NCBI GenBank assembly: GCA_015231405.1 | Contig: JADGBR010000011.1 | Location: forward strand, 1-58,482 | From: Candidatus Omnitrophota bacterium | GTDB lineage: Bacteria > Omnitrophota > Gorgyraeia > Tantalellales > Tantalellaceae | Length of the DNA: 58,482 nucleotides | Direction of reading: 5' to 3' | Part shown: positions 1 through 58,482 of the stretch, piece after piece | Numbering within the stretch: position 1 is the first letter of the stretch | How the letters are laid out: the number at the start of each line of letters is the position of its first letter | Made by a program: the position numbers and the translations under genes | Notes under the pieces: generated by a model | What the model saw: the letters and a program-made list of their open reading frames with translations, nothing else | What the model was told of the DNA's origin: nothing | The model's database searches: none

Positions 1-2
1 GC

Positions 3-377
3 GACGGGAAGGAAGAGGATGTTAAGTCCCTGAACAAACAAGGGGCCCAGGCCGTGAAAGCGAAAGATTTAGATAAAGGGATAGCTTTATTCGAAAAGGC
101 CCTGGAGGTCGATCCTTCAAATGCCAGGACATGCAATAACCTGGGGTATGCCTGGTTCCTGAAAGGGGATACCGATAAAGCTTTGAAATATCTGGAGTGG
201 GCGGTTAGGTTCGATCCGGGGAACGCTAAAGCCAAAAAGAACCTGGAATATGTCAGAAAAAAGATATCCGGGAAAAGTGAACAGGCGGCGGCCGTCGCCC
301 CGGCCGAGAGTTCGGATCAGGCTGATGAGAATACACCTGCGGACGAGGATACTGTCAGAGACAATGGAGACAGATAA
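3..377 (+). CDS. TPR-repeat protein, 5' end missing
   Basis: The reading frame is open to the left edge of the window, so the true start lies outside it. The visible part is about 124 residues. It holds at least two tetratricopeptide repeats (motifs such as 'ALEVDPSNARTCNNLGYAWF' and 'AVRFDPGNAKAKKNL'), then a Lys-rich stretch and an acidic, Ala/Glu/Asp-rich tail that looks disordered. TPRs mediate protein-protein contact. The gene sits just upstream of cheR on the same strand, so it may be the first visible member of the chemosensory operon. Its partner cannot be told from sequence. Confidence 0.75.
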   Translation, partial: DGKEEDVKSLNKQGAQAVKAKDLDKGIALFEKALEVDPSNARTCNNLGYAWFLKGDTDKALKYLEWAVRFDPGNAKAKKNLEYVRKKISGKSEQAAAVAPAESSDQADENTPADEDTVRDNGDR

Positions 378-398
378 GTGCAAGGGGTTTCTGGTAAC

Positions 399-461
399 GG
401 GGTCAGGCCTCCCCATTGGACAAAAAAGAGAATAAAATGTCCAATGGGGAGGCCTGACCCC
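399..461. repeat. Che-operon hairpin, copy 1
   Basis: This is a perfect 24-bp inverted repeat (399-422 against 438-461) around a 15-base A-rich loop. The arm core is GGCCTCCCCATTGGAC. Close copies lie at 1931-1997 and 8419-8474. The arm has GGGGTCAG where copies 2 and 3 have GGTGTCAG, and the opposite arm changes to match (GACCCC to GACACC), so pairing is kept. It lies between the TPR gene and cheR and has no T-tract, so it is not a standard terminator. Confidence 0.9.
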
Positions 462-476
462 TTGACAACAGATAAA

Positions 477-1931
477 ATGGGTAGTATGCCGGGTAAAATC
501 ATCGATAGCATAAAATCCTTCCTGTCCGAGCGGGGTGGGCTTTATTTCAAGGACCATGATCTCGATAACCTTCAGAAAGGGATAGGCGAGAGGATGTCTG
601 AGCTCAATATCCCGTCGCCGGCTGCGTATTATAGCCTGCTTTTATCTTCCGAGAAGAGGGAAGAGGAGCTCCGCGAGCTTCTCAATATCCTTACGATAAA
701 CCACACTTATTTTTTCAGGAACGAGCCGCAGTTCAAGGCTTTGAGAAAGGTAGTGCTGCCTGAGATCATAGCCGGTAAGAAGGGGCTCTGCGGGAAGCCG
801 CTCGTACGTATTTGGAGCGCGGGGTGCTCGACCGGCGAGGAGCCTTATTCTATAGCTATCACGGCGAAAGAGCTCATGGATGAGATCCCGGGAGGTTTCG
901 ATATCCATATCCTCGCGACCGACGCTTCCGAAAAAGCGCTTCGCGCTGCCGGAAAAGGCGAATTCGCCTGGAACCCGGTGAAACAGATCCCGGCGGAATA
1001 CGCCGGAAAACATTTTGATTTCAAAGGGCGCGAAGGATCGGGCGGGAAATACATGATCAAACCCGAGATACGGAGCATGGTAACGTTCGGGTATTTCAAC
1101 CTGATCGAGGACGATTTCCCTAAAGGGTTCGATATTATTTTCTGCAGGAACGTCGTCATATATTTCGACCATGCCAATACGGCCAAGGTCATGAGGAATT
1201 TCCATTCGTCGCTTAACCCGGATGGGCGGATATTCATAGGGTATTCGGAATCGCTGCATTATCTCAGGGACGAATTCGAGATGGTCTCGTGGGAGGACGC
1301 CATCTATTACGGGAAAAGGTCAATCCCGCGCTCGGGGTCAGGTAAGGGCTTTCCCGTTAAACCGTTCGAAGCAATACCTTTTGAGCCTTTGCCCGCCCCG
1401 GCGTACTCCGGCAGCGTGGAAACCGCCCAGGAATTTATCGCGAAAGCGGTGGAATCGGCCGGTTTAAAGAAATACGCCGACTCTATTGACTTTATCGATA
1501 AAGCCATTAAGTTAGATAGGAAGGCGCATCGGGCCTATGTTTTGAAGGCTGAAATCTATATGAACACCTCGGATCACGCCCGCGCGCGGAAGGAACTCGA
1601 AAAGGCCGGGGATATTAACTCCATGGCCCCGGAAGTTTATTATTTCCTCGGGTGTATCGATATCGAGGAAAAGAAAGCTGGAAGCGCTAAGGAGAACCTG
1701 AGGAAAGCGCTCTATATCGACGGGAAATTCGTCCCGGCGAGAATAATGCTCGCCAATATCCACAAAGGCGAGGGGAAGACCGGCGAGGCGATACGGGAGT
1801 ACCGCAACTCGCTTAAATATCTTTTGGCCGTTAGCCCCGAGAATATCCTCCCATACTCAGGAGGTTTCAGCGTCGTTTCGATCATCGGAGTCTGCCGGGA
1901 TAACATAGAACGGCTCAAGGAGAACCTGTAA
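477..1931 (+). CDS. cheR: CheR chemoreceptor methyltransferase with C-terminal TPRs
   Basis: It transfers methyl groups from SAM to glutamates of chemoreceptors, setting sensory adaptation. From the ATG at 477 it is 484 residues. The N-terminal CheR helical domain is followed by the SAM-binding Rossmann domain, with 'RIWSAGCSTGEEPYSIA' and 'DIIFCRNVVIYF' as diagnostic motifs. After a Pro-rich linker come several TPRs over roughly the last 170 residues. CheR-TPR fusions are typical of non-canonical chemosensory systems such as Frz and Wsp. The frame is open further upstream (a GTG at 378), but that start would read through the hairpin at 399-461, so 477 or 486 is preferred. No strong Shine-Dalgarno precedes it. 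Confidence 0.9.
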   Translation: MGSMPGKIIDSIKSFLSERGGLYFKDHDLDNLQKGIGERMSELNIPSPAAYYSLLLSSEKREEELRELLNILTINHTYFFRNEPQFKALRKVVLPEIIAGKKGLCGKPLVRIWSAGCSTGEEPYSIAITAKELMDEIPGGFDIHILATDASEKALRAAGKGEFAWNPVKQIPAEYAGKHFDFKGREGSGGKYMIKPEIRSMVTFGYFNLIEDDFPKGFDIIFCRNVVIYFDHANTAKVMRNFHSSLNPDGRIFIGYSESLHYLRDEFEMVSWEDAIYYGKRSIPRSGSGKGFPVKPFEAIPFEPLPAPAYSGSVETAQEFIAKAVESAGLKKYADSIDFIDKAIKLDRKAHRAYVLKAEIYMNTSDHARARKELEKAGDINSMAPEVYYFLGCIDIEEKKAGSAKENLRKALYIDGKFVPARIMLANIHKGEGKTGEAIREYRNSLKYLLAVSPENILPYSGGFSVVSIIGVCRDNIERLKENL

Positions 1932-1997
1932 AGGTGTCAGGCCTCCCCATTGGACAAAATAGGGAACAAAACGTCCAATGGGGAGGCCTGACACCTT
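1931..1997. repeat. Che-operon hairpin, copy 2
   Basis: Perfect 25-bp inverted repeat (1931-1955 and 1973-1997) with a 17-base loop. It starts on the last base of the cheR stop codon and ends 15 bases before the next start. It matches copy 1 except for the compensated base pair and the loop. Confidence 0.9.
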
Positions 1998-2012
1998 GAA
2001 ACAAGGAGACCG

Positions 2013-2963
2013 GTGAAGGTCCTTATATTCGCTATAAATGGAAGGAACTACGGCATCGGACTCGAGGACGTAGTGGAAATAATAAGGATGAAGGAGCCTG
2101 TGCCTGTCCCTGACGCTCCCCCTTACGTTAAAGGAGTGATAACCCTAAGAGGAAGCGTTATTCCTCTAATCGATATGAAGACCAGGCTGGGATCGGCCGG
2201 GGCGCTTTTACCTAAAACCGCGCGAACGGTCATCGCCCGTTCAGGCGGCGGGAAAGCCGGGCTTATCGTCGACGAAGTTAACGGCGTGGCGGATATGACG
2301 GAAGGAGGGATCGAGCCGGCGGAAGGAGTTCTCGGGGAAGTTCCGTATTTAAAAGGAGTTTTCAGGGCGGGAAATCAAATTGTGCTTTTACTGGATCTCG
2401 GGAAGCTTTTGGGATCTTCCCGTGGAGCTATCGATTCGATCCGTGAGACGGTAAAGATAGTTCCGGAAGACGAGGAAGGAGCGCGCGGCGTGGGCGGAGA
2501 CGATGGCGCGAGGAAGCTCCGGGTGCTCGTCTTCAACCTCTCCGGCGAAAAATACTGCGTGAGTTTGGTCGAGGCTCGCGAGGTGATCCGCGAAAGGGAG
2601 ATAACAAGGGTGCCGAACACTCCGGGGTATGTGCTTGGCGTCATGAACCTACGCGGCGAGATAGTACCCGTAGTCGATATAAGGTCTTTCTTCGGGTTGG
2701 GAGCTCCGGAAAGCGGAGGCGCTTCCAGGATAATGGTAACGGACGTTTCGGGATACCCGGTGGGGATCATAGTGGATGGAGTAGAAAGGACGGTCGAGAT
2801 ACCCGAAAGATCGGTCCAGGCGGCTCTTCCTACTCTTACCAGCGCGGCCGCGGGGTATACGAAGGGGCATATCGACCGGGACGGCGGGATACTTGTAATG
2901 CTGGATATTGAACGTCTGATGGCCGGGGATGAGATCTCGAAATTAAAAAAAGGAGAGTTGTGA
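2013..2963 (+). CDS. cheW: Double-domain CheW coupling protein
   Basis: CheW couples receptors to CheA in chemosensory arrays. This protein (316 residues) holds two CheW domains in tandem, about residues 1-150 and 165-310. Each starts with a 'VLIFAINGRNYGIGL' or 'VLVFNLSGEKYCVSL' type strand and later carries the 'GVITLRGSVIPLID' or 'GVMNLRGEIVPVVD' motif. A poorly conserved linker separates them. The GTG start has a good Shine-Dalgarno (AAGGAG) a few bases upstream. The stop codon overlaps the ATG of the receptor gene, which suggests translational coupling. Two-domain CheWs are less common than single ones and may bridge array components. Confidence 0.9.
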   Translation: MKVLIFAINGRNYGIGLEDVVEIIRMKEPVPVPDAPPYVKGVITLRGSVIPLIDMKTRLGSAGALLPKTARTVIARSGGGKAGLIVDEVNGVADMTEGGIEPAEGVLGEVPYLKGVFRAGNQIVLLLDLGKLLGSSRGAIDSIRETVKIVPEDEEGARGVGGDDGARKLRVLVFNLSGEKYCVSLVEAREVIREREITRVPNTPGYVLGVMNLRGEIVPVVDIRSFFGLGAPESGGASRIMVTDVSGYPVGIIVDGVERTVEIPERSVQAALPTLTSAAAGYTKGHIDRDGGILVMLDIERLMAGDEISKLKKGEL

Positions 2964-4927
2964 TGGGTATTACTACGAATTTCTTTTCGAGCCTCAAGGT
3001 AAAGCTTGTGGTTATTTTTCTTTTATTGTCGCTTGTTCCGGTAGCGGCAGTGTCGCTTGTAAGTTTGAACGCGGCGCGCTCGACCCTCAAGAACGAGATA
3101 TTCGAGAAGCTTAGCGCCCAGAACCAGATGCGTAAGGCCAGGGTGCTGGCCAGGATAGACGAGAAGGAGAAGGACCTTGATATGTTCAGCCAGACACAGG
3201 ATATCGTTGAAGCGGTCGCAGCCCTCACGAATTATTATAAAGCTTCGGGCGGAACGGCCGAAGGGGTTTTTAAAATAAAAACTCCCGAATATCAGACGCT
3301 TTCCGAAAGTGTAGATCCAATGTTCAGCAAATATATTAAGGAGTACGGATACGCGGACATATACCTGATAGGCGCCGAACACGGGCATATCATGTATTCG
3401 GCCGCGCGTGGCCCCGAGTTAGGGACTAATCTCGGGACAAGTGAGCTGGCGGGTTCGGGTTTGGCTAAAGTATGGCGCGGGGTGGTTGGTAAAAAAGGTT
3501 TCGTGATAGTCGATTACAGTTTTTTCGGCCAGGTTAAAGATCCGGTGATATTCGCCGGGGTCCCCGTGAAGGACCCGGACGGCGCCGTAAAAGCTGTTTT
3601 AGCGATACGGCTCGGAGTTAACGAATTAAGCCAGATCTTTTCCGATAAGACCGGAATGGGTGAGACAGGAGAGTCATATCTTGTAGGCGAGGATCGTCTA
3701 ATGCGTTCCGATTCACGGTTCGAGGCGAATACCATACTCAAAAAGAAAGTGGATACGGTATCCGTTCTGAAAGTGTTTCGTGACGGACACAATGACGGGG
3801 TAGGGATAATAAAGGATTACAGGGGCAAGGATGTTCTTTCGGCGTATGGGCATGTGGGGATCAACGAGAAGTTCGGAACGGGTTTCGAATGGGCGATAAT
3901 CAGCGAGATCGACCTTTCCGAGGCGATGAAGCCGGTGAACGATCTCATCCGGAAAGTTCTGCTGTTGGCGCTATTGATAGCTTTTATCGTCGTTGTCGCG
4001 GCGCTCGTGATAGCGGCCAAAATTACCGGGCCGATCGAAGAGATAGCGCGAGTATCGCAGAAAATAGGTTCGGGGGACCTTACCGGGTCGGTCGTGGGGA
4101 AGACCAGCGACGAGATCGGCGTCCTCGCCGGTTCCTTCAACCAGATGTCAGGCAACGTAAGGGGTATGATAAAGAGGATACAGGAAGCTGTGAACCAGCT
4201 GACATCGGCGTCGAACGAGATACTCGCCGCGACCGAGCAGCAGGCGGCCGGGGCGAGAGAGCAGTCGTCGGCAATAGCCGAGACGACATCGGCCGCGCAT
4301 GAACTGCTCGTCAGTTCCGAACAGGTGGGTAATACCATAAGGCAGGTCTCCCAGGCCGCCATGCACGCGCTTAACGGAATGACGAAGATACGGGACCTCA
4401 TAACTAAAACCGGCGGGATGATAACGCTCTTAGGCGAGAAATCCCGGGAGATAGGGAAGATAACGGGGCTCATAGACGATATCGCGGACCAGACCAATCT
4501 TCTGGCGGTGAACGCGTCGATAGAGGCGGCGAGGGCGGGCGACGAGGGGAGAGGTTTCTCGGTCGTCGCGGACGAGATACGTAAGCTATCGGATTCGACG
4601 GCGCGGTCCACGAAGGACATAACGGCCCTTATAGAGATTATACAGCACGAGATGACGAACGTCGTCATATCGATGGAGAAAAGCGCTTCAAGCGTCGAGG
4701 AGGAGATGACGCTCGCTAAAGACACGTCCGAAAAGGCGAAAGAGATAACTATGAGCGCGAATCAGCAGATAGCCGGGTCTAAGCAGATAGCCGAAGCCAT
4801 GGGCAGCATTGACGAAGTAATGAAACAGATCGCCTCCGGCACGGTCCAGACACAGGCCTCCGTCGAGCAGATGACGAAACTGGCGAAGGACCTGGAGAAG
4901 ATAATCGCGGGGTTTAAGATAGCGTAA
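2963..4927 (+). CDS. Methyl-accepting chemotaxis protein
   Basis: Transmembrane chemoreceptor of about 654 residues. The first membrane helix is near residues 12-34, followed by a periplasmic sensor region of roughly 290 residues of the Cache kind. The second helix is near 330-355 ('LLLALLIAFIVVVAALVIAA'), then a HAMP linker and the cytoplasmic signalling coil. The hairpin tip that contacts CheA and CheW is clear: 'IDDIADQTNLLAVNASIEAA', followed by RAGDEGRGFSVVADEIRKL. Gln/Glu-rich stretches on both sides are candidate methylation sites for CheR. The ATG at 2963 overlaps the cheW stop and has AAAGGAG upstream; a GTG one codon earlier is less likely. The ligand cannot be read from sequence. 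Confidence 0.92.
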   Translation: MGITTNFFSSLKVKLVVIFLLLSLVPVAAVSLVSLNAARSTLKNEIFEKLSAQNQMRKARVLARIDEKEKDLDMFSQTQDIVEAVAALTNYYKASGGTAEGVFKIKTPEYQTLSESVDPMFSKYIKEYGYADIYLIGAEHGHIMYSAARGPELGTNLGTSELAGSGLAKVWRGVVGKKGFVIVDYSFFGQVKDPVIFAGVPVKDPDGAVKAVLAIRLGVNELSQIFSDKTGMGETGESYLVGEDRLMRSDSRFEANTILKKKVDTVSVLKVFRDGHNDGVGIIKDYRGKDVLSAYGHVGINEKFGTGFEWAIISEIDLSEAMKPVNDLIRKVLLLALLIAFIVVVAALVIAAKITGPIEEIARVSQKIGSGDLTGSVVGKTSDEIGVLAGSFNQMSGNVRGMIKRIQEAVNQLTSASNEILAATEQQAAGAREQSSAIAETTSAAHELLVSSEQVGNTIRQVSQAAMHALNGMTKIRDLITKTGGMITLLGEKSREIGKITGLIDDIADQTNLLAVNASIEAARAGDEGRGFSVVADEIRKLSDSTARSTKDITALIEIIQHEMTNVVISMEKSASSVEEEMTLAKDTSEKAKEITMSANQQIAGSKQIAEAMGSIDEVMKQIASGTVQTQASVEQMTKLAKDLEKIIAGFKIA

Positions 4928-4935
4928 TGAGAGAA

Positions 4936-5019
4936 CCGTCATTCGGAGGGTGCGGAAGCGCCCGAAGCAATCCCTATAGAGATTGCTTCGTCGGCCTTTG
5001 GCCTCCTCGCAATGACGGG
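4936..5019. repeat. CGTCATTGCGAGG-family palindrome
   Basis: Intergenic palindrome between the receptor gene and cheA. The left half runs CGTCATTCGGAGGG...GAAGCAATCCC, the right half GATTGCTTCG...CCTCGCAATGACGGG. The left arm has decayed (ATTCGGAGG for ATTGCGAGG). Other family members lie at 7236-7347, 44369-44404, 48263-48297, 49979-50060 and inside the elements at 41752 and 46253. Confidence 0.85.
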
Positions 5020-5075
5020 GCATATTTGGGTCCGCAATGACGGGTTAGGGATGACGGGATTGAAAAGGGACGGAT

Positions 5076-7232
5076 ATGACATTTGACCGATCGGCATTCG
5101 TAGAGCGTTTTAAGTCCGAGACGAAGGAGCGCGTCGAGAAGCTCAATCTCGCTCTTATCGATATCGAGAAGGACCCGGGGAACAGGGACATCCTCAACAT
5201 GGCTATGCGCGAAGCCCATACGATAAAAGGGTCCGCCGCGATGATGGGGTATAACAGGATATCGGACCTGGCGCATAGGCTGGAGACGGCTATGCAAGGC
5301 GCTCTTCAGGGTAAAATGGAGTTCACCCCGGAGAAGCTTGACGTCATGTTCGAGTGCCTTGACGCTATTCTGCCGCTACTCGAGGACAAAGTGACATGGG
5401 AAGATAAAGGGGTGGCTAATCCTTTCGTGGAAACGCTGTTAAATAAAATGGACGGCGTTTTTTCAGAAAACTCACCGGCTCAGGATAAGTCAGAAAGACC
5501 TCTTAATCCCGGTATCCCGCCCCTAAGAACCGAAGAAAAGAAAGCGAAGGAAGCGCCCGCGCCCGAACCCGGTCCACTTGAACAGCCGTCCCGTGACGAC
5601 CATCTCCCCGAAACCATGATCAAGGTCGACACCGCGCGGCTTAACAAGATAGTCAACACTTCCGGCGAGCTTGTTACCTCGCGGATACGCCTCGCCGAGA
5701 TCGTCAAGTTGGTCTCGGAAAAGGTATATGAATCTCAGGATACGGGGATCTATCTGAAAGGGCTCATCGACGAGCTTAATTCCGTGACATGCGACATTGT
5801 GACCCTTACGGCCGGCATGCAGGAAGAGGTCATAAGGGTGAGGACCGTACCGGTCGGGGATCTATTCAGAACATTTCCCCGGACGATGCGAGACCTCGCG
5901 CGTGAAAAGGGTAAAGAAATAGAGTTCGTCATAGAGGGTGGAGAAACGCAGCTTGACAAGGTCATCATTGACGAGATGAGAGCGCCATTAATGCATCTTC
6001 TCCGGAACGCGATAGACCACGGTATCGAGGCCCCGGGTGACCGGAGACGCGTCGGGAAATCCGCACCCGGCAAGGTCAGGTTGAAGGCTTACCAGGAAGG
6101 CTCACAGGTCGTCATCGAAGTTTCGGACGACGGACGGGGAATTAAGGTTGCTGAGATAAAGGAGAAAGCTGTCAAAAAAGGTATCGTTTCGGCTTCGCGG
6201 ATAAACGACATGATAAAAGAACAGGTCTACCAGATATTATTCACCCCGGGGTTCAGCACCAAGGAAGACGTAACGGATATTTCAGGGAGGGGGGTCGGCC
6301 TCGACGTTGTCCGCGAAACCCTCTCGAGCATGAAGGGGGTCGTCGAAATAAGCTCCGAGGAAGGGAAGGGCACTTCCTTCAAGATGAAACTTCCCCTCAC
6401 CCTCGCCATAACCGAATGCCTGATCCTGGGCGCCGGCCCGGACGTTTTCGCGGTGCCCATAGACGCCGTCGTCGAAACGGTGAGGATAAGCGAAAAAGAA
6501 ATTAAGAAGATAGAGGGGAAGGAAGCCCTCACCATAAGGGGATACATACTGCCCCTAGTTAAGCTTAAAGATGTTTTCGGCCTGCCGCAGAAAGGGATAT
6601 TCGAGAAACAGTATTTTCCGGTCATTATCGTCCAGTCCATCGAGAAAAGGATAGGCATAATGGCGGATAAACTTTTCGGGAGGCAGGAGATAATAAGTAA
6701 GAGCATCGGCGACCCGCTCGGGAACGTAAAATATGTTTCCGGCGCGACCATTCTCGGGAACGGGCGTGTCATCCTGATACTCGATATACCCGCGATGATA
6801 GAGTCGGCGGAAGGGGTCGTCGTCCGAAGGCCCTTGAAAAAGGAAGCTCCGGCGGCAAGGAAAAGGAAGAAACACATACTGCTCGCCGAGGATTCCATGA
6901 CCACGGCGATGCTTGAGAAGAACATTCTCGAATCTGTAGGGTATTCGGTAGTGACGGCGAAGGACGGCCAGGAGGCGGCCGAGCGGGCCATGCAGGAAAA
7001 ATTCGATCTTGTCATAACGGATGTTCTCATGCCCCGCATGAACGGGTTCGAGCTTATCGAGCGCCTGAGAGGTGACTCCAAGTACAAGGATGTCCCTGTT
7101 ATCGTGGTTACTACAAGGGAGAACGACGAGGACAGGCGTCGCGGCCTCGAAGCAGGCGCAGACGCGTACCTCCTGAAAAGCGAGTTCACGTCGGAGGGGC
7201 TTCTTGATACGTTAGAGAAGTTGCTCGGGTAA
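5076..7232 (+). CDS. cheA: CheA histidine kinase fused to a receiver domain
   Basis: Central kinase of the chemosensory system, 718 residues. The N-terminal HPt domain carries the phosphorylated histidine in 'AHTIKGSAAMMGY'. A Pro/Glu-rich linker follows. Next come the dimerisation domain and the ATPase domain, with the N box 'LLRNAIDHGIE', the G1 box 'SDDGRGI' and 'ISGRGVGLDVV'. Then comes a CheW-like regulatory domain (near 450-580). The last ~120 residues form a receiver domain with phospho-acceptor Asp in 'VITDVLMPRMNG'. A C-terminal receiver is typical of FrzE- and WspE-type kinases and may act as an internal output or phosphate sink. No stand-alone single-domain CheY is present in the window. 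Confidence 0.93.
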   Translation: MTFDRSAFVERFKSETKERVEKLNLALIDIEKDPGNRDILNMAMREAHTIKGSAAMMGYNRISDLAHRLETAMQGALQGKMEFTPEKLDVMFECLDAILPLLEDKVTWEDKGVANPFVETLLNKMDGVFSENSPAQDKSERPLNPGIPPLRTEEKKAKEAPAPEPGPLEQPSRDDHLPETMIKVDTARLNKIVNTSGELVTSRIRLAEIVKLVSEKVYESQDTGIYLKGLIDELNSVTCDIVTLTAGMQEEVIRVRTVPVGDLFRTFPRTMRDLAREKGKEIEFVIEGGETQLDKVIIDEMRAPLMHLLRNAIDHGIEAPGDRRRVGKSAPGKVRLKAYQEGSQVVIEVSDDGRGIKVAEIKEKAVKKGIVSASRINDMIKEQVYQILFTPGFSTKEDVTDISGRGVGLDVVRETLSSMKGVVEISSEEGKGTSFKMKLPLTLAITECLILGAGPDVFAVPIDAVVETVRISEKEIKKIEGKEALTIRGYILPLVKLKDVFGLPQKGIFEKQYFPVIIVQSIEKRIGIMADKLFGRQEIISKSIGDPLGNVKYVSGATILGNGRVILILDIPAMIESAEGVVVRRPLKKEAPAARKRKKHILLAEDSMTTAMLEKNILESVGYSVVTAKDGQEAAERAMQEKFDLVITDVLMPRMNGFELIERLRGDSKYKDVPVIVVTTRENDEDRRRGLEAGADAYLLKSEFTSEGLLDTLEKLLG

Positions 7233-7235
7233 AAC

Positions 7236-7347
7236 GCCGTCATTGCGAGGGCGCGGAAGGTGAGCCGTCATTGCGAGGGCGCTAAAGCGCCCGAAGCAAT
7301 CCCTATAGAGATTGCTTCGTCGGCCTACGGCCTCCTCGCAATGACGG
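7236..7347. repeat. CGTCATTGCGAGG-family palindrome with extra half copy
   Basis: The full palindrome spans about 7265-7347 and is preceded at 7236-7258 by an extra truncated half copy (CCGTCATTGCGAGGGCG). It separates cheA from cheB. The central segment GCAATCCCTATAGAGATTGC matches the copy at 4936. Confidence 0.85.
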
Positions 7348-7374
7348 GAAATGGGGTGAGTGTGAAGGAGAAGA

Positions 7375-8403
7375 ATGTTGCCAGCTGACGAAAAAAAGAT
7401 ACGAGTACTGATCGTCGACGACTCAGAATTCATCCGAACGGTACTCCGTGAAGCTCTCGAAACGGCTCCTTACATAGAAATAGTGGGCGAAGCCGATAAC
7501 GGCCGTGATGGGATAAGGCAAGCTTTCAAGCTTAAACCCGATGTAATAACCATGGACCTCAAGATGCCTATCATGGACGGGTTCGACGCTATCGGAAAGA
7601 TAATGGAGGACAACCCCATCCCCATAATCGTTGTCAGCACGCTTGATGAGGAGATAATCACAAAGGCTCTTTCCATGGGCGCGATGGATTTTGTGCATAA
7701 GGCCAGGGATATGCAGACCATCGCCGAAGACCTTACGGATAAGATAAGGATAGCCTCCAGGATAAAACCCATAACCAGGTTCAAACGCGTCCACACTCAC
7801 AGACAACCTCGGGACAAAGCCGTAGCGAATGAACCCGTCCAGCCGGGATCGAAGGTTATCGCGATAGGCGTTTCGACGGGAGGGCCGCAGGTGACAGGGA
7901 CCCTTATAGGCCTCCTTCCGGAAACGCTGTCTACGCCGATACTTGTCGTGCAGCATATATCCGAAGGGTTCGTGCAGGGCCTTGTCAAATGGATGCAAGG
8001 CGTCTCGAAGTTGAGCGTTTCGATCCCGTCCGACGGAGAGAAGATAAAACCCGGGAACATATATTTCGCCCCGGATAAGTATCATATGGTCGTAAAGAGA
8101 AAGGGCGTCATCGGTTTTGAGAAGAAGATAAGTAACGACGAGTTCCATGTCCCGTCGATAGACAGGCTGTTCCTGTCCGTATCCGAAGTGTACGGAAAGG
8201 ACGCGATGGGCATCATAATGACCGGTATGGGCACGGACGGGGTCGCCGGGATAAGCGCGATGAAACTCGTGGGCGCGACGACCATAGCGCAGGACGAGGC
8301 AAGTTCGGTAATATTCGGGATGAACAAGGCGGCGATCGAGAAAGGCGTAATAGATAAAATATTGACCCCGGAAAGAATAGCGGAGGAGATCGTTAGATTT
8401 TAA
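7375..8403 (+). CDS. cheB: CheB receptor methylesterase/glutamine deamidase
   Basis: It removes methyl groups added by CheR and deamidates receptor glutamines. The protein is 342 residues. The receiver domain (1-~120) has acidic residues 'VDDSEF' and phospho-Asp in 'VITMDLKMPIMDG'. The catalytic domain (~165-340) keeps the triad: Ser in 'GVSTGGP', His in 'VVQHI' and Asp in 'MTGMGTDGV'. The ATG at 7375 has AAGGAG just upstream. The order cheR, cheW, mcp, cheA, cheB supplies a complete methylation-based adaptation loop within one operon. Confidence 0.95.
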   Translation: MLPADEKKIRVLIVDDSEFIRTVLREALETAPYIEIVGEADNGRDGIRQAFKLKPDVITMDLKMPIMDGFDAIGKIMEDNPIPIIVVSTLDEEIITKALSMGAMDFVHKARDMQTIAEDLTDKIRIASRIKPITRFKRVHTHRQPRDKAVANEPVQPGSKVIAIGVSTGGPQVTGTLIGLLPETLSTPILVVQHISEGFVQGLVKWMQGVSKLSVSIPSDGEKIKPGNIYFAPDKYHMVVKRKGVIGFEKKISNDEFHVPSIDRLFLSVSEVYGKDAMGIIMTGMGTDGVAGISAMKLVGATTIAQDEASSVIFGMNKAAIEKGVIDKILTPERIAEEIVRF

Positions 8404-8418
8404 GTTCGTAATTCTAGT

Positions 8419-8474
8419 GGTGTCAGGCCTCCCCATTAGACAAAACAAAATGTCCAATGGGGAGGCCTGACACC
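8419..8474. repeat. Che-operon hairpin, copy 3
   Basis: 24-bp inverted repeat (8419-8442 and 8451-8474) with an 8-base loop and one mismatch (ATTAGAC against GTCCAAT). It lies between cheB and the double-receiver gene, ends about 15 bases before the latter's start, and shares its arms with copies 1 and 2. Confidence 0.9.
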
Positions 8475-8489
8475 TTAAAAAGGAGAGCT

Positions 8490-9239
8490 ATGGGTATCAA
8501 AATACTAGTTATCGAGGACGATAAGCTTGAGCGGGAAATGATAGCGGATATGATCGCTAAACAGGGGAATTTGCCAGTCACCGCGGTTAACGGCGAGGAA
8601 GGCGTAATGAAAGCATTTTCGGAGAAGCCGGACGTCATCATAATCGATACGGTACTGCCGGGCATTGACGGGTTCGAGGTATGCAGGAGGATAAAGGCGC
8701 TGGCGATCGTCCCCGGGCCGAAGATCATAATAACCACCGGCAAGATAGACGAGGTCAATTTCCGCAAAGCACGTGAGGTAAAGGCCGACAGCTATATGGT
8801 AAAGACGTCGGATTTCAGGGAACTGTTCAGCGCCGTGTATAACGTCATAAACGAAAGCGGCCCGGAAGCTCCGGCAAAAAATAAAGCGCTGGTCATCGAC
8901 GACAGCCCGCTGGCCGTCGAGATGGTAGCGTCGATGCTGAGGGATAAAGGCTTCGATGTCGTTTCCGCCGCGAACGGCGAGGAAGGTGTTATGAAAGCGC
9001 GGGCGGAAAACCCGGGCCTCATTATCCTCGATACCCAGATGCCGGGTATCGACGGTTTCGAGACCTGCCGGAGGATAAAGAAGATAAAAAGTTCCGCCCC
9101 GCCCAAGATCATAATGACCACCGGATCGGTCGACGCCGTGGATTCCCAGAAAGCGAGAAGATCCGGCGCCGACGAGTACACCGTAAAAACTTCCGACCTC
9201 ACCATGCTCATGAAGATCATCGAGCGTTGCATGGGTTAA
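8490..9239 (+). CDS. Double receiver-domain response regulator
   Basis: This 249-residue protein is two CheY-like receiver domains in tandem and nothing else. Domain 1 has 'VIEDD' and phospho-Asp in 'IIIDTVLPGIDGFE'; domain 2 has 'VIDDS' and phospho-Asp in 'IILDTQMPGIDGFE'. The domains are alike across their length ('NGEEGVMKA' in both), which points to an internal duplication. There is no DNA-binding or enzymatic output domain, so it probably acts by protein contact or phosphotransfer from CheA. The ATG at 8490 has an AAGGAG site. An in-frame ATG at 8457 lies inside hairpin copy 3 and is rejected. Confidence 0.9.
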   Translation: MGIKILVIEDDKLEREMIADMIAKQGNLPVTAVNGEEGVMKAFSEKPDVIIIDTVLPGIDGFEVCRRIKALAIVPGPKIIITTGKIDEVNFRKAREVKADSYMVKTSDFRELFSAVYNVINESGPEAPAKNKALVIDDSPLAVEMVASMLRDKGFDVVSAANGEEGVMKARAENPGLIILDTQMPGIDGFETCRRIKKIKSSAPPKIIMTTGSVDAVDSQKARRSGADEYTVKTSDLTMLMKIIERCMG

Positions 9240-9423
9240 CGGGTGCGCGGGTTTGTGAATTGAATACATTCGGCGGCGATAAACCCCAGCGTTAACACCA
9301 GGGTTACATGAAAAAGAAAAGAGTAGGGCGCGATTTATCGCGCCTAAACAAGACTTCCATAATACTGATCTCTATCCGCTAACCCCTAACCGCTAATGTT
9401 TCCCGCCGACCTTCTATAAAAAG
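9240..9423. other. Intergenic region with hairpin and heptad array
   Basis: No gene is seen. At 9328-9345 a perfect 8-bp stem (GGCGCGAT, loop TT, ATCGCGCC) could end the che transcript, although no T-run follows. At 9376-9396 three 7-bp units follow one another: CCGCTAA, CCCCTAA, CCGCTAA. Arrays with the same period but other sequences recur later in the window. Confidence 0.6.
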
Positions 9424-9452
9424 TTGACTTTTTAATGGATTAAAGTTATAAT
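9424..9452 (+). promoter_or_regulatory. Sigma70-type promoter of the giant gene
   Basis: TTGACT at 9424-9429, a 17-base spacer and TATAAT at 9447-9452. Transcription would begin near 9459, giving a leader of about 40 bases. No convincing Shine-Dalgarno precedes the ATG at 9499. Confidence 0.85.
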
Positions 9453-9498
9453 AACAAAAATCTATATTATATATAACTCTATCCTACGGTATGTTTAA

Positions 9499-12400
9499 AT
9501 GAAAGCCAGACATCAGAAATTTATAACACTTAAAAGGGTGGTATCAGGATCACTAACATTCGCCATGCTGGTTTCTGATATCAGCTGGGCGTATGGGGAT
9601 GTGTCTACCGCCACACTCGCTCCCCCTCTTGCCTCTAAACCTTTGGAAGGCCTGGATAAGACGAAATGGGGATGGGCAGCCGTCGAGATCGAGTACATAA
9701 TGGCCGAAGCTCTTACCCTTGGCGTCAGTAAGGAAGTCCTTAAGACCATGCTCAGACGCTACATCAAGTCCCGCGGTACAATAGAGGCCCTGTCGCGTTA
9801 CGATATCGACAATATCAGCGAGGTTCGGGACAACTCAAAAAACCTTATCGAACTTGCTATCCCGTTAAAACGAGAAAACATGCCGGATCTCCTGGCCATA
9901 TACAATTATGAATCCGGCGGACAGGAAATACGCCTTCACGCAAAAACGGTATTTATGCATGTCCGTGAGTCGTCCGAAGAAAGCGAACCGCTCCTTAATG
10001 ACATAACTGTGGATAAGAAAAGATCGGCCATACAAGGCCTGGAAGCTCCTATAGAGCTTAGGCGGCCCGTAACGGAAAAAAAGGCTGAAGAGATACTTAA
10101 TGGGAACAAAACATCGGCAGCTATGGTTCCTTCCGGGACATCTTCCCAGACAACGAAACCGTTAACCATCCTCGAAGCCGCGCGTATGAACATTTCCTCG
10201 GCCGCTCGAGCGATGGGGCTTCATTCGGATCTTAAAGAGAAAATACTGGGGGCCGGAAGGGTGACGAGGGTGAAATTCGACGTCAAGTTGGATGACGGCG
10301 AAACGGTATCCGTGTGGGGATTTAGGGTGCTTCAGAACGACGCGCGCGGCGCGGGGAAGGGCGGGTTACGCTGGCTGGAATGTACGGATGAAACGCCCGA
10401 GGAGGCCGAGACGACCGCGGCGGGGCTCGCCACGCTCATGAGCGTGAAGAACGCCGTTATCGGGGTGCCCTACGGCGGCGGGAAAGGCGATATATTCGTA
10501 CCGAAACGGAAATATACGGATAACGACAAGGCGAGGATATTCAGGGTTTTTTCGCGGGAACTTACGGAAAGGAACGCCGTGGGTACTTTTATAGACGTTC
10601 CGGCTCCAGATAAAGGCACTGACGCGAGGATGATGGCCTGGTTCATGGACGAGCATATAAGGACGCTGGTAATGCTTGATAAACTGTATGACAAGGCCAT
10701 CCAGGCTTCTCTGGGGGGCGTAGAGGCTTCTAGTGACCCGCAAAAGACCCCTTATCTGGACGAATATATGAGACTTCTGGCCGGCGACAAGGCCGGGGTC
10801 CTCGAAGGGATAGAGCTTGGCGCTATAACAGGAAAACCTATTGGCAAAGGCGGTTCAGAGGGCAGGACAAAAGCGACCGGTTTCGGCGGGTTCCTCGCCT
10901 TCAAGACTATACTCAAATATTTCACCACTGCCGCCGATTTCGATACTGATCCTGTCGGAGCCGCTCTCAAGGAGGACGCGAGAAAGGTCTTAAGAAAAGA
11001 TATCAGCGGTATGAGCGTCGCTATCCAGGGGACAGGGAACGTCGGCGAATACGCCGCGTGGGATTTTTATAATTCCGGCGCGAAAATAACCATGCTGCAG
11101 GATGTCTCATGCACGATATATAACCCGAACGGGATCGATTTGGGTGCTTTGGATAAAGCGCTGGTAAGGGGTCCGGACGGAAGATGGGCGGACCTCAAGA
11201 CACTGGATGAGGTTTTCTTAAAGGCAAGCGGTACGTCTATCGTGGAAGATGGGGCTTTTTGGACGACTTACTCGGATATAAAGGTCCCCGCGGCCAAGGA
11301 GATGCAGATAACGGCGCGGAACGCGCCGTTATTAAAATGCGGCGTTATCCTTGAACTCGCGAATAGCCCGACGACGCCCGACGCCGACGCCATCCTTAAA
11401 GAGAGGGGCATCCTGGTCGTACCGGATGTCCTGGCGAATGTCGGAGGCGTGACCGTATCGTATTTCGAATGGCTGCAAAACATAGAGGGGCGGTACTGGA
11501 TGGGATACTCCGTCGATAAGATGCTTGAGGAAAGGATAGTCAGGGAGAGCGGGTCGGTCCTTTCCGTAGCTCGGAAATACAAAGTGGACCTGCGAGTCGC
11601 GGCGTATATTCTAAGCATAGCGAGGATAGCGGACGCCGAGATAGCCAGAAGCCGGGAGTTCGAGGAAAAATTCCTCGGGAACGGCGCCGCCGAAACACCC
11701 TATAGCGGTTTCGGCGAGCTCGGGCTTTCACCGGACACATGCGAAGAGCTGGAGCTGGCCGGGAGGATGGGGCGGTACAGCGAGGTCATAGAGAGAGAAG
11801 AAAAAAGGCATACGGAAGAAGTGCTCGAGATCGCAAGAAAAATAGACAGCAGTTTTGAGAAAAGCCGGGGCGGGTTTATCCTTGTAAGCGGGCCCAGGAC
11901 CAGCGGAAAGATGGCGTTCTCTGAACGGGTCGCGGCCGTTCTTTCGGACATGGGACGGCGGACGGTAAGAGTAGACATGGATGAGAAACTCGCGGCTTAT
12001 GAGACGTCGCTCATCGCCGGAGGGGCCAAAGGGGAGGAGCTTTATCAGAAAAAACTCGATAAAATGGGAGATATCATAAATGAACTCCGCGGCGAAAAGC
12101 CCGCGGGTGACGATGCCCTATACGTGATAGAGGGTGATTACGCCCTTTCCGATAAACTGCTGGATAAAAGAGCCGGGCTTTTAAAAGACGTACAGACGTT
12201 CGGCATTTTCGTGAATACCGCGACCAGCTTCAAGCTGGCGGGCAACAGGCCTCTCACGTCCCTGGATCTCCGGCTCTTCAGGCATATACTTACTTTTGCG
12301 GGGATATTCAAGAAAGATCCCCTGGAGATAATAAGAGAATGGCCCGCGACAAGAGCGCATGACCTTAAATACGTGTATCCCGCGTGGAAGAACGCGGACG

Positions 12401-15400
12401 TAACTTTCAACAGCTATCTCGCTTACGAACTGCCGGTATTAAAACCTTATGTCGAGCCCCTCATTAAGACAGCGTTGGACAAGGCGCGCTCCGTCTCTGA
12501 CAAAAGTTCCGTCAAAACGATAGAGCATCTCATTTCCATATTGGAAGGTGTCACGGAGGTCACGGGGAATATCAATATCCCGGCCGATTCGATAGTACGT
12601 CAGTTCACGGGTACCGTCCAAAGCCTGGGCCCGCTGGATGTGGCGTTTGAAGAGGCTTTAAGCGTGCCTTCCGACGGAGTGATCATCGATCTCATGCCGG
12701 AAGCAGGGAACTATCCGGATGATAAGGTCTTTTTCACCTGGCCCGACGAGCCTGAACAAAAAAGTAAAAGGAACGATAATCTGAAATGGGTGCTTGATCA
12801 AGCGTTGTCCAGGAAGATGGTGGTGGTTCTGGGAGCCGGATCGGCCGATTACAGTATGATCGCGGAATACGCCGGCGTTGAAAAGGTAATACTTGTAGAC
12901 ATAGTACCCGGTCAGTTAAGGGCCGCCCGGGATCATTTCCCGGAAAAGTTCAGGGATAAGGTGTATCTTGCGAGGGCCGATCTTATGGGGTTAACGCCGG
13001 GTTTTTATGACGGGCTCCATTCGTCTTTGTCGGCCGGAACGGGCGGTGTAGACGGGATGTTCGAAACGCTTCTCGGGTATCTGGAAGGGTTCGGTTCCGC
13101 GCCCGGGACGCGAAAACCTCCTCTTCCTCCCGATATCGCCGATATAACGATAGCCGATAAGGTTTATACGGCGGTGAGGATAAATCTTATCCATTACGTA
13201 TTTGAAGTTTTCATGGGAGCGCTCGAGGACCATGGCCTACCCCGGCCGGGCGATGAAACTGTCTCATTGATCTACGAGAGACTGATAAAAGCTCTATCGC
13301 CGGTCGCCGGGAGACTAGAGATAAAAGACTGGTCGGAGATGACAAAGGACGCCGGACTCGTCTACGCGGCGGATTCACGATATTTCAAAAGGTACGATGA
13401 TGGCGTGGAAAGCGTCATGATCGAAGATGACGACCCTCTTTTTGCGGGGCTTGAAGGAGAGCATCTATCGGCCCTGCAGGGATTACCCTCAAGCGAATGG
13501 GGATCCGAATACAGGGAACGCGCCGGAGACGGCAGGATTGTATCAAATGGGCGTTTTACAATGCAGGCGTTGTGCATGATCCGCGCCCCTAAGGGAGGTA
13601 AAAAAGAAGACTTTATCAAAGCTGCGAGGGATTTCAGTCAAAAACGGAACGATAGGGCGGCGATTGTCATGTCGGATAAGGCTCTGGAACTAGACGCCGT
13701 GGATCCCCAGGCGCTTTTTCTGAGAGCACGGGCTTTATCTTTTCTCGGCGATATGGTACGGGCTAAACAGGCCTTTAAGAGGCTTATCGAGGTGGAGAAG
13801 AGCGCGAGCAATTTTTATATGTATGCCGCGGTGCTATTCAGCCTGGGACATATCGATGAAGCCATCCGACAAATAGAGAGGGCGATAAAAATAAACCCTC
13901 TGGATCCCAGAAATTATTCTTTTCTGTCGAAAACCGCCATGGCGTCGGGTGATCTCGACCGGGCTTTATGGGCCGCATCGAAAGCCGTTCAGCTCGCCCC
14001 GAAAGGCGATATGAACTGGTCGGATCTGGCCGAAGTAAGGTGCTCGAGGGGTGAATACGAAGAAGCGCTCGAAGCGGCCGATAAGGCCATAGAGCTTGAC
14101 GACAATTTGTCACGCAGCGTAAGGACGAAGGCCAGGCTGCTCGCGCAGTTCGGCAGGCTCGACGAGGCTTTGACGGCGGTTAACGGCCTGATCTCCAAAG
14201 GGATAAAGGATGATCTTGTCATAAAAGTCAAGGGGCAGATACTTTCCGCGGTGCTTACAAGAGCTCATATGCTGCACGGTTATGCCGGGCTGGGAAAGAA
14301 AATAGAGGAATTGAAGAAGACGGAAGGCGAACGATGGAACGAGATCGCGGCACATCTCCCCGCCAATTATAAGCGCGTCGCTTCCGGTAAGCCGGTTCGC
14401 GCTCTTCCGCGCGTGATACATATCGATAAAGGGGCAATTTGGCACATAGAACGCGAACATCTGTTCGATCCGGAGAGGGTACAGAGGAAACCCGAGCACA
14501 AGACGTTTTTTCCGAAAGGGTATACCCAGAGGGATATGATCGGGCTTCTGAATAGGGCCGCCGGAAATATTTCCTCCGGGAGCGCTAAAGCTGTCGATTC
14601 TCTCCCGGACGGCAGCAGGATAGACTGGTGGCCGTCGGATCATCACATTTATTACGCGAGCAGCGCATATACGCGTAATCCGTTGAGGCTGGGCATAGTC
14701 GCGGACGATAATGGGGCGGTAATAACCGCTAACCTTAGATGGGGCGAAGATGTTCAGTATTACCGGAGCGGCCACCCGATATACAAACCGCAGCAGAACA
14801 TGATCCCCGGGAACATGCCCTTATGGAATAAGTCCACTCGCCGGCCTCTTGTTGCCGTCCACGGGAACAGAGATTTCGGGTTTACGAGGATAATAAATTC
14901 CCCCGACTTCTCGGCGCTTGACCCGATAGAACGCGAACAGCTCATATGGCTCGCGGCCGTCGAAGGGAAGATGAGCTCCGGAGATGAAAAAAGTGTCCAC
15001 TACACATACGAGATACCTTTCGCCGAATGGCGCGAAAATCTGGGCGCCGGTTCGGTGACATTAAAGGTCGGGGCAGGCTCAGGCTGGGTCATGGATATGA
15101 CCGTGGACAGAACAAAAATAGATTTAGGGGGATCTCCCACGCCTAAAGAACTGCCTGAGGATGACAGCGAGGAAGCGAAGATAGTGCGTGGAATACTTGC
15201 GTCGGTCAATTCTTTCAGGGAAGAGCTGTACGAGAAGCTCATCCCCGGGTTCGATCCCGCGAAACCCGATAGAAAAACGGTCTTCAAGGTCACGAAAATA
15301 ATAACGGCAATATTTGAGGCTGTATCAGAGGTCCATCGTGTCAGTGAGCCGGAACTGGGCTGGGGGAGATACATTCTTAATACCACGATACAGTTGAAAG

Positions 15401-18400
15401 AGATCGAGAAGCAATTGAAGTACATCAAGTTCGGGCTGCCCAAGTCCTTTCCGGGGTTAAAAGCGCCGTTCGACCATTTTTACGCGCAGATGGACGAACT
15501 TGGCAAAATACTAGAGAAAGGGAAGATCAGGGATCTTTGGAAATACATCGATCTTTCGAACTATATCAAGGGCAACGTCATTATTAACGCTTCGATGAAC
15601 TATGCCGGAGAAGAACGGGATGGCTTCATTAAGAAAGGGACAAAAGCCTGGGCGAAGTTCGTCGAGGCGCGTGAGAGGATAAAAGGAGAGGCGCCGCGTC
15701 GGATAAAGGAGAAGCGCGGGGAATGTAAGAAGAGAGCTGTCAGGCTTTTGGGAAGGTTCCTTGAGTCCGAGAAAAAGGAGTTGAGCGGGGCTTTAAGCCC
15801 GAGGGAGATACCGCTGCTGGAACAAGCTATCGTGCGTTTCAAGGCGTCCCGGGCTTACGATTTTAAGGCCGCGGAATTCGTCGAGGAGAGACAGGATTTT
15901 GTTCTCGGGCATTATACGGGAACGGAGAACGAATATTTTATTGGGCTGGACCTTATAGCTTATCTCGAAAAACGGGGCCCTCCGTCACTTGTCGACGAAT
16001 ATCTTGTACATGAGGTTTTATGCAACAAGTACGGGCATAAAGAAGCCATAGCGATACAGAAGAAATGGTTCCCCGAACATTATAAAAAAGAGAACCTTAA
16101 AGAAGGGGCGAACGAGGAGAAAGGCCTCCTCGGATACTGGCTCGTTTCATTTATTAAAGACGCGCTGGCGGATAAAGACGTCGATCCGTCCGGGTTATAC
16201 TTCGATTACGGGGAAAGTGACGCGGAAAATATCGCGGGTATGCCTGTTGAGGGTTCGGACACTTTAAGCGGTTTTATCGGCAGGTTCTTCCGCGGGAGAA
16301 CTGCCATTAGCGGGTATGACCTTGGCGCGGCCGAGGGTAAAAAAACCGCTGATATGAAACAAATACTCGGCCGTATAGCGGACGCCAGGGGGTATTTTGG
16401 ACTCGAAAAAGATCCGCGCCTTTCAGTCATTGGGATCATGCGGGGTAATCCGGTTTTGCCTAGTCAGGATTTTGTGGAGGAGATAGGTCTTCTTGAAAAG
16501 AGAGGCAAAAAGGACATTATCACGGTATTTGCCCCGACATTCTTTCATCTGGAGGAGTATATTGCCGCGGCAAAAAAACTTGTCAAGGACGACGGGCTTA
16601 TCATAGTTATAAATCTCCGGTCGGAGATCGATTCGTTAATCGCCGGAAAACGTGTCGTCGAAAGCGACCTGGACGGACCCGCGGTCAGAGAGATAATGAA
16701 AGATTTCAAAGTGATCCGCTTTCGCGGCGCCGCAAACGAAGAGGATTTTACGGTATGCCAGCGTAACCCTTTCGCTTTTGTCTATTCACCGGGTGGGTTC
16801 AAAGGACGCGGCGATCCGGCGGGAATTGCTCCGGGGCCCATGCTCCTATTTATGATGCTCCCCGTCTGGCTGGACCGTATCAGATCGTGGATGGAAAAAC
16901 GGCGGACTCTGAAGGAAGTTGGAGAGCCGGATCTGAGCTCGATGGTCAAAAAAGACGCCGGGAGATCAGGCGGGATCTATTCCGGAAAGTCCACTGGTAA
17001 CAGAGGACATTATGCAAAGCTTATAGGTATCATCGCCGGGCTTTGGGTCTTTTTCGGAGGCAGCGGGGTGCTCCTAGCGGCGACGAAAATGGCCATCGGG
17101 GCCATAGCCCCGTCATCAGGCGAGGACCTGGCCCAATGGCTGGTCAACCTGGGTGCTTTATCGCTGGGCGCGGGAGTTTTAATGGCCCTGTTTCGCGGGG
17201 AAGGGGATACCGGATCTTCAGATCCCGTGAAGCCGGTTATTCCGGGTCTGCCGATGTATGACCGGAAGGAATTCCGTAAGCACACGCTTGACGAGGTCAG
17301 GGAGAGGTTCGGGGAATTATCACGGACGGGATTCCCGGGACTGCATAAGGTCGAACGGAAAGCGTTGTGGGACTGGGTGCTTTTCCCGCTGGCATATTAT
17401 GATCTGTACGACCCGGAAAAAGCCGGGATCGTGAGGAAAATGATAGAGAAAGGGACTCTTTATTATGGCCCGGATATGCCGGATATTTTCGAATGCGCTC
17501 ATAACGGCGACCGGGAAAATCCAGTCGTCGCGATAAATATACGGGGTCATTTGGGCAATGAGTCGACACGCCTTATTTACGCCGTGGAATCGCTTTTCGG
17601 CAACGATCACAAAACTTCCGAAGCCGTCCAGGCGAATTACGGTAAATTCTCGTCCGTATGCGACAATTGGGAAGAGAACCGTCTGCCGCATGACCGGGGG
17701 AGCTGTACAAGGGAAGACGAGGGATGGGCTATAAGACTTTTTGTTAGTGAATTGCGCGATACTGCTAGGCGTGAGGGGAGGCGCATGATCTTCCTGGGCG
17801 CCGCCGCTTATCCTTTGTTCGTTTTCGCTAAAAGGTTATATCCCGACGACGATATCGCGTATTTTCATTTTCAAAGAGCCATTTACCGTTCGAGTGACCC
17901 GGACATGGTCGCCGAATACCTTCGGGGTCAGCCTTGCCTTAAGGACAATAAACCGCTTATGCCCATAGATATCGGCTACGAAGGTACGGCGGTAGAATCT
18001 CTCGGGCGGCATCTTGAAATGGCTTTTCCTGGAAGGGGATATGCGAGGAGCGAAATGTATTTCGGGCAGATGCTTTACCTCAATAAGGAAGCTAAGTATT
18101 CGCGCGTAAACGGCTTCAATAAAACTGTGCCGGAAGGATACGCCGAAAGGAAGATCACCATGCCCTTTGATATGATGATCGGCCGTATCGCAGCTGAGCT
18201 TGAAGGTATGCCCCGGGCGCCGGAAGACACCATAGTCGGTCTTGAAAGAGCCGATGGAGGGGTGAGGATTATAACTCTGAATATCCCGTACGGTCTTTTT
18301 GTCCAGGACCCGACAGACCTTAGAGCGAATATATCAAGCGTGGATAAGGAAAAGCGGGACGCGCGGATAGAGGAAATATGGGATGAGATAACGAAATTCT

Positions 18401-21400
18401 CCGGACCGAGCGGGTTGTTCAAATACGACGATGACCGCGACGTCAGCGAAGACCTGAGGACCGAGGCGGACGCTAAAAACGCCGCAGCATGGCCCAATGC
18501 CGCCTACATGATAGGGGATTATGCGGATAGGCGTTCCGTGGGAGGGCTGGAGAAAGTGGATCTTCTCGCCAGGGTGTATCTGGCCGAAAAAGTGCTGAAG
18601 GACCATGGCGCGGACACCTCTATCCGCGGTCTTGAGATAATGGAATTCCATCTGGAGACGTCGCTTGCCGATAACCCGAGGCTGGATAAGTTCAGGGAAA
18701 AAACAAGGGCACTTATCGCCGGAGCCCGTTCGGCGGAGCTTTCGGATGAGGCGTCTTTAAGCGGCTGGCTCATGGAAAACCTGCGGTCATTATTTACCGG
18801 ACCCGAGCAGAAACTGTTTAACGCCATATTGAATTTCCCTCTGATCGTAGAAAGGGATAAGGTCAGCGAAGAGTATATTACCCGCGGGATCGGGACTAAT
18901 TCGGCGGATACCGAGGCTGAACGGAAAATGAGGGACCTTTTCAGGATGATGAGGCTGATCTTCCTTTATAACGGCGCCGACGACCTGGAGAGCCTGTACG
19001 ACAACATGGAAGAACAGCGGGAGTTGTTCGATAGCGGGAAAAATCTGGAATGCGGTCCGGGATATCTTTACAGCGGGCTTCCTGATATCGGGGCCCTGGC
19101 CGGAACGGGCCGGATCGATGGAAAGATAAACGTCACCCGGGTTGCTGAGTCATACGGGTTCCAGGTCTTTAATAGCGGGAATATTGATCCCGGGATCGTA
19201 GTACTAAAAACGCAGGTATTCAACGCGAAACTGAGGGAAGGGAACGCCGCTATAGCGTACGCGAAGAAGACGGCCTCCGGCGCTTCCGGCGCGGCATGCC
19301 CCGACTGGATAGGCGGGACGCTTACGCTCGATGATATAGCGGAGATATGGGTATCCGAGAATACTTATCTCCGGTACGCGAAAATACTGGGCGGGAAAAT
19401 AAAGGTGATACCGGGGTTAAGGCATGAGGATATTGAAAACGGGTTCCCCGGATATCTTGAAGCTATCCATGAGAGGGTCGCCGCCTATATGGAAGAACGG
19501 GGGCTCCTCGTGAACATAGTTCTTTTCCGGGCGAAGGATGCCGCTCTATCCGGTAGAACAACCCCGCACAAAGAAAATGAGTACGCCGACCTTATGCCAG
19601 TGGGCGTGTGGTATGAGGATATATACAAATATGTCAAAGAGAACATGGAAAAAGGTTCGTTCGAAAATGTTTTTATGAGAATGTTCAAGGACCCTGACCT
19701 GTGGTTCGCGTTCCCCGACCATGGCGGGAGCCTTGAGCTCGACGCGGTGGAATATTCGCGGGAACTGTCTGACATGAGCGACCTGGAACTGCTTGACGAA
19801 TACGTTCGCCTGGATCCCGAAGAATACATAAGGGCCCACTATAAATCACTTACGGACCTGAACGAGGTGCTTTTTTGTCACATGCTAACGAGAACGGTCG
19901 GCGGGCTCGTTTCATACGACGACACTTTAAGGGATGACCCGGACCTGATAGATGAGAACCCGGATATTACGGCCTCGGCCCTCATAACGAAGAAAAGACT
20001 TCTTCTTTTAAGGGAATGGTCATACCGGCATTGGAACAACGCTCCGCGCGTAAGATCAAGGTCCATTTTTGACGGGCAGTCAGGAACGGCTCGGGGAACT
20101 TTGCAGATGGATCCTTCCGGAGTGGAGCAGATCGGGGTTGACGATGACGGAGCGGGAGAGGAAGAAAGAGCTATCCTTCGGAAATTGCCAGGCTATAGAG
20201 ATAAAATATATTCTCCAAAAACGCTTCTTCTGGGGTCTGGGCAGTGTTCGCTCAGGTGTAAGCATTGTCTGCAGGGTAAGGTTCTAAGCAATTATTTACG
20301 CCGCCATAAAAAGGAATTCAGGAAGATGCTTATTGAGGCCGATAAGGCCGGGATAGCCGATTATGGGTGGTGCATAGGCGAGCCGTTTGAATATCCGGAT
20401 TTCTTCTATGAGATGCTGGGGGCCATGTGCAGGCTGAAGAACGTTAACAGTATAGGTTTCGTGACCAATGCCTCTTTCGCCGATACGCTCGATAACGCCA
20501 GAAAAGTCCTGGCTGATACCATGCTGGTCGTCGGGGGGAACGTTAACGAGGAAAGCGCGATAGATCTGCATCTTGATTTCAGCTGGGACAGGGAACATAT
20601 CGCGCGCGGGATAACCGCGGACCATGTTATAAATCTTCTCCGGGCCGTCGGCGAAGAGTGGGGCGGGGGGCCTGTCAAGATGCAGACGGTACCTTTCCCA
20701 AATGACGATTCCGTGACGGAACTCCTCTCGGCACTCAAGAACGACGGACTGATAGGAGAGAACGCCGATATCGCCGAGATAGCTGAAAATGGGACGGTCG
20801 AACTGACTAACGGCATAACGTTAAGTATATATCGTCTGAGCGCGGTGGTTCCGGAAGGCGCGGCGGCGCACTTGATCGCCGGAGTCGATTACGAGTATTA
20901 CGCTATGACAAGAGAGGCGATGGAGAGCCTTCCCGGCAGGGACAGGATAGGCTATTCCTTCACCCGGGATAAAGACGGAAGGATGATCCCGTTCAGCCAG
21001 GAGCTTGTCCTCGGCCCGGACGGGAAATTATATCTTAACGACAAGTTCGCAATAAGAAAAAGCGTCCCGCTCGCGTATATGACGGACATAGGGAAAGCCA
21101 TAGATAAGGTCAATACCCATCCGGTCCTTCGTGCTCTTGTTTCCAAGGGGTTTAAATCCTGTATCGACGCCTATAGCGCTCTGCCGGAAGAGGCGAAGAA
21201 AATTAAGGATATTTACGGTTACTTTATCGGCAAGCCGAACGACGTGGCTCTGTTGTCTTCGATGATATTCGACGATAGTGAAATAAGGGACGGTTTTCTT
21301 AAAGCTCTTATCCCCGGAGAGTTTTCCGGCCTACCGGCGGGACAGTCTAAGGATAAGTTCGGAGATATTTTCTCGTTCGTCGGGGACGCGGGGCGGAGGG

Positions 21401-24400
21401 AGGAATTCGTCAAAACCGCATCCGATAAGATCATCGCTGACGGCGCTTCATCCGGCGTGTTCGTCGAGGAACTGGTGGACGCCGTTATCGACGGGAAAAT
21501 TACGCTCGACGAGGCGCGCGATATCGCTCTTGATGTGGAAGTTGAGGTCGACATGGCCGGGGAAGGGTTCTCTATGCTGAGCGGACAGATAATGACCCGG
21601 TACAGGACCAGGGTTGTCGAGTCTCTAGGCCCCGAAGCGAGGAGGCTGATAAGCATCGCCGATATGGGTAATGACATGGTCCACAATATTAAAGGTCACC
21701 TCGTTCTTATGTACCGGCAGATCAAAGATGATGACGGGTTGAACGGACAGTTATCCGGTTCGCGCGAGTTTGCCGATTACGATAACCTGATGGGTGGCCG
21801 TTTCGAGTTCATTCATATGGAACCTAACAGAGGGTATACGAGGCCCGAGATAGCCAGTCCTTCGCTCGAGGAAAAGATACGTTATTTCGGGACGGTCCTC
21901 GAAGGCATCAAAGGGCTTAAGGCGAAGGTCAGCGCTATGATCGGAGCCGGCGATACCGGTAAAGCGCTCAGTGTTCTGGCTGAAAATCTCGATATAGTGG
22001 AAAAGAACGCCCGAGGGTACATAGATATCGCACGGTCCATGGACATGACCGCAGGGAAAAAAGAGGTTAACGTCGCAGCCCTTTTGGAGCCTCTGGTCGG
22101 CGCTCTCAATAGGCCCAAAGAGAAGGCGAGATATACCATAAGAGCCGAGTATGGGGCAGATATCCCTCTGGTCCTTGCCGAACCCATGTCATTACAGCAG
22201 GTATTCCTGAACATCATGGACAACGCGATAAACGCGCTCGATAAGGTCCCGGAGGCTGAGCTGACAATAAATGTATCAAGGGATGGCGATGATGTCGTTG
22301 TGAAGTTTAAAGACAACGGGAAAGGGATAGAAGCCGGGGATATCGGCCGGATATTCGACAGGTATTTTACGACAAGGAAATCTTCCGGCGGCACGGGCCT
22401 GGGACTTTCGCATGCGAAAGAGGTCACGACCGCCCTGGGCGGTACTATCGGAGTTGTCTCCGAGCCGGGTAAAGGAGCTGAATTTACGATACGTCTCCCG
22501 GCCGCGAACATTGCCGGGGCACCTAATAACGCGATACCCTCGGCCGAAGCAGTTAGCGTTCCAGCCGCTAGCGATCCCGCGAAGATGATCGAGGAACTTT
22601 GCGCGATGGCCCGCGGCAGTATCCCGGACGAACGGGCAGGGGAGATCATAAAGAAGCTTACAGCCTTAGGCACGGAACGTCCGGACGTGCAGAGCGCGCT
22701 TTTACTTTACAGCAGGCTCCGTAATAAACCGTTGTCCGGCCTTTTTGATAACTACCATATCGCGGATGTGCCTGTCAGGTTAGTGCCGGCCCAAGGCGTT
22801 AAGTTCATGCAACGGGGCGACAGAACTTTTGTTGATACATTCGGCGAAAGAAAGGTCATGTTCGTCGAATGCCATCCGGATGACGCCATGCTGAACATAG
22901 GGGAATTGACCTCTAGCCTTTTCAGGTCTGATTCGGTCTTCGTTACAGGAGTACCCGACCCTGCGGGCGTATCGGACGACAGTGTCGGTCCGCTTAGTGA
23001 GGAATATGAGCTTCAGAGCGGGTCGGGGGTAGACATTAAGACCAATATACGCGCATTTGAGGCTGAAAAAGGCGCCTGGATAATGCTGGCTAGATACCAT
23101 ATCGATCTTAAAATAGAATGGCCGATCGTCCGGGCAGCGCGTAACGAGGCCGGGGCTTTATTGTCGTTCGAGACTGAATTCGCCGAACCATCGGTTAGGG
23201 ACCGCCAAAAAGTGGATGAGATCGTCAAAAAATATCCCGATAAAGATATATATATGATCCCGTCACCTTTCAGTAATCATCCGCATCACAGGGCCTTAGC
23301 AAAACTGTTCCTGAACTCGATCTGCCGGTTCAACAGTAAAGCCAGGATATTCTTTTACGACGATGACCTTAGCTTCAAGCAGCACGATACGGGCGCGAAC
23401 GTCTATTTCTATTACGGCCAGCCGGAACAGGAATTTAAGGATAAATGGGTCGAAAGGATATACGATTCTCAGATAAAAAGGAGAGGCCCGGGCTTTTATG
23501 CCGGGAGGGCGGATCAGATAGCGGAAGCCGCCGCCGACGCCGGGTTTAAGGAGATGGTCTTTAAACAAGGAGAGGCGGAAAAGTTCCTTGTGTACTTCCT
23601 CCGCGAGTACAAGTACGCCGAAAGGCTAATAGAGGTGAAAGTAGTGCCTAAGTCAGGTGAAGATGGTTTCGCCTGGGCTGCTTGGCAAGTCCCGGAGTCC
23701 GATGTGCCGCTGCTTACCTATCCGGAAGAACGCGAATTAGCTCCTGAAGCGTCGAGCGTTTCCGCTAGGCGTCCTGCCGGGGAGGATTATAGCCCTCTTC
23801 CGCTGGTCATTGAGGACTGGTCTGATCCCGGCGATAATCTTGTCACGCGTATTTTACTTAGCACATCCGACGCGAGAAGGATATCCCTTGATCTTTCTGT
23901 CAACCCCCAGCTCTCGTCGGGAAGACTGCCGTATATGCTGGTTTATGACATGAATGTGCTGGGCGAGAATGGGGAGCCGGATTATAGAGGGTGGGTGGAT
24001 ATAGGAACGGACGGCGAGCAGGTAAAGGATCATTCAATACATTTCAAAAGGACTTCGCCTGATGAGATAGCGGTTCGGAGGGCGGTGCTTGCCTTTTTGG
24101 AAAAGGCGGAGCGTGACCCGAAAGGATTTTTACAGAATGACGCCCCGGGGCCGGTATCTGGGATGCTATATCGCGCGAGAACGATCAACCCGGATGCTCT
24201 GGCCGCGATATTCTCGTTTGTCGGCGAAGAGGGGCGGAAGGACGAGTTTATCGAGAAAGCCGCCGGGAAGATCGTAAAGGACCCGGCTTTGTCAGATGAG
24301 TTCGCCCGGAAGATGGCTGAGGAGATCGTTTTGGGGAGGATATCGGTCCTTGACGCCGGAAAGATCTCCAGGGAGATCGGGAAACTGTGCTATAAAACGT

Positions 24401-27400
24401 CGAGAGTGTTGATCGAGCTCGGTGAAAAGGTAATGAGATGTTACTGGGAGCGTGCCATAAGGGCCATGAGCCCGGAAGATAAACGCATCATCGATATTGC
24501 CGGTCTCGGCAATGCCATGATCCACAACATTAACGCTCATATATGCATTATTGTGGATATGATAATTTCCGACAGGACGATCAAAGACGAAATAACGACA
24601 TCCGGGGAATTCAAGGCTTTCAAAGAAATGGTGATCGCGGGGTGGACTGCCGAATACGGGCCGGAAGTGGATCAGGGATATACCGATCCGGAGGTCGCTA
24701 AGCGGTCCATCGAGGAAAAGGGCAGGCATTTCAGAGAGATGCTTCCCGCGATACAGGGCCTCCAGGAAAGGGTCAGAAAATGTATTACGTCGGGCATCGC
24801 CTCAGAAGAACTAGGCACGCTTCTCATGAATCTCAGGATAGTTGAAAAGAACCTGCTCGGGTATATCGATATCGCCCGATCGCAGGAAATGAAAGCTTCG
24901 AAAGAGGCGGTCAATGTCGTGGATCTATTGGAACCGCTCGTCGGGGCCCTCAGCAGGCCGAAAGAGAAGAAGAGATACCAGATATCGGCGATATTCGATA
25001 GGAATGTCCCTCCTGTCCTGGCCGATCCCCTGGCCCTCCAGCAGGTATTCCTCAATATCATGAACAACGCGACAATAGCTTTACATGATGCGCGGAACGG
25101 ATGGTTATCCATATCCGTCAAAAGCGAGAACGGCGAAGTGGTGATCACTTTCTCGGATAATGGACCCGGCATATCTCCGGAGAATATTCACCGTATATTC
25201 GATCCGTATTTCACGACGAGGAAAGATTCCGGCGGTACAGGCCTCGGCCTTTCGCACGCGAAAGAGGTTACGACCGCCCTGGGCGGAACGATCGAAGTAG
25301 CGTCCGAGCTCAGGAAAGGAGCGAAGTTCACGATACGCCTCCCTGCTGCGGAAAAAGATCTCTCAGAAACCTTCGAGAAAAGGCCGGGTCTGGATAAGAG
25401 TTCGGACGGAAATGAATGGTACGAGATATCCAGGATGCGGGAAGCCTCGAAAGTCGCGCTGATCAGCGAATCGTGGGTCGAGAAAATGGCGGGTGACGAC
25501 GACCTTGGAATGAGGATATCGGGAGCTATGAATCTCGGGGCGCTATTCGCGTACGCTCCGAAAAAGGCTGCTCTTCTCCTTCGATGCGCTCTGGCGGATG
25601 GGAGCGATATGGTAAGAGAACAGGCGGCGGCCAATATCGGCGAAATGTGCGGATCGGATCCCGAAGGTGCGCAGAAACTTCTGGAAGCGGCTTTGAGTGA
25701 CCCGGAGGAGAATGCCAGGGCGGGAGCGTTACGGAGCCTGCCTAAAATGATGGGGCATTTCAGGGAGAAGACAAAAGCGCTTTCCTTGCTTGAAAAAGGG
25801 ATGAACGACCCGTCAACCAGTATCAGAACAGTATCCGTCCACGCTATAAAAGGGTTGACGGCGGCTGAGCCGGAAAAGGCGAAAGAGCTTCTGGTAAAAG
25901 CTCTGGCCGACGAAAAATATCAGGTGAGGTGCGAGGCGTACCTCATGATCGGGGATATTTTCAGGGATGACCCTGAAATGGCGAAAGATATCCTCGAGAA
26001 GGGGCTACTGGACGATATCCCCTACGTGCGACTGGCGGCCATGACAAGCCTCCCGGCGCTATATAGCCATTACCCCGCGTATGCGCGCGCCAAACTGGAA
26101 GCGGCGATAGAATCCGGGGATAAATTCGCCAGATCCGGCGCAGTCATGGGCCTGGACAAGGTATATGAGTATGACAGGGTTACCGCGGAACGCATAGTAA
26201 GGATGGCTCTCGGGGACGAGGAGTTCCTGTTCACTCAATACAAGGTCCTTAACTCTCTGCTAAAGACGCTTTTTAGTTATGATCCCGCTAAGGGTGAGGA
26301 GCTTTTCTTCAGGGCCATAAACCATCCCGACGATAACGTAAGGGTCGTTGGGATGCAGAATATAGGGCCGCTCATAGAATACGACTACGATAAAGGGATA
26401 GGAGTTTACAGAAAAGCGGCTTTCAGCCACGACATGTTCAAAAGGGGCGGAGCGGCTAACGGGCTTCCCCAGCTTTTTAAACGCGACCCGGCGCTCGCCG
26501 AGAAATTGATGTTCACTCTGATAGGCGACGAGGAATGGTTCGTGAAGACCGGAGCGGCCCAGGCCATACCGGCGTATCTGGCGGCGCGTAGGAAGGATGT
26601 GAATTATTTCGCGGATAAGATCCTCCGGCAGGGATGGATCCCGGAAGATAGCGGGAGCGTCTTATTCGTCTCGGCACTAGTATATGGTGCCTGTTTACTT
26701 GATAGGGCGTTCGACCCGGAAAAGGACCTTTCGAGGCTTCGGTCTCTTATGGGAACCCTCGACGCAAGCGTGATAAAGGAAAGCGAAAAGAGGAGATACA
26801 GCGGAGCGATCGCCGTCCTTTCGGCGATAAAGCCGGCGATGGAACACTGGGACGACGCCGTTTTGAACGACAGGGAACAGCTTTTGACTCTGCTCAGGGC
26901 GATCGACGCTGTTATGACCGGGGATTACGGGACCCTGAAGGACGGGATATCCGGTATAAAACACTCCGTGCGAAGTGTAATACCTAAGATAAGGGATGTT
27001 TTCCATATATTCGGGCCCAAGGATATGACGCCGGGATTAGACGCCTTAATGGATATTTCCGGCAAGAACGGGGATCTGGACCGCGAGAAGATATCGCTCA
27101 TATATTTCGTGAACATGATGAGCGGAAAATTGTCCAAAGGCCTGGCCGCGGCCGTAGCGGGGAGCGTTGACCTCACGAATGATAAATCCGCGAAAAGGTT
27201 CTTCAGGTACGCTTCCCTCCTGGACGCGACCCCGGAGACCTATCTCGAAGATTATGAGCCGGTCATACGGAACGGCAAGGTGGACCTTACCCTGGAACGG
27301 CAGAGGGTGATAGGGATACTTTTAAAGGCTTTAAAGGAAGACCTTTCTCTGACCGATAAAGAGGAAGAGAAACTTAAGAGAAGTCTCGGGAAGTTCCAGG

Positions 27401-29913
27401 AATACTGGACGGACCACAATTTTCTGCAAAGGGTGGCTTTGCAGGCCGCGTTCTTTACCGATCAGGGCAAAGAGAACCTGAGGGCGCTGGTCACGGCCCT
27501 CGCCGATAACGAAGAAGGGGTATCGATAAAATGGGATGACCATTACGCGGCGATGTTAAAAGCGGGGTTCGATGGCTCTTTCACAAGGCGCTGGAGCGGG
27601 AACACGCAATATGCCGTTGACCCGAGAGACTCGGGAAAAGCCTCCGTATCTTACGGCTCGATAAAAGCGAATATCATGAGGCATCTCGGGATGGGAACGG
27701 GTGAGTTATCGGCTCTTCCGGAAAGGGTACGGGCCGAAAAATCCGGGGAAGACGCCTGTGGGCTGGAGGAAGCCGTTTCGGCATTGTCACTGGTCATCAA
27801 GGCGCTGGACGAAGGGAAGAAACCCCGGAGCGAAGACATGGCCGTCGCGGCAAGATTTATAGGTTCGGATACTTCCGGCATACTGAACAAGGAACTTCTT
27901 AACGATCTGAAAGCGCTGTCGGCCGTCGGGACAACTTACGATAACGACGGGATGGAACATACTTTTAGAGTGACTTCGGACCCGAACATATTCATGCGTT
28001 CGGGTCTGGAGCCGTATCCCACATGCCAGAGATGCATAGCGAGAACTCCTCAGAATAAGAACGGACAGCTCATAAACCGCATAAGGTACGGCCAGTTCAA
28101 ATTGGCGCAGCACCTGATCGGCAATACGGTCGTAATAAGAACGCATGTAGAGGTCACTCTGGACGGTGATGGGAAGCCTGTACTTCTGGTGGAAACTTTC
28201 TACCAGCATCTTCAGATACCTTTTGACGAAGAAGTTTTCAGGGATGAGATCACGCGGTACGCCGCCTCGATCGGCATAGACCGGATATACTGGGCCGAAA
28301 AGCCCGAGGATCCCCAGGTAGTGAACGAGGACAACCCGCGTCCTCTGACCATAGGGCCCGAGCTTTACCGCGACCATCAAAAATTCCAGTATATGACGAA
28401 AAGCGCCTCTTTCGGGCAACCCGCGTCCGGAACGAGGCCCGGTGTGATCGACCAGTTCGCCGGGAAGTTCAGGAATACGCTTATCGTTAAAAAATACTCG
28501 GAAGAAGGGGAGAGGACCGTAGGGCTTATGGCGGCGCGGATGAGCGAGCTTTCGCCTGAGCAGCAGGAAAAGGTCGTTGCGCTTATTAAAGGATGGTATG
28601 GAACATATTTATCCATTAGGGATAAGGCGGGATCGGGACTCGGGGCCGAAGAATACAAGGCGCTTAGTAAAGCCTGTAGTCATATCCGTGACGTCGCTAT
28701 TTTAGCTGAACGGATAAAACTCGCTCCGGGGTCGGGTAATGACATGTTCCTGGCTTTGGGGGTCAGGGGCAGGGCGGAAGAAATAACAGATCCCGCTAAG
28801 GCCGATATTGTGAGCGTGGAATCGTCATTCCTGGGGGAGATATCCGGCGATGACGGGAAAAAAGATATCCGGCTCAGGATGTGGCAGAACGACCCGGCAT
28901 CCGTCGTATACGGTCATTGGCGCGAAAGGCCGGATATATGGAAAATTATGCCTTGCGCTGTCCGCGGTGCCGGAGAGACTCTCATGGCCTGGGCCATCAA
29001 TGCGTTGGATAAAGGGATCTATCCCGATCTTAAGGGCGCGGGTATATCGTTCCTTGTGCCCGGCGCTCGGGCTACGATGGCCAAAATGGGTTTCAAAAGT
29101 AAGAAGGATGCCCACAACCTGAGAACCGGACAGAAGCGGAGCCCCTGGACCTATGACCAAGAAGAAATGAACGAAGGCCTTAGAACGAGCACCGAAAACA
29201 CCGTGGGGATCTTGACTGAAAGCGCTATCAAAGATCCGTCCGCGGCGGATCACCTCGCGAGTCTGATCGAATCCCAGGGACAAAAGACCGATATTGGCGG
29301 GACCTCTGAGGATCTTAAGCATGTCCGTGGTTTCGCGGGCTTCCTCAAAATGGCGCAGGCGAATAGCGGAACTAAGATCGCGTTCATCGCGCTGGGGAGA
29401 GACTGGATCGATAAAGCTATAAGCGATCATGCGCAGAAAGACGAGGTTAATTCGATGATAAGGGCCATAAGGCTGTTCTGCGAGGACGAAAATATACCGT
29501 TCTTCTATGTCCCCAAGAACGACAGGAACATCATCGGCGAGATCAGGGCTCTTAAGTCCGGCGATATCTCGGCGAGGGGGATAGTCCTGGCCGGCGAAGA
29601 GACGATAACCGGGATCGAGACGATGCTTAAAGACCTCGGCTTAAAGGACGACGACCGGGTAACACTTGCTACCGTCGACGGGTCGCGTCTTAACCCGGAC
29701 AGTTTTATCCGGCTCGTCGAGATGTTCGAGGTCCTTTTCGAACTATTCGTCCAGCCCGGCGCGGCCCAGGCCATTAAGGACGCTCATGATAAGCTCAAGT
29801 TCGAGACGGTAGGCGGAAGGATATCCCGCATAATCTTTATCCCCGACGCGGAACCGCTCGGAGAGGATATCGAAGAGTTAAGGCTAAGATACAGGCTGCA
29901 GATAGCTGCGTAA
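9499..29913 (+). CDS. Giant exported multidomain protein, 6804 residues
   Basis: One uninterrupted frame of 20.4 kb. The N-terminus has a basic stretch, a hydrophobic core (about residues 13-31) and an Ala-rich end ('SWAYGD'), then a 'TLAPPL' segment, which together look like an export signal. Modules in order (residues): glutamate dehydrogenase-like 223-730; P-loop kinase-like 780-1005; methyltransferase-like 1093-1188; TPRs 1370-1570; a region around 'HIEREHLF' 1615-1880; a second Rossmann-like region 2100-2430; membrane segments 2445-2570; radical SAM 3555-3880; histidine kinase-like 3950-4336; PIG-L-like 4448-4700; second histidine kinase-like 4900-5283; HEAT repeats 5305-5715; and an unassigned C-terminal 1000 residues. 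The larger modules are annotated separately. Proteins of this size are known from Omnitrophota and a few other candidate phyla. The function of the whole is unknown. Several active-site motifs are intact, which argues against a purely structural role. Confidence 0.93.
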   Translation: MKARHQKFITLKRVVSGSLTFAMLVSDISWAYGDVSTATLAPPLASKPLEGLDKTKWGWAAVEIEYIMAEALTLGVSKEVLKTMLRRYIKSRGTIEALSRYDIDNISEVRDNSKNLIELAIPLKRENMPDLLAIYNYESGGQEIRLHAKTVFMHVRESSEESEPLLNDITVDKKRSAIQGLEAPIELRRPVTEKKAEEILNGNKTSAAMVPSGTSSQTTKPLTILEAARMNISSAARAMGLHSDLKEKILGAGRVTRVKFDVKLDDGETVSVWGFRVLQNDARGAGKGGLRWLECTDETPEEAETTAAGLATLMSVKNAVIGVPYGGGKGDIFVPKRKYTDNDKARIFRVFSRELTERNAVGTFIDVPAPDKGTDARMMAWFMDEHIRTLVMLDKLYDKAIQASLGGVEASSDPQKTPYLDEYMRLLAGDKAGVLEGIELGAITGKPIGKGGSEGRTKATGFGGFLAFKTILKYFTTAADFDTDPVGAALKEDARKVLRKDISGMSVAIQGTGNVGEYAAWDFYNSGAKITMLQDVSCTIYNPNGIDLGALDKALVRGPDGRWADLKTLDEVFLKASGTSIVEDGAFWTTYSDIKVPAAKEMQITARNAPLLKCGVILELANSPTTPDADAILKERGILVVPDVLANVGGVTVSYFEWLQNIEGRYWMGYSVDKMLEERIVRESGSVLSVARKYKVDLRVAAYILSIARIADAEIARSREFEEKFLGNGAAETPYSGFGELGLSPDTCEELELAGRMGRYSEVIEREEKRHTEEVLEIARKIDSSFEKSRGGFILVSGPRTSGKMAFSERVAAVLSDMGRRTVRVDMDEKLAAYETSLIAGGAKGEELYQKKLDKMGDIINELRGEKPAGDDALYVIEGDYALSDKLLDKRAGLLKDVQTFGIFVNTATSFKLAGNRPLTSLDLRLFRHILTFAGIFKKDPLEIIREWPATRAHDLKYVYPAWKNADVTFNSYLAYELPVLKPYVEPLIKTALDKARSVSDKSSVKTIEHLISILEGVTEVTGNINIPADSIVRQFTGTVQSLGPLDVAFEEALSVPSDGVIIDLMPEAGNYPDDKVFFTWPDEPEQKSKRNDNLKWVLDQALSRKMVVVLGAGSADYSMIAEYAGVEKVILVDIVPGQLRAARDHFPEKFRDKVYLARADLMGLTPGFYDGLHSSLSAGTGGVDGMFETLLGYLEGFGSAPGTRKPPLPPDIADITIADKVYTAVRINLIHYVFEVFMGALEDHGLPRPGDETVSLIYERLIKALSPVAGRLEIKDWSEMTKDAGLVYAADSRYFKRYDDGVESVMIEDDDPLFAGLEGEHLSALQGLPSSEWGSEYRERAGDGRIVSNGRFTMQALCMIRAPKGGKKEDFIKAARDFSQKRNDRAAIVMSDKALELDAVDPQALFLRARALSFLGDMVRAKQAFKRLIEVEKSASNFYMYAAVLFSLGHIDEAIRQIERAIKINPLDPRNYSFLSKTAMASGDLDRALWAASKAVQLAPKGDMNWSDLAEVRCSRGEYEEALEAADKAIELDDNLSRSVRTKARLLAQFGRLDEALTAVNGLISKGIKDDLVIKVKGQILSAVLTRAHMLHGYAGLGKKIEELKKTEGERWNEIAAHLPANYKRVASGKPVRALPRVIHIDKGAIWHIEREHLFDPERVQRKPEHKTFFPKGYTQRDMIGLLNRAAGNISSGSAKAVDSLPDGSRIDWWPSDHHIYYASSAYTRNPLRLGIVADDNGAVITANLRWGEDVQYYRSGHPIYKPQQNMIPGNMPLWNKSTRRPLVAVHGNRDFGFTRIINSPDFSALDPIEREQLIWLAAVEGKMSSGDEKSVHYTYEIPFAEWRENLGAGSVTLKVGAGSGWVMDMTVDRTKIDLGGSPTPKELPEDDSEEAKIVRGILASVNSFREELYEKLIPGFDPAKPDRKTVFKVTKIITAIFEAVSEVHRVSEPELGWGRYILNTTIQLKEIEKQLKYIKFGLPKSFPGLKAPFDHFYAQMDELGKILEKGKIRDLWKYIDLSNYIKGNVIINASMNYAGEERDGFIKKGTKAWAKFVEARERIKGEAPRRIKEKRGECKKRAVRLLGRFLESEKKELSGALSPREIPLLEQAIVRFKASRAYDFKAAEFVEERQDFVLGHYTGTENEYFIGLDLIAYLEKRGPPSLVDEYLVHEVLCNKYGHKEAIAIQKKWFPEHYKKENLKEGANEEKGLLGYWLVSFIKDALADKDVDPSGLYFDYGESDAENIAGMPVEGSDTLSGFIGRFFRGRTAISGYDLGAAEGKKTADMKQILGRIADARGYFGLEKDPRLSVIGIMRGNPVLPSQDFVEEIGLLEKRGKKDIITVFAPTFFHLEEYIAAAKKLVKDDGLIIVINLRSEIDSLIAGKRVVESDLDGPAVREIMKDFKVIRFRGAANEEDFTVCQRNPFAFVYSPGGFKGRGDPAGIAPGPMLLFMMLPVWLDRIRSWMEKRRTLKEVGEPDLSSMVKKDAGRSGGIYSGKSTGNRGHYAKLIGIIAGLWVFFGGSGVLLAATKMAIGAIAPSSGEDLAQWLVNLGALSLGAGVLMALFRGEGDTGSSDPVKPVIPGLPMYDRKEFRKHTLDEVRERFGELSRTGFPGLHKVERKALWDWVLFPLAYYDLYDPEKAGIVRKMIEKGTLYYGPDMPDIFECAHNGDRENPVVAINIRGHLGNESTRLIYAVESLFGNDHKTSEAVQANYGKFSSVCDNWEENRLPHDRGSCTREDEGWAIRLFVSELRDTARREGRRMIFLGAAAYPLFVFAKRLYPDDDIAYFHFQRAIYRSSDPDMVAEYLRGQPCLKDNKPLMPIDIGYEGTAVESLGRHLEMAFPGRGYARSEMYFGQMLYLNKEAKYSRVNGFNKTVPEGYAERKITMPFDMMIGRIAAELEGMPRAPEDTIVGLERADGGVRIITLNIPYGLFVQDPTDLRANISSVDKEKRDARIEEIWDEITKFSGPSGLFKYDDDRDVSEDLRTEADAKNAAAWPNAAYMIGDYADRRSVGGLEKVDLLARVYLAEKVLKDHGADTSIRGLEIMEFHLETSLADNPRLDKFREKTRALIAGARSAELSDEASLSGWLMENLRSLFTGPEQKLFNAILNFPLIVERDKVSEEYITRGIGTNSADTEAERKMRDLFRMMRLIFLYNGADDLESLYDNMEEQRELFDSGKNLECGPGYLYSGLPDIGALAGTGRIDGKINVTRVAESYGFQVFNSGNIDPGIVVLKTQVFNAKLREGNAAIAYAKKTASGASGAACPDWIGGTLTLDDIAEIWVSENTYLRYAKILGGKIKVIPGLRHEDIENGFPGYLEAIHERVAAYMEERGLLVNIVLFRAKDAALSGRTTPHKENEYADLMPVGVWYEDIYKYVKENMEKGSFENVFMRMFKDPDLWFAFPDHGGSLELDAVEYSRELSDMSDLELLDEYVRLDPEEYIRAHYKSLTDLNEVLFCHMLTRTVGGLVSYDDTLRDDPDLIDENPDITASALITKKRLLLLREWSYRHWNNAPRVRSRSIFDGQSGTARGTLQMDPSGVEQIGVDDDGAGEEERAILRKLPGYRDKIYSPKTLLLGSGQCSLRCKHCLQGKVLSNYLRRHKKEFRKMLIEADKAGIADYGWCIGEPFEYPDFFYEMLGAMCRLKNVNSIGFVTNASFADTLDNARKVLADTMLVVGGNVNEESAIDLHLDFSWDREHIARGITADHVINLLRAVGEEWGGGPVKMQTVPFPNDDSVTELLSALKNDGLIGENADIAEIAENGTVELTNGITLSIYRLSAVVPEGAAAHLIAGVDYEYYAMTREAMESLPGRDRIGYSFTRDKDGRMIPFSQELVLGPDGKLYLNDKFAIRKSVPLAYMTDIGKAIDKVNTHPVLRALVSKGFKSCIDAYSALPEEAKKIKDIYGYFIGKPNDVALLSSMIFDDSEIRDGFLKALIPGEFSGLPAGQSKDKFGDIFSFVGDAGRREEFVKTASDKIIADGASSGVFVEELVDAVIDGKITLDEARDIALDVEVEVDMAGEGFSMLSGQIMTRYRTRVVESLGPEARRLISIADMGNDMVHNIKGHLVLMYRQIKDDDGLNGQLSGSREFADYDNLMGGRFEFIHMEPNRGYTRPEIASPSLEEKIRYFGTVLEGIKGLKAKVSAMIGAGDTGKALSVLAENLDIVEKNARGYIDIARSMDMTAGKKEVNVAALLEPLVGALNRPKEKARYTIRAEYGADIPLVLAEPMSLQQVFLNIMDNAINALDKVPEAELTINVSRDGDDVVVKFKDNGKGIEAGDIGRIFDRYFTTRKSSGGTGLGLSHAKEVTTALGGTIGVVSEPGKGAEFTIRLPAANIAGAPNNAIPSAEAVSVPAASDPAKMIEELCAMARGSIPDERAGEIIKKLTALGTERPDVQSALLLYSRLRNKPLSGLFDNYHIADVPVRLVPAQGVKFMQRGDRTFVDTFGERKVMFVECHPDDAMLNIGELTSSLFRSDSVFVTGVPDPAGVSDDSVGPLSEEYELQSGSGVDIKTNIRAFEAEKGAWIMLARYHIDLKIEWPIVRAARNEAGALLSFETEFAEPSVRDRQKVDEIVKKYPDKDIYMIPSPFSNHPHHRALAKLFLNSICRFNSKARIFFYDDDLSFKQHDTGANVYFYYGQPEQEFKDKWVERIYDSQIKRRGPGFYAGRADQIAEAAADAGFKEMVFKQGEAEKFLVYFLREYKYAERLIEVKVVPKSGEDGFAWAAWQVPESDVPLLTYPEERELAPEASSVSARRPAGEDYSPLPLVIEDWSDPGDNLVTRILLSTSDARRISLDLSVNPQLSSGRLPYMLVYDMNVLGENGEPDYRGWVDIGTDGEQVKDHSIHFKRTSPDEIAVRRAVLAFLEKAERDPKGFLQNDAPGPVSGMLYRARTINPDALAAIFSFVGEEGRKDEFIEKAAGKIVKDPALSDEFARKMAEEIVLGRISVLDAGKISREIGKLCYKTSRVLIELGEKVMRCYWERAIRAMSPEDKRIIDIAGLGNAMIHNINAHICIIVDMIISDRTIKDEITTSGEFKAFKEMVIAGWTAEYGPEVDQGYTDPEVAKRSIEEKGRHFREMLPAIQGLQERVRKCITSGIASEELGTLLMNLRIVEKNLLGYIDIARSQEMKASKEAVNVVDLLEPLVGALSRPKEKKRYQISAIFDRNVPPVLADPLALQQVFLNIMNNATIALHDARNGWLSISVKSENGEVVITFSDNGPGISPENIHRIFDPYFTTRKDSGGTGLGLSHAKEVTTALGGTIEVASELRKGAKFTIRLPAAEKDLSETFEKRPGLDKSSDGNEWYEISRMREASKVALISESWVEKMAGDDDLGMRISGAMNLGALFAYAPKKAALLLRCALADGSDMVREQAAANIGEMCGSDPEGAQKLLEAALSDPEENARAGALRSLPKMMGHFREKTKALSLLEKGMNDPSTSIRTVSVHAIKGLTAAEPEKAKELLVKALADEKYQVRCEAYLMIGDIFRDDPEMAKDILEKGLLDDIPYVRLAAMTSLPALYSHYPAYARAKLEAAIESGDKFARSGAVMGLDKVYEYDRVTAERIVRMALGDEEFLFTQYKVLNSLLKTLFSYDPAKGEELFFRAINHPDDNVRVVGMQNIGPLIEYDYDKGIGVYRKAAFSHDMFKRGGAANGLPQLFKRDPALAEKLMFTLIGDEEWFVKTGAAQAIPAYLAARRKDVNYFADKILRQGWIPEDSGSVLFVSALVYGACLLDRAFDPEKDLSRLRSLMGTLDASVIKESEKRRYSGAIAVLSAIKPAMEHWDDAVLNDREQLLTLLRAIDAVMTGDYGTLKDGISGIKHSVRSVIPKIRDVFHIFGPKDMTPGLDALMDISGKNGDLDREKISLIYFVNMMSGKLSKGLAAAVAGSVDLTNDKSAKRFFRYASLLDATPETYLEDYEPVIRNGKVDLTLERQRVIGILLKALKEDLSLTDKEEEKLKRSLGKFQEYWTDHNFLQRVALQAAFFTDQGKENLRALVTALADNEEGVSIKWDDHYAAMLKAGFDGSFTRRWSGNTQYAVDPRDSGKASVSYGSIKANIMRHLGMGTGELSALPERVRAEKSGEDACGLEEAVSALSLVIKALDEGKKPRSEDMAVAARFIGSDTSGILNKELLNDLKALSAVGTTYDNDGMEHTFRVTSDPNIFMRSGLEPYPTCQRCIARTPQNKNGQLINRIRYGQFKLAQHLIGNTVVIRTHVEVTLDGDGKPVLLVETFYQHLQIPFDEEVFRDEITRYAASIGIDRIYWAEKPEDPQVVNEDNPRPLTIGPELYRDHQKFQYMTKSASFGQPASGTRPGVIDQFAGKFRNTLIVKKYSEEGERTVGLMAARMSELSPEQQEKVVALIKGWYGTYLSIRDKAGSGLGAEEYKALSKACSHIRDVAILAERIKLAPGSGNDMFLALGVRGRAEEITDPAKADIVSVESSFLGEISGDDGKKDIRLRMWQNDPASVVYGHWRERPDIWKIMPCAVRGAGETLMAWAINALDKGIYPDLKGAGISFLVPGARATMAKMGFKSKKDAHNLRTGQKRSPWTYDQEEMNEGLRTSTENTVGILTESAIKDPSAADHLASLIESQGQKTDIGGTSEDLKHVRGFAGFLKMAQANSGTKIAFIALGRDWIDKAISDHAQKDEVNSMIRAIRLFCEDENIPFFYVPKNDRNIIGEIRALKSGDISARGIVLAGEETITGIETMLKDLGLKDDDRVTLATVDGSRLNPDSFIRLVEMFEVLFELFVQPGAAQAIKDAHDKLKFETVGGRISRIIFIPDAEPLGEDIEELRLRYRLQIAA
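10165..11700 (+). other. Domain: glutamate dehydrogenase-like module
   Basis: Residues 223-734 of the giant protein match the Glu/Leu/Phe/Val dehydrogenase family over its full length. The substrate- and catalysis-linked lysines are present in 'GKGGLRW' (K287), 'LMSVKNA' (K317) and 'YGGGKGD' (K329), and the catalytic Asp in 'PAPDKGT' (D371). Their spacing resembles that of bacterial hexameric glutamate dehydrogenases. The NAD(P)-binding loop is 'GTGNVG' (511-516). A 40-residue insertion near 405-445 is not expected. The family oxidatively deaminates glutamate or the reverse; whether this copy is active inside an exported protein is unknown. Confidence 0.85.
11830..12520 (+). other. Domain: P-loop kinase-like (uridine kinase/PRK type)
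   Basis: Residues 778-1007 contain a Walker A motif 'GPRTSGK' (798-804) after a hydrophobic strand, then 'RVDMDEK', where uridine kinases have an Asp-rich strand. The later 'PLTSLDLRLFRHI' and the C-terminal 'VYPAWKNADVTFNS' segment resemble uridine kinase/phosphoribulokinase-type domains. The substrate is not identifiable. Confidence 0.55.
12775..13060 (+). other. Domain: SAM-methyltransferase-like Rossmann fold
   Basis: Residues 1093-1188 show the motif I pattern 'VVVLGAGSADYS' followed by 'VILVDIVPGQLRAAR', as in class I SAM-dependent methyltransferases. No catalytic motif IV is clear, so the module may bind without catalysing. Confidence 0.45.
13600..14215 (+). other. Domain: tetratricopeptide repeats
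   Basis: About five consecutive 34-residue TPRs at residues 1368-1572, with recurring 'A...DKALELDAVDPQALFLRA' and 'AIKINPLDPRNYSFLSK' type units. They probably form a protein-binding superhelix within the giant protein. Confidence 0.85.
14340..15130 (+). other. Region around 'HIEREHLFDP', possible toxin-type fold
   Basis: Residues 1615-1878. The stretch 'WHIEREHLFDP', then 'KTFFPKGYTQRDMIGLLNRA', recalls the 'HI..RH...KS.F....t..dii..i..A' pattern in some polymorphic-toxin and phage-associated nuclease-like domains. The resemblance is by eye only. A Trp- and Tyr-rich beta region follows. It could equally be an unrelated binding domain. Confidence 0.25.
15820..16800 (+). other. Region with 'VHEV' motif and Rossmann-like segment
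   Basis: Residues 2108-2434. The first part contains 'LVDEYLVHEVLCNKYGHKEA', with an HE pair that is not followed by a zincin-type HExxH, and the later His is in 'YGHKEA'. The second part ('LSVIGIMRGNP', 'DIITVFAPTFFHLEEYI', 'GLIIVINLRSE') looks like the C-terminal half of a class I methyltransferase fold. No function can be assigned. Confidence 0.3.
16831..17205 (+). other. Membrane segments of the giant protein
   Basis: Three hydrophobic stretches: 'PMLLFMMLPVWLDRI' (about 2445-2460), then 'LIGIIAGLWVFFGGSGVLLAA' (about 2506-2527), then 'WLVNLGALSLGAGVLMALF' (about 2548-2566). Two or three membrane passes here would place the parts before and after on defined sides of the inner membrane. 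Confidence 0.7.
17240..18330 (+). other. Unassigned domain with 'PIDIGYEGTAVESLG' motif
   Basis: Residues 2581-2944. The segment 'MIFLGAAAYPLFVFAKRLYPDDDIAYF' followed by 'PLMPIDIGYEGTAVESLGRH' looks like an alpha/beta fold that binds a phosphorylated ligand and is reminiscent of HAD-like or phosphoribosyltransferase-like proteins in surface polysaccharide loci. I cannot assign it firmly. Confidence 0.25.
20160..21140 (+). other. Domain: radical SAM module
   Basis: Residues 3555-3881. The [4Fe-4S] cysteine triad is present as 'CSLRCKHC' (C3583, C3587, C3590), the CxxxCxxC signature of radical SAM enzymes. It is followed by 'GWCIGEPFEYPDF' where these enzymes have the 'GGEP' strand, and by 'VNSIGFVTNASF', matching the 'i.TNG' strand. 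The substrate is unknown. Such a cluster would normally be assembled in the cytoplasm, which conflicts with the export signal at the N-terminus. Confidence 0.75.
21350..22510 (+). other. Domain: histidine kinase-like module 1
   Basis: Residues 3951-4337. A helical region with 'MVHNIKGHLVLM' (H4062 is a candidate phospho-acceptor) precedes an HATPase_c domain. The ATPase has the N box 'NIMDNAINAL', G1 'KDNGKGI', 'IFDRYFTTR' and G2 'GGTGLGLSHA'. All ATP-binding boxes are intact. A second copy with the same layout lies at 24200-25350. Confidence 0.85.
22840..23600 (+). other. Domain: PIG-L/LmbE deacetylase-like
   Basis: Residues 4448-4701. The zinc-binding signature 'HPDD' (4459-4462) follows a hydrophobic strand, and a second His-rich motif 'NHPHHR' (4593-4598) corresponds to the 'HPDH' site of the family. 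Between them 'AFEAEKGAWIMLARYHID' fits the conserved 'R..E...A...lG' helix. PIG-L proteins deacetylate N-acetylglucosamine-containing substrates, which would suit an envelope-associated protein. Confidence 0.7.
24200..25350 (+). other. Domain: histidine kinase-like module 2
   Basis: Residues 4901-5284, a divergent duplicate of module 1. The candidate His is H5009 in 'MIHNINAHICII'. The ATPase boxes are 'NIMNNATIAL', 'SDNGPGI', 'IFDPYFTTR' and 'GGTGLGLSHA'. The segment 'HAKEVTTALGGTI' is identical in both. The upstream helices ('AIFSFVGEEGRKDEFIEKAA' against 'DIFSFVGDAGRREEFVKTAS') are also shared, so the whole ~385-residue unit was duplicated, with the PIG-L domain between the copies. Confidence 0.85.
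25420..26640 (+). other. Domain: HEAT-like repeats
   Basis: Residues 5308-5714 hold about ten helical repeats of 35-38 residues, with recurring patterns such as 'LLRCALADGSDMVREQAAANIG' and 'LLVKALADEKYQVRCEAYLMIG'. They probably form a binding solenoid. Confidence 0.85.
27930..29913 (+). other. C-terminal region of the giant protein, unassigned
   Basis: Residues 6145-6804. It contains a CxxC pair in 'YPTCQRCIAR' (6176, 6179), followed by 'VVIRTHVEVTLDGDGKPVLLVE', and later a Gly-Ala-rich alpha/beta region ending in 'IIFIPDAEPLGEDIEELR'. The last 230 residues look like one compact domain ('KIAFIALGRDW', 'IPFFYVPKNDRN', 'VTLATVDGSRLN'). I recognise no family. Confidence 0.35.
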
Positions 29914-29922
29914 TTATGTTCC

Positions 29923-29974
29923 GTGGGAAGTAGGATGTATGACGTGGGACGTCCTACATCCTACTTCCTACGGG
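29923..29974. repeat. Heptad-period inverted array after the giant gene
   Basis: Seven 7-bp units in a row: GTGGGAA, GTAGGAT, GTATGAC, GTGGGAC, then GTCCTAC, ATCCTAC, TTCCTAC. The second half is close to the reverse complement of the first, so the array folds into a hairpin. It lies 10 bases after the stop of the giant gene and may limit read-through, although no T-tract follows. Confidence 0.8.
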
Positions 29975-30016
29975 AATCCGTCACTGTATTTTCTTCTCCC
30001 CGAGCTCGACAAAGAG

Positions 30017-30022
30017 TATAAT
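30017..30022 (+). promoter_or_regulatory. Possible -10 element of the YhcH family gene
   Basis: TATAAT at 30017-30022, with no good -35 at the usual distance. A start near 30029 would leave a short leader containing the Shine-Dalgarno AGGGAGGG before the ATG at 30045. Confidence 0.4.
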
Positions 30023-30044
30023 ACCCCCGCTTAGGGAGGGACAA

Positions 30045-30491
30045 ATGATCATCGACATATTATCCAACCGTGACCGCTATTCCGCGATGCATCCTGGCTT
30101 CGCCGCAGCTTTTTCTTTTATCCATAAAGCGCTGCGGGAGGGGATAGGGGATGGGGAGTATGAGATAGACGGAAGAAACTTATACGCAACTGTCTCATCC
30201 GTCCGCGGCAAGGGGCGAGGCGGAGCTAAACTTGAAGCTCACCGCAAATATATCGATATACAACTAGCCATCTCCGGGACGGACACAATAGGCTGGAAAC
30301 CGATCGGAAACTGTCTGAAGCCGGAAGAAGCGTACAACCAGGCGCGGGACATAATACTCTTTTCCGATACCGCGGATATGTACATCCCCGTAACGGGCCA
30401 GCTGTTCAGCGTCCTCTACCCCGAAGACGCCCACGCGCCGCTCGCTTGTGAAGGATTTGTGAGGAAGATAGTAGTTAAGATAGCGGTATAA
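30045..30491 (+). CDS. YhcH/YjgK/YiaL (DUF386) family protein
   Basis: 148 residues, the normal length for this cupin-like family, which includes YhcH of the sialic acid operon and the beta subunit EbgC of a beta-galactosidase. Conserved features are 'EAHRKYIDIQ', with a metal-ligand His, the central beta strands and 'VLYPEDAHAP' with the second metal-site His. The family is thought to act on sugars, possibly as an anomerase, but its role is poorly defined. The ATG follows AGGGAGGG at good spacing. Neither neighbour is a sugar-catabolic gene. Confidence 0.88.
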   Translation: MIIDILSNRDRYSAMHPGFAAAFSFIHKALREGIGDGEYEIDGRNLYATVSSVRGKGRGGAKLEAHRKYIDIQLAISGTDTIGWKPIGNCLKPEEAYNQARDIILFSDTADMYIPVTGQLFSVLYPEDAHAPLACEGFVRKIVVKIAV

Positions 30492-30498
30492 ACTTGTG

Positions 30499-30519
30499 TG
30501 GTTCGTGGTTCGTGATTCG
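30499..30519. repeat. Short heptad array
   Basis: Three 7-bp units: TGGTTCG, TGGTTCG, TGATTCG. No inverted partner is seen nearby. It is followed by a GGGGGACAGTCCC near-palindrome at about 30525. Confidence 0.6.
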
Positions 30520-30576
30520 TTTATGGGGGACAGTCCCGGAAGGGACACCCTTGAGCACAAAAATCGCGTTTTTTCA

Positions 30577-31713
30577 TTAAAAACTTATATATCTCTCGGC
30601 TTTTGCGAGAAGTTTTCCCCGACGCATAAGGTCATCAAGTGATCTGATCCGACTGCCGGTCTTTCTTGTTTCGAGAATACGATCCGCAACGACATGGCCC
30701 AACCCCGGAACTCGTAGGAGCCGGTACTTATCGTCTTTATTGACGTTTACGGGGAAGAACTCGGGATGGGCGTTAGCCCAGGCTTCTTTCGGGTCGTGGA
30801 CGAGTGAAAGGTTCCCTTCGTTCGTGACGGGTATCTCGTCGGCCTGAAATCCGTATTTACGCATGAGCCAGTCCGCCTGGTATAAACGGTGTTCCCGGGC
30901 GAGGAGGTCGGCGTTGGACACCGGGGAATTTTCACCCGGGATGTCCCGCGTCCCGGCTCCCCGCTGATACGCGCTGAAATAGACGCGTGAAAGACCGAGC
31001 CCTTTATATAATCTCCATGAATAACCGATAATGTCCTTATCTTTTTCTTCAGCGGCGCCGACGACGAATTGGGTGGTTTGCTTCACTCCGGGGAATTCTC
31101 CCCCTTTGGATGTAAGCCGGCTTATTAACTTAATTGGCCGGACTATATCGTTCATGTAATCCTTGGTGGTGGTCAGCGTTCTAAAATTATCTACGCCGGC
31201 CGTTTCGATATTAAGCGATACGGCGGTCGATAGCGACAGGGCTTTCCTTATCGCCGCGTCGGAAGATCCCGGTATGATCTTGAGGTGGATATACCCCTTA
31301 AACCCTTTATTCCTAAGGCTTATAGCGGACCGGTTAATGCGGTCCATCGTGTTATCGGGATCGTCACGGACCGCGCTCGAAAGAAACAGGCCGCTTACCT
31401 TACGCGCGCTGTAATAGGAAAGGAACGTTCTCGATAGCTCTTCCGGCTCGATAGAGGTCCTTTCGGGCTCAGACCCGGATCGAAGCGGGCAATATTTGCA
31501 GTTATTGACGCAGGCGTTCGAAAGAAGCGTCTTGAAAAGAAAGGTCTTCCCGCCGTTAGGGAGAACGACGGGGTAAACCCATTTATCGTCAAAAGACCTC
31601 TTCCTGTGCTCGTCATCACGCGGCGCGCAGCTGCAGGCGAGATCATACTTCGAATCCCTTGAAAGGATCGACAACTTTTCGGTTATATTTGGTTTGGTTA
31701 TGATCAAAGGCAT
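30577..31713 (-). CDS. Radical SAM protein of the UDG-linked DNA repair type
   Basis: 378 residues. The radical SAM triad is 'CVNNCKYC', followed by 'PLRSGSEPERTS'. The N-terminal 'KYDLACSCAPRD' and the C-terminal helix-hairpin-helix ('LLRVPGLGHVVADRILETRK') are hallmarks of the 'putative DNA modification/repair radical SAM protein' family. In other genomes this gene usually adjoins one for a DNA-metabolism protein, often fused to a uracil-DNA glycosylase domain. No such partner lies on either side here. The HhH motif suggests nucleic acid binding; the reaction is not known. Confidence 0.85.
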   Translation of the reverse strand: MPLIITKPNITEKLSILSRDSKYDLACSCAPRDDEHRKRSFDDKWVYPVVLPNGGKTFLFKTLLSNACVNNCKYCPLRSGSEPERTSIEPEELSRTFLSYYSARKVSGLFLSSAVRDDPDNTMDRINRSAISLRNKGFKGYIHLKIIPGSSDAAIRKALSLSTAVSLNIETAGVDNFRTLTTTKDYMNDIVRPIKLISRLTSKGGEFPGVKQTTQFVVGAAEEKDKDIIGYSWRLYKGLGLSRVYFSAYQRGAGTRDIPGENSPVSNADLLAREHRLYQADWLMRKYGFQADEIPVTNEGNLSLVHDPKEAWANAHPEFFPVNVNKDDKYRLLRVPGLGHVVADRILETRKTGSRIRSLDDLMRRGKLLAKAERYISF

Positions 31714-31744
31714 GGTGATAGTAAGTATACCTTAGGGGAATAGG

Positions 31745-31821
31745 ATTGTCATCCCAACGAAAGAAGGGATCACATAAAAATAGTATTTCTATTTGGTCCC
31801 AGTTTTCGCGGGGATGACAAT
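31745..31821. repeat. ATTGTCATCCC palindrome
   Basis: Imperfect inverted repeat: ATTGTCATCCCAACGAAA on the left and TTTTCGCGGGGATGACAAT on the right, around an A/T-rich loop. It lies between divergently transcribed genes. A related fragment (GATGTCATCCCCGCGGA) occurs at about 40914. Confidence 0.7.
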
Positions 31822-31876
31822 TTTCGTAAGAATGGCGGTTTTACTTTCTCCGGTATGAAGTTGCTATTAATTTTTA

Positions 31877-31905
31877 TTGACTTAACGAGGTCGATATATT
31901 ATAAT
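31877..31905 (+). promoter_or_regulatory. Sigma70-type promoter of the DUF6973-like gene
   Basis: TTGACT at 31877-31882, 17-base spacer, TATAAT at 31900-31905. The ATG at 31919 is only 13 bases beyond the -10, so the leader would be about 7 bases and carry no Shine-Dalgarno. Confidence 0.8.
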
Positions 31906-31918
31906 CTAATCTTCAAAA

Positions 31919-32392
31919 ATGAAAAAGATCCTATTCATCTTACTTTTAACCTGGTCTATTCTATATTGTCCGGCTTTGGAATCAGGGGCTTTTGAGTATC
32001 CCGGGATGTTTCATGCCGCTAGGGCTTTCTCCATCCCGAACGTGACGGAGATAAAGATAATGGTGAGAAACATGCCAAAGATACCGGAACTCGCTTTTCT
32101 TTCATGGTATTCGCTTTCCGAAGCCAAAAAACATTATGAGTGCACAGCTTATTACGACGCTTACAAGCATGTACTGTGGAGCTATCTTCTTACAAAAGCT
32201 TTCGGGGCCGAATTCTCCCGGGCTATTACGGACGCGCATGAGATAAACGAGGATTCCGTGTCGGATTATTTTATCGACAGGACGAATTGCGCCGCCGGGA
32301 GAGCATTCGCCGAAAGCGGGTACAGAGAGAACGACCTTCTTGCTCTTGTCAGGGAGGGCAAGGAGGTCGTTATCGCTCCATATCCTGCCTAA
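31919..32392 (+). CDS. Small exported DUF6973-like protein
   Basis: 157 residues with an N-terminal signal peptide ('ILFILLLTWSILYCPALESGA'). The conserved part matches the pattern of DUF6973-type domains: 'DAYKHVLWSYLLTKAFGAEF', then 'TDAHEINED' and 'DRTNCAAGRAF'. The His and Asp residues in these motifs look like metal or catalytic positions, but the function is unknown. The gene has its own promoter and is probably monocistronic. Confidence 0.65.
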   Translation: MKKILFILLLTWSILYCPALESGAFEYPGMFHAARAFSIPNVTEIKIMVRNMPKIPELAFLSWYSLSEAKKHYECTAYYDAYKHVLWSYLLTKAFGAEFSRAITDAHEINEDSVSDYFIDRTNCAAGRAFAESGYRENDLLALVREGKEVVIAPYPA

Positions 32393-32462
32393 AGTACAAT
32401 TTCCAGGTTATTCTGTAACAATGTCCCATCTCAGAATAAAATAAAAAAAAGTAAGAAAAGAG

Positions 32463-32492
32463 TTGATTTATGTCTTTGTTTTGTCGTATAAT
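32463..32492 (+). promoter_or_regulatory. Promoter of the glycosidase gene
   Basis: TTGATT at 32463-32468, 18-base spacer, TATAAT at 32487-32492. The start would be near 32499, with a ~49-base leader. This supports the downstream ATG at 32548, which has AAAGGAG at 32534-32540. Confidence 0.8.
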
Positions 32493-32547
32493 AAAAAACA
32501 ATAAGTTAGTAAATACTTATAAAATCTATAAAGAAAGGAGAAGTAAC

Positions 32548-35500
32548 ATGTTTTATAGATTAATGAAAAATACAACGCTGAAAGCAGTTTGCGGAATTGT
32601 CGTTTCAGCGCTTTACCTGAATATGGTTTTGTTCGAAAGTAATTCTGATGCTTTACAGGTCCAATTGAGTTTTACGAGGCCTGAATTCACGCCGCTGGCG
32701 CAATTTAAACTGGCTTTGGAAAGCATCCGCGCATTGAGCGGGGAATGGGAAAAGGCGATACCGCGGAATGTTCAGGATGTGGACGGGTTCGCCAAAATAA
32801 AAGTGTTCAGGATGGATACGGAAAGCGCCGCGATCTCTCAAGAAAGCGTCGGAAGGATAATGAGCTATTTCAACCTGCCGATAGAGATGAGATCCGGTGA
32901 AAAAGATGAAGCGCGATCCTTCAACTTAAGGGCAAGCGACTTCAAGTTCAATTGGTCGGACGGTAAGATCGACGATATTATCATCAGTTTTATGGACGGC
33001 ATCTCATGTTTGAGATACACATCCTTGGCAAAAAGCCTGGATGCAAGGACTTTCCCTGAAAATATGGAGCTCCTCCCCGTGACAGGCGAAAAGGTCAAGG
33101 GAGATATTGTCAGGCAATATTTCGTTAACAGGGCATTATTGGAAAGAACCGGGACGAAGATAGAAGCGGTATTGGAAAAGGTGACCGGCCAACCCGAGGC
33201 GTCTACAATGATCGAAGCCGTGGACAAAGCACGGGCAAGCTCCGGCGAAACCATCGCGAAAGAGAAAGAGACCAGGGAAGCGTTAGCAGTAAAAGACGCC
33301 GTACTGGCTACCTTGATATGGGCGCTTAAACTGGCCGGGGTCATCTCGGCCCTAATGTTGTTCGCCGCTTTTTCTCACATGGGGGACAGCGAGACCGGCG
33401 TAAAAGCGGTTAAAGCTGCGATTTCGTTCGTAACCGTGGGCGTGCCTCTGGCGGAGGCAAGAAAATGGCTTAAGGGAATGAGGAGATCGCTATTTTCGGG
33501 TAAAGCGCGGAAAAGAACGGCGAGGGGGAATAGTCTGACGATCGAGCGCCTTGAAAGCCGGCAGCTTCTCGCCGTGGGCGCGGCCGGTGAATACGCGGCG
33601 GCTGTGAACGGGACGGGCAACTTCAGCCAGATGCCTGAAGGAGAAGGCCAATTGTCCTGGAAATATGTTTATTACGGCGACGGCAGCGTTAAAATAAAAT
33701 ATCTCGATGCCGGGACTGACGGGGACGGTAATAACTACTATGAGTATGACACAAAGGGGCGCATGGTCGTTATCAAAAGAGAGACGGAAAAAACCGATCA
33801 ATGGGAGCTGGGCGAGATAGCGTACAAGATAGATCATTCGGCCTCGAAAGGCGGCAACGAAAAGATAATGACCGCTTACGGCGAGAGAGGGATGTCCGCG
33901 GGAAGCGCACTCCGATCATATACTTATAATATCAACGGGCAGTTCTTTGAAAAATATCTATTCGACACGGGCGAGAAATATACCTATATAGGGGATGACC
34001 GCGTTATCCTCGCAAAATACTCCGACAAGGCCAATGCCCGGGAGCCGGTCAATTTCACCACCTATAAGATAAATAAAGCTAACGGAGCGTGGGATATCAC
34101 CACATATCTGGAGACGAGCAACAATGTTCTTACGGTGTATGAGTATGACCCGAGTGGCGTTTTTACCTCGGCGCGAAAGGAATATGCCGACGGAGTTGTC
34201 GAACATTACGCGCCCGGAACGCCATGGGATACGTTCTGGCCCTTGGTATCCAAAGAGGTGCCGATGTATGAATTCGAGAAAGGGTTCAATTTGCCGTGGT
34301 CCAATTACGGGCATGATTACGGTGAAAAACAGACCGGCGAAGACTGGAGCATATCGAGCGATCTTCATAAATTCTATGAAAAAATGCTCAGGTTTTCCGG
34401 GGCTAGCGTCAGGCTGTTCGCTTTTTGCGATCTGAGAGCCGGCATGAATTTTGATAGTAACGGAATGCCGGTCGGTTTCACTTACGGCGTGTACAGGGAT
34501 TTCGAGAGAGCCCTTGACACAGCCCAGGCTCTGGGAATAAAAGTCACTCCGGTGCTTTTTGACCATCTGCTGGGTCTTGAGCCGGATCCACAGAAACCGG
34601 GTTCATGGCGGAAAGGAGGGCACGCGGACCTTATAGAAGACCCGGTCAAAAGACAGGCCCTGGTCGATATCTTAAGGCCGTTCATCGCGCGGTTTAACGA
34701 CCATCCGGCGCTTCAAGGCTGGGACGTTATGAACGAAGCCGACATAGCTAACTGGTGGTCAACCCAGGCAGGGAACCCGATATCGACGGAAAAGTTGTTT
34801 GATTTCGTAAGAGACATGGGAGTCCTGGTCAGCGACGTGAATAGAACGAGCGCTTCCCCTAGATCAGATCTCACTGTGACGAGCGGGTTCAGCGACAGGT
34901 ATAAACTGAAACTATTTCTGGAATACCTGGAGGGTCAAGGCACGGCGGGTCAGGCGTTCAACCTCGGTGCCGCTCATTATTATCCCGATCATGAGACTAA
35001 AGGCGTGCCGTTGGCGGAATTCCCCGATGACCTCGTCGCGCTTCTCTCCGCGAGGCCTTTTGTTTACAATGAAATAGATCCCGCAGGGATAGCGGCCAGG
35101 CTTAATGTAATTTTGAACAGCGGGCAGCTGGATCGCGGCGTAGTGAGCGTGTATTTATGGACGGATGACAGCGGCAATTTCAATATCACCGACGCGGATA
35201 TACGCGTCTTCAAGGGATGGGGTATGCGCGCTGTAGACGGGGATACCGACGATAATGGAGAGGTTACTCCGGGAGATGTACTGTTCGTGGTCAATTTTCT
35301 CAACGGGAATGGGGTCAGGGAAGCCGTAGGTTCCTGGAAACGGATGGATCTTAACCGTGACGATTTTATTACAGCTGGCGATGTCCTGTACGTGATAAAC
35401 ATCATCAATAACAGATCGTTGGCGCCTAACGCCTCTGCGATCTATGCAGGCATTAACGGCGGGGTTGTAGTGGGAGAGGGCGAGTTCCGGGACCAGGCCT

Positions 35501-36753
35501 CATGGGAGCGACCCGGAATATATGTAACGAATTTCATCCCCGCGGGGGCCGAGGAGCCCGGAGTGAGAGCAGGCGCTCCATATTTGTGGGCGTTCGCGAC
35601 CGAGGTGGTAACTCCCGGCGCGGCGACATCTGTCGAACTTGAGGCCCTTAAGGACAGGCTTTTCCCGGACAACCGGAGCGAACTCGCGGATATGCTTTTT
35701 AGCGATGAAGCCCGTACCGAAGAAGTTTTGCACCCTTATGACGCTACTCCCGAGCCGTTCCCTTCCGGGACTAATGACCCGGTCGACGCGGTAATGGCTG
35801 AAGGAGCTGATTTGACGCTCGTATCGGCGCTGGATGCCATAACGGGATCGGTAGATGTTAAGTCCTGGAAAGATGGGGCGGTCAAGGTTTCCGGCGAAAC
35901 AGGGATAGCGCCGGTCAGCGCTTTTGTTATCGCCGAGTTCCTGGGTAAATGCGCCGCGGAACTCCTGGCGAGAGGGGAATTGAACAGGGACGGGAAGATA
36001 GGCTCTTATCTGTATTCCGAGGACGATCCGGTCCTGAACTTAATGCTTGATTCAAAGGAAAAAGTCCTTGTCCGTATCCCGTCGGGGTATCTCGAGGCTC
36101 TTCTGGCATTTGCCGAAAAAAGCGGGGTCGACGGGCTAAAGGACTCGATCGTGGGGTATTTAGAGGACGTGAACCGGAACCCCAATATGCTGATCGAGAT
36201 ATATGACAATATTGCCGGCGATGGCATGGTATCGTCCGAGCGGTATCGCGGGTTTGGACTTGGAAAACTTTATGACAAGATAAATTCGCTGGACCATAAC
36301 GCGCTGAGCGTTTTAAGAGGGGAGAAAAAACGCGTGATCAATGTCTTTGAGGGAAAAGAGGTCCTTTCGAATCCCGATGCCGAAGCAATGTGCGATAGCC
36401 TTAAAGGGACGGTCCTCCTGCCGCTCGGTGACGCGGACAAGGATCCTTACGGATTAATAAGGAGTATAGCGGTAGGCCGGAAAATGATCGCTTACAGAAT
36501 GAATAAAAGGGAAGATGAAGGTTATCTCGAACAGACGGCCGCTATTTTCAACGGGTTTGTCGTCGCTAGCGGCGGCAGGTCAGGGGCAATGGACCTGGCC
36601 GGGCTAAAAACCATAATCGGGATCAAACCGGCTGCTGTATTGCTCGACGTTCTGATCTCGATAGCCCGGGGGCTGCCGGGGATGGATCAATATGATCTTG
36701 ACCAGATAAAAGAGAATTTCATGCTAGCCAGGAAAGCCGAACTGGCGTTGTAA
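32548..36753 (+). CDS. Exported GH5-like glycosidase with LESRQLLA motif and dockerin
   Basis: 1401 residues from the ATG at 32548; an in-frame start at 32470 lies upstream of the predicted transcription start and is rejected. The N-terminus is hydrophobic (signal). A helical region follows, then a membrane segment at about 251-275 ('LATLIWALKLAGVISALMLF'). Next is 'IERLESRQLLAVG' (about 332-344), closely resembling the LEPR-XLL motif at the N-termini of planctomycete surface proteins. Residues ~575-895 form a TIM-barrel-like domain of GH5 type, with a probable acid/base Glu in 'WDVMNEAD' (~E730) and a nucleophile candidate in 'FVYNEID' (~E842). A type I dockerin follows (897-955), with paired calcium loops 'DTDDNGEVTPGDVLFVVN' and 'DLNRDDFITAGDVLYVIN'. 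The last 440 residues are unassigned. The polysaccharide target is unknown. Confidence 0.82.
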   Translation: MFYRLMKNTTLKAVCGIVVSALYLNMVLFESNSDALQVQLSFTRPEFTPLAQFKLALESIRALSGEWEKAIPRNVQDVDGFAKIKVFRMDTESAAISQESVGRIMSYFNLPIEMRSGEKDEARSFNLRASDFKFNWSDGKIDDIIISFMDGISCLRYTSLAKSLDARTFPENMELLPVTGEKVKGDIVRQYFVNRALLERTGTKIEAVLEKVTGQPEASTMIEAVDKARASSGETIAKEKETREALAVKDAVLATLIWALKLAGVISALMLFAAFSHMGDSETGVKAVKAAISFVTVGVPLAEARKWLKGMRRSLFSGKARKRTARGNSLTIERLESRQLLAVGAAGEYAAAVNGTGNFSQMPEGEGQLSWKYVYYGDGSVKIKYLDAGTDGDGNNYYEYDTKGRMVVIKRETEKTDQWELGEIAYKIDHSASKGGNEKIMTAYGERGMSAGSALRSYTYNINGQFFEKYLFDTGEKYTYIGDDRVILAKYSDKANAREPVNFTTYKINKANGAWDITTYLETSNNVLTVYEYDPSGVFTSARKEYADGVVEHYAPGTPWDTFWPLVSKEVPMYEFEKGFNLPWSNYGHDYGEKQTGEDWSISSDLHKFYEKMLRFSGASVRLFAFCDLRAGMNFDSNGMPVGFTYGVYRDFERALDTAQALGIKVTPVLFDHLLGLEPDPQKPGSWRKGGHADLIEDPVKRQALVDILRPFIARFNDHPALQGWDVMNEADIANWWSTQAGNPISTEKLFDFVRDMGVLVSDVNRTSASPRSDLTVTSGFSDRYKLKLFLEYLEGQGTAGQAFNLGAAHYYPDHETKGVPLAEFPDDLVALLSARPFVYNEIDPAGIAARLNVILNSGQLDRGVVSVYLWTDDSGNFNITDADIRVFKGWGMRAVDGDTDDNGEVTPGDVLFVVNFLNGNGVREAVGSWKRMDLNRDDFITAGDVLYVINIINNRSLAPNASAIYAGINGGVVVGEGEFRDQASWERPGIYVTNFIPAGAEEPGVRAGAPYLWAFATEVVTPGAATSVELEALKDRLFPDNRSELADMLFSDEARTEEVLHPYDATPEPFPSGTNDPVDAVMAEGADLTLVSALDAITGSVDVKSWKDGAVKVSGETGIAPVSAFVIAEFLGKCAAELLARGELNRDGKIGSYLYSEDDPVLNLMLDSKEKVLVRIPSGYLEALLAFAEKSGVDGLKDSIVGYLEDVNRNPNMLIEIYDNIAGDGMVSSERYRGFGLGKLYDKINSLDHNALSVLRGEKKRVINVFEGKEVLSNPDAEAMCDSLKGTVLLPLGDADKDPYGLIRSIAVGRKMIAYRMNKREDEGYLEQTAAIFNGFVVASGGRSGAMDLAGLKTIIGIKPAAVLLDVLISIARGLPGMDQYDLDQIKENFMLARKAELAL

Positions 36754-36976
36754 TTAACGGCGGTTTTTGGGTTTATCGACCGGCTGAGATCTTTCGGGAG
36801 AGAGCCAAAAGTCGAATAGTATTCGCAGTTTTTGAGCATCGCACCGGGCATATGAGGCCTATACAGATGATCGAGAAGGAAGGGTTTAATCTCGAACGGG
36901 ATAAACAAGATACTTCCCATCCCCGTCCAGCTGACCCCCGAACTTGCCCGCGCCCTACGCGAAGCATGGCAGGCGC
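36754..36976. other. Intergenic region, possible gene remnant
   Basis: No intact gene. On the plus strand a short run just before 36990 reads as 'ILPIPVQLTPELARALREAW' and ends in a stop, which looks like the C-terminus of a lost gene. A different frame upstream ('MRPIQMIEKEGFNLERDK') may belong to the same remnant, shifted. Both calls are weak. Confidence 0.25.
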
Positions 36977-37444
36977 TTAGGTCGGTTTAACGGTTTTCAT
37001 TTTGGACTTTAATATGGCTATATCGGCCGAGTCTTGTTTACGCCCGGAGCGTTTTTTGTTCTTGATCAGTTCTTTCAGCCCGATAAAATTAACTTTCTGG
37101 GCTCCGTAGGTACCAACGGCTTTCCCTTCCCACGCTTCTTTGAAATCGCAGCCGTCTATGGAGGTCAGTATGTCTATGCGTACCGGTTCGTAGCCTAGCT
37201 GAATGATCTTTCCTTTCCGGCTCAGGTCTTCTACCCTCAAGGCTAAGCCTTTAAACCCGAATGCTTTCAGGGCTTTTAATATCCTCGCGGCATTGTCTTT
37301 ATTGGGTTCAATGAAGATATCAAGATCTTTAGTATATCTGGGTTCAGCGTGAAAAGCTACGGCGTAGGCCCCTACTATACAATACCTGACCTTGTTCTTA
37401 GCGAACAATTGTAATAATTCTTCGAAGTCCTTTTCTGTTGCCAT
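36977..37444 (-). CDS. Nucleotidyltransferase-fold protein of a two-gene pair
   Basis: 155 residues. The N-terminal half has the nucleotidyltransferase signature 'YCIVGAYAVAFHAEPRYTKD' followed by LDIFI, with the acidic pair on the strand as in MNT/AbiEii-like proteins. The remainder ('PVRIDILTSIDG', 'VNFIGLKELIKNKKRSGRKQ', then DSADI) fits the same group. The start overlaps the end of the small gene upstream by 47 bases, so the two are surely co-expressed. Such pairs are often treated as toxin-antitoxin or abortive infection-like modules, but no activity is shown here. Confidence 0.72.
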   Translation of the reverse strand: MATEKDFEELLQLFAKNKVRYCIVGAYAVAFHAEPRYTKDLDIFIEPNKDNAARILKALKAFGFKGLALRVEDLSRKGKIIQLGYEPVRIDILTSIDGCDFKEAWEGKAVGTYGAQKVNFIGLKELIKNKKRSGRKQDSADIAILKSKMKTVKPT

Positions 37445-37592
37445 TTCCCGATGCCTTGAATTTTAAGTAGATCTCCCTTAAAAATTGCATAGTGTCAAGC
37501 CTTTCCGCCCGGGACATCTTAGTATAATAATTCTCGTCGAATTTGCGGGCTTCTTTGAACGAGGCAGCTTTGTTCAGCCAGAGCTTTTTCAT
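37398..37592 (-). CDS. Small partner protein of the nucleotidyltransferase
   Basis: 64 residues: 'FDENYYTKMSRAERLDTMQF', then LREIYLKFK, ending in a basic 'NRKGLRRIITIVR'. I recognise this as a small protein that recurs directly upstream of nucleotidyltransferases of this kind. It has no enzymatic motif and could be the antitoxin-like or accessory subunit. The start codon lies 7 bases from a TATAAT element, so the mRNA may be leaderless. Confidence 0.65.
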   Translation of the reverse strand: MKKLWLNKAASFKEARKFDENYYTKMSRAERLDTMQFLREIYLKFKASGNGNRKGLRRIITIVR

Positions 37593-37598
37593 GTGAAA

Positions 37599-37604
37599 AT
37601 TATA
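37599..37604 (-). promoter_or_regulatory. -10 element of the nucleotidyltransferase pair
   Basis: TATAAT on the minus strand, with its last base 7 positions before the ATG at 37592. Transcription would begin at or within a base of the start codon. No clear -35. Confidence 0.55.
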
Positions 37605-37655
37605 CCATATTATTCGTAATATACTTTTTTATTTAGGATTTTTTCCATAAACCCG

Positions 37656-37675
37656 CCTGCCTGCCGGTAGGCAGG
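37656..37675. repeat. CCTGCC near-palindrome
   Basis: CCTGCCTGCCGGTAGGCAGG is a near-perfect palindrome just downstream of the protease gene (minus strand). It may act in transcript ending; no T-run is adjacent. Confidence 0.5.
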
Positions 37676-37688
37676 TGCACCCGTCAAC

Positions 37689-38429
37689 TTACTTATCGGC
37701 TCCCTCGCTATCCTGAAGTATGACGCTCGAAGGCACCGCGAAGGTATAACGGGCTCGGCCGGTGGCGGACGCGTAGAGGAGGCCGAGGCATTTTCCCGCG
37801 GCATCGAAAAGCGGGGCGCCGGAGTCGCCTTTGAGGAGCTCGAGGTTCGTTTTTATGAGGTCAACGCGTGTCGCGGCGCCGAGACTCTTATTGTCAAAAT
37901 TGCCTATACCGATTATTTTTCCCTGGTACATCGTGTCCTTAAGTATCAGGGAACTTCCTACCGTATAAGCCTTATCACCGAGCCGTATCTTTTCGGAATC
38001 GCCGAATTCGACGGCTCTTAAATCGCGCGGCGGGTCTATTTTGACGATCGCGAGGTCGTGGGAGGAAGAGGCCGTGACCAGTTTCGCCGGGAGTGTCTCG
38101 CCGGTGCTCAGCGTGACCGTAATGTCCGTGGCTTTTCTGACTATGTGGGCGTTCGTCGCTATAAGGCCGCTCGGGGCGATTATGATACCGGCGCCTTTCC
38201 TGTCGACCTCCATGACGCGCCTGTGTTTTGCGAGGAAAAGAAGGGGGTTGACCCTTTTTCCGGGAGTTGCCGGCACACCCTTAATGACCGGGACTTTTGA
38301 GCTTACCGCGACTATGGACGGTAGATTTACCGAAAGAAACTCTACCGCCGATATTTCAGAAGCCTGACAGGAAAAGAGAGGAACGATGAGAGATAACACC
38401 AGAGAGGCGATAAGGCTATTCCGTAACAT
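37689..38429 (-). CDS. Secreted trypsin-like serine protease (Deg-like, no PDZ)
   Basis: 246 residues from the ATG at 38429, where a signal peptide begins ('MLRNSLIASLVLSLIVPLFS'; the Cys that follows could be a lipobox). The chymotrypsin-type triad is complete: His in 'ATNAHIV', Asp in 'SSHDLAIVKI', Ser in 'KGDSGAPLF'. The layout matches HtrA/Deg catalytic domains, but there is no PDZ domain after it, so regulation must differ from DegP or DegS. The start overlaps the 3' end of pgeF by 14 bases. Longer in-frame starts up to 38495 would place the signal internally. It probably acts in the periplasm or at the surface. Confidence 0.87.
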   Translation of the reverse strand: MLRNSLIASLVLSLIVPLFSCQASEISAVEFLSVNLPSIVAVSSKVPVIKGVPATPGKRVNPLLFLAKHRRVMEVDRKGAGIIIAPSGLIATNAHIVRKATDITVTLSTGETLPAKLVTASSSHDLAIVKIDPPRDLRAVEFGDSEKIRLGDKAYTVGSSLILKDTMYQGKIIGIGNFDNKSLGAATRVDLIKTNLELLKGDSGAPLFDAAGKCLGLLYASATGRARYTFAVPSSVILQDSEGADK

Positions 38430-39117
38430 CGTTCGTGAAAATGAAGTTAAGTGTGCGGTCCTTGGTCCCATCGCGTCTATTCGAGTGCACAACATGGCCG
38501 GAGCATTTGCTGCATAGCGAAAGGTCGTGGAAGTTCTTCGGGATAAGGCCTTTTTCCGTGAGTTTTTTATGCGAGAAACTTATGGGGTCGAAAATATATT
38601 TGCCGCCGCTTTGGGTTATGAAAGGCGCCATGTTCTTATGCGAAAGGAATTCCTCGCCTACCTCATAGCAGCAGGGCCTGAGGCCGGGTCCGGCGATGAC
38701 CGTATATCCCGACATAGGATGACCGGTATCTAATTTTTCCAGAATACCGGCTTCCGCCGAACGCCAGCCCATGTGAACAACGCCGAGCGAATTCCCGGAC
38801 TTGTGGCAGAAAATAAGGGGGAGGCAATCGGCGCTTTTTACTATTAGGACCAGCCTTTTATTCTCAGTGAATATTCCGTCGCATGAGTAATGCCCGGCTC
38901 TTTGTACCATTTTTACGCGCCACGAGTGTTTCTGCGCCATCCACGCTATTTTTTTATTCGCTCCGAGTTCGCCGAGTATCTCGAGCATATTCCCCGGCGG
39001 GTCCAGCCCCGGTATCTCCTTCCCGGTAAAACCAGCCGTGATATTATCCGGTAAGCTCCCCTTGAAGAGATAAAACCCGTTCCTTTTTATTGTAAGTTCT
39101 TTTTTCATATGAACCAC
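38416..39117 (-). CDS. pgeF: Peptidoglycan editing factor PgeF (laccase-domain, YfiH family)
   Basis: 233 residues, a typical length. Family motifs are intact: 'VKSADCLPLIF', 'GVVHMGWRS', 'GPGLRPCCYEVG' and a C-terminal 'CSGHVVHSNRRDG'. They supply the Cys and His zinc ligands. Members were long called polyphenol oxidases; some act as purine nucleoside phosphorylases, and in E. coli PgeF keeps wrong amino acids out of peptidoglycan precursors. The GTG at 39117 sits 7 bases from a TATAAT on this strand; the ATG at 39108 is an alternative. It lies 7 bases downstream of the BrkB gene. Confidence 0.9.
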   Translation of the reverse strand: MVHMKKELTIKRNGFYLFKGSLPDNITAGFTGKEIPGLDPPGNMLEILGELGANKKIAWMAQKHSWRVKMVQRAGHYSCDGIFTENKRLVLIVKSADCLPLIFCHKSGNSLGVVHMGWRSAEAGILEKLDTGHPMSGYTVIAGPGLRPCCYEVGEEFLSHKNMAPFITQSGGKYIFDPISFSHKKLTEKGLIPKNFHDLSLCSKCSGHVVHSNRRDGTKDRTLNFIFTNDVTE

Positions 39118-39123
39118 GCGAAT

Positions 39124-39129
39124 ATTATA
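39124..39129 (-). promoter_or_regulatory. Possible -10 element before pgeF
   Basis: TATAAT on the minus strand, overlapping the stop codon of the BrkB gene, 7 bases before the GTG at 39117. It has the same geometry as the elements at 37599 and 40901. It may also be chance, since pgeF could be read from the upstream gene. Confidence 0.4.
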
Positions 39130-40456
39130 TGTCCTTAAGCAGCCCCGGTGTCCGTGGCGAGGAGATATTGTCCCAGAACCCTTCGAGTATCCCGCGAAGT
39201 TTTTCGAGTTCCGGGGTCTTCGTGACGGGGATATTCTCGCTGCCGTAGTGTTCGACTTTCTCCATAACGTTCCTGGCCGTATAAAATTCTGGCGCGTAAG
39301 CGGGGTGGTACCAGGCGCCGCGGCCTTTATCCTCGTCCTCGGTGGTGCGCGTTAGGAGACCGCATTCTACAAGGGTGTAGAGGATGTCGCGTGCCAGGCG
39401 TATCGGGATGTCAAGCTCGTGGGATATCCTTTGGGACGTGCACGGCGTTTTAGGCGATTCAGGGCTCATGAGGCTTTTCACTATGAAATGCATAATGTAC
39501 AGCGACAGAAGGCTCTTAAAGTAAGGGCTTGCCGTGAGGCAGTCCGGCTCGAACTCGTAAGTGTCCACGTTCTGGTTGGCGAAAGAGATCTCCGCCCCGA
39601 AAAGGACTATAAGCCAGCTTATCTGGAGCCATCCGAGGAAGAGGGGGAGCGCCGCGAAACTACCGTAGATCGCGTTATACCGGGCCACCCCTATCTGGAA
39701 AGTGATGTAGGCCCATTGCGTTATGACGTATATGGTCCCGGCGATTATGCCGCCGAATATGCCGGAAGAGATATTTACGTGCGTGTTGGGCATGAAAACA
39801 TATATAAAGGAAAAGAGTATCCATATAAGGATGTAGGGAAGCAGCTTTACCATGAGAAAAAGGACCGGGCTTAAAAATCCAAGTATGGCCATCTTCGATA
39901 TGATGAGCTCTACCTGCGTTGTCAGAAAAACCATGGCCCCGCTCGATATTATGAAAAGTATGGGCGCGAACACCATTACCGAAAGATAATCAGCTATTTT
40001 CCTGTCGAGGGGCCGCGTTTTCTTTACCCCCCAGATATCGTTGAAAGAAGCCTCGACATTGCCGAGGACCTGTATGACCAGCCAGAAAAGCATGGCGACG
40101 CCTATCCCGGCTATAAGGCCTCCCCGGGTAGAGTCCAGCATTGATTTTGCGAAGACAATGACGTTCTTCATCATTTCTTCCTGGGCAGGTATATTCTGCA
40201 TGAGTTGATCCTCAAGCATCTTTTCGAACCCGAACCCCTTGGCGACACCGAAGGCCATAGCGACTATAGGCACGATCGAGAGGAGGGAATAGAACGTGAG
40301 GGCGGAGGCCCTGAGTTGACACTTGTCTTCGTCGAAGCCTTTGAAAGCCAGGAGGAAGATCCTCAAATGCCTGATCAGAAAGGACTTGCTTTTAGACATG
40401 TCCTTTATCCGCACCCGCCATATGCCGATATTCATGAAATCAAGTACCTGTTTCAT
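39125..40456 (-). CDS. YihY/BrkB family inner membrane protein
   Basis: 443 residues. About six membrane helices lie between residues 50 and 300, with the family motif 'RASALTFYSLLSIVPIVAMA' near the start and 'YNAIYGSFAALPLFLGWLQI' later. The final ~140 residues are soluble and include a winged-helix-like segment ('SQRISHELDIPIRLARDILY'), an extension found in part of the family. The old name RNase BN is a misassignment; the function is unsettled (transport or virulence factor). GAGGTGA precedes the ATG and overlaps the stop region of the DUF1353 gene upstream. Confidence 0.88.
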   Translation of the reverse strand: MKQVLDFMNIGIWRVRIKDMSKSKSFLIRHLRIFLLAFKGFDEDKCQLRASALTFYSLLSIVPIVAMAFGVAKGFGFEKMLEDQLMQNIPAQEEMMKNVIVFAKSMLDSTRGGLIAGIGVAMLFWLVIQVLGNVEASFNDIWGVKKTRPLDRKIADYLSVMVFAPILFIISSGAMVFLTTQVELIISKMAILGFLSPVLFLMVKLLPYILIWILFSFIYVFMPNTHVNISSGIFGGIIAGTIYVITQWAYITFQIGVARYNAIYGSFAALPLFLGWLQISWLIVLFGAEISFANQNVDTYEFEPDCLTASPYFKSLLSLYIMHFIVKSLMSPESPKTPCTSQRISHELDIPIRLARDILYTLVECGLLTRTTEDEDKGRGAWYHPAYAPEFYTARNVMEKVEHYGSENIPVTKTPELEKLRGILEGFWDNISSPRTPGLLKDI

Positions 40457-40468
40457 ATTTGGGTCACC

Positions 40469-40894
40469 TCATTTTTTCCAATAGATCCACCCCAGTGCTC
40501 TTACCGCCAGATAATAGAGTTTCGCGAGCCTGAAATCGTCGCGTTTGAGGACGGCGTAAAGTTGTTCATCGGCCTCTTTTCTGGCCACGAGGCCTTTGAG
40601 GTCTTTGCTGAATTGATAGAATACGTCATGTATGAGTGAGGCGTAATAGGTCTTGCTTTGTCCATTGCCGAAATTGAGCACCGCTTCGGGCGTGCCGAAA
40701 TAAACGTCCAGAACCTTGATCTTGGGGCTCGCTCCGTCCCATGCGTATCCGCGTCCATTGGAGCCTTTCACTGTAACATGCCCATCCTTCTTAAGATTGA
40801 ACCACTCATTCTCGAATTCGCGCCCGGTTATCGAGGTCTTATATCCGTAATCAGAAGTTATGCGGTAGATGTATACGCTCACGCCGTATATCAT
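40469..40894 (-). CDS. DUF1353 family protein
   Basis: 141 residues from the ATG at 40894. Family motifs: 'GYAWDGASP', then 'ASLIHDVFYQF' and 'RKEADEQLYAVLKRD', with conserved Asp and His residues that could be catalytic. The family is common in phages and bacteria and has no settled function. An ATG at 40909 overlaps the TATAAT element and is not favoured. The gene heads the minus-strand run DUF1353, BrkB, pgeF, protease with gaps of 12 bases or fewer. Confidence 0.78.
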   Translation of the reverse strand: MIYGVSVYIYRITSDYGYKTSITGREFENEWFNLKKDGHVTVKGSNGRGYAWDGASPKIKVLDVYFGTPEAVLNFGNGQSKTYYASLIHDVFYQFSKDLKGLVARKEADEQLYAVLKRDDFRLAKLYYLAVRALGWIYWKK

Positions 40895-40900
40895 AGCATG

Positions 40901-40906
40901 ATTATA
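40901..40906 (-). promoter_or_regulatory. -10 element for the DUF1353-BrkB-pgeF-protease run
   Basis: TATAAT on the minus strand, with 6 bases between it and the ATG at 40894, so a leaderless transcript is predicted. No -35 at normal spacing. Confidence 0.55.
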
Positions 40907-41001
40907 CATTCGATGTCATCCCCGCGGACGCGTTGGTCAAACGGAAATATTATTTTTATCTGGTCCGGGCTTTCGTTGCGATAACGGCTTTTACTAATGA
41001 A

Positions 41002-41030
41002 TTGAAATAGCGGAATTTCCAGAGTACAAT
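41002..41030 (+). promoter_or_regulatory. Promoter of the frameshifted gene
   Basis: TTGAAA at 41002-41007, 17-base spacer, TACAAT at 41025-41030. The predicted leader of about 27 bases contains AAGGGGGAAA before the GTG at 41064. Confidence 0.75.
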
Positions 41031-41063
41031 AATACCTCCTAACAACCGAATGAAGGGGGAAAC

Positions 41064-41743
41064 GTGGATAAGGGCGAACAGAAGACAAAGGTCATAAGGG
41101 ATATCGAGAGCAAAATGGATGAGCTGGACCCGGAGAGCTTGAGATATAAGGTGCTCGACGGTGCCCGTGAGTTCAAAAGCTCGTGGATCAAGCTCGGGCA
41201 GGCGCTCTATACCGTCTGGAAAGATAAGCATTTCAGGGGATGGGGATACGCCGAGTTCGAGGTCTACACTAAAAAGAAATAGGTATAAGGTCCGAGACGG
41301 CGCTGAAACTTCTCCGGTCCTACAATTTTCTCGAGGAAAAGGAGCCGAAATTCATCAAGGAGAACCTCGAGGAGACCAGGGAAGCCGCTAAGATACCCAC
41401 TTATGAGGCGGTGGACGTAGTCCGGCGCGCGTCGAGGAGAAAGGATATCGACCCCCAGGATTTCGAGAAGATAAAGGACAATGTCCTTGAAAAAGGCAAA
41501 GACGCTAAAGAGGCCGCGCTCGAGATGAATAAATACATCCAGAAAGATATTAAGGAAGTCCCCGAAGTGGACCAGAAGCAGCAGAAGATGAAGAGGGTGA
41601 AAAGGTTCGTCGGCCTGCTTAAGTCCGTCAGGAAAGAGGTGATGGATCTCGATATACTGCCGAAGAAGCTGATCAAGGATATGGATAAGGTACTGTCGGA
41701 TCTCGAGGAACAACTTGGAGCGGGAAGGGGCGAAGGTGAATAG
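41064..41743 (+). pseudogene. Conserved-looking coiled protein split by a -1 frameshift
   Basis: Two overlapping frames read as one protein of about 226 residues. The first (41064-41282) ends '...YAEFEVYTKKK' and stops. The second, open from 41273 to 41743, continues 'KEIGIRSETALKLLRSYNFL' and has no start codon of its own before 41411. Joining them at the run ACTAAAAAGAAATAG gives a smooth 'FEVYTKKEIGIRSETA'. One missing A in the A5 run explains the break. Part 1 is helical; part 2 is Lys/Glu-rich and coiled-coil-like. The join resembles small regulators with a 'Y..F..Y...ElGi...tA..L' helix pair, but I cannot name the family. It could be a true mutation, a sequencing error or recoding. Confidence 0.7.
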
Positions 41744-41751
41744 TAACCAGT

Positions 41752-41924
41752 CAGACTGTGTCGCAATTCGAATATTAGCTTAATTCGTCATTGCGAGGAG
41801 TGAGCGACGAAGGAGCGAATGACGAAGCAATCCCTGTAAAAATAATATATAGAGATTGCTTCGTCGCTAACGCTCCTCGCAATGACGGACAATTTGTTCA
41901 AAATTGTTATTGCGACACAGTCTG
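41752..41924. mobile_element. TIR-bounded MITE-like element, copy 1
   Basis: 173 bp bounded by perfect 15-bp terminal inverted repeats (CAGACTGTGTCGCAA at 41752-41766, TTGCGACACAGTCTG at 41910-41924). No coding capacity. Nested inside is a CGTCATTGCGAGG-family palindrome. A near-identical copy lies in the opposite orientation at 46253-46429. The sequence AGTAACCAG occurs on both sides, either a target duplication or part of the adjoining heptad array. Confidence 0.8.
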
Positions 41925-42022
41925 AGTAACCAGTAACCAGATACCAGATACCAGTAACCAGTAACCAGAGAGAGAACGTGGCGTTTACTTTTTCTGGTTA
42001 CTGGCAACTGGGATCTGGTTAC
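41925..42022. repeat. Heptad-period inverted arrays before the glycosyltransferase
   Basis: Six 7-bp units on the left (AGTAACC, AGTAACC, AGATACC, AGATACC, AGTAACC, AGTAACC at 41925-41966), and four reverse-complement units on the right (CTGGTTA, CTGGCAA, CTGGGAT, CTGGTTA at 41994-42021). The two arms could pair around a ~27-base loop. An open frame runs through the right arm from 41978 but is not considered coding. Confidence 0.85.
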
Positions 42023-42034
42023 TATCGGGGAAGC

Positions 42035-43645
42035 GTGGAGCAGCGCGTAAATAACCGGTTTGGACTTATACTTTGCGGCGTCGTACTTTTCGTAATGTTC
42101 GCGTTGTACTCGTGGGACATGAAAAGTTGTTTCGACCCGGACGAGCTTTTCTACTATAAAAGCAGCCAGTCGCTTTCGGACTACAAGAACATTTTCGCGC
42201 CGAAATATTTCAATGAGCCGAGGTTCCAGAAGCCGCCGCTTTTCTATCTTCTTGTATTCCTGTCGTTCAAGCTGTTTGGCGTGAGCTGGTTCTCCGCGCG
42301 GCTTGTCAGCGTAGCCGCGAGCGTTCTTACGGTCGTAGTGGTCTATCTCCTGGGGCTTAAAATGTTCGATAGGGAAAAGGCTTTTCTGGCGGCGGGGGCG
42401 ACGGCTACGGCCGCGCTTTTTTTTCGTTTCGGCCGCGTTGCACTCCCCGAGATGACAATGCTCTTTTTTATCGTCACGGCGGCGTATTTCGGGTACAGAG
42501 CCTTTACGGAAAAGAGGACCGGGCTTTTCTACGCCGCTTTTCTCGCCATGGCTTTGGGGACTTTTGTTAAAGGGCCGATAGCTTTCATTATTCCGCTGGC
42601 CGTGTTCATAGTTTTCAAGGCTACGAACCGAAGAGAGCTCGAAGGGGTAAACGTCCCGTGGTTCAAAGGATCGCTTTTAGTGGCCGCGTCCGCATTATTG
42701 TGGCTTGTTCCGGCGGCGTTAATTTACGGGCGGGAGTTCACAAACCATATAGTCGGGGTGGAAATAGTCGACAGGTTCAAAGATAAGTCTACGGCCCTTT
42801 CTTTGACGGGCCAGGCGGCGCATTACTTTAAGAAGATATCGTTCTATTTTCCCGTACTCATAGCCCAGTATCTTCCGTGGTCGGCGATACTTCCTGGAGC
42901 GCTATTATTCACGATAAAAAATCGGGCGAGGCCCGATCGGCCTCTGGAGAGAAAATACTTGGTGCTGTGGGTCGTGACCGGTTTTATTTTTTTCACGGCT
43001 CTTCCCGCGAAAAGAATGCATTACGTGATGTCCCTGTTCCCGTTCCTGTCGCTGTACCTTGTTTCTTTTCTTGATCTGGAAGATCTGAAGTTAAGAAAAG
43101 TGATGAAAAACCTGTTATACACCGCGGTAGGGGTATATCTGGCCAGCGCCGTCCTTCTCTTCCCTCTTATATTCTCCGACGGCGTCGACCGCCTCGCCGT
43201 TAAGGCGAAGGTCATGACCGAAAAGGATAATGTTCCGCTGGCCGTATCGTGGAGGCTGGATCCCCAGGAGGTCGAGCTGCACCTGGACAGGCCCGTCGTC
43301 ACTATCTGGGGCGGGTATTTCGACGACAGGAGCAAAAAAACCAGCGTTTTCGACGGGGTGGAACTCACCCCCCGAAGGGACGGGCTTCTTTTTTATCTCC
43401 TCGCGGACGAGCGGTTCATGACGGGTGAAGGGACATATTACATCACTTTCGTCCTCGACCAGGTGAAAAGGTTCCACGGCGATAAGATCAGGCTGGATAA
43501 GGTGAATACGGACTGGCGCTGGCGCAAGACCATACTTTTCAAAAAATGTATCGAAGATACACGAAAGGATCCGGGAAGCGTCATTCAAAACCTGGAACGC
43601 GCTTTTCAGGAAGATGTTCATTTGATCGGGGTTTACAAGGAGTAA
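42035..43645 (+). CDS. ArnT/PMT-type membrane glycosyltransferase
   Basis: 536 residues from the GTG at 42035, which follows CGGGGAAGC; the longer frame from 41978 would translate the heptad array. Multi-pass integral membrane protein (about 10-12 helices) with the family's first-loop acidic motif 'CFDPDELFYYKSS' and 'FNEPRFQKPPLFYLLVFLSF'. ArnT, PMT and related enzymes move sugars from polyprenyl-phosphate carriers to lipid A, proteins or other acceptors on the periplasmic side. The next gene, 1 base away, makes a GT2 enzyme that could supply the carrier-linked sugar. The last ~150 residues are a soluble periplasmic domain. Confidence 0.85.
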   Translation: MEQRVNNRFGLILCGVVLFVMFALYSWDMKSCFDPDELFYYKSSQSLSDYKNIFAPKYFNEPRFQKPPLFYLLVFLSFKLFGVSWFSARLVSVAASVLTVVVVYLLGLKMFDREKAFLAAGATATAALFFRFGRVALPEMTMLFFIVTAAYFGYRAFTEKRTGLFYAAFLAMALGTFVKGPIAFIIPLAVFIVFKATNRRELEGVNVPWFKGSLLVAASALLWLVPAALIYGREFTNHIVGVEIVDRFKDKSTALSLTGQAAHYFKKISFYFPVLIAQYLPWSAILPGALLFTIKNRARPDRPLERKYLVLWVVTGFIFFTALPAKRMHYVMSLFPFLSLYLVSFLDLEDLKLRKVMKNLLYTAVGVYLASAVLLFPLIFSDGVDRLAVKAKVMTEKDNVPLAVSWRLDPQEVELHLDRPVVTIWGGYFDDRSKKTSVFDGVELTPRRDGLLFYLLADERFMTGEGTYYITFVLDQVKRFHGDKIRLDKVNTDWRWRKTILFKKCIEDTRKDPGSVIQNLERAFQEDVHLIGVYKE

Positions 43646-43646
43646 C

Positions 43647-44339
43647 ATGTCTTCCGGCGTAACTTATTCAGTGGTCATCCCTTTTCATAACGAGGAAGGT
43701 TCCGCGGAGGAACTTCTTCGAAAGGTCCATGACGTCATGTCAGCCGAGAAAGGGCAGTTCGAGATAATCGCCGTGAACGACGGCTCGACAGACTCGACCG
43801 CGGCCGTTATAGAGAAGTCCGCGCGGTCCATGGCCGCGGTAAAAATTGTGGGTAACCCGGTAAGAAAAGGCCAGACGGCGGCTTTGGCGGCTGGTTTCCT
43901 GGCGTCATCGGGAGATACGGTGATATCCCTCGACGGCGACATGCAGAACGATCCGGCGGACATACCGCTACTTTTAAAAAAAATGAGGGACGCAAAGCTG
44001 GACGTCGTATGCGGGTACAGGAACAAGAGGAATGATCCCGCGGGTACGCGTGTCCTCTCCCGTCTCGGGAATATTTTCCAGGGGGTCTTTTTCGGCCTGG
44101 CCGTGCACGATATCTCATGCACGTTACGTGTATATAAAGGCGAGGCCGCCAGGGGGCTTCTTCTGGATAAGGACGGCCTTCACAGGTTCATCCCGTTTCT
44201 ATTGAAAAGAGCCGGGTATTCCGTGGGCGAGGCTGTTGTCAGCCATCGTCCAAGGGAGCACGGCGTGTCTAAATATTCGATGAAGAAAGCCCCCGCGACC
44301 GTAAAGCTTTTTTTGAAAGTGTTGCTCGGTAAGATCTAA
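43647..44339 (+). CDS. Family 2 glycosyltransferase (DPM1/GtrB-like)
   Basis: 230 residues, a single GT-A domain: 'SVVIPFHNEEGSAEELL', 'EIIAVNDGSTDST' (nucleotide site), 'VISLDGDMQNDPADIP' (metal-binding DGD motif), and 'YSVGEAVVSHRPREHGVSKY' at the acceptor end. It lacks the C-terminal membrane helices of some relatives. It probably transfers a sugar from a nucleotide donor to a polyprenyl phosphate for the ArnT-type enzyme just upstream, with which it is almost contiguous. Confidence 0.88.
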   Translation: MSSGVTYSVVIPFHNEEGSAEELLRKVHDVMSAEKGQFEIIAVNDGSTDSTAAVIEKSARSMAAVKIVGNPVRKGQTAALAAGFLASSGDTVISLDGDMQNDPADIPLLLKKMRDAKLDVVCGYRNKRNDPAGTRVLSRLGNIFQGVFFGLAVHDISCTLRVYKGEAARGLLLDKDGLHRFIPFLLKRAGYSVGEAVVSHRPREHGVSKYSMKKAPATVKLFLKVLLGKI

Positions 44340-44368
44340 AAGCCGTCATATCGAGGAGCACACGACGT

Positions 44369-44404
44369 CGTCATTGCGAGGAGCGATAGCGACGAAGCAA
44401 TCCC
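44369..44404. repeat. CGTCATTGCGAGG half copy
   Basis: One half of the family palindrome (CGTCATTGCGAGGAGCG...GACGAAGCAATCCC), ending 10 bases before the next start codon. Confidence 0.8.
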
Positions 44405-44413
44405 ACAAGAACA

Positions 44414-45412
44414 ATGAAGACAATTGTCATGTTATCCGGCGGTTTGGATAGTTCCATTGTCCTGGCGCTTGCCGCTAAAAACGGCCTCGGGCCGATAGCT
44501 GTCCATTATAACCTGCCTTTCGGCCTTTACGGCGATAAAGAGAATTTCAGGTCATCGGCCAAAGGCATAACAGAACGCCTGGGGGTCCCCTTGAAAGAAG
44601 TGTTCCTCGGGGAGGATTTTATCGAGATGATCAAGGCCCCGGCCCACGGGAGGGGAAAGAATTTCAACCCCTGCATAGACTGCCGCATTTTTAATTTCAG
44701 GAACGCCAAGAAGATAATGTCCGATGAGGGCGCCTCTTTTATAATGACGGGCGAGGTGCTCGGACAGAGGCCCATGTCCCAGCACAAGCAGGCTTTGAGG
44801 ATGATCGAGGAGGGAGCCGGTCTCGAAGGGCTCATACTCCGGCCTCTATCGGCGAGAAGGCTGCCTGTGACCATACCAGAGAAAGAAGGGTGGGTCGGCA
44901 AAGAACTTTTACTGGATATACACGGGAGGGGCCGGAAGCGCCAGATGGAATTAGCGGAAAAGCTCGGGGTAAGGGATTATCCCATGCCCGCCGGCGGGTG
45001 CCTTATGACTGACAAAGGTTTCTCAAGGAGGATAAAGGACCTCGCCGGATTTAAGCCCGATTTTAGCGTGGAGGACGCCTCTTTTCTTTCTATAGGCCGT
45101 CATTTCAGGATATCCCCGGTCTTTAAGATGGTTGCCGGCAGGAACAAGGGGGAGAACGAGAAACTGTTAGAAATGGCCCGTCCGGGCGATATCATTTTCA
45201 ACATAGAGAACGTGCCGGGCTCTTTAGGCGTCGGCCGCGGCGAGCCGAAGGAAGAGGATATCAGGCTTGGGGCGGCTATTATAGGACATTACAGCGATAT
45301 AGATCCCGACTCGGAACATCCTGTCCTGTGCAAAAGGCACGGGGACTCCGGAGGGGAGCGCGTTACTGTGGTCCCGGCGAGCGAGAAAGAATTATCCGCG
45401 GTGAGGATATAG
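44414..45412 (+). CDS. PP-loop tRNA thiouridylase-like protein (MnmA/ThiI type)
   Basis: 332 residues. The PP-loop '[14 protein letters not shown]' binds ATP and activates the target base. Two candidate catalytic cysteines fit the MnmA-like layout: 'NPCIDCRIF' and, about 115 residues later, '[16 protein letters not shown]'. Between them is '[20 protein letters not shown]'. There is no THUMP or rhodanese domain, so it is not a full ThiI; it belongs to a related group often labelled as such. The natural substrate may be a tRNA uridine or another sulfur acceptor. The thi genes nearby also need sulfur transfer, but a link is only inference. Confidence 0.75.
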
Positions 45413-45428
45413 GTGCGAAATCTTATCC

Positions 45429-45458
45429 TTGCGCTGCCGTATGGCCCTGGGATACAAT
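45429..45458 (+). promoter_or_regulatory. Probable mscL promoter
   Basis: TTGCGC at 45429-45434, 18-base spacer, TACAAT at 45453-45458, giving a ~28-base leader that ends in the purine-rich Shine-Dalgarno GAAAGGGGGGG. Confidence 0.55.
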
Positions 45459-45492
45459 ACCAATGTTAGCAACCAAAAATGAAAGGGGGGGT

Positions 45493-45843
45493 ATGTCAAT
45501 AGTCAGGGAATTCCAGGAATTTGCGGTAAAAGGTAACGCGGTGGATATGGCGGTAGGTATCATAATAGGGGCAGCTTTCGGCAAGATCGTTACCTCGCTC
45601 GTTAACGACGTCATCATGCCGCCGATAGGATTCCTTATCGGTGGGACGGATTTCGGCAATCTTAAAGTAGTACTGAAACAGGCTACGGAGACGACGCCGA
45701 TCGTCGCTATCCAGTATGGACAGTTCCTGAACACATTGATAAATTTTCTCATAGTCGCGTTCTCGGTATTTATGATGGTGAAGGGCCTGAATTCGCTTAA
45801 AAAGCTGCCCGAAATAAAAAAGAAACCCAAGGAGGGAGTTTGA
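45493..45843 (+). CDS. mscL: Large-conductance mechanosensitive channel MscL
   Basis: 116 residues. The amphipathic N-terminal helix '[20 protein letters not shown]' leads into TM1 ('[20 protein letters not shown]'), the loop '[13 protein letters not shown]', TM2 ('[15 protein letters not shown]') and a Lys-rich C-terminal helix. The channel releases solutes on hypo-osmotic shock. The ATG at 45493 has a strong GA-rich Shine-Dalgarno; the frame extends further upstream but that part overlaps the promoter. The stop overlaps the start of the lipoprotein gene. Confidence 0.95.
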
Positions 45844-46247
45844 AGGTTCGCATAAAAACTAGCTTGTTGTCATGGGCTGTTCTATTTTGTTTTTCCGCTG
45901 CTCTTTTATCTAGTTGCGGCAAAAAGACGGAGCCCGCGCTCTTAGAAGGGCCGGCGCCGGTGGGTAAAACGGCCGGCGATATGATAGCCGAGGCTAAACA
46001 GGAGTATGTTACCAAGGGTCAGCTTATAGCCGCCGTAGACGCGGCAAGCCTGGGCGAAGCCATGCAAAACATGGCGAACCCCGCGAAACTCAAGGAAATG
46101 TCCGATACCCGGAAGATCGTCATGCTGCGCAAGGGCCTTCCGGTAGTTGTTGTGAAAAAATTCAATAACGGAATAGTTAACATAAGGCCCCAGGGTTTTG
46201 ATGTCACCTTGTGGACTATGGGTGCCGGGCTGGAAGAGAAGAAGTAG
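45840..46247 (+). CDS. Small lipoprotein
   Basis: 135 residues starting with TTG at 45840, overlapping the mscL stop (TTGA) and preceded by AAGGAGGGAG. A signal peptide ends in the lipobox 'ALLSSC', so the mature protein should be lipid-anchored at its Cys. The mature part is about 105 residues, with a helical stretch ('[15 protein letters not shown]') and a beta region ('[20 protein letters not shown]'). No family recognised. Coupling with mscL suggests an envelope role. Confidence 0.75.
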
Positions 46248-46252
46248 GTAGT

Positions 46253-46429
46253 CAGACTGTGTCGCAATAACAGTTTTGAACAAATTGGCCGTCATTGCGA
46301 GGGCACGAAGTGCCCGAAGCAATCTCTGTAACTTATTGTTTTTACAGGGATTGCTTCGTCATTCGCTCCTTCGTCGCTCACTCCTCGCAATGACGAATTA
46401 AGCTAATATTCGAATTGCGACACAGTCTG
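46253..46429. mobile_element. TIR-bounded MITE-like element, copy 2 (inverted)
   Basis: 177 bp, same 15-bp terminal inverted repeats as the copy at 41752 (46253-46267 and 46415-46429) and, read on the other strand, nearly the same interior. The main difference is in the nested palindrome: its variable arm reads GGGCACTTCGTGCCC here. Flanking bases (AGTAGGTAGT on the left, ACTCCCTACT on the right) extend the inverted symmetry imperfectly. Confidence 0.8.
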
Positions 46430-46479
46430 ACTCCCTACTGTTATGCCTCAATACACCGGCGACAAACGCGTGGGATACG

Positions 46480-47124
46480 ATGCTGAAAGAGTCGAGCCTA
46501 TATTTCGTCACCAGCGAAGAATACTCCGCCGGGAGAGGTTCGGCCCATGTCACCCGCGAAGCTACCGCCGGCGGGGCGGATATAGTGCAGATGCGTGAAA
46601 AAGGGAAGACTCGGGAAGAACTCTTGGCGCTCGGCGGCGAACTCGGGACATTGTGCAGAAAGAGCGGGGTTATATTCATCGTTAACGACGACCCTTATCT
46701 GGCAGGCGAACTGGGCGCCGACGGCGTACATCTGGGGCAGGAAGACATAAAAAAATACCCGGCCGGAGAATGCAGGGATATCCTCGGTGAAGGGCGTATC
46801 ATAGGGCTTTCAACACATTCACCCGCGGAATTCGCCCGGGCGAACGATATGGACCTGGACTATATAGCATATGGCCCGGTATTCCCGACAAAGACGAAGA
46901 ATTATCATATAGGCACAGGCGATATAGAACAAATAGTGACCTCGGCCCGTAAACCGGTCTTTTTTATCGGCGGGATCAACCTGTCAAATATAGAGGTTCT
47001 CCTAGCTCTCGGATGCCGTAATTTCGCGATGATAAGAGAGATCGCCGAAGCCCCGGATGTTCTCACGAAGACTCGTGAGATAAAGGCACGGATTTTGAGG
47101 AGGGAGAACTTAGGTGACATGTAG
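46480..47124 (+). CDS. thiE: Thiamin phosphate synthase ThiE
   Basis: 214 residues. It joins hydroxymethylpyrimidine diphosphate to carboxythiazole phosphate. TIM-barrel motifs are all present: 'IVQMREKGKTREE', 'IFIVNDDPYLAGELGADGVH', 'LGQED', 'IGLSTHSPAEFARA', 'DYIAYGPVFPTKTK' and 'FFIGGINLSN'. First of four thiamin genes in a row. I found no TPP riboswitch ahead of it; the 50 bases between the upstream element and the start are too short for one. Confidence 0.92.
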   Translation: MLKESSLYFVTSEEYSAGRGSAHVTREATAGGADIVQMREKGKTREELLALGGELGTLCRKSGVIFIVNDDPYLAGELGADGVHLGQEDIKKYPAGECRDILGEGRIIGLSTHSPAEFARANDMDLDYIAYGPVFPTKTKNYHIGTGDIEQIVTSARKPVFFIGGINLSNIEVLLALGCRNFAMIREIAEAPDVLTKTREIKARILRRENLGDM

Positions 47125-47212
47125 TGATGGGTGACGGGTGATGGATGATGAATGACGGATTAATGTTGGTCCTGGAGACAGTTCAAGCCTACTTTAACCC
47201 ATCACCCATCAC
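47124..47212. repeat. Heptad-period inverted array between thiE and thiS
   Basis: Left units at 47124-47158: GTGATGG, GTGACGG, GTGATGG, ATGATGA, ATGACGG. Right units at 47199-47212: CCATCAC, CCATCAC. The arms are reverse complements around a ~40-base loop. Confidence 0.85.
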
Positions 47213-47240
47213 TACGTAATATCCTAACGATGAACCACTT

Positions 47241-47441
47241 ATGAAGATCAAACTAAACGGCAAGGAACAGATCATAACTGAAGGGATGACACTCTCAGCC
47301 TTTATCCGCGCCAAAGCTCTGGTTCCGGATAGGATCGTGGTCGAGCATAACGCGCGGATAGTGCCCAGTGACGAATGGGAGAATGTTTATATAAAAGATA
47401 ACGATATACTTGAGATACTGAGTTTCGTGGGAGGCGGGTAA
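47241..47441 (+). CDS. thiS: Sulfur carrier protein ThiS
   Basis: 66 residues with a ubiquitin-like fold. It ends in 'LSFVGGG'; the C-terminal Gly-Gly becomes a thiocarboxylate that donates sulfur to the thiazole ring. N-terminal '[20 protein letters not shown]' is typical. The stop overlaps the thiG start (TAATG). ThiF, which adenylates ThiS, is not in the window. Confidence 0.93.
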
Positions 47442-48217
47442 TGGCGGACGATATTCTTTCGATAGGCGGGGAAAAGATAGGGTCGCGGCTATTTATCGGG
47501 ACGGGGAAATTTTCCGATGAGAGGATGATAAAAGACGTGATCTCGGCTTCGGGCGCGCAGGTAATAACCGTGGCGCTCAGGAGGGTCGACGCAGGCGTTC
47601 GCGGCGATAATGTTCTCGAGTATATCCCCCAAGGGAGTATCCTCATGACGAACACCTCTGGGGCCAGGAACGCGGATGAGGCCGTCCGGATAGCCAGGAT
47701 AGCCCGTGCAGCGGGATGCGGGAACTGGATAAAGATAGAGGTCATCAACGATAATAGGTATCTTCTTCCCGACAACCTGGAAACGTTAAAGGCCGTGGAA
47801 GTCCTCGTAAAAGAAGGGTTCATAGTTCTTCCGTACATGAACCCGGACCTTGTTATCGGGCGGAGACTTTTAGAAGCCGGGGCCGCGGCGGTGATGCCGC
47901 TCGGTTCGCCTATCGGGAGCAATAGGGGGCTCAGGACGGAAGAAATAGTGAAAATAATGGCGAGGGAGCTTAAAGGCTCCGTAATAGTGGACGCGGGCCT
48001 GGGGGCCCCTTCCGACGCCGCGAGGTGCATGGAGATGGGATGCGCCGCCGTACTCGTGAATACGGCTATCGCCGTATCGCCTGACCCGGCTAACATGGCC
48101 AGAGCTTTCTCCGAAGCCGTGATAGCGGGGAGGAGGGCATATATCGCGGGTCTTGCCCCTTCCATCGAGACGGCGGAAGCGTCGTCGCCATTGACGGGTT
48201 TCCTGGGGGAAGAATAA
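47441..48217 (+). CDS. thiG: Thiazole synthase ThiG
   Basis: 258 residues, full length. It builds the thiazole phosphate from deoxyxylulose phosphate, dehydroglycine and ThiS thiocarboxylate. Diagnostic motifs: '[10 protein letters not shown]', 'VITVALRRV', the Schiff-base Lys region '[16 protein letters not shown]', '[17 protein letters not shown]' and '[20 protein letters not shown]'. Overlaps thiS by one base. Confidence 0.95.
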
Positions 48218-48262
48218 TGTGCTAGTTTGCGGCAAGTCGGCATTGAGAGGAATTGGCGACGC

Positions 48263-48297
48263 CGTCATTGCGAGGAGCGGCAGCGACGAAGCAATCC
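48263..48297. repeat. CGTCATTGCGAGG half copy
   Basis: Half palindrome (CGTCATTGCGAGGAGCGG...GACGAAGCAATCC) between thiG and thiH, ending 7 bases before the thiH ATG. Confidence 0.8.
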
Positions 48298-48303
48298 ATA
48301 AAG

Positions 48304-49413
48304 ATGACAGGATTTTACGAAATATACAAACGATATGACCGTTCCGATATCGCTCGGGCTCAGGCCGGCTTTAAAGAAGCTGACATAAGGTCGGCCCTGG
48401 CGAAAGATGCGATCTCTGCCTCGGATTACCTCGCTCTTTTATCCGCGAGCGCCACGCCGTTTCTTGAGGATATGGCAAGGCGGTCACGGGATATCACTCT
48501 CAGGAATTTCGGGAGGGCCATTCAGCTATACGCCCCCCTGTACCTTTCGGACCACTGCGATAACGAATGCGTTTACTGCGGGTTTAAGAGAACCGCCGCC
48601 GGCAAAAGGCGAAAGCTAGATCCTCGTCAAGCCGGCAAAGAGGCGGAGTATATAGCTTCGCTTGGCATACGGCATATGCTGTTACTTACCGGAGGATCGA
48701 GAAAAGAGAGCCCCCTCGAGTATATCAGGGACTCGGTTTTGGCCGTTAAAGAGCATGTTCCCGCGGTTTCGCTAGAGATCTATCCCCTGGAGACGGACGA
48801 ATACCGGGTGATGGTCGAAGCCGGGGCGGACGGTCTTACCGTTTACCAGGAGACATATGACGAGGAGCTTTACGACAGGGTGCATCTATCAGGGCCTAAA
48901 AAAGATTACCTGTTCCGTATGGACGCTCCCGAACGCGCCGCTCTCGCGGGCATGAGGGCGGTAAATATAGGCGTGCTATTCGGGCTCGGAGAAGCTAGAG
49001 AAGACGCTTTTTTCATGGGTCGGCACGCGGAGTATCTCCAGGAAAAATACCCGGCCTGTGAAATAAGCGTGTCCGTGCCGCGACTCCGGGCAGGCGATTC
49101 CGGAAGTTACCGGCCGCGGAAGGTCACGGACAGCGACATAGTCCAGATAATTACCGCCGCGAGGTTGTTCCTTCCCAGAAGCGGGATAACGGTGTCGACA
49201 AGGGAAACCGCGGAATTCAGGGATAACATTGTATCGCTGGGCGTAACAAGGATGTCCGCCGGCTCGGTGACCGCCGTCGGGGGTTATGCCGTTAATAAAG
49301 ACAAGGACCTCTCATACCAGTTCCATGTTTCCGACGATAGGGACATTTCGGCGGTACGGAAAATGCTTGAGTCGAAAGGTTACCAGGCGGTGTTTTACGA
49401 CCATGTGCCATAA
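48304..49413 (+). CDS. thiH: 2-iminoacetate synthase ThiH
   Basis: 369 residues from the ATG at 48304; an in-frame TTG at 48253 would translate the repeat. Radical SAM enzyme that cleaves tyrosine to dehydroglycine for ThiG. The [4Fe-4S] triad is 'CDNECVYC' after 'APLYLSDH', followed by 'RHMLLLTGGSRKESPLEYI' and the conserved 'GLTVYQETYDEELYDRVH'. The choice of ThiH rather than the glycine oxidase ThiO route fits an anaerobe. Confidence 0.94.
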   Translation: MTGFYEIYKRYDRSDIARAQAGFKEADIRSALAKDAISASDYLALLSASATPFLEDMARRSRDITLRNFGRAIQLYAPLYLSDHCDNECVYCGFKRTAAGKRRKLDPRQAGKEAEYIASLGIRHMLLLTGGSRKESPLEYIRDSVLAVKEHVPAVSLEIYPLETDEYRVMVEAGADGLTVYQETYDEELYDRVHLSGPKKDYLFRMDAPERAALAGMRAVNIGVLFGLGEAREDAFFMGRHAEYLQEKYPACEISVSVPRLRAGDSGSYRPRKVTDSDIVQIITAARLFLPRSGITVSTRETAEFRDNIVSLGVTRMSAGSVTAVGGYAVNKDKDLSYQFHVSDDRDISAVRKMLESKGYQAVFYDHVP

Positions 49414-49422
49414 AAGCAGGGG

Positions 49423-49532
49423 GCATGGGTACAGGGCATAGCGCAGAGCGCATGGAGCATGGCGTCCGGTTAGGGGGAAACGAGTGGATACAAGACATAA
49501 ATACGCTATGCGCCAAACGCTATGCGCTCTGC
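49423..49532. repeat. Heptad-period inverted array before the archease gene
   Basis: Left units at 49423-49464: GCATGGG, TACAGGG, CATAGCG, CAGAGCG, CATGGAG, CATGGCG. Right units at 49504-49531: CGCTATG, CGCCAAA, CGCTATG, CGCTCTG. The arms share reverse-complement words such as CGCAGAGCGCAT. The right arm contains an ATG (49522) in frame with the archease gene. Confidence 0.8.
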
Positions 49533-49533
49533 G

Positions 49534-49947
49534 ATGGAAATAATGCGAAGATACGAACAGATACCGCATACGGCCGACCTTGCGGCTAGAATATACGGTG
49601 AGACACTTCCCGAGCTTTTCGCGAACGCCGCTTTCGCTATGTTCGAACTGATAGGGGAAGCGGTGGAGGGGTCGCGCGGGGAGAAGTCCAATGTAGAACT
49701 TGAAGGAGCCGACCTTGAAGATATTTTGATAAGATGGCTGAACGAGTTACTATACATATCGTTCCATAACAAGATCAAATTGACCAGATTCGAGATCAAA
49801 AGCCTGACCGGCGAGAGGATAAAAGCAGAAGTTTCCGGAAGGCCGTTTTCAGCCATTATCCACGAAATAAAAGCTGCTACTTACCACGACGTAACCATTT
49901 CCAAAACCCACCAGGTATATTCAGTAACGATTGTATTCGATATCTAA
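49534..49947 (+). CDS. Archease family protein
   Basis: About 137 residues from the ATG at 49534 (49543 is also possible; 49522 lies within the heptad array). Family motifs: 'YEQIPHTADLAARIYGETLP', with a metal-binding Asp, 'ELFANAAFAMFELI', 'WLNELLYISFHNKI' and 'IKAATYHDVTI'. Archease activates the RNA ligase RtcB, speeding guanylylation and metal exchange. RtcB is not encoded in this window, so the partner must be elsewhere or the protein has another client. Confidence 0.88.
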   Translation: MEIMRRYEQIPHTADLAARIYGETLPELFANAAFAMFELIGEAVEGSRGEKSNVELEGADLEDILIRWLNELLYISFHNKIKLTRFEIKSLTGERIKAEVSGRPFSAIIHEIKAATYHDVTISKTHQVYSVTIVFDI

Positions 49948-49978
49948 TTGGGGACGTCTATACCCCGTCCCCAGAGGA

Positions 49979-50060
49979 GTCATTGCGAGGAGGCCAAAGG
50001 CCGACGAAGCAATCCCCGCAAAGTGAGATCGCTTCGTCGCTTCGTTCCTCGCGATGACGG
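49979..50060. repeat. CGTCATTGCGAGG-family palindrome
   Basis: Full palindrome (GTCATTGCGAGGAGGCC...GACGAAGCAATCC, then GATCGCTTCG...CCTCGCGATGACGG). The rest of the gap to 50189 is A/T-rich with no clear promoter. Confidence 0.8.
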
Positions 50061-50189
50061 TGGTGTATTCTATGACTGGAATATTATGTTAATATTTCAA
50101 AAATCTAGCATATTTATTTGTCTTCCCCCAATCCCCCGGGTAATCTTGAATATGTCACTTTTAGTTTATTAACAAAGGGATTTTTCTGC

Positions 50190-53100
50190 ATGAAATGTAA
50201 ATACTTTATAAAATTCACTTCGATCCTGATTACTGCTTCTTTTCTTTCAAGCAGTACTTTGGGCTATGCTCGGGAGGAATTCGGCGGGGTTGCCCCTATC
50301 CGCGAGGACAGAGAGGCTGCTATAAGTATTAACAACACAGTTAATGTGCCGGCTTCTTTGGGAAGGGTGAAGAGATCATTTTCGGGAAAGGAAGGAGATG
50401 GGCCTTCCCTTATTCATATCCAGGACGCACATTGCGTTTATCCCTGCCAGGAGAGGATAAATTCCATTCTCGAACGGGTCGAAAAAGACCGTGGCATAAG
50501 AAGGATCTTCCTCGAGGGCGGGTCGGGGGCTTATGACCTTACGATCTTCAGGCAGATACCGGACAGGGAACTCAGACGGAAGGTCACGGATGTATTTCTA
50601 GAGGAGGGCATCATTAACGCGGCGGAGTATTTCGCCGCGAATAGCGCGAGGGAAATAGAGGTGACAGGCGTCGAGGATAAGGACCTGTATATAAAGAATC
50701 TCGGAGTTTTCAGGAACGCGAATAACTCTATAGCCGCTGAACTTGGTTCATTGGAAAAGTTCAACGGGGTTATCAAAAAAATAGCGGCCGGAGTCTTTTC
50801 GGATAAGCTGGTCGAGTTTTACAGGTATTACCTGGGATATAAACTGGATAAAATTGGCCTGGCCGAATATATCATCTACCTGAGAAGGGCTTTGGCGCCG
50901 TTCCCCGGCCGAAAAACACCGGGAGAGGGGAATATTGACAGGCTCGTTAAACTTTTTTCGATGGAGGAAGCCATTGATTTTAAAAAAGCAGAGAAGGAAA
51001 GGGCGAACCTAATGGATCTTCTTTTCAAGACCCTCCCGAACTCGATGAAAGAGACACTGGTGAATGAAATGATCGAATACAAAAAAGGAGGGCTTTCGGA
51101 CCTGGAGTTCAACGAATCTGTCTGGGGCCTCTTCGGGAAGACGGCGATCAAGTCCGGGGCTGAATACGAGGAGCTCGCGAAATATCTCGAGTATCTAAGG
51201 GAATGGTCGGGCGTCGACAGCCTTAAGCTGATGAGCGAGATCCCTCTCATGGAAAGCGAGCTTAAGAGCCTCATCCCCTCTAGCGCAAGTGAAAAGGCCA
51301 TTATCGGTATCTGGGACAGGGTCGATAAGGTGGAAAAGATACTGGGCTATAAACTTACGAGCACTGAATACAGTGACATCAGATCCGACCCGGATAAATA
51401 CACTTTTGGGGCGATCCTAGCCGATATGAAAAAAGTTTTCGGGCCGGAGTTCTCAGGCGATATAGGATCTCTCGACCTCGAGCTCAAGAAAAACGATCCG
51501 GAGGATCGTTTCATAAAGGATATTTTCGAGTTTTATGAATTTTCTTTCGAGAGAGATGACGTATTCGTGTCAAAGATCTCGGCCGGACGGTCCGGGGGAG
51601 AAGGGCAGGGCGGAGGAGCGGACGTTTTCATGACGGGCGGGTTCCATACGGACAATATCTGCGGGCTTTTTGAGAAGAAAGGGGTTTCTTATGTTTCGAT
51701 CATCCCGAAGTTCGACAACGAGGAAGGTTCGTCGGAGAGATACTTCGGCATACTCGCCGGTACGAGGACCGGGCTCGTGGGAAACATAAACGCGGCGATG
51801 TCGAATCTCCAGGTCCCGTCGCTCCTGGACGCGGCGCTCGGCGAGGAAGTGTGGGGGAAAGGCGGAATAGAGAGGATGGAAGCGGCGGTATATGTGCAGA
51901 CTCTGGCCTTTAAGGGATACAGGGTGGAGATATACGACAAAGGCACGGGCGAAACAGTTTTTTCTTACGGTCGAGGCGTAATACTTCTCCGGTGCTCCAA
52001 AGAGGATTTTCCGCGCGCGGTGCATGAGAGATTTATGGCAGAGACCCAGGGGCATGGGTCGGAGGGCAAGGCGGAAGTTCCGGACGATGCGGATGTGGAT
52101 GAGGCGAATGTCCGTAAAATCCTTGATGAGAGGAAGTATCTGGAGGATGAAGAGCTCTCGTCCATTGTCGAGGATATCATAATGCTGCACGAGCAATTCG
52201 ACAGGGAACTTGAAGGCACAAGGAAAGGGTCGAACGATCCGGCGAGATACAAAATATCCATACGCGAGATAAAAAGGTTCTCCGATAATTTCAAGCAATT
52301 GTTCCAGGCACTGTTGAATGGAGGAAAAACACGAAAAGAAGCCATTAAGGAAGCTAAAATTCAAGCCTTAAAAAATATTTATGCCGATATGTCAGACGTG
52401 GGGCAGAAAGATCGTGGATTCGGGAGAATAATGTTCGAAGAGATATGCCGGAACACAAGTTATCCCTGGCCGCAGCCAGGGGCGGACGGTATAGTCCCTG
52501 GGCAACAGATACAGGAGTGGATGGAACGCATGATGAGAGAAGCTGCTGGAGGCATCCGGGAAGCCCAGGAGATCGCCCGGGACATAAAAGAGTTTCTTGA
52601 CGGTAATGAAAATAATATTTTCGACCAAACGTACGCCAAGCTCGTTCGCGCGATAGAGGGCGGCATACCGTCCCTGTTCATAAAGGAGAAAGACACGCTC
52701 GGGGCCCTCGAGCGGGCGATAAAGAAATACTCGGAAAAGCCGGGCGTCAAGGTCGAGAAGATGGAATGCACGCCGTACAGCGACTCGGCCCAGCTTATCG
52801 GCGGGTTCATGCCGAAGGGCAGGGTCGATGTGAAGAAAGCTTACGAGAATGTCGGCGAGGCGATAGCCGGCAAGGGTAAGCTATCGGTCGTCGAGATCCT
52901 GGCGGAACTTCTCGATAAAACGAAAGACGAGGTTACCGAAAAAGAAATACAAGATTTCACGGATATCTTTAACGACGGACAGAATGCGGACGAGGGGCTT
53001 ATCATAGCCGCGGCGATGATAATAGAGGATTCGAAGACCTGGCGGAACAAGCTTAATTATGAAAATGGCCTCCTGGCCCGTATCGTCAAGCAATGCAACG

Positions 53101-56100
53101 AGGATAAGGGAACGACATATATCTTCAACATACAGGATATCGAGGCCTTGCCCGCAAGGATCCGCGCCCAGCTTAACGCGTTCCTCCTTACCGGCGAGCT
53201 CCGCGTGCCGGGCGCTCCGAAAGAAGAGGACAGGAAACTCATCGCCCCGAAGAACTTGAGGATAATAGCGTCGATGAGCGAGGAAGCGGTCCTCGAGGAC
53301 GGGGCATTCTACGACAGGTTCCTTAGGAAGAAAGTGGCATCAGCCGATGGAAATGATATTAAAGCTCTTATTAAAATGGATCATCCCAAGATCAATGACG
53401 CGGTGATCGAGTTTCTGCTCAAAGTAAAAGAGCAATTTAATAAAGCCGATATAAGTTGCGCTTATGTGGATCTAGTGAACATAGCCACTTACACCGCTAA
53501 GTCGTGGGAAAAACTTGAAGGAGCGCGTGACCAGTTAGACGTATGCGAGTATGAGGCTAGAATATATTTTGAGTCTTCGCTCAAGACGCGAGCAGAAAGG
53601 GTAAAGATAAAATTTAAGCTTATGGAGACAGGAAAATTCAAAGGCGCTCCTGTTATGTCCCCGGCGCCAGCGGCACCTTTAGCCCCTTCAGCCCCTTCAG
53701 CCCCTTCGCCGATGCCAGTACCCGCGCCAAGTGTATTGCCGGGGAACGTTCCGCCTTCGCAGTTTAGTCCGATAGTTGCCGGCGATGAGCAGAAGAAGAA
53801 AATGTTCCGGATATCAGTTTTCATAATGTATGTCAGGAATGTTACGGGGAGTAATATAACGATCAGCGAATTGATGGGTTATCTTATCAATAATGCCGAT
53901 GTGATAAAAACGAGATTTGGGGAAGAGCTCCATAATGAAGTAGTAGCATTTCTGGCAGAAGCTGTTGGCAGGTTAGGAGACATAAGTATTGATCAGTTCC
54001 CGGCTGATCAAGCGGGTGTGAAAATAGGAACACATTTCGCTAGCCCTCTTAATAAGAAGATCCTGGACGCGAGATATGACAGTGCCGAACGCCGCGTCTT
54101 TTTCGATAACGACGGCCCGGGTCTCAAAATAAACAAGAACATAGCCGGACGGCTGGACAAATACATGGCCGGAAAGAAACTATCCCTTGGCGTCCTGGAG
54201 TTTACTTCGGGACAGGAGGACGAGATCATAACGGCATTCTTTTTGGACGAGCTGGATTACTTCATAGACACCGACGAAAAACGCATGCTCTCATCCGTCG
54301 CCCGGTCCATGGAATACGGTAACGGCGTCATAAGGATCGAAGGCGCGACGGGCGCGGGTAAAACTTATACCGCGGAGGTGCTGTCCCGGATCATGGATTT
54401 CGGCGACGAGATAAGGCCGCGTTTTTACGCGGAGCCCGTGAACAAGGAGACGAAGCTCGCCCGTTTCCTCGGATATTTCCGGGCCGATAAATACGGGTAT
54501 TATTCCATAGACCAGACAACTCCCTTCCTGGATATCATTAAACACGGCGGCGTAGCCGCCATATCCGAGATAAATACGGCGGTCAAGGACGAGTACTCGA
54601 AACTCGCCTGGTGGTTCATACAGTTCGCCCGCGGTGATAAGGAGATATTTCTCAACGAATACCCGCGTAAGGGCGATGACGGCGCGATAAGCCCTTCGGT
54701 GAGGCGCCATCCGAAGTCGTTAATAATATTCGACGTCAATCCCGAGGATTTCGAGGGAAGGGGCAAATTCCCGAGGGAACTTATCGAGAATACCCCGAGC
54801 GTTTATGTTGAGCAGAAGATGAACGATGTTGGTCATATAAAGAAAGTGACTAGAGCCTTTCTTAAACACCTGGAAGACGGCGGGACGAAGGACCAGCTGG
54901 TCGAATTCATTTCCCAGGCGCATATCGCCGTATTTGACAAAATAAAAGTAGCCAATGAGAACGGAGACAGGTACCCGCCTTTAAGCTACAGGGAACTGGC
55001 GAGGGTCACGAGGAGCATACTCGCTGGGCTCGCCATGAATGAGTCCCTGGTCATGGCTGAAAAAGCGGTGAACAAATATTACATCAAGGCGTTCGTTTCG
55101 GAACAGATAAAAAGCGATCTGAAAACAGAGCTTGACTTGTGGTCGGCTACGGAGGAGAGGGACGAGATAATTAAAGATGTCCTTTTCGGGAGACCGGAAG
55201 GAAGAAGCCCGCCGGTCCTTGTCGCGTCGTCTTCCGACGAAGACCCGTTCGGGGACATCGATTCGGCGGTTAATAAGTTCAAAGAAGAAAATCCCGATAA
55301 AAAACTTTACCGTGAACGCGTAAGAATAACCTGGTTCGACGACGAGTTCAAGCTGTTCGGCGGGTTCCTGCCTATATCCCTCAGGGAAAAAGCCTCGACC
55401 GCCTCGGCTAGATTGAAGACTTTACTCGCCGACGGGGAGACAAGAGCTAAAGCTAACGGCATATACCGCGAGATCCGGAAAGAGAGCGGCCAGCCGGAAC
55501 AGGACCTCCCGGAAGATATTTCGGGGCTGGACGACGGCTATATCCTTTCCCTAAGCGAGGCGCTTGACCCTTTGAACAGTAAACAGGAATGGCGCCAGGC
55601 GCTCAGGTATGAGAACGGAATTATACCGCGTCTTATCGACGAGGCAAGTAAGGAAAAAGAGAAGAACGGCGACAAGGCCAAAATATTCATTATCGAACTC
55701 GAGAATATCCACAGGATAAAGCCGGGCCTCGCCGTCGCTTTCAACACCATTCTCCAGGAAGGGTACTATTACGACCCCGTCGACAAGGTTAGAAAACAGG
55801 TCCCGGACAATCTAAAATTCGTGGCGACAAGTATAACCGAAGCGGCACTCCCGTTCTCCGTAGCGGAAGAATCGAGGTGGGTGAGGCTTAAACAGAGCGA
55901 AAGAGTTCTTGATATGACAGCTTCGGACGCCGAATTGATGCTGAAAGGATGCGCGGTCAGTATCGGCAATAAGGTGAGAAAAGGGATGGGGATAGATATC
56001 GTCACCCCTGGGCTGGCCGTTAATAAATATTCGAACGAAATATGCGAATTTCTTGAACCTTTCCTGAGGCGGAACGCCGTTTCGAGCAAGGAGGCGAAGC

Positions 56101-58482
56101 TGTTCATCGCGGATATATTCAGGGAGATATACAGCCGCGCGAAAGACGGAGAGATAGATATGGATAACGCCGGGTTACTTGAACTCATGAAAAGGACTTT
56201 CTTTTTGTCCGCCATGATGTCCTGGCGCGGCCATCCGGCGGAGGACGAAGAAAAAGCCGCGGCGCGTAAATACTATGACGAGACGCTTAAGGAGAGGACC
56301 CCGTCCGTGGAAGACCTTCTCGAGGAAATACCCGAGCTGGTCCGCGTCGAGGCAGCCACGTTCCAGGCTTTTAACTCGGGGAGGATAGTCCTCTACGAAG
56401 GTCCGCCGGGCGGCGGTAAGACCGACATGGCCATAGACGTCGCGAGGCGCCTCGGCCTTAAAGATTACCTGTTCTCATGCCACAACAGGGTCCACACTTC
56501 CGAGCTTCTCGGTACTTTCTCACAGCACGAGAACGGCGATTTCTATTACACCGGCGTTCCTGTTCGAGATAATAAGGGCGAACTACATTATCCCGAAGCC
56601 GATTTCCTCGAGGCCATGACGCATGGCGGCGTTTACATCTTCGATGAAGGCGCTATAGGGAAAAGGTCGCAGGAACTTTTAAGCGTCCTATCGGGGCTCG
56701 CCCGCGGCGAAAAGCTTTTCATGCTGAACGAGGTCCCTGGGTATCCGCCTAAAGAGCTTAAAGTGCATAAGGATTTTCATATCATAATAACGATGAACCC
56801 GCCCGAGGACACGGTCGGCAGGGAACCCCTCCCCCTCGAGCTTTACGACAAAGCCCGGAAGATCTGGATAGATAACGGCCTGACCAAAGAGTCGTACAGG
56901 CGGATAATAGGCAAGTTCGTTAAAGTTCACGCCGCGAAATACGGAATAACTCCCGGAGGCATATTTGGCTCGGGATCCGATGACGCCATGGCCTCCTTCG
57001 CTGACGCCCTTACGGTCATACATAAAAAAATGAACGAGATAATAGGGACGAAGATAAGCCTTGCCGAGAATATAGACCTCCATCTGCTCACTCTCCGGGA
57101 CATGAAGGCTCTCGTCAAGGACTTCGTGGAGTATGTCTCCCGTGGTATAGACAAGACCGAGGCTTTAAGGATAGCGGTCCGTACTTCCTATATAGACCAG
57201 TTCAACGAGCTCCGCGACAGGCCCGTCATCGAGGACGAAATGACGCGTTTATTCAAAACGGCCGAATACACAGATCTGATAAAAGACCTGGCAGGTAGGG
57301 GGATAGACCTCGAAAAGTTAATTAAGGGCCTTATGAGTGCAGATCTCGACAAAAATTATCTGGATGATGAAGCTGAGGAAGAAAAAGGCGACTTCCGGGC
57401 CGGGAGCCAGGCGCCTCTGGGCCCCTCGCCGGGGAAACCATTCACGAAACCCGTCATGCCGTTAGGGATAAAAGAGCGGGATATAAATAAGCCTTATGTA
57501 TGGGCTGCCGGAGAAAAAGTAGAACCTGAAGACCGCCCGCTTTGGGATAAGAGAACGTTCCTCATGATAAAAATGGGCTTATTGTTACGTTTTCCCGTAT
57601 GGATATTGAGGACAATATGGGATTGGACGATAGGCTGGATCTTGGAGTGGAGCGATAAAGTGATATACGTTCTGAAAGAGGTCATAAACAAGATAAGAAC
57701 AGAGAAAATATCGGAGTGGGGAACTTGGGATTCCGTTGGGTATTACCGGACATTTCTACAGGGAACACTTCGGAAGGGGCTCGCGTTTATCAGGGAAACG
57801 GAACTCCGGGACAGTGATCTTAAGACCTCAAAGCCCCGGATCTACTCAGAGGGAAAAACAAGGGACGCTTATCTTTACGATTCGCGTGACCCGGATAACC
57901 CTTACGCCAGAGCCGGGATCAGAGGGGTGAGACATATCCCGGACAAGAACAGCATCGCTTCCCTGACGATAGGCGGTAGGGAGCACATAGCCTTCGTTTC
58001 CAAAGACGAACCTAACCAAATAACCGTTATTGACATGTCGACGAGCGGCGGCAAAACCCCGGTCAGGCACATTGTGGCGGGTAAAAGTGCCATTGGCTTC
58101 ATTAAGACCGTCCGGACTGGGGACAGGCAATATCTCGCAGTGGCCGCAGATGAAGCGCGCGGAGGATCGCAACTTATCGACCTTTCCAGGGAAGGGAAGG
58201 AAAGTGTTATTCATCTGGATCTCGGTGCGAGGGATATTGTGGGTATAGACAGAGAAGGCGAGCGTAAGATCGCCGTTATCTCAGGAAGTGTTTTCAGCGG
58301 GAAATCCAATATAAGGGTTATAGACCTCGGCAGGCGGACGCAAAAAATATTTTCCGTGACAGGAGATTTCAAAGTCGCCGGGAAAATGACTTACTTAAAA
58401 GGCAGCAAGAAGGAAAAGGACAGGTTGGCCATAACCGATGGAGGGATGAAAGGTCGTCTCTATTATTACGGGCTTAACACAG
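50190..58482 (+). CDS. Giant exported protein with four tandem AAA modules, 3' end missing
   Basis: Open from the ATG at 50190 through the right edge: 2764 residues visible, no stop. AAGGGA lies about 12 bases before the start. The N-terminus is a signal peptide ('CKYFIKFTSILITASFLSSS', then TLGYA). Layout (residues): a TraB/EreA-like region 70-510; helical region 510-820; AAA module A 820-1050, no P-loop; Pro/Ala/Ser linker 1156-1187; AAA module B 1370-1580, Walker A 'GATGAGKT'; AAA module C 1685-1915, no P-loop; AAA module D 2050-2370, 'GPPGGGKT'; aromatic, hydrophobic helices 2450-2500; and a beta-propeller-like start 2550 onward. Each AAA module has the 'dLlGg..P' or similar motif of the dynein/midasin (AAA_5) group. 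I know of no described bacterial exported protein like this. Confidence 0.88.
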   Translation, partial: MKCKYFIKFTSILITASFLSSSTLGYAREEFGGVAPIREDREAAISINNTVNVPASLGRVKRSFSGKEGDGPSLIHIQDAHCVYPCQERINSILERVEKDRGIRRIFLEGGSGAYDLTIFRQIPDRELRRKVTDVFLEEGIINAAEYFAANSAREIEVTGVEDKDLYIKNLGVFRNANNSIAAELGSLEKFNGVIKKIAAGVFSDKLVEFYRYYLGYKLDKIGLAEYIIYLRRALAPFPGRKTPGEGNIDRLVKLFSMEEAIDFKKAEKERANLMDLLFKTLPNSMKETLVNEMIEYKKGGLSDLEFNESVWGLFGKTAIKSGAEYEELAKYLEYLREWSGVDSLKLMSEIPLMESELKSLIPSSASEKAIIGIWDRVDKVEKILGYKLTSTEYSDIRSDPDKYTFGAILADMKKVFGPEFSGDIGSLDLELKKNDPEDRFIKDIFEFYEFSFERDDVFVSKISAGRSGGEGQGGGADVFMTGGFHTDNICGLFEKKGVSYVSIIPKFDNEEGSSERYFGILAGTRTGLVGNINAAMSNLQVPSLLDAALGEEVWGKGGIERMEAAVYVQTLAFKGYRVEIYDKGTGETVFSYGRGVILLRCSKEDFPRAVHERFMAETQGHGSEGKAEVPDDADVDEANVRKILDERKYLEDEELSSIVEDIIMLHEQFDRELEGTRKGSNDPARYKISIREIKRFSDNFKQLFQALLNGGKTRKEAIKEAKIQALKNIYADMSDVGQKDRGFGRIMFEEICRNTSYPWPQPGADGIVPGQQIQEWMERMMREAAGGIREAQEIARDIKEFLDGNENNIFDQTYAKLVRAIEGGIPSLFIKEKDTLGALERAIKKYSEKPGVKVEKMECTPYSDSAQLIGGFMPKGRVDVKKAYENVGEAIAGKGKLSVVEILAELLDKTKDEVTEKEIQDFTDIFNDGQNADEGLIIAAAMIIEDSKTWRNKLNYENGLLARIVKQCNEDKGTTYIFNIQDIEALPARIRAQLNAFLLTGELRVPGAPKEEDRKLIAPKNLRIIASMSEEAVLEDGAFYDRFLRKKVASADGNDIKALIKMDHPKINDAVIEFLLKVKEQFNKADISCAYVDLVNIATYTAKSWEKLEGARDQLDVCEYEARIYFESSLKTRAERVKIKFKLMETGKFKGAPVMSPAPAAPLAPSAPSAPSPMPVPAPSVLPGNVPPSQFSPIVAGDEQKKKMFRISVFIMYVRNVTGSNITISELMGYLINNADVIKTRFGEELHNEVVAFLAEAVGRLGDISIDQFPADQAGVKIGTHFASPLNKKILDARYDSAERRVFFDNDGPGLKINKNIAGRLDKYMAGKKLSLGVLEFTSGQEDEIITAFFLDELDYFIDTDEKRMLSSVARSMEYGNGVIRIEGATGAGKTYTAEVLSRIMDFGDEIRPRFYAEPVNKETKLARFLGYFRADKYGYYSIDQTTPFLDIIKHGGVAAISEINTAVKDEYSKLAWWFIQFARGDKEIFLNEYPRKGDDGAISPSVRRHPKSLIIFDVNPEDFEGRGKFPRELIENTPSVYVEQKMNDVGHIKKVTRAFLKHLEDGGTKDQLVEFISQAHIAVFDKIKVANENGDRYPPLSYRELARVTRSILAGLAMNESLVMAEKAVNKYYIKAFVSEQIKSDLKTELDLWSATEERDEIIKDVLFGRPEGRSPPVLVASSSDEDPFGDIDSAVNKFKEENPDKKLYRERVRITWFDDEFKLFGGFLPISLREKASTASARLKTLLADGETRAKANGIYREIRKESGQPEQDLPEDISGLDDGYILSLSEALDPLNSKQEWRQALRYENGIIPRLIDEASKEKEKNGDKAKIFIIELENIHRIKPGLAVAFNTILQEGYYYDPVDKVRKQVPDNLKFVATSITEAALPFSVAEESRWVRLKQSERVLDMTASDAELMLKGCAVSIGNKVRKGMGIDIVTPGLAVNKYSNEICEFLEPFLRRNAVSSKEAKLFIADIFREIYSRAKDGEIDMDNAGLLELMKRTFFLSAMMSWRGHPAEDEEKAAARKYYDETLKERTPSVEDLLEEIPELVRVEAATFQAFNSGRIVLYEGPPGGGKTDMAIDVARRLGLKDYLFSCHNRVHTSELLGTFSQHENGDFYYTGVPVRDNKGELHYPEADFLEAMTHGGVYIFDEGAIGKRSQELLSVLSGLARGEKLFMLNEVPGYPPKELKVHKDFHIIITMNPPEDTVGREPLPLELYDKARKIWIDNGLTKESYRRIIGKFVKVHAAKYGITPGGIFGSGSDDAMASFADALTVIHKKMNEIIGTKISLAENIDLHLLTLRDMKALVKDFVEYVSRGIDKTEALRIAVRTSYIDQFNELRDRPVIEDEMTRLFKTAEYTDLIKDLAGRGIDLEKLIKGLMSADLDKNYLDDEAEEEKGDFRAGSQAPLGPSPGKPFTKPVMPLGIKERDINKPYVWAAGEKVEPEDRPLWDKRTFLMIKMGLLLRFPVWILRTIWDWTIGWILEWSDKVIYVLKEVINKIRTEKISEWGTWDSVGYYRTFLQGTLRKGLAFIRETELRDSDLKTSKPRIYSEGKTRDAYLYDSRDPDNPYARAGIRGVRHIPDKNSIASLTIGGREHIAFVSKDEPNQITVIDMSTSGGKTPVRHIVAGKSAIGFIKTVRTGDRQYLAVAADEARGGSQLIDLSREGKESVIHLDLGARDIVGIDREGERKIAVISGSVFSGKSNIRVIDLGRRTQKIFSVTGDFKVAGKMTYLKGSKKEKDRLAITDGGMKGRLYYYGLNT
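50400..51720 (+). other. Domain: TraB/EreA/ChaN-like N-terminal region
   Basis: Residues 71-511. 'LIHIQDAHCVYPCQERINSI' opens the domain, followed by 'IRRIFLEGGSGAYDL' and 'REIEVTGVEDKDLYIKN'. It closes with 'VFMTGGFHTDNICGLFEKKG' and 'VSYVSIIPK'. The paired His motifs, the acidic 'LEG' strand and the closing 'G.H...l..ll...G..y' resemble the TraB/TIKI/EreA superfamily of metal-dependent hydrolases. This is recognition by eye; the family is uncertain. Confidence 0.4.
52650..53340 (+). other. Domain: AAA module A, P-loop lost
   Basis: Residues 821-1050. 'GIPSLFIKEKDTLGALERAI' occupies the Walker A position, but the G..GK core is gone. The AAA_5 motif follows in 'CTPYSDSAQLIGGFMPKG'. The later 'ALPARIRAQLNAFLLTGELR' and 'APKNLRIIASMSEEAVLEDG' match the region after Walker B and the sensor 1 strand. 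A non-hydrolysing, structural AAA unit is likely. Confidence 0.65.
54300..54930 (+). other. Domain: AAA module B, P-loop present
   Basis: Residues 1371-1580. Walker A is 'GATGAGKT' (1385-1392). 'KETKLARFLGYF' is the AAA_5 post-Walker motif. The Walker B equivalent is 'GGVAAISEINTA', with the Glu kept but Ser in place of the usual Asp. 'PKSLIIFDVNPEDFEGRGKF' matches sensor 1 ('...NP'). ATP binding is likely; hydrolysis is uncertain. Confidence 0.8.
55240..55940 (+). other. Domain: AAA module C, P-loop lost
   Basis: Residues 1684-1917. No Walker A. The AAA_5 motif is in 'DDEFKLFGGFLPI'. 'KIFIIELENIHRIKPGLAVA' replaces Walker B, and 'LQEGYYYDP', then 'VPDNLKFVATSITEAALPFS', gives the sensor 1 region. 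It is related in layout to module A. Confidence 0.6.
56340..57300 (+). other. Domain: AAA module D, canonical ATPase
   Basis: Residues 2051-2370. Walker A 'EGPPGGGKTDMA' (core 2071-2078), 'TSELLGTFSQHENGDF', Walker B 'GGVYIFDEGAI' and sensor 1 'DFHIIITMNPPEDTVGREPL' are all intact. This is the module most likely to hydrolyse ATP. The layout resembles MoxR, McrB and midasin-type AAA_5 ATPases. Confidence 0.88.
57540..58482 (+). other. Hydrophobic helices and start of a propeller-like domain
   Basis: Residues 2451-2764. An aromatic hydrophobic stretch ('LMIKMGLLLRFPVWILRTIW', then 'TIGWILEWSDKVIYVL') may associate with the membrane. After it come short repeated beta units with Asp-rich turns ('REHIAFVSKDEPNQITVIDM', 'DRQYLAVAADEARGGSQLID', 'ERKIAVISGSVFSGKSNIRV'), as in beta-propellers. 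It continues past the window edge. Confidence 0.55.

Follow-up and report, generated by a model that had tools for sequence, protein, structure and literature searches.

Six AAA modules within one polypeptide have been treated as special to dynein and midasin (PMC4047620, PMC6286127), and RNF213 was later added to these six-AAA single chains (PMC7311170), all three proteins being eukaryotic. In Rea1, as midasin is also called, AAA2, AAA4 and AAA6 carry helical H2 inserts, and the arginine finger of AAA5 serves the site of AAA4, an AAA+ finger acting on the site of the preceding module (PMC6286127). According to Kaur et al., midasin is a eukaryotic case of the MoxR-vWA systems (PMC7159879), and ring-driven pulling has been proposed for both midasin (PMC11603028) and NorQD (PMC13036017), with CobS-CobT also named as a two-protein parallel. 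A search of open-access papers, with subscription papers and preprints outside its scope, yielded none on a bacterial midasin. The giant ORFs of Omnitrophota are described in the phylum survey as poorly understood, with functions that are hard to assess (PMC10066038), and the searched passages of that survey mention neither AAA, MoxR nor dynein.

The window, which is the whole stretch of 58,482 nucleotides analysed here, is part of contig C2 (87,979 bp) in a 3.66-Mb Omnitrophota genome assembly (G000). A frame at 50118-58481 (+) is open through to the window end and contains no N, and the likely start Met of its protein lies at 50190 (MKCKYFIK). The following features were mapped along it:

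50190..50270, + strand, predicted Sec-type signal peptide MKCKYFIKFTSILITASFLSSSTLGYA, with three Lys in the n-region, a hydrophobic core and an AxA-like end, acidic thereafter
50271..51990, + strand, N-terminal cassette of ~575 aa (HIQDAH ... LEGGSG ... GGFHT), from matches in related genomes
52629..53486, + strand, AAA module A, insert type, without P-loop, arginine finger FYDRF at 53307 (profile homology, AF2, Foldseek, residue counts)
54243..54893, + strand, AAA module B, compact type, P-loop GATGAGKT at 54342-54365, finger lost (IENTP) (profiles, residue counts)
55233..55898, + strand, AAA module C, insert type, without P-loop, arginine finger kept (EESRWVR) (profiles, residue counts)
56307..56948, + strand, AAA module D, compact type, P-loop GPPGGGKT at 56400-56423, Lys at the finger position (Pfam AAA_5, residue counts)
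57846..58481, + strand, start of a predicted beta-propeller region, with WD40-like repeats continuing past the window (alignment to a 6174-aa paralog)
58482..58482, + strand, window end, one base ahead of a 10-N scaffold gap

The sequence-only reading had proposed a bacterial chain with a signal-peptide-like start and tandem AAA modules, and this arrangement was borne out and recurs in many relatives. All four of its post-Walker motifs were located (LIGGFMPK at 52794, RFLGYF at 54462, LFGGFLPI at 55353 and ELLGTFSQ at 56502), the P-loops were indeed retained in B (GATGAGKT, 54342) and D (GPPGGGKT, 56400) and gone from A and C, and the frameshift or assembly join between B and D that would have undone the proposal is absent, the frame being open with 0 N in the window. 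The WD40-like repeats inside the window are inferred from the sequence only, and the Pfam WD40 matches come from the continuation (L009:8520-12500). In 33 of 39 related genomes, most query matches fell on residues ~30-620, that is, the N-terminal cassette, near the starts of other giant frames. The cassette had no PDB match and only a weak match to the ChaN/Tiki superfamily (PF04187), in two of ten members (best E 0.0087). As a separate observation, its HIQDAH...LEGG...GGFHT pattern recurs near the starts of many different Omnitrophota giant proteins (L021-L038). No conserved neighbour genes were found between the paralogous loci.

Module D matched Pfam AAA_5 at 43 bits (cut-off 22; E 5.6e-11), while modules A, B and C taken singly had no Pfam match above the cut-off. 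Used by itself as a query against PDB and Pfam, the window protein revealed only D and part of B, and NCBIfam gave only distant GvpN/CobS-type matches. Since single-sequence searches were too insensitive, profiles were used instead. With hhalign the modules split into two homologous sets, A-C-E and B-D-F, and A, C and E were mutually homologous at 98.7-99.6%. Compared with the canonical AAA modules of relatives, C and E reached 94% and 95%, and A alone just 77%; the 94% of C refers to canonical modules 4 and 6, and C also aligned over its full length with module 3 of relatives. In addition, iterative HMMs started from A reached the P-loop AAA modules of two relatives, G062 and G051. The earlier assignment of A and C to the AAA modules is supported by these profile matches in place of Pfam matches. 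An AF2 model of A built from nine homologous rows was partly confident (pLDDT 66.8), and its best PDB matches in Foldseek were the AAA+ domains of McrB, NorQ, Rea1, CbbQ and BchI, with E-values of 7e-6 to 8e-5 and TM about 0.3 for the MoxR-clade AAA+ (McrB, NorQ, Rea1); the alignment behind this model contained real AAA sequences, which is a possible bias. A was folded alone and B-C-D together, because an A-B-C alignment misplaced the Walker B half of A owing to the insert length. The B-C-D model was of low confidence (pLDDT 49, pTM 0.35), and the 50 best Foldseek matches listed for it were dynein motors, over ~1100 residues, with E 4.7e-21 and TM ~0.2. Neither this model nor its TM-scores are informative on module packing, and ring geometry was shown by neither of the two models. 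Judged by the Pfam match of D and by the Walker A Lys and Walker B Glu, each kept 14/14 in B, D and F of its class, the window protein is a member of the MoxR/AAA_5 (H2-insert) clade of AAA+, and A, C and E are assigned to AAA as well.

The count of four modules, as previously read, is a cut-off effect, because a 10-N run, a scaffold join of unknown true size, starts 1 bp past the window end (C2:58483). When the contig was followed further, as had been advised, two more AAA modules, E and F, were found behind the gap. They lie in a downstream ORF of 3131 aa (G000:C2:58519-67914, equal to L009:8520-17915), in a different frame from the window frame, which encodes WD40-like repeats, modules E and F, an HExxH region, an acidic Gly-rich stretch and FTADLSGSM, a MIDAS motif. 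All four modules first described are thus real, but the unit has six AAA modules and a putative C-terminal MIDAS domain. This unit is deduced for G000 because an ungapped paralog, C11b (G000:C11:410923-429444), carries everything from the predicted signal peptide to MIDAS in a single frame of 6174 aa without N. C11b matches the window protein at 57% over 2836 residues, and beyond the window it matches the distal part of C2 (E to the C-terminus) at 56% and the WD40-like middle at 31%. A second paralog, C33b (G000:C33:131337-146684; 5116 aa, no N), has its parts in the same order. As read from these frames, the order in G000 is predicted signal peptide, N-terminal cassette, AAA A-D, the WD40-like region between the fourth and fifth AAA modules, AAA E-F, HExxH region and MIDAS, the D-E link of C2 itself being inferred from the paralogs. 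G000 holds at least six such six-AAA genes or pieces (C2, C11b, C33b, C11a, C11c and C13a) as well as the contig-edge fragments C64 and C13b, and most drawn genomes of its own family have no six-AAA paralogs. C11a has no detectable MIDAS domain, and two other giants, C55 and C33a, were excluded from the family with two AAA-like modules each.

Module profiles were run on giant frames. In 23 relatives, which come from more than 15 genomes, the sequence was of sufficient length for a count, and each of them contained exactly six AAA modules; some of the 23 run off a contig end, and six is a minimum there. These proteins form two classes, a six-P-loop class, with P-loop, Walker B and sensor 1 in every module, and a divergent class, which includes the window protein. 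G076, of the six-P-loop class, is complete from the signal-like N-terminus through MIDAS in 6470 aa, and G051 and G062, whose class within the phylum is that of the window genome, have six midasin-like modules. AAA and vWA were found together in one frame in C11b, C33b, G181, G066, G070, G076, G051 and G062. Among 384 genomes drawn from the phylum, 50 gave some match to the window profile and 39 to the six-P-loop profile, many of them carrying only single MoxR-type AAA proteins. In named records the six-P-loop family occurs in Candidatus Omnitrophota, with one record labelled Auribacterota (L114) and one Chlamydiota (L115). The Chlamydiota record (JACPWU010000039.1) and the Auribacterota record (JAVCCS010000241.1, cut after two modules) may mean that the family reaches beyond Omnitrophota, or that the bins are mislabelled. 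The contig scan for further relatives used one short peptide pattern, MSEAFMN, and proves no absence elsewhere. Another six-AAA relative, G067:C61, lies inside a reported open frame of 15,970 aa, one piece of which is reported with an internal TAA. Among plasmids and phages, no record matched as much as 80% of the query at a single place, and the matches there were partial ones to MoxR/CobS-like AAA. The two AAA matches from viral contigs were weak (27% identity). Eukaryotic contamination was considered and ruled out by the intron-free bacterial frames, by several paralogs in one MAG and by relatives in many Omnitrophota MAGs.

For the divergent class (the window protein and 13 other members), alignment with the six-P-loop class served to identify the catalytic residues. 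Taken together, modules A, C and E lack the Walker A Lys (0/42) and the Walker B Glu (0/42) and always keep the arginine finger (42/42), while B, D and F always have both the Lys (42/42) and the Glu (42/42) and carry a finger in merely two of 42 cases, both in D. Taken per module over the 14 members, A has Lys 0/14, Glu 0/14 and finger 14/14, C has finger 14/14, B has Lys 14/14, Glu 14/14 and finger 0/14, and D has finger 2/14. The earlier view that A and C are inactive is right as to their lost P-loops, but the arginine finger is kept in every member checked and complements B, D and F. From this split of P-loops and fingers, three composite ATP sites are predicted, B|C, D|E and F|A, the last of which requires the chain to close on itself. 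In the absence of any biochemistry, the residue pattern argues strongly for A, C and E being functional AAA modules rather than relics, and for selection on ATP hydrolysis.

When the six-AAA regions of relatives with six P-loops were compared with the PDB by phmmer, midasin was far the best match, both for G076 (2.3e-88, with CobS second at 3.4e-10) and for G062 (8.5e-164, best single domain 112 bits, with CobS second at 6.2e-13); per-domain scores are the fairer measure, because the totals sum six-by-six module matches. A profile of the compact modules of the six-P-loop class likewise hit midasin at 1.9e-121 (runner-up 1.6e-11) and that of the insert modules at 6.3e-111 (runner-up 5.2e-5). 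The compact profile fits midasin AAA1, AAA3 and AAA5 as single stretches and the insert profile fits AAA2 and AAA6, which agrees with the insert positions reported for Rea1 (PMC6286127). The module order is shifted by one, as the bacterial chains open with an insert module and midasin with a compact one. Built from 61 module cores (148 columns), the module tree left out the divergent class, and the midasin modules fell in its poorly resolved base. Within each bacterial lineage, the odd modules formed one group and the even modules another (can_odd 92/100, can_even 99/99, G051/G062 odd 93/97 and even 95/88), which suggests, for the lineages that this tree contains, that an odd-even module pair was tripled. 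Midasin AAA1-6 had no one-by-one pairing with the bacterial modules, and the claim is therefore limited to a protein that would work like midasin or the MoxR-vWA machines, membership of the midasin family not being shown. The modules of G062 (L097) and G051 (L095) look more midasin-like than others (WLVLDELNLA..VLERLNSLLDD), and among bacteria it is from these two proteins that the origin of midasin is best approached.

Past module F, the HExxH, N..ED.RI, DxSGS and a later TD are invariant in ten C-termini. As to the MIDAS signature, DxSGS and the last Asp are invariant in these ten, while the middle-loop Thr is not conserved, and Pfam VWA matches to the C-terminal vWA are below or near the cut-off. 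The C-terminal profile found CobT as its best PDB match (1.3e-6), and the midasin MIDAS domain merely at 0.85. Outside the phylum, the closest relatives with a single AAA are encoded on plasmids, beside a CobT-like gene (Paraburkholderia) or a vWA gene (Salinibaculum). The product of this haloarchaeal vWA gene, which adjoins a CobS-like AAA gene (L123:5953-8853), carries HExxH, a very acidic linker and MIDAS, arranged as in the C-terminus of the Omnitrophota giants. Fusion and multiplication of a CobS/CobT-like MoxR-vWA pair is inferred as the simplest history of the family.

The N-terminus of C2 has three Lys ahead of its hydrophobic stretch and is neutral to acidic behind it, and comparable N-termini were found in every inspected relative with an intact start. 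The ends of this stretch often look alike in giants of G000 and its relatives (FLFEQSVFAQ, LIFEQTGFAQ, ILEDISWAF and FLQQSTFGYAQ), as if they formed a lineage-specific targeting motif. No further hydrophobic (TM) segment was found in C2 or C11b. A core that is positive before and neutral or negative after predicts export of the C-terminal part, and by this charge and hydrophobicity pattern alone the giant is probably moved across the inner membrane. The window contains a second giant gene with a signal-like N-terminus (9499-29913, +; 6804 aa), encoding glutamate dehydrogenase, TPR and HEAT repeats and two HATPase_c domains, along with methyltransferase-like and radical-SAM-like stretches seen by eye, so that cytosol-type enzymes stand behind an apparent export signal. 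The oddity of an ATPase behind a signal peptide, which had been pointed out before, is real but not special to the present gene, since that neighbour poses the same question with its glutamate dehydrogenase and two HATPase_c domains. In this lineage, then, more than one nucleotide-using enzyme follows a signal-like N-terminus, which leaves two options: the proteins meet nucleotides at their destination, or the segment does not export. The ATP source might be the prey or host cytoplasm or a nucleotide-containing envelope space, or the N-terminus might be no export signal; this is unresolved.

Taken together, the window protein probably belongs to a giant single-chain AAA+ machine from the MoxR/midasin/dynein clade, of whose ring it would make up the first two thirds and in which labour is split among six modules. 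The domains, their order, the catalytic residues and their recurrence are observed, whereas ring closure, ATPase activity, MIDAS binding and export are inferred. In such a machine, ATP and the catalytic Glu would sit in B, D and F, with the arginine finger coming from A, C and E, and closure of the chain would give a ring of six modules and three ATP sites (B|C, D|E and F|A). The MIDAS domain would hold a partner protein, and ATP turnover would move the ring and thereby pull, twist or release the partner held there. The WD40-like propellers between D and E are probably extra binding surfaces, and together with the N-terminal cassette they probably select partners or place. Against this reading, E, F and MIDAS of C2 lie behind the gap, with continuity taken from paralogs, the ring is unmodelled, no biochemistry exists, and export is hard to reconcile with ATP.

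It is unlikely, in our judgement, that the giant is instead a polyprotein or string of beads, in which the chain is cut and the modules, or A-B pairs, form ordinary MoxR-type hexamers without a single-chain ring. The separate MoxR-type genes beside CobT/vWA genes that are its nearest single-AAA relatives would fit such a product, as would the insertions of more than 1000 aa between D and E in C2, C11b and C33b, but exactly six modules occur in every full-length relative, the odd and even modules have each specialised and complement one another in a strict order, and most module positions of the canonical class have their own branch in the tree, which identical beads would not need. Structural relics of AAA folds in a surface or adhesin giant outside the cell, using no ATP, would explain the predicted signal peptide with its positive-inside orientation and the loss of Walker A and B in A, C and E, and Omnitrophota giant ORFs are generally discussed as adhesins or predation factors (PMC10066038). 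This explanation seems very doubtful, given that the Lys and Glu of B, D and F and the fingers of A, C and E are kept without exception (42/42 each) and that the six-P-loop class retains all P-loops and NRF motifs at 45-50% overall identity.

A cytoplasmic machine, in which the hydrophobic N-terminus would serve as a membrane anchor or for lineage-specific targeting and the remainder would be cytosolic, clashes with the single-chain ring machine in location only and stays a real if minority possibility. It would suit the conserved P-loops, the lack of another TM segment in C2 and C11b and the similar N-terminus of the neighbouring giant with its glutamate dehydrogenase and two HATPase_c domains, and the charges on either side of the hydrophobic core speak against it by placing the C-terminal part outside. 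True orthology with midasin, that is, descent from one single-chain six-AAA protein with transfer between eukaryotes and these bacteria, appears improbable. Midasin is far the best PDB match, and both proteins alternate compact and helical-insert modules (AAA2, AAA4 and AAA6 in Rea1; PMC6286127) and end in MIDAS, a putative one in the bacterial chains; yet the bacterial odd and even modules group by lineage and not with individual midasin modules, the order opens with the insert module, and the region ahead of MIDAS is CobT-like with HExxH in place of a ~1700-residue linker.

More broadly, and with somewhat less assurance than for the machine itself, we favour the view that eukaryotes did not invent single-chain six-AAA rings of the dynein/midasin kind, and that Omnitrophota, and apparently neighbouring phyla, own a MIDAS-fused family derived from a tripled insert/compact pair, one class of which would be F1-like, with three ATP modules and three finger modules in strict alternation, and would act on the far side of the membrane. 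A bacterial family of six AAA modules and a putative MIDAS domain provides a comparison group for dynein and midasin, by which the origin of single-chain rings becomes testable, and the strict allotment of P-loops to some modules and arginine fingers to others offers a natural experiment on module roles in such rings. If the protein is truly exported, the question becomes where an ATPase of a suspected predator or symbiont finds its energy once it is outside the cytoplasm. For part of the giant ORFs described in the phylum survey (PMC10066038), the present analysis gives a first domain-level reading.

Similar to midasin (Rea1/Mdn1), the Omnitrophota giants have six AAA modules in one chain, an alternation of compact and insert modules, an acidic stretch and what is putatively a C-terminal MIDAS domain. 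Unlike them, midasin is a eukaryotic pre-60S factor with functional AAA2-AAA5, without a signal peptide or WD40 insert, and it has no strict split between P-loop and arginine-finger modules such as the divergent class has. Moreover, ~1700 residues link midasin AAA6 to its D/E-rich and MIDAS parts, whereas ~450-700 residues with HExxH...N..ED.RI occupy this place in Omnitrophota. RNF213 (mysterin) is also a giant chain with six AAA units of which few are active (PMC7311170), but it is eukaryotic, carries a RING E3 ligase module and has no MIDAS.

Dynein heavy chain likewise has six AAA modules in one chain, some of them without catalytic function, and the low-confidence B-C-D model matched dynein AAA1-3 in Foldseek. 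Its stalk, microtubule-binding domain and linker were not recognised in the Omnitrophota sequence, which in turn has a putative MIDAS; no Pfam match to the dynein linker or stalk was present in the window protein, nor among the best 25 families listed for the AAA region of G076. The two-gene systems of MoxR/CobS with CobT/vWA (NorQD, CbbQO and RavA-ViaA) share the AAA_5 H2-insert clade with the giants and have a vWA/MIDAS partner where the giants have their putative MIDAS domain, and their CobT-like partners have an acidic linker as the giants do. These systems consist of separate genes and a homohexamer with six equal P-loops, while in Omnitrophota six diverged modules are fused and apparently exported. 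Finally, in the BchI-BchD magnesium chelatase and the alpha/beta subunits of F1-ATPase, active subunits alternate with catalytically silent ones that give arginine fingers. Unlike the single-chain Omnitrophota giants, both are built from separate subunits, and F1 stands outside AAA+, but their trimer-of-dimers logic is the one predicted for the divergent class.
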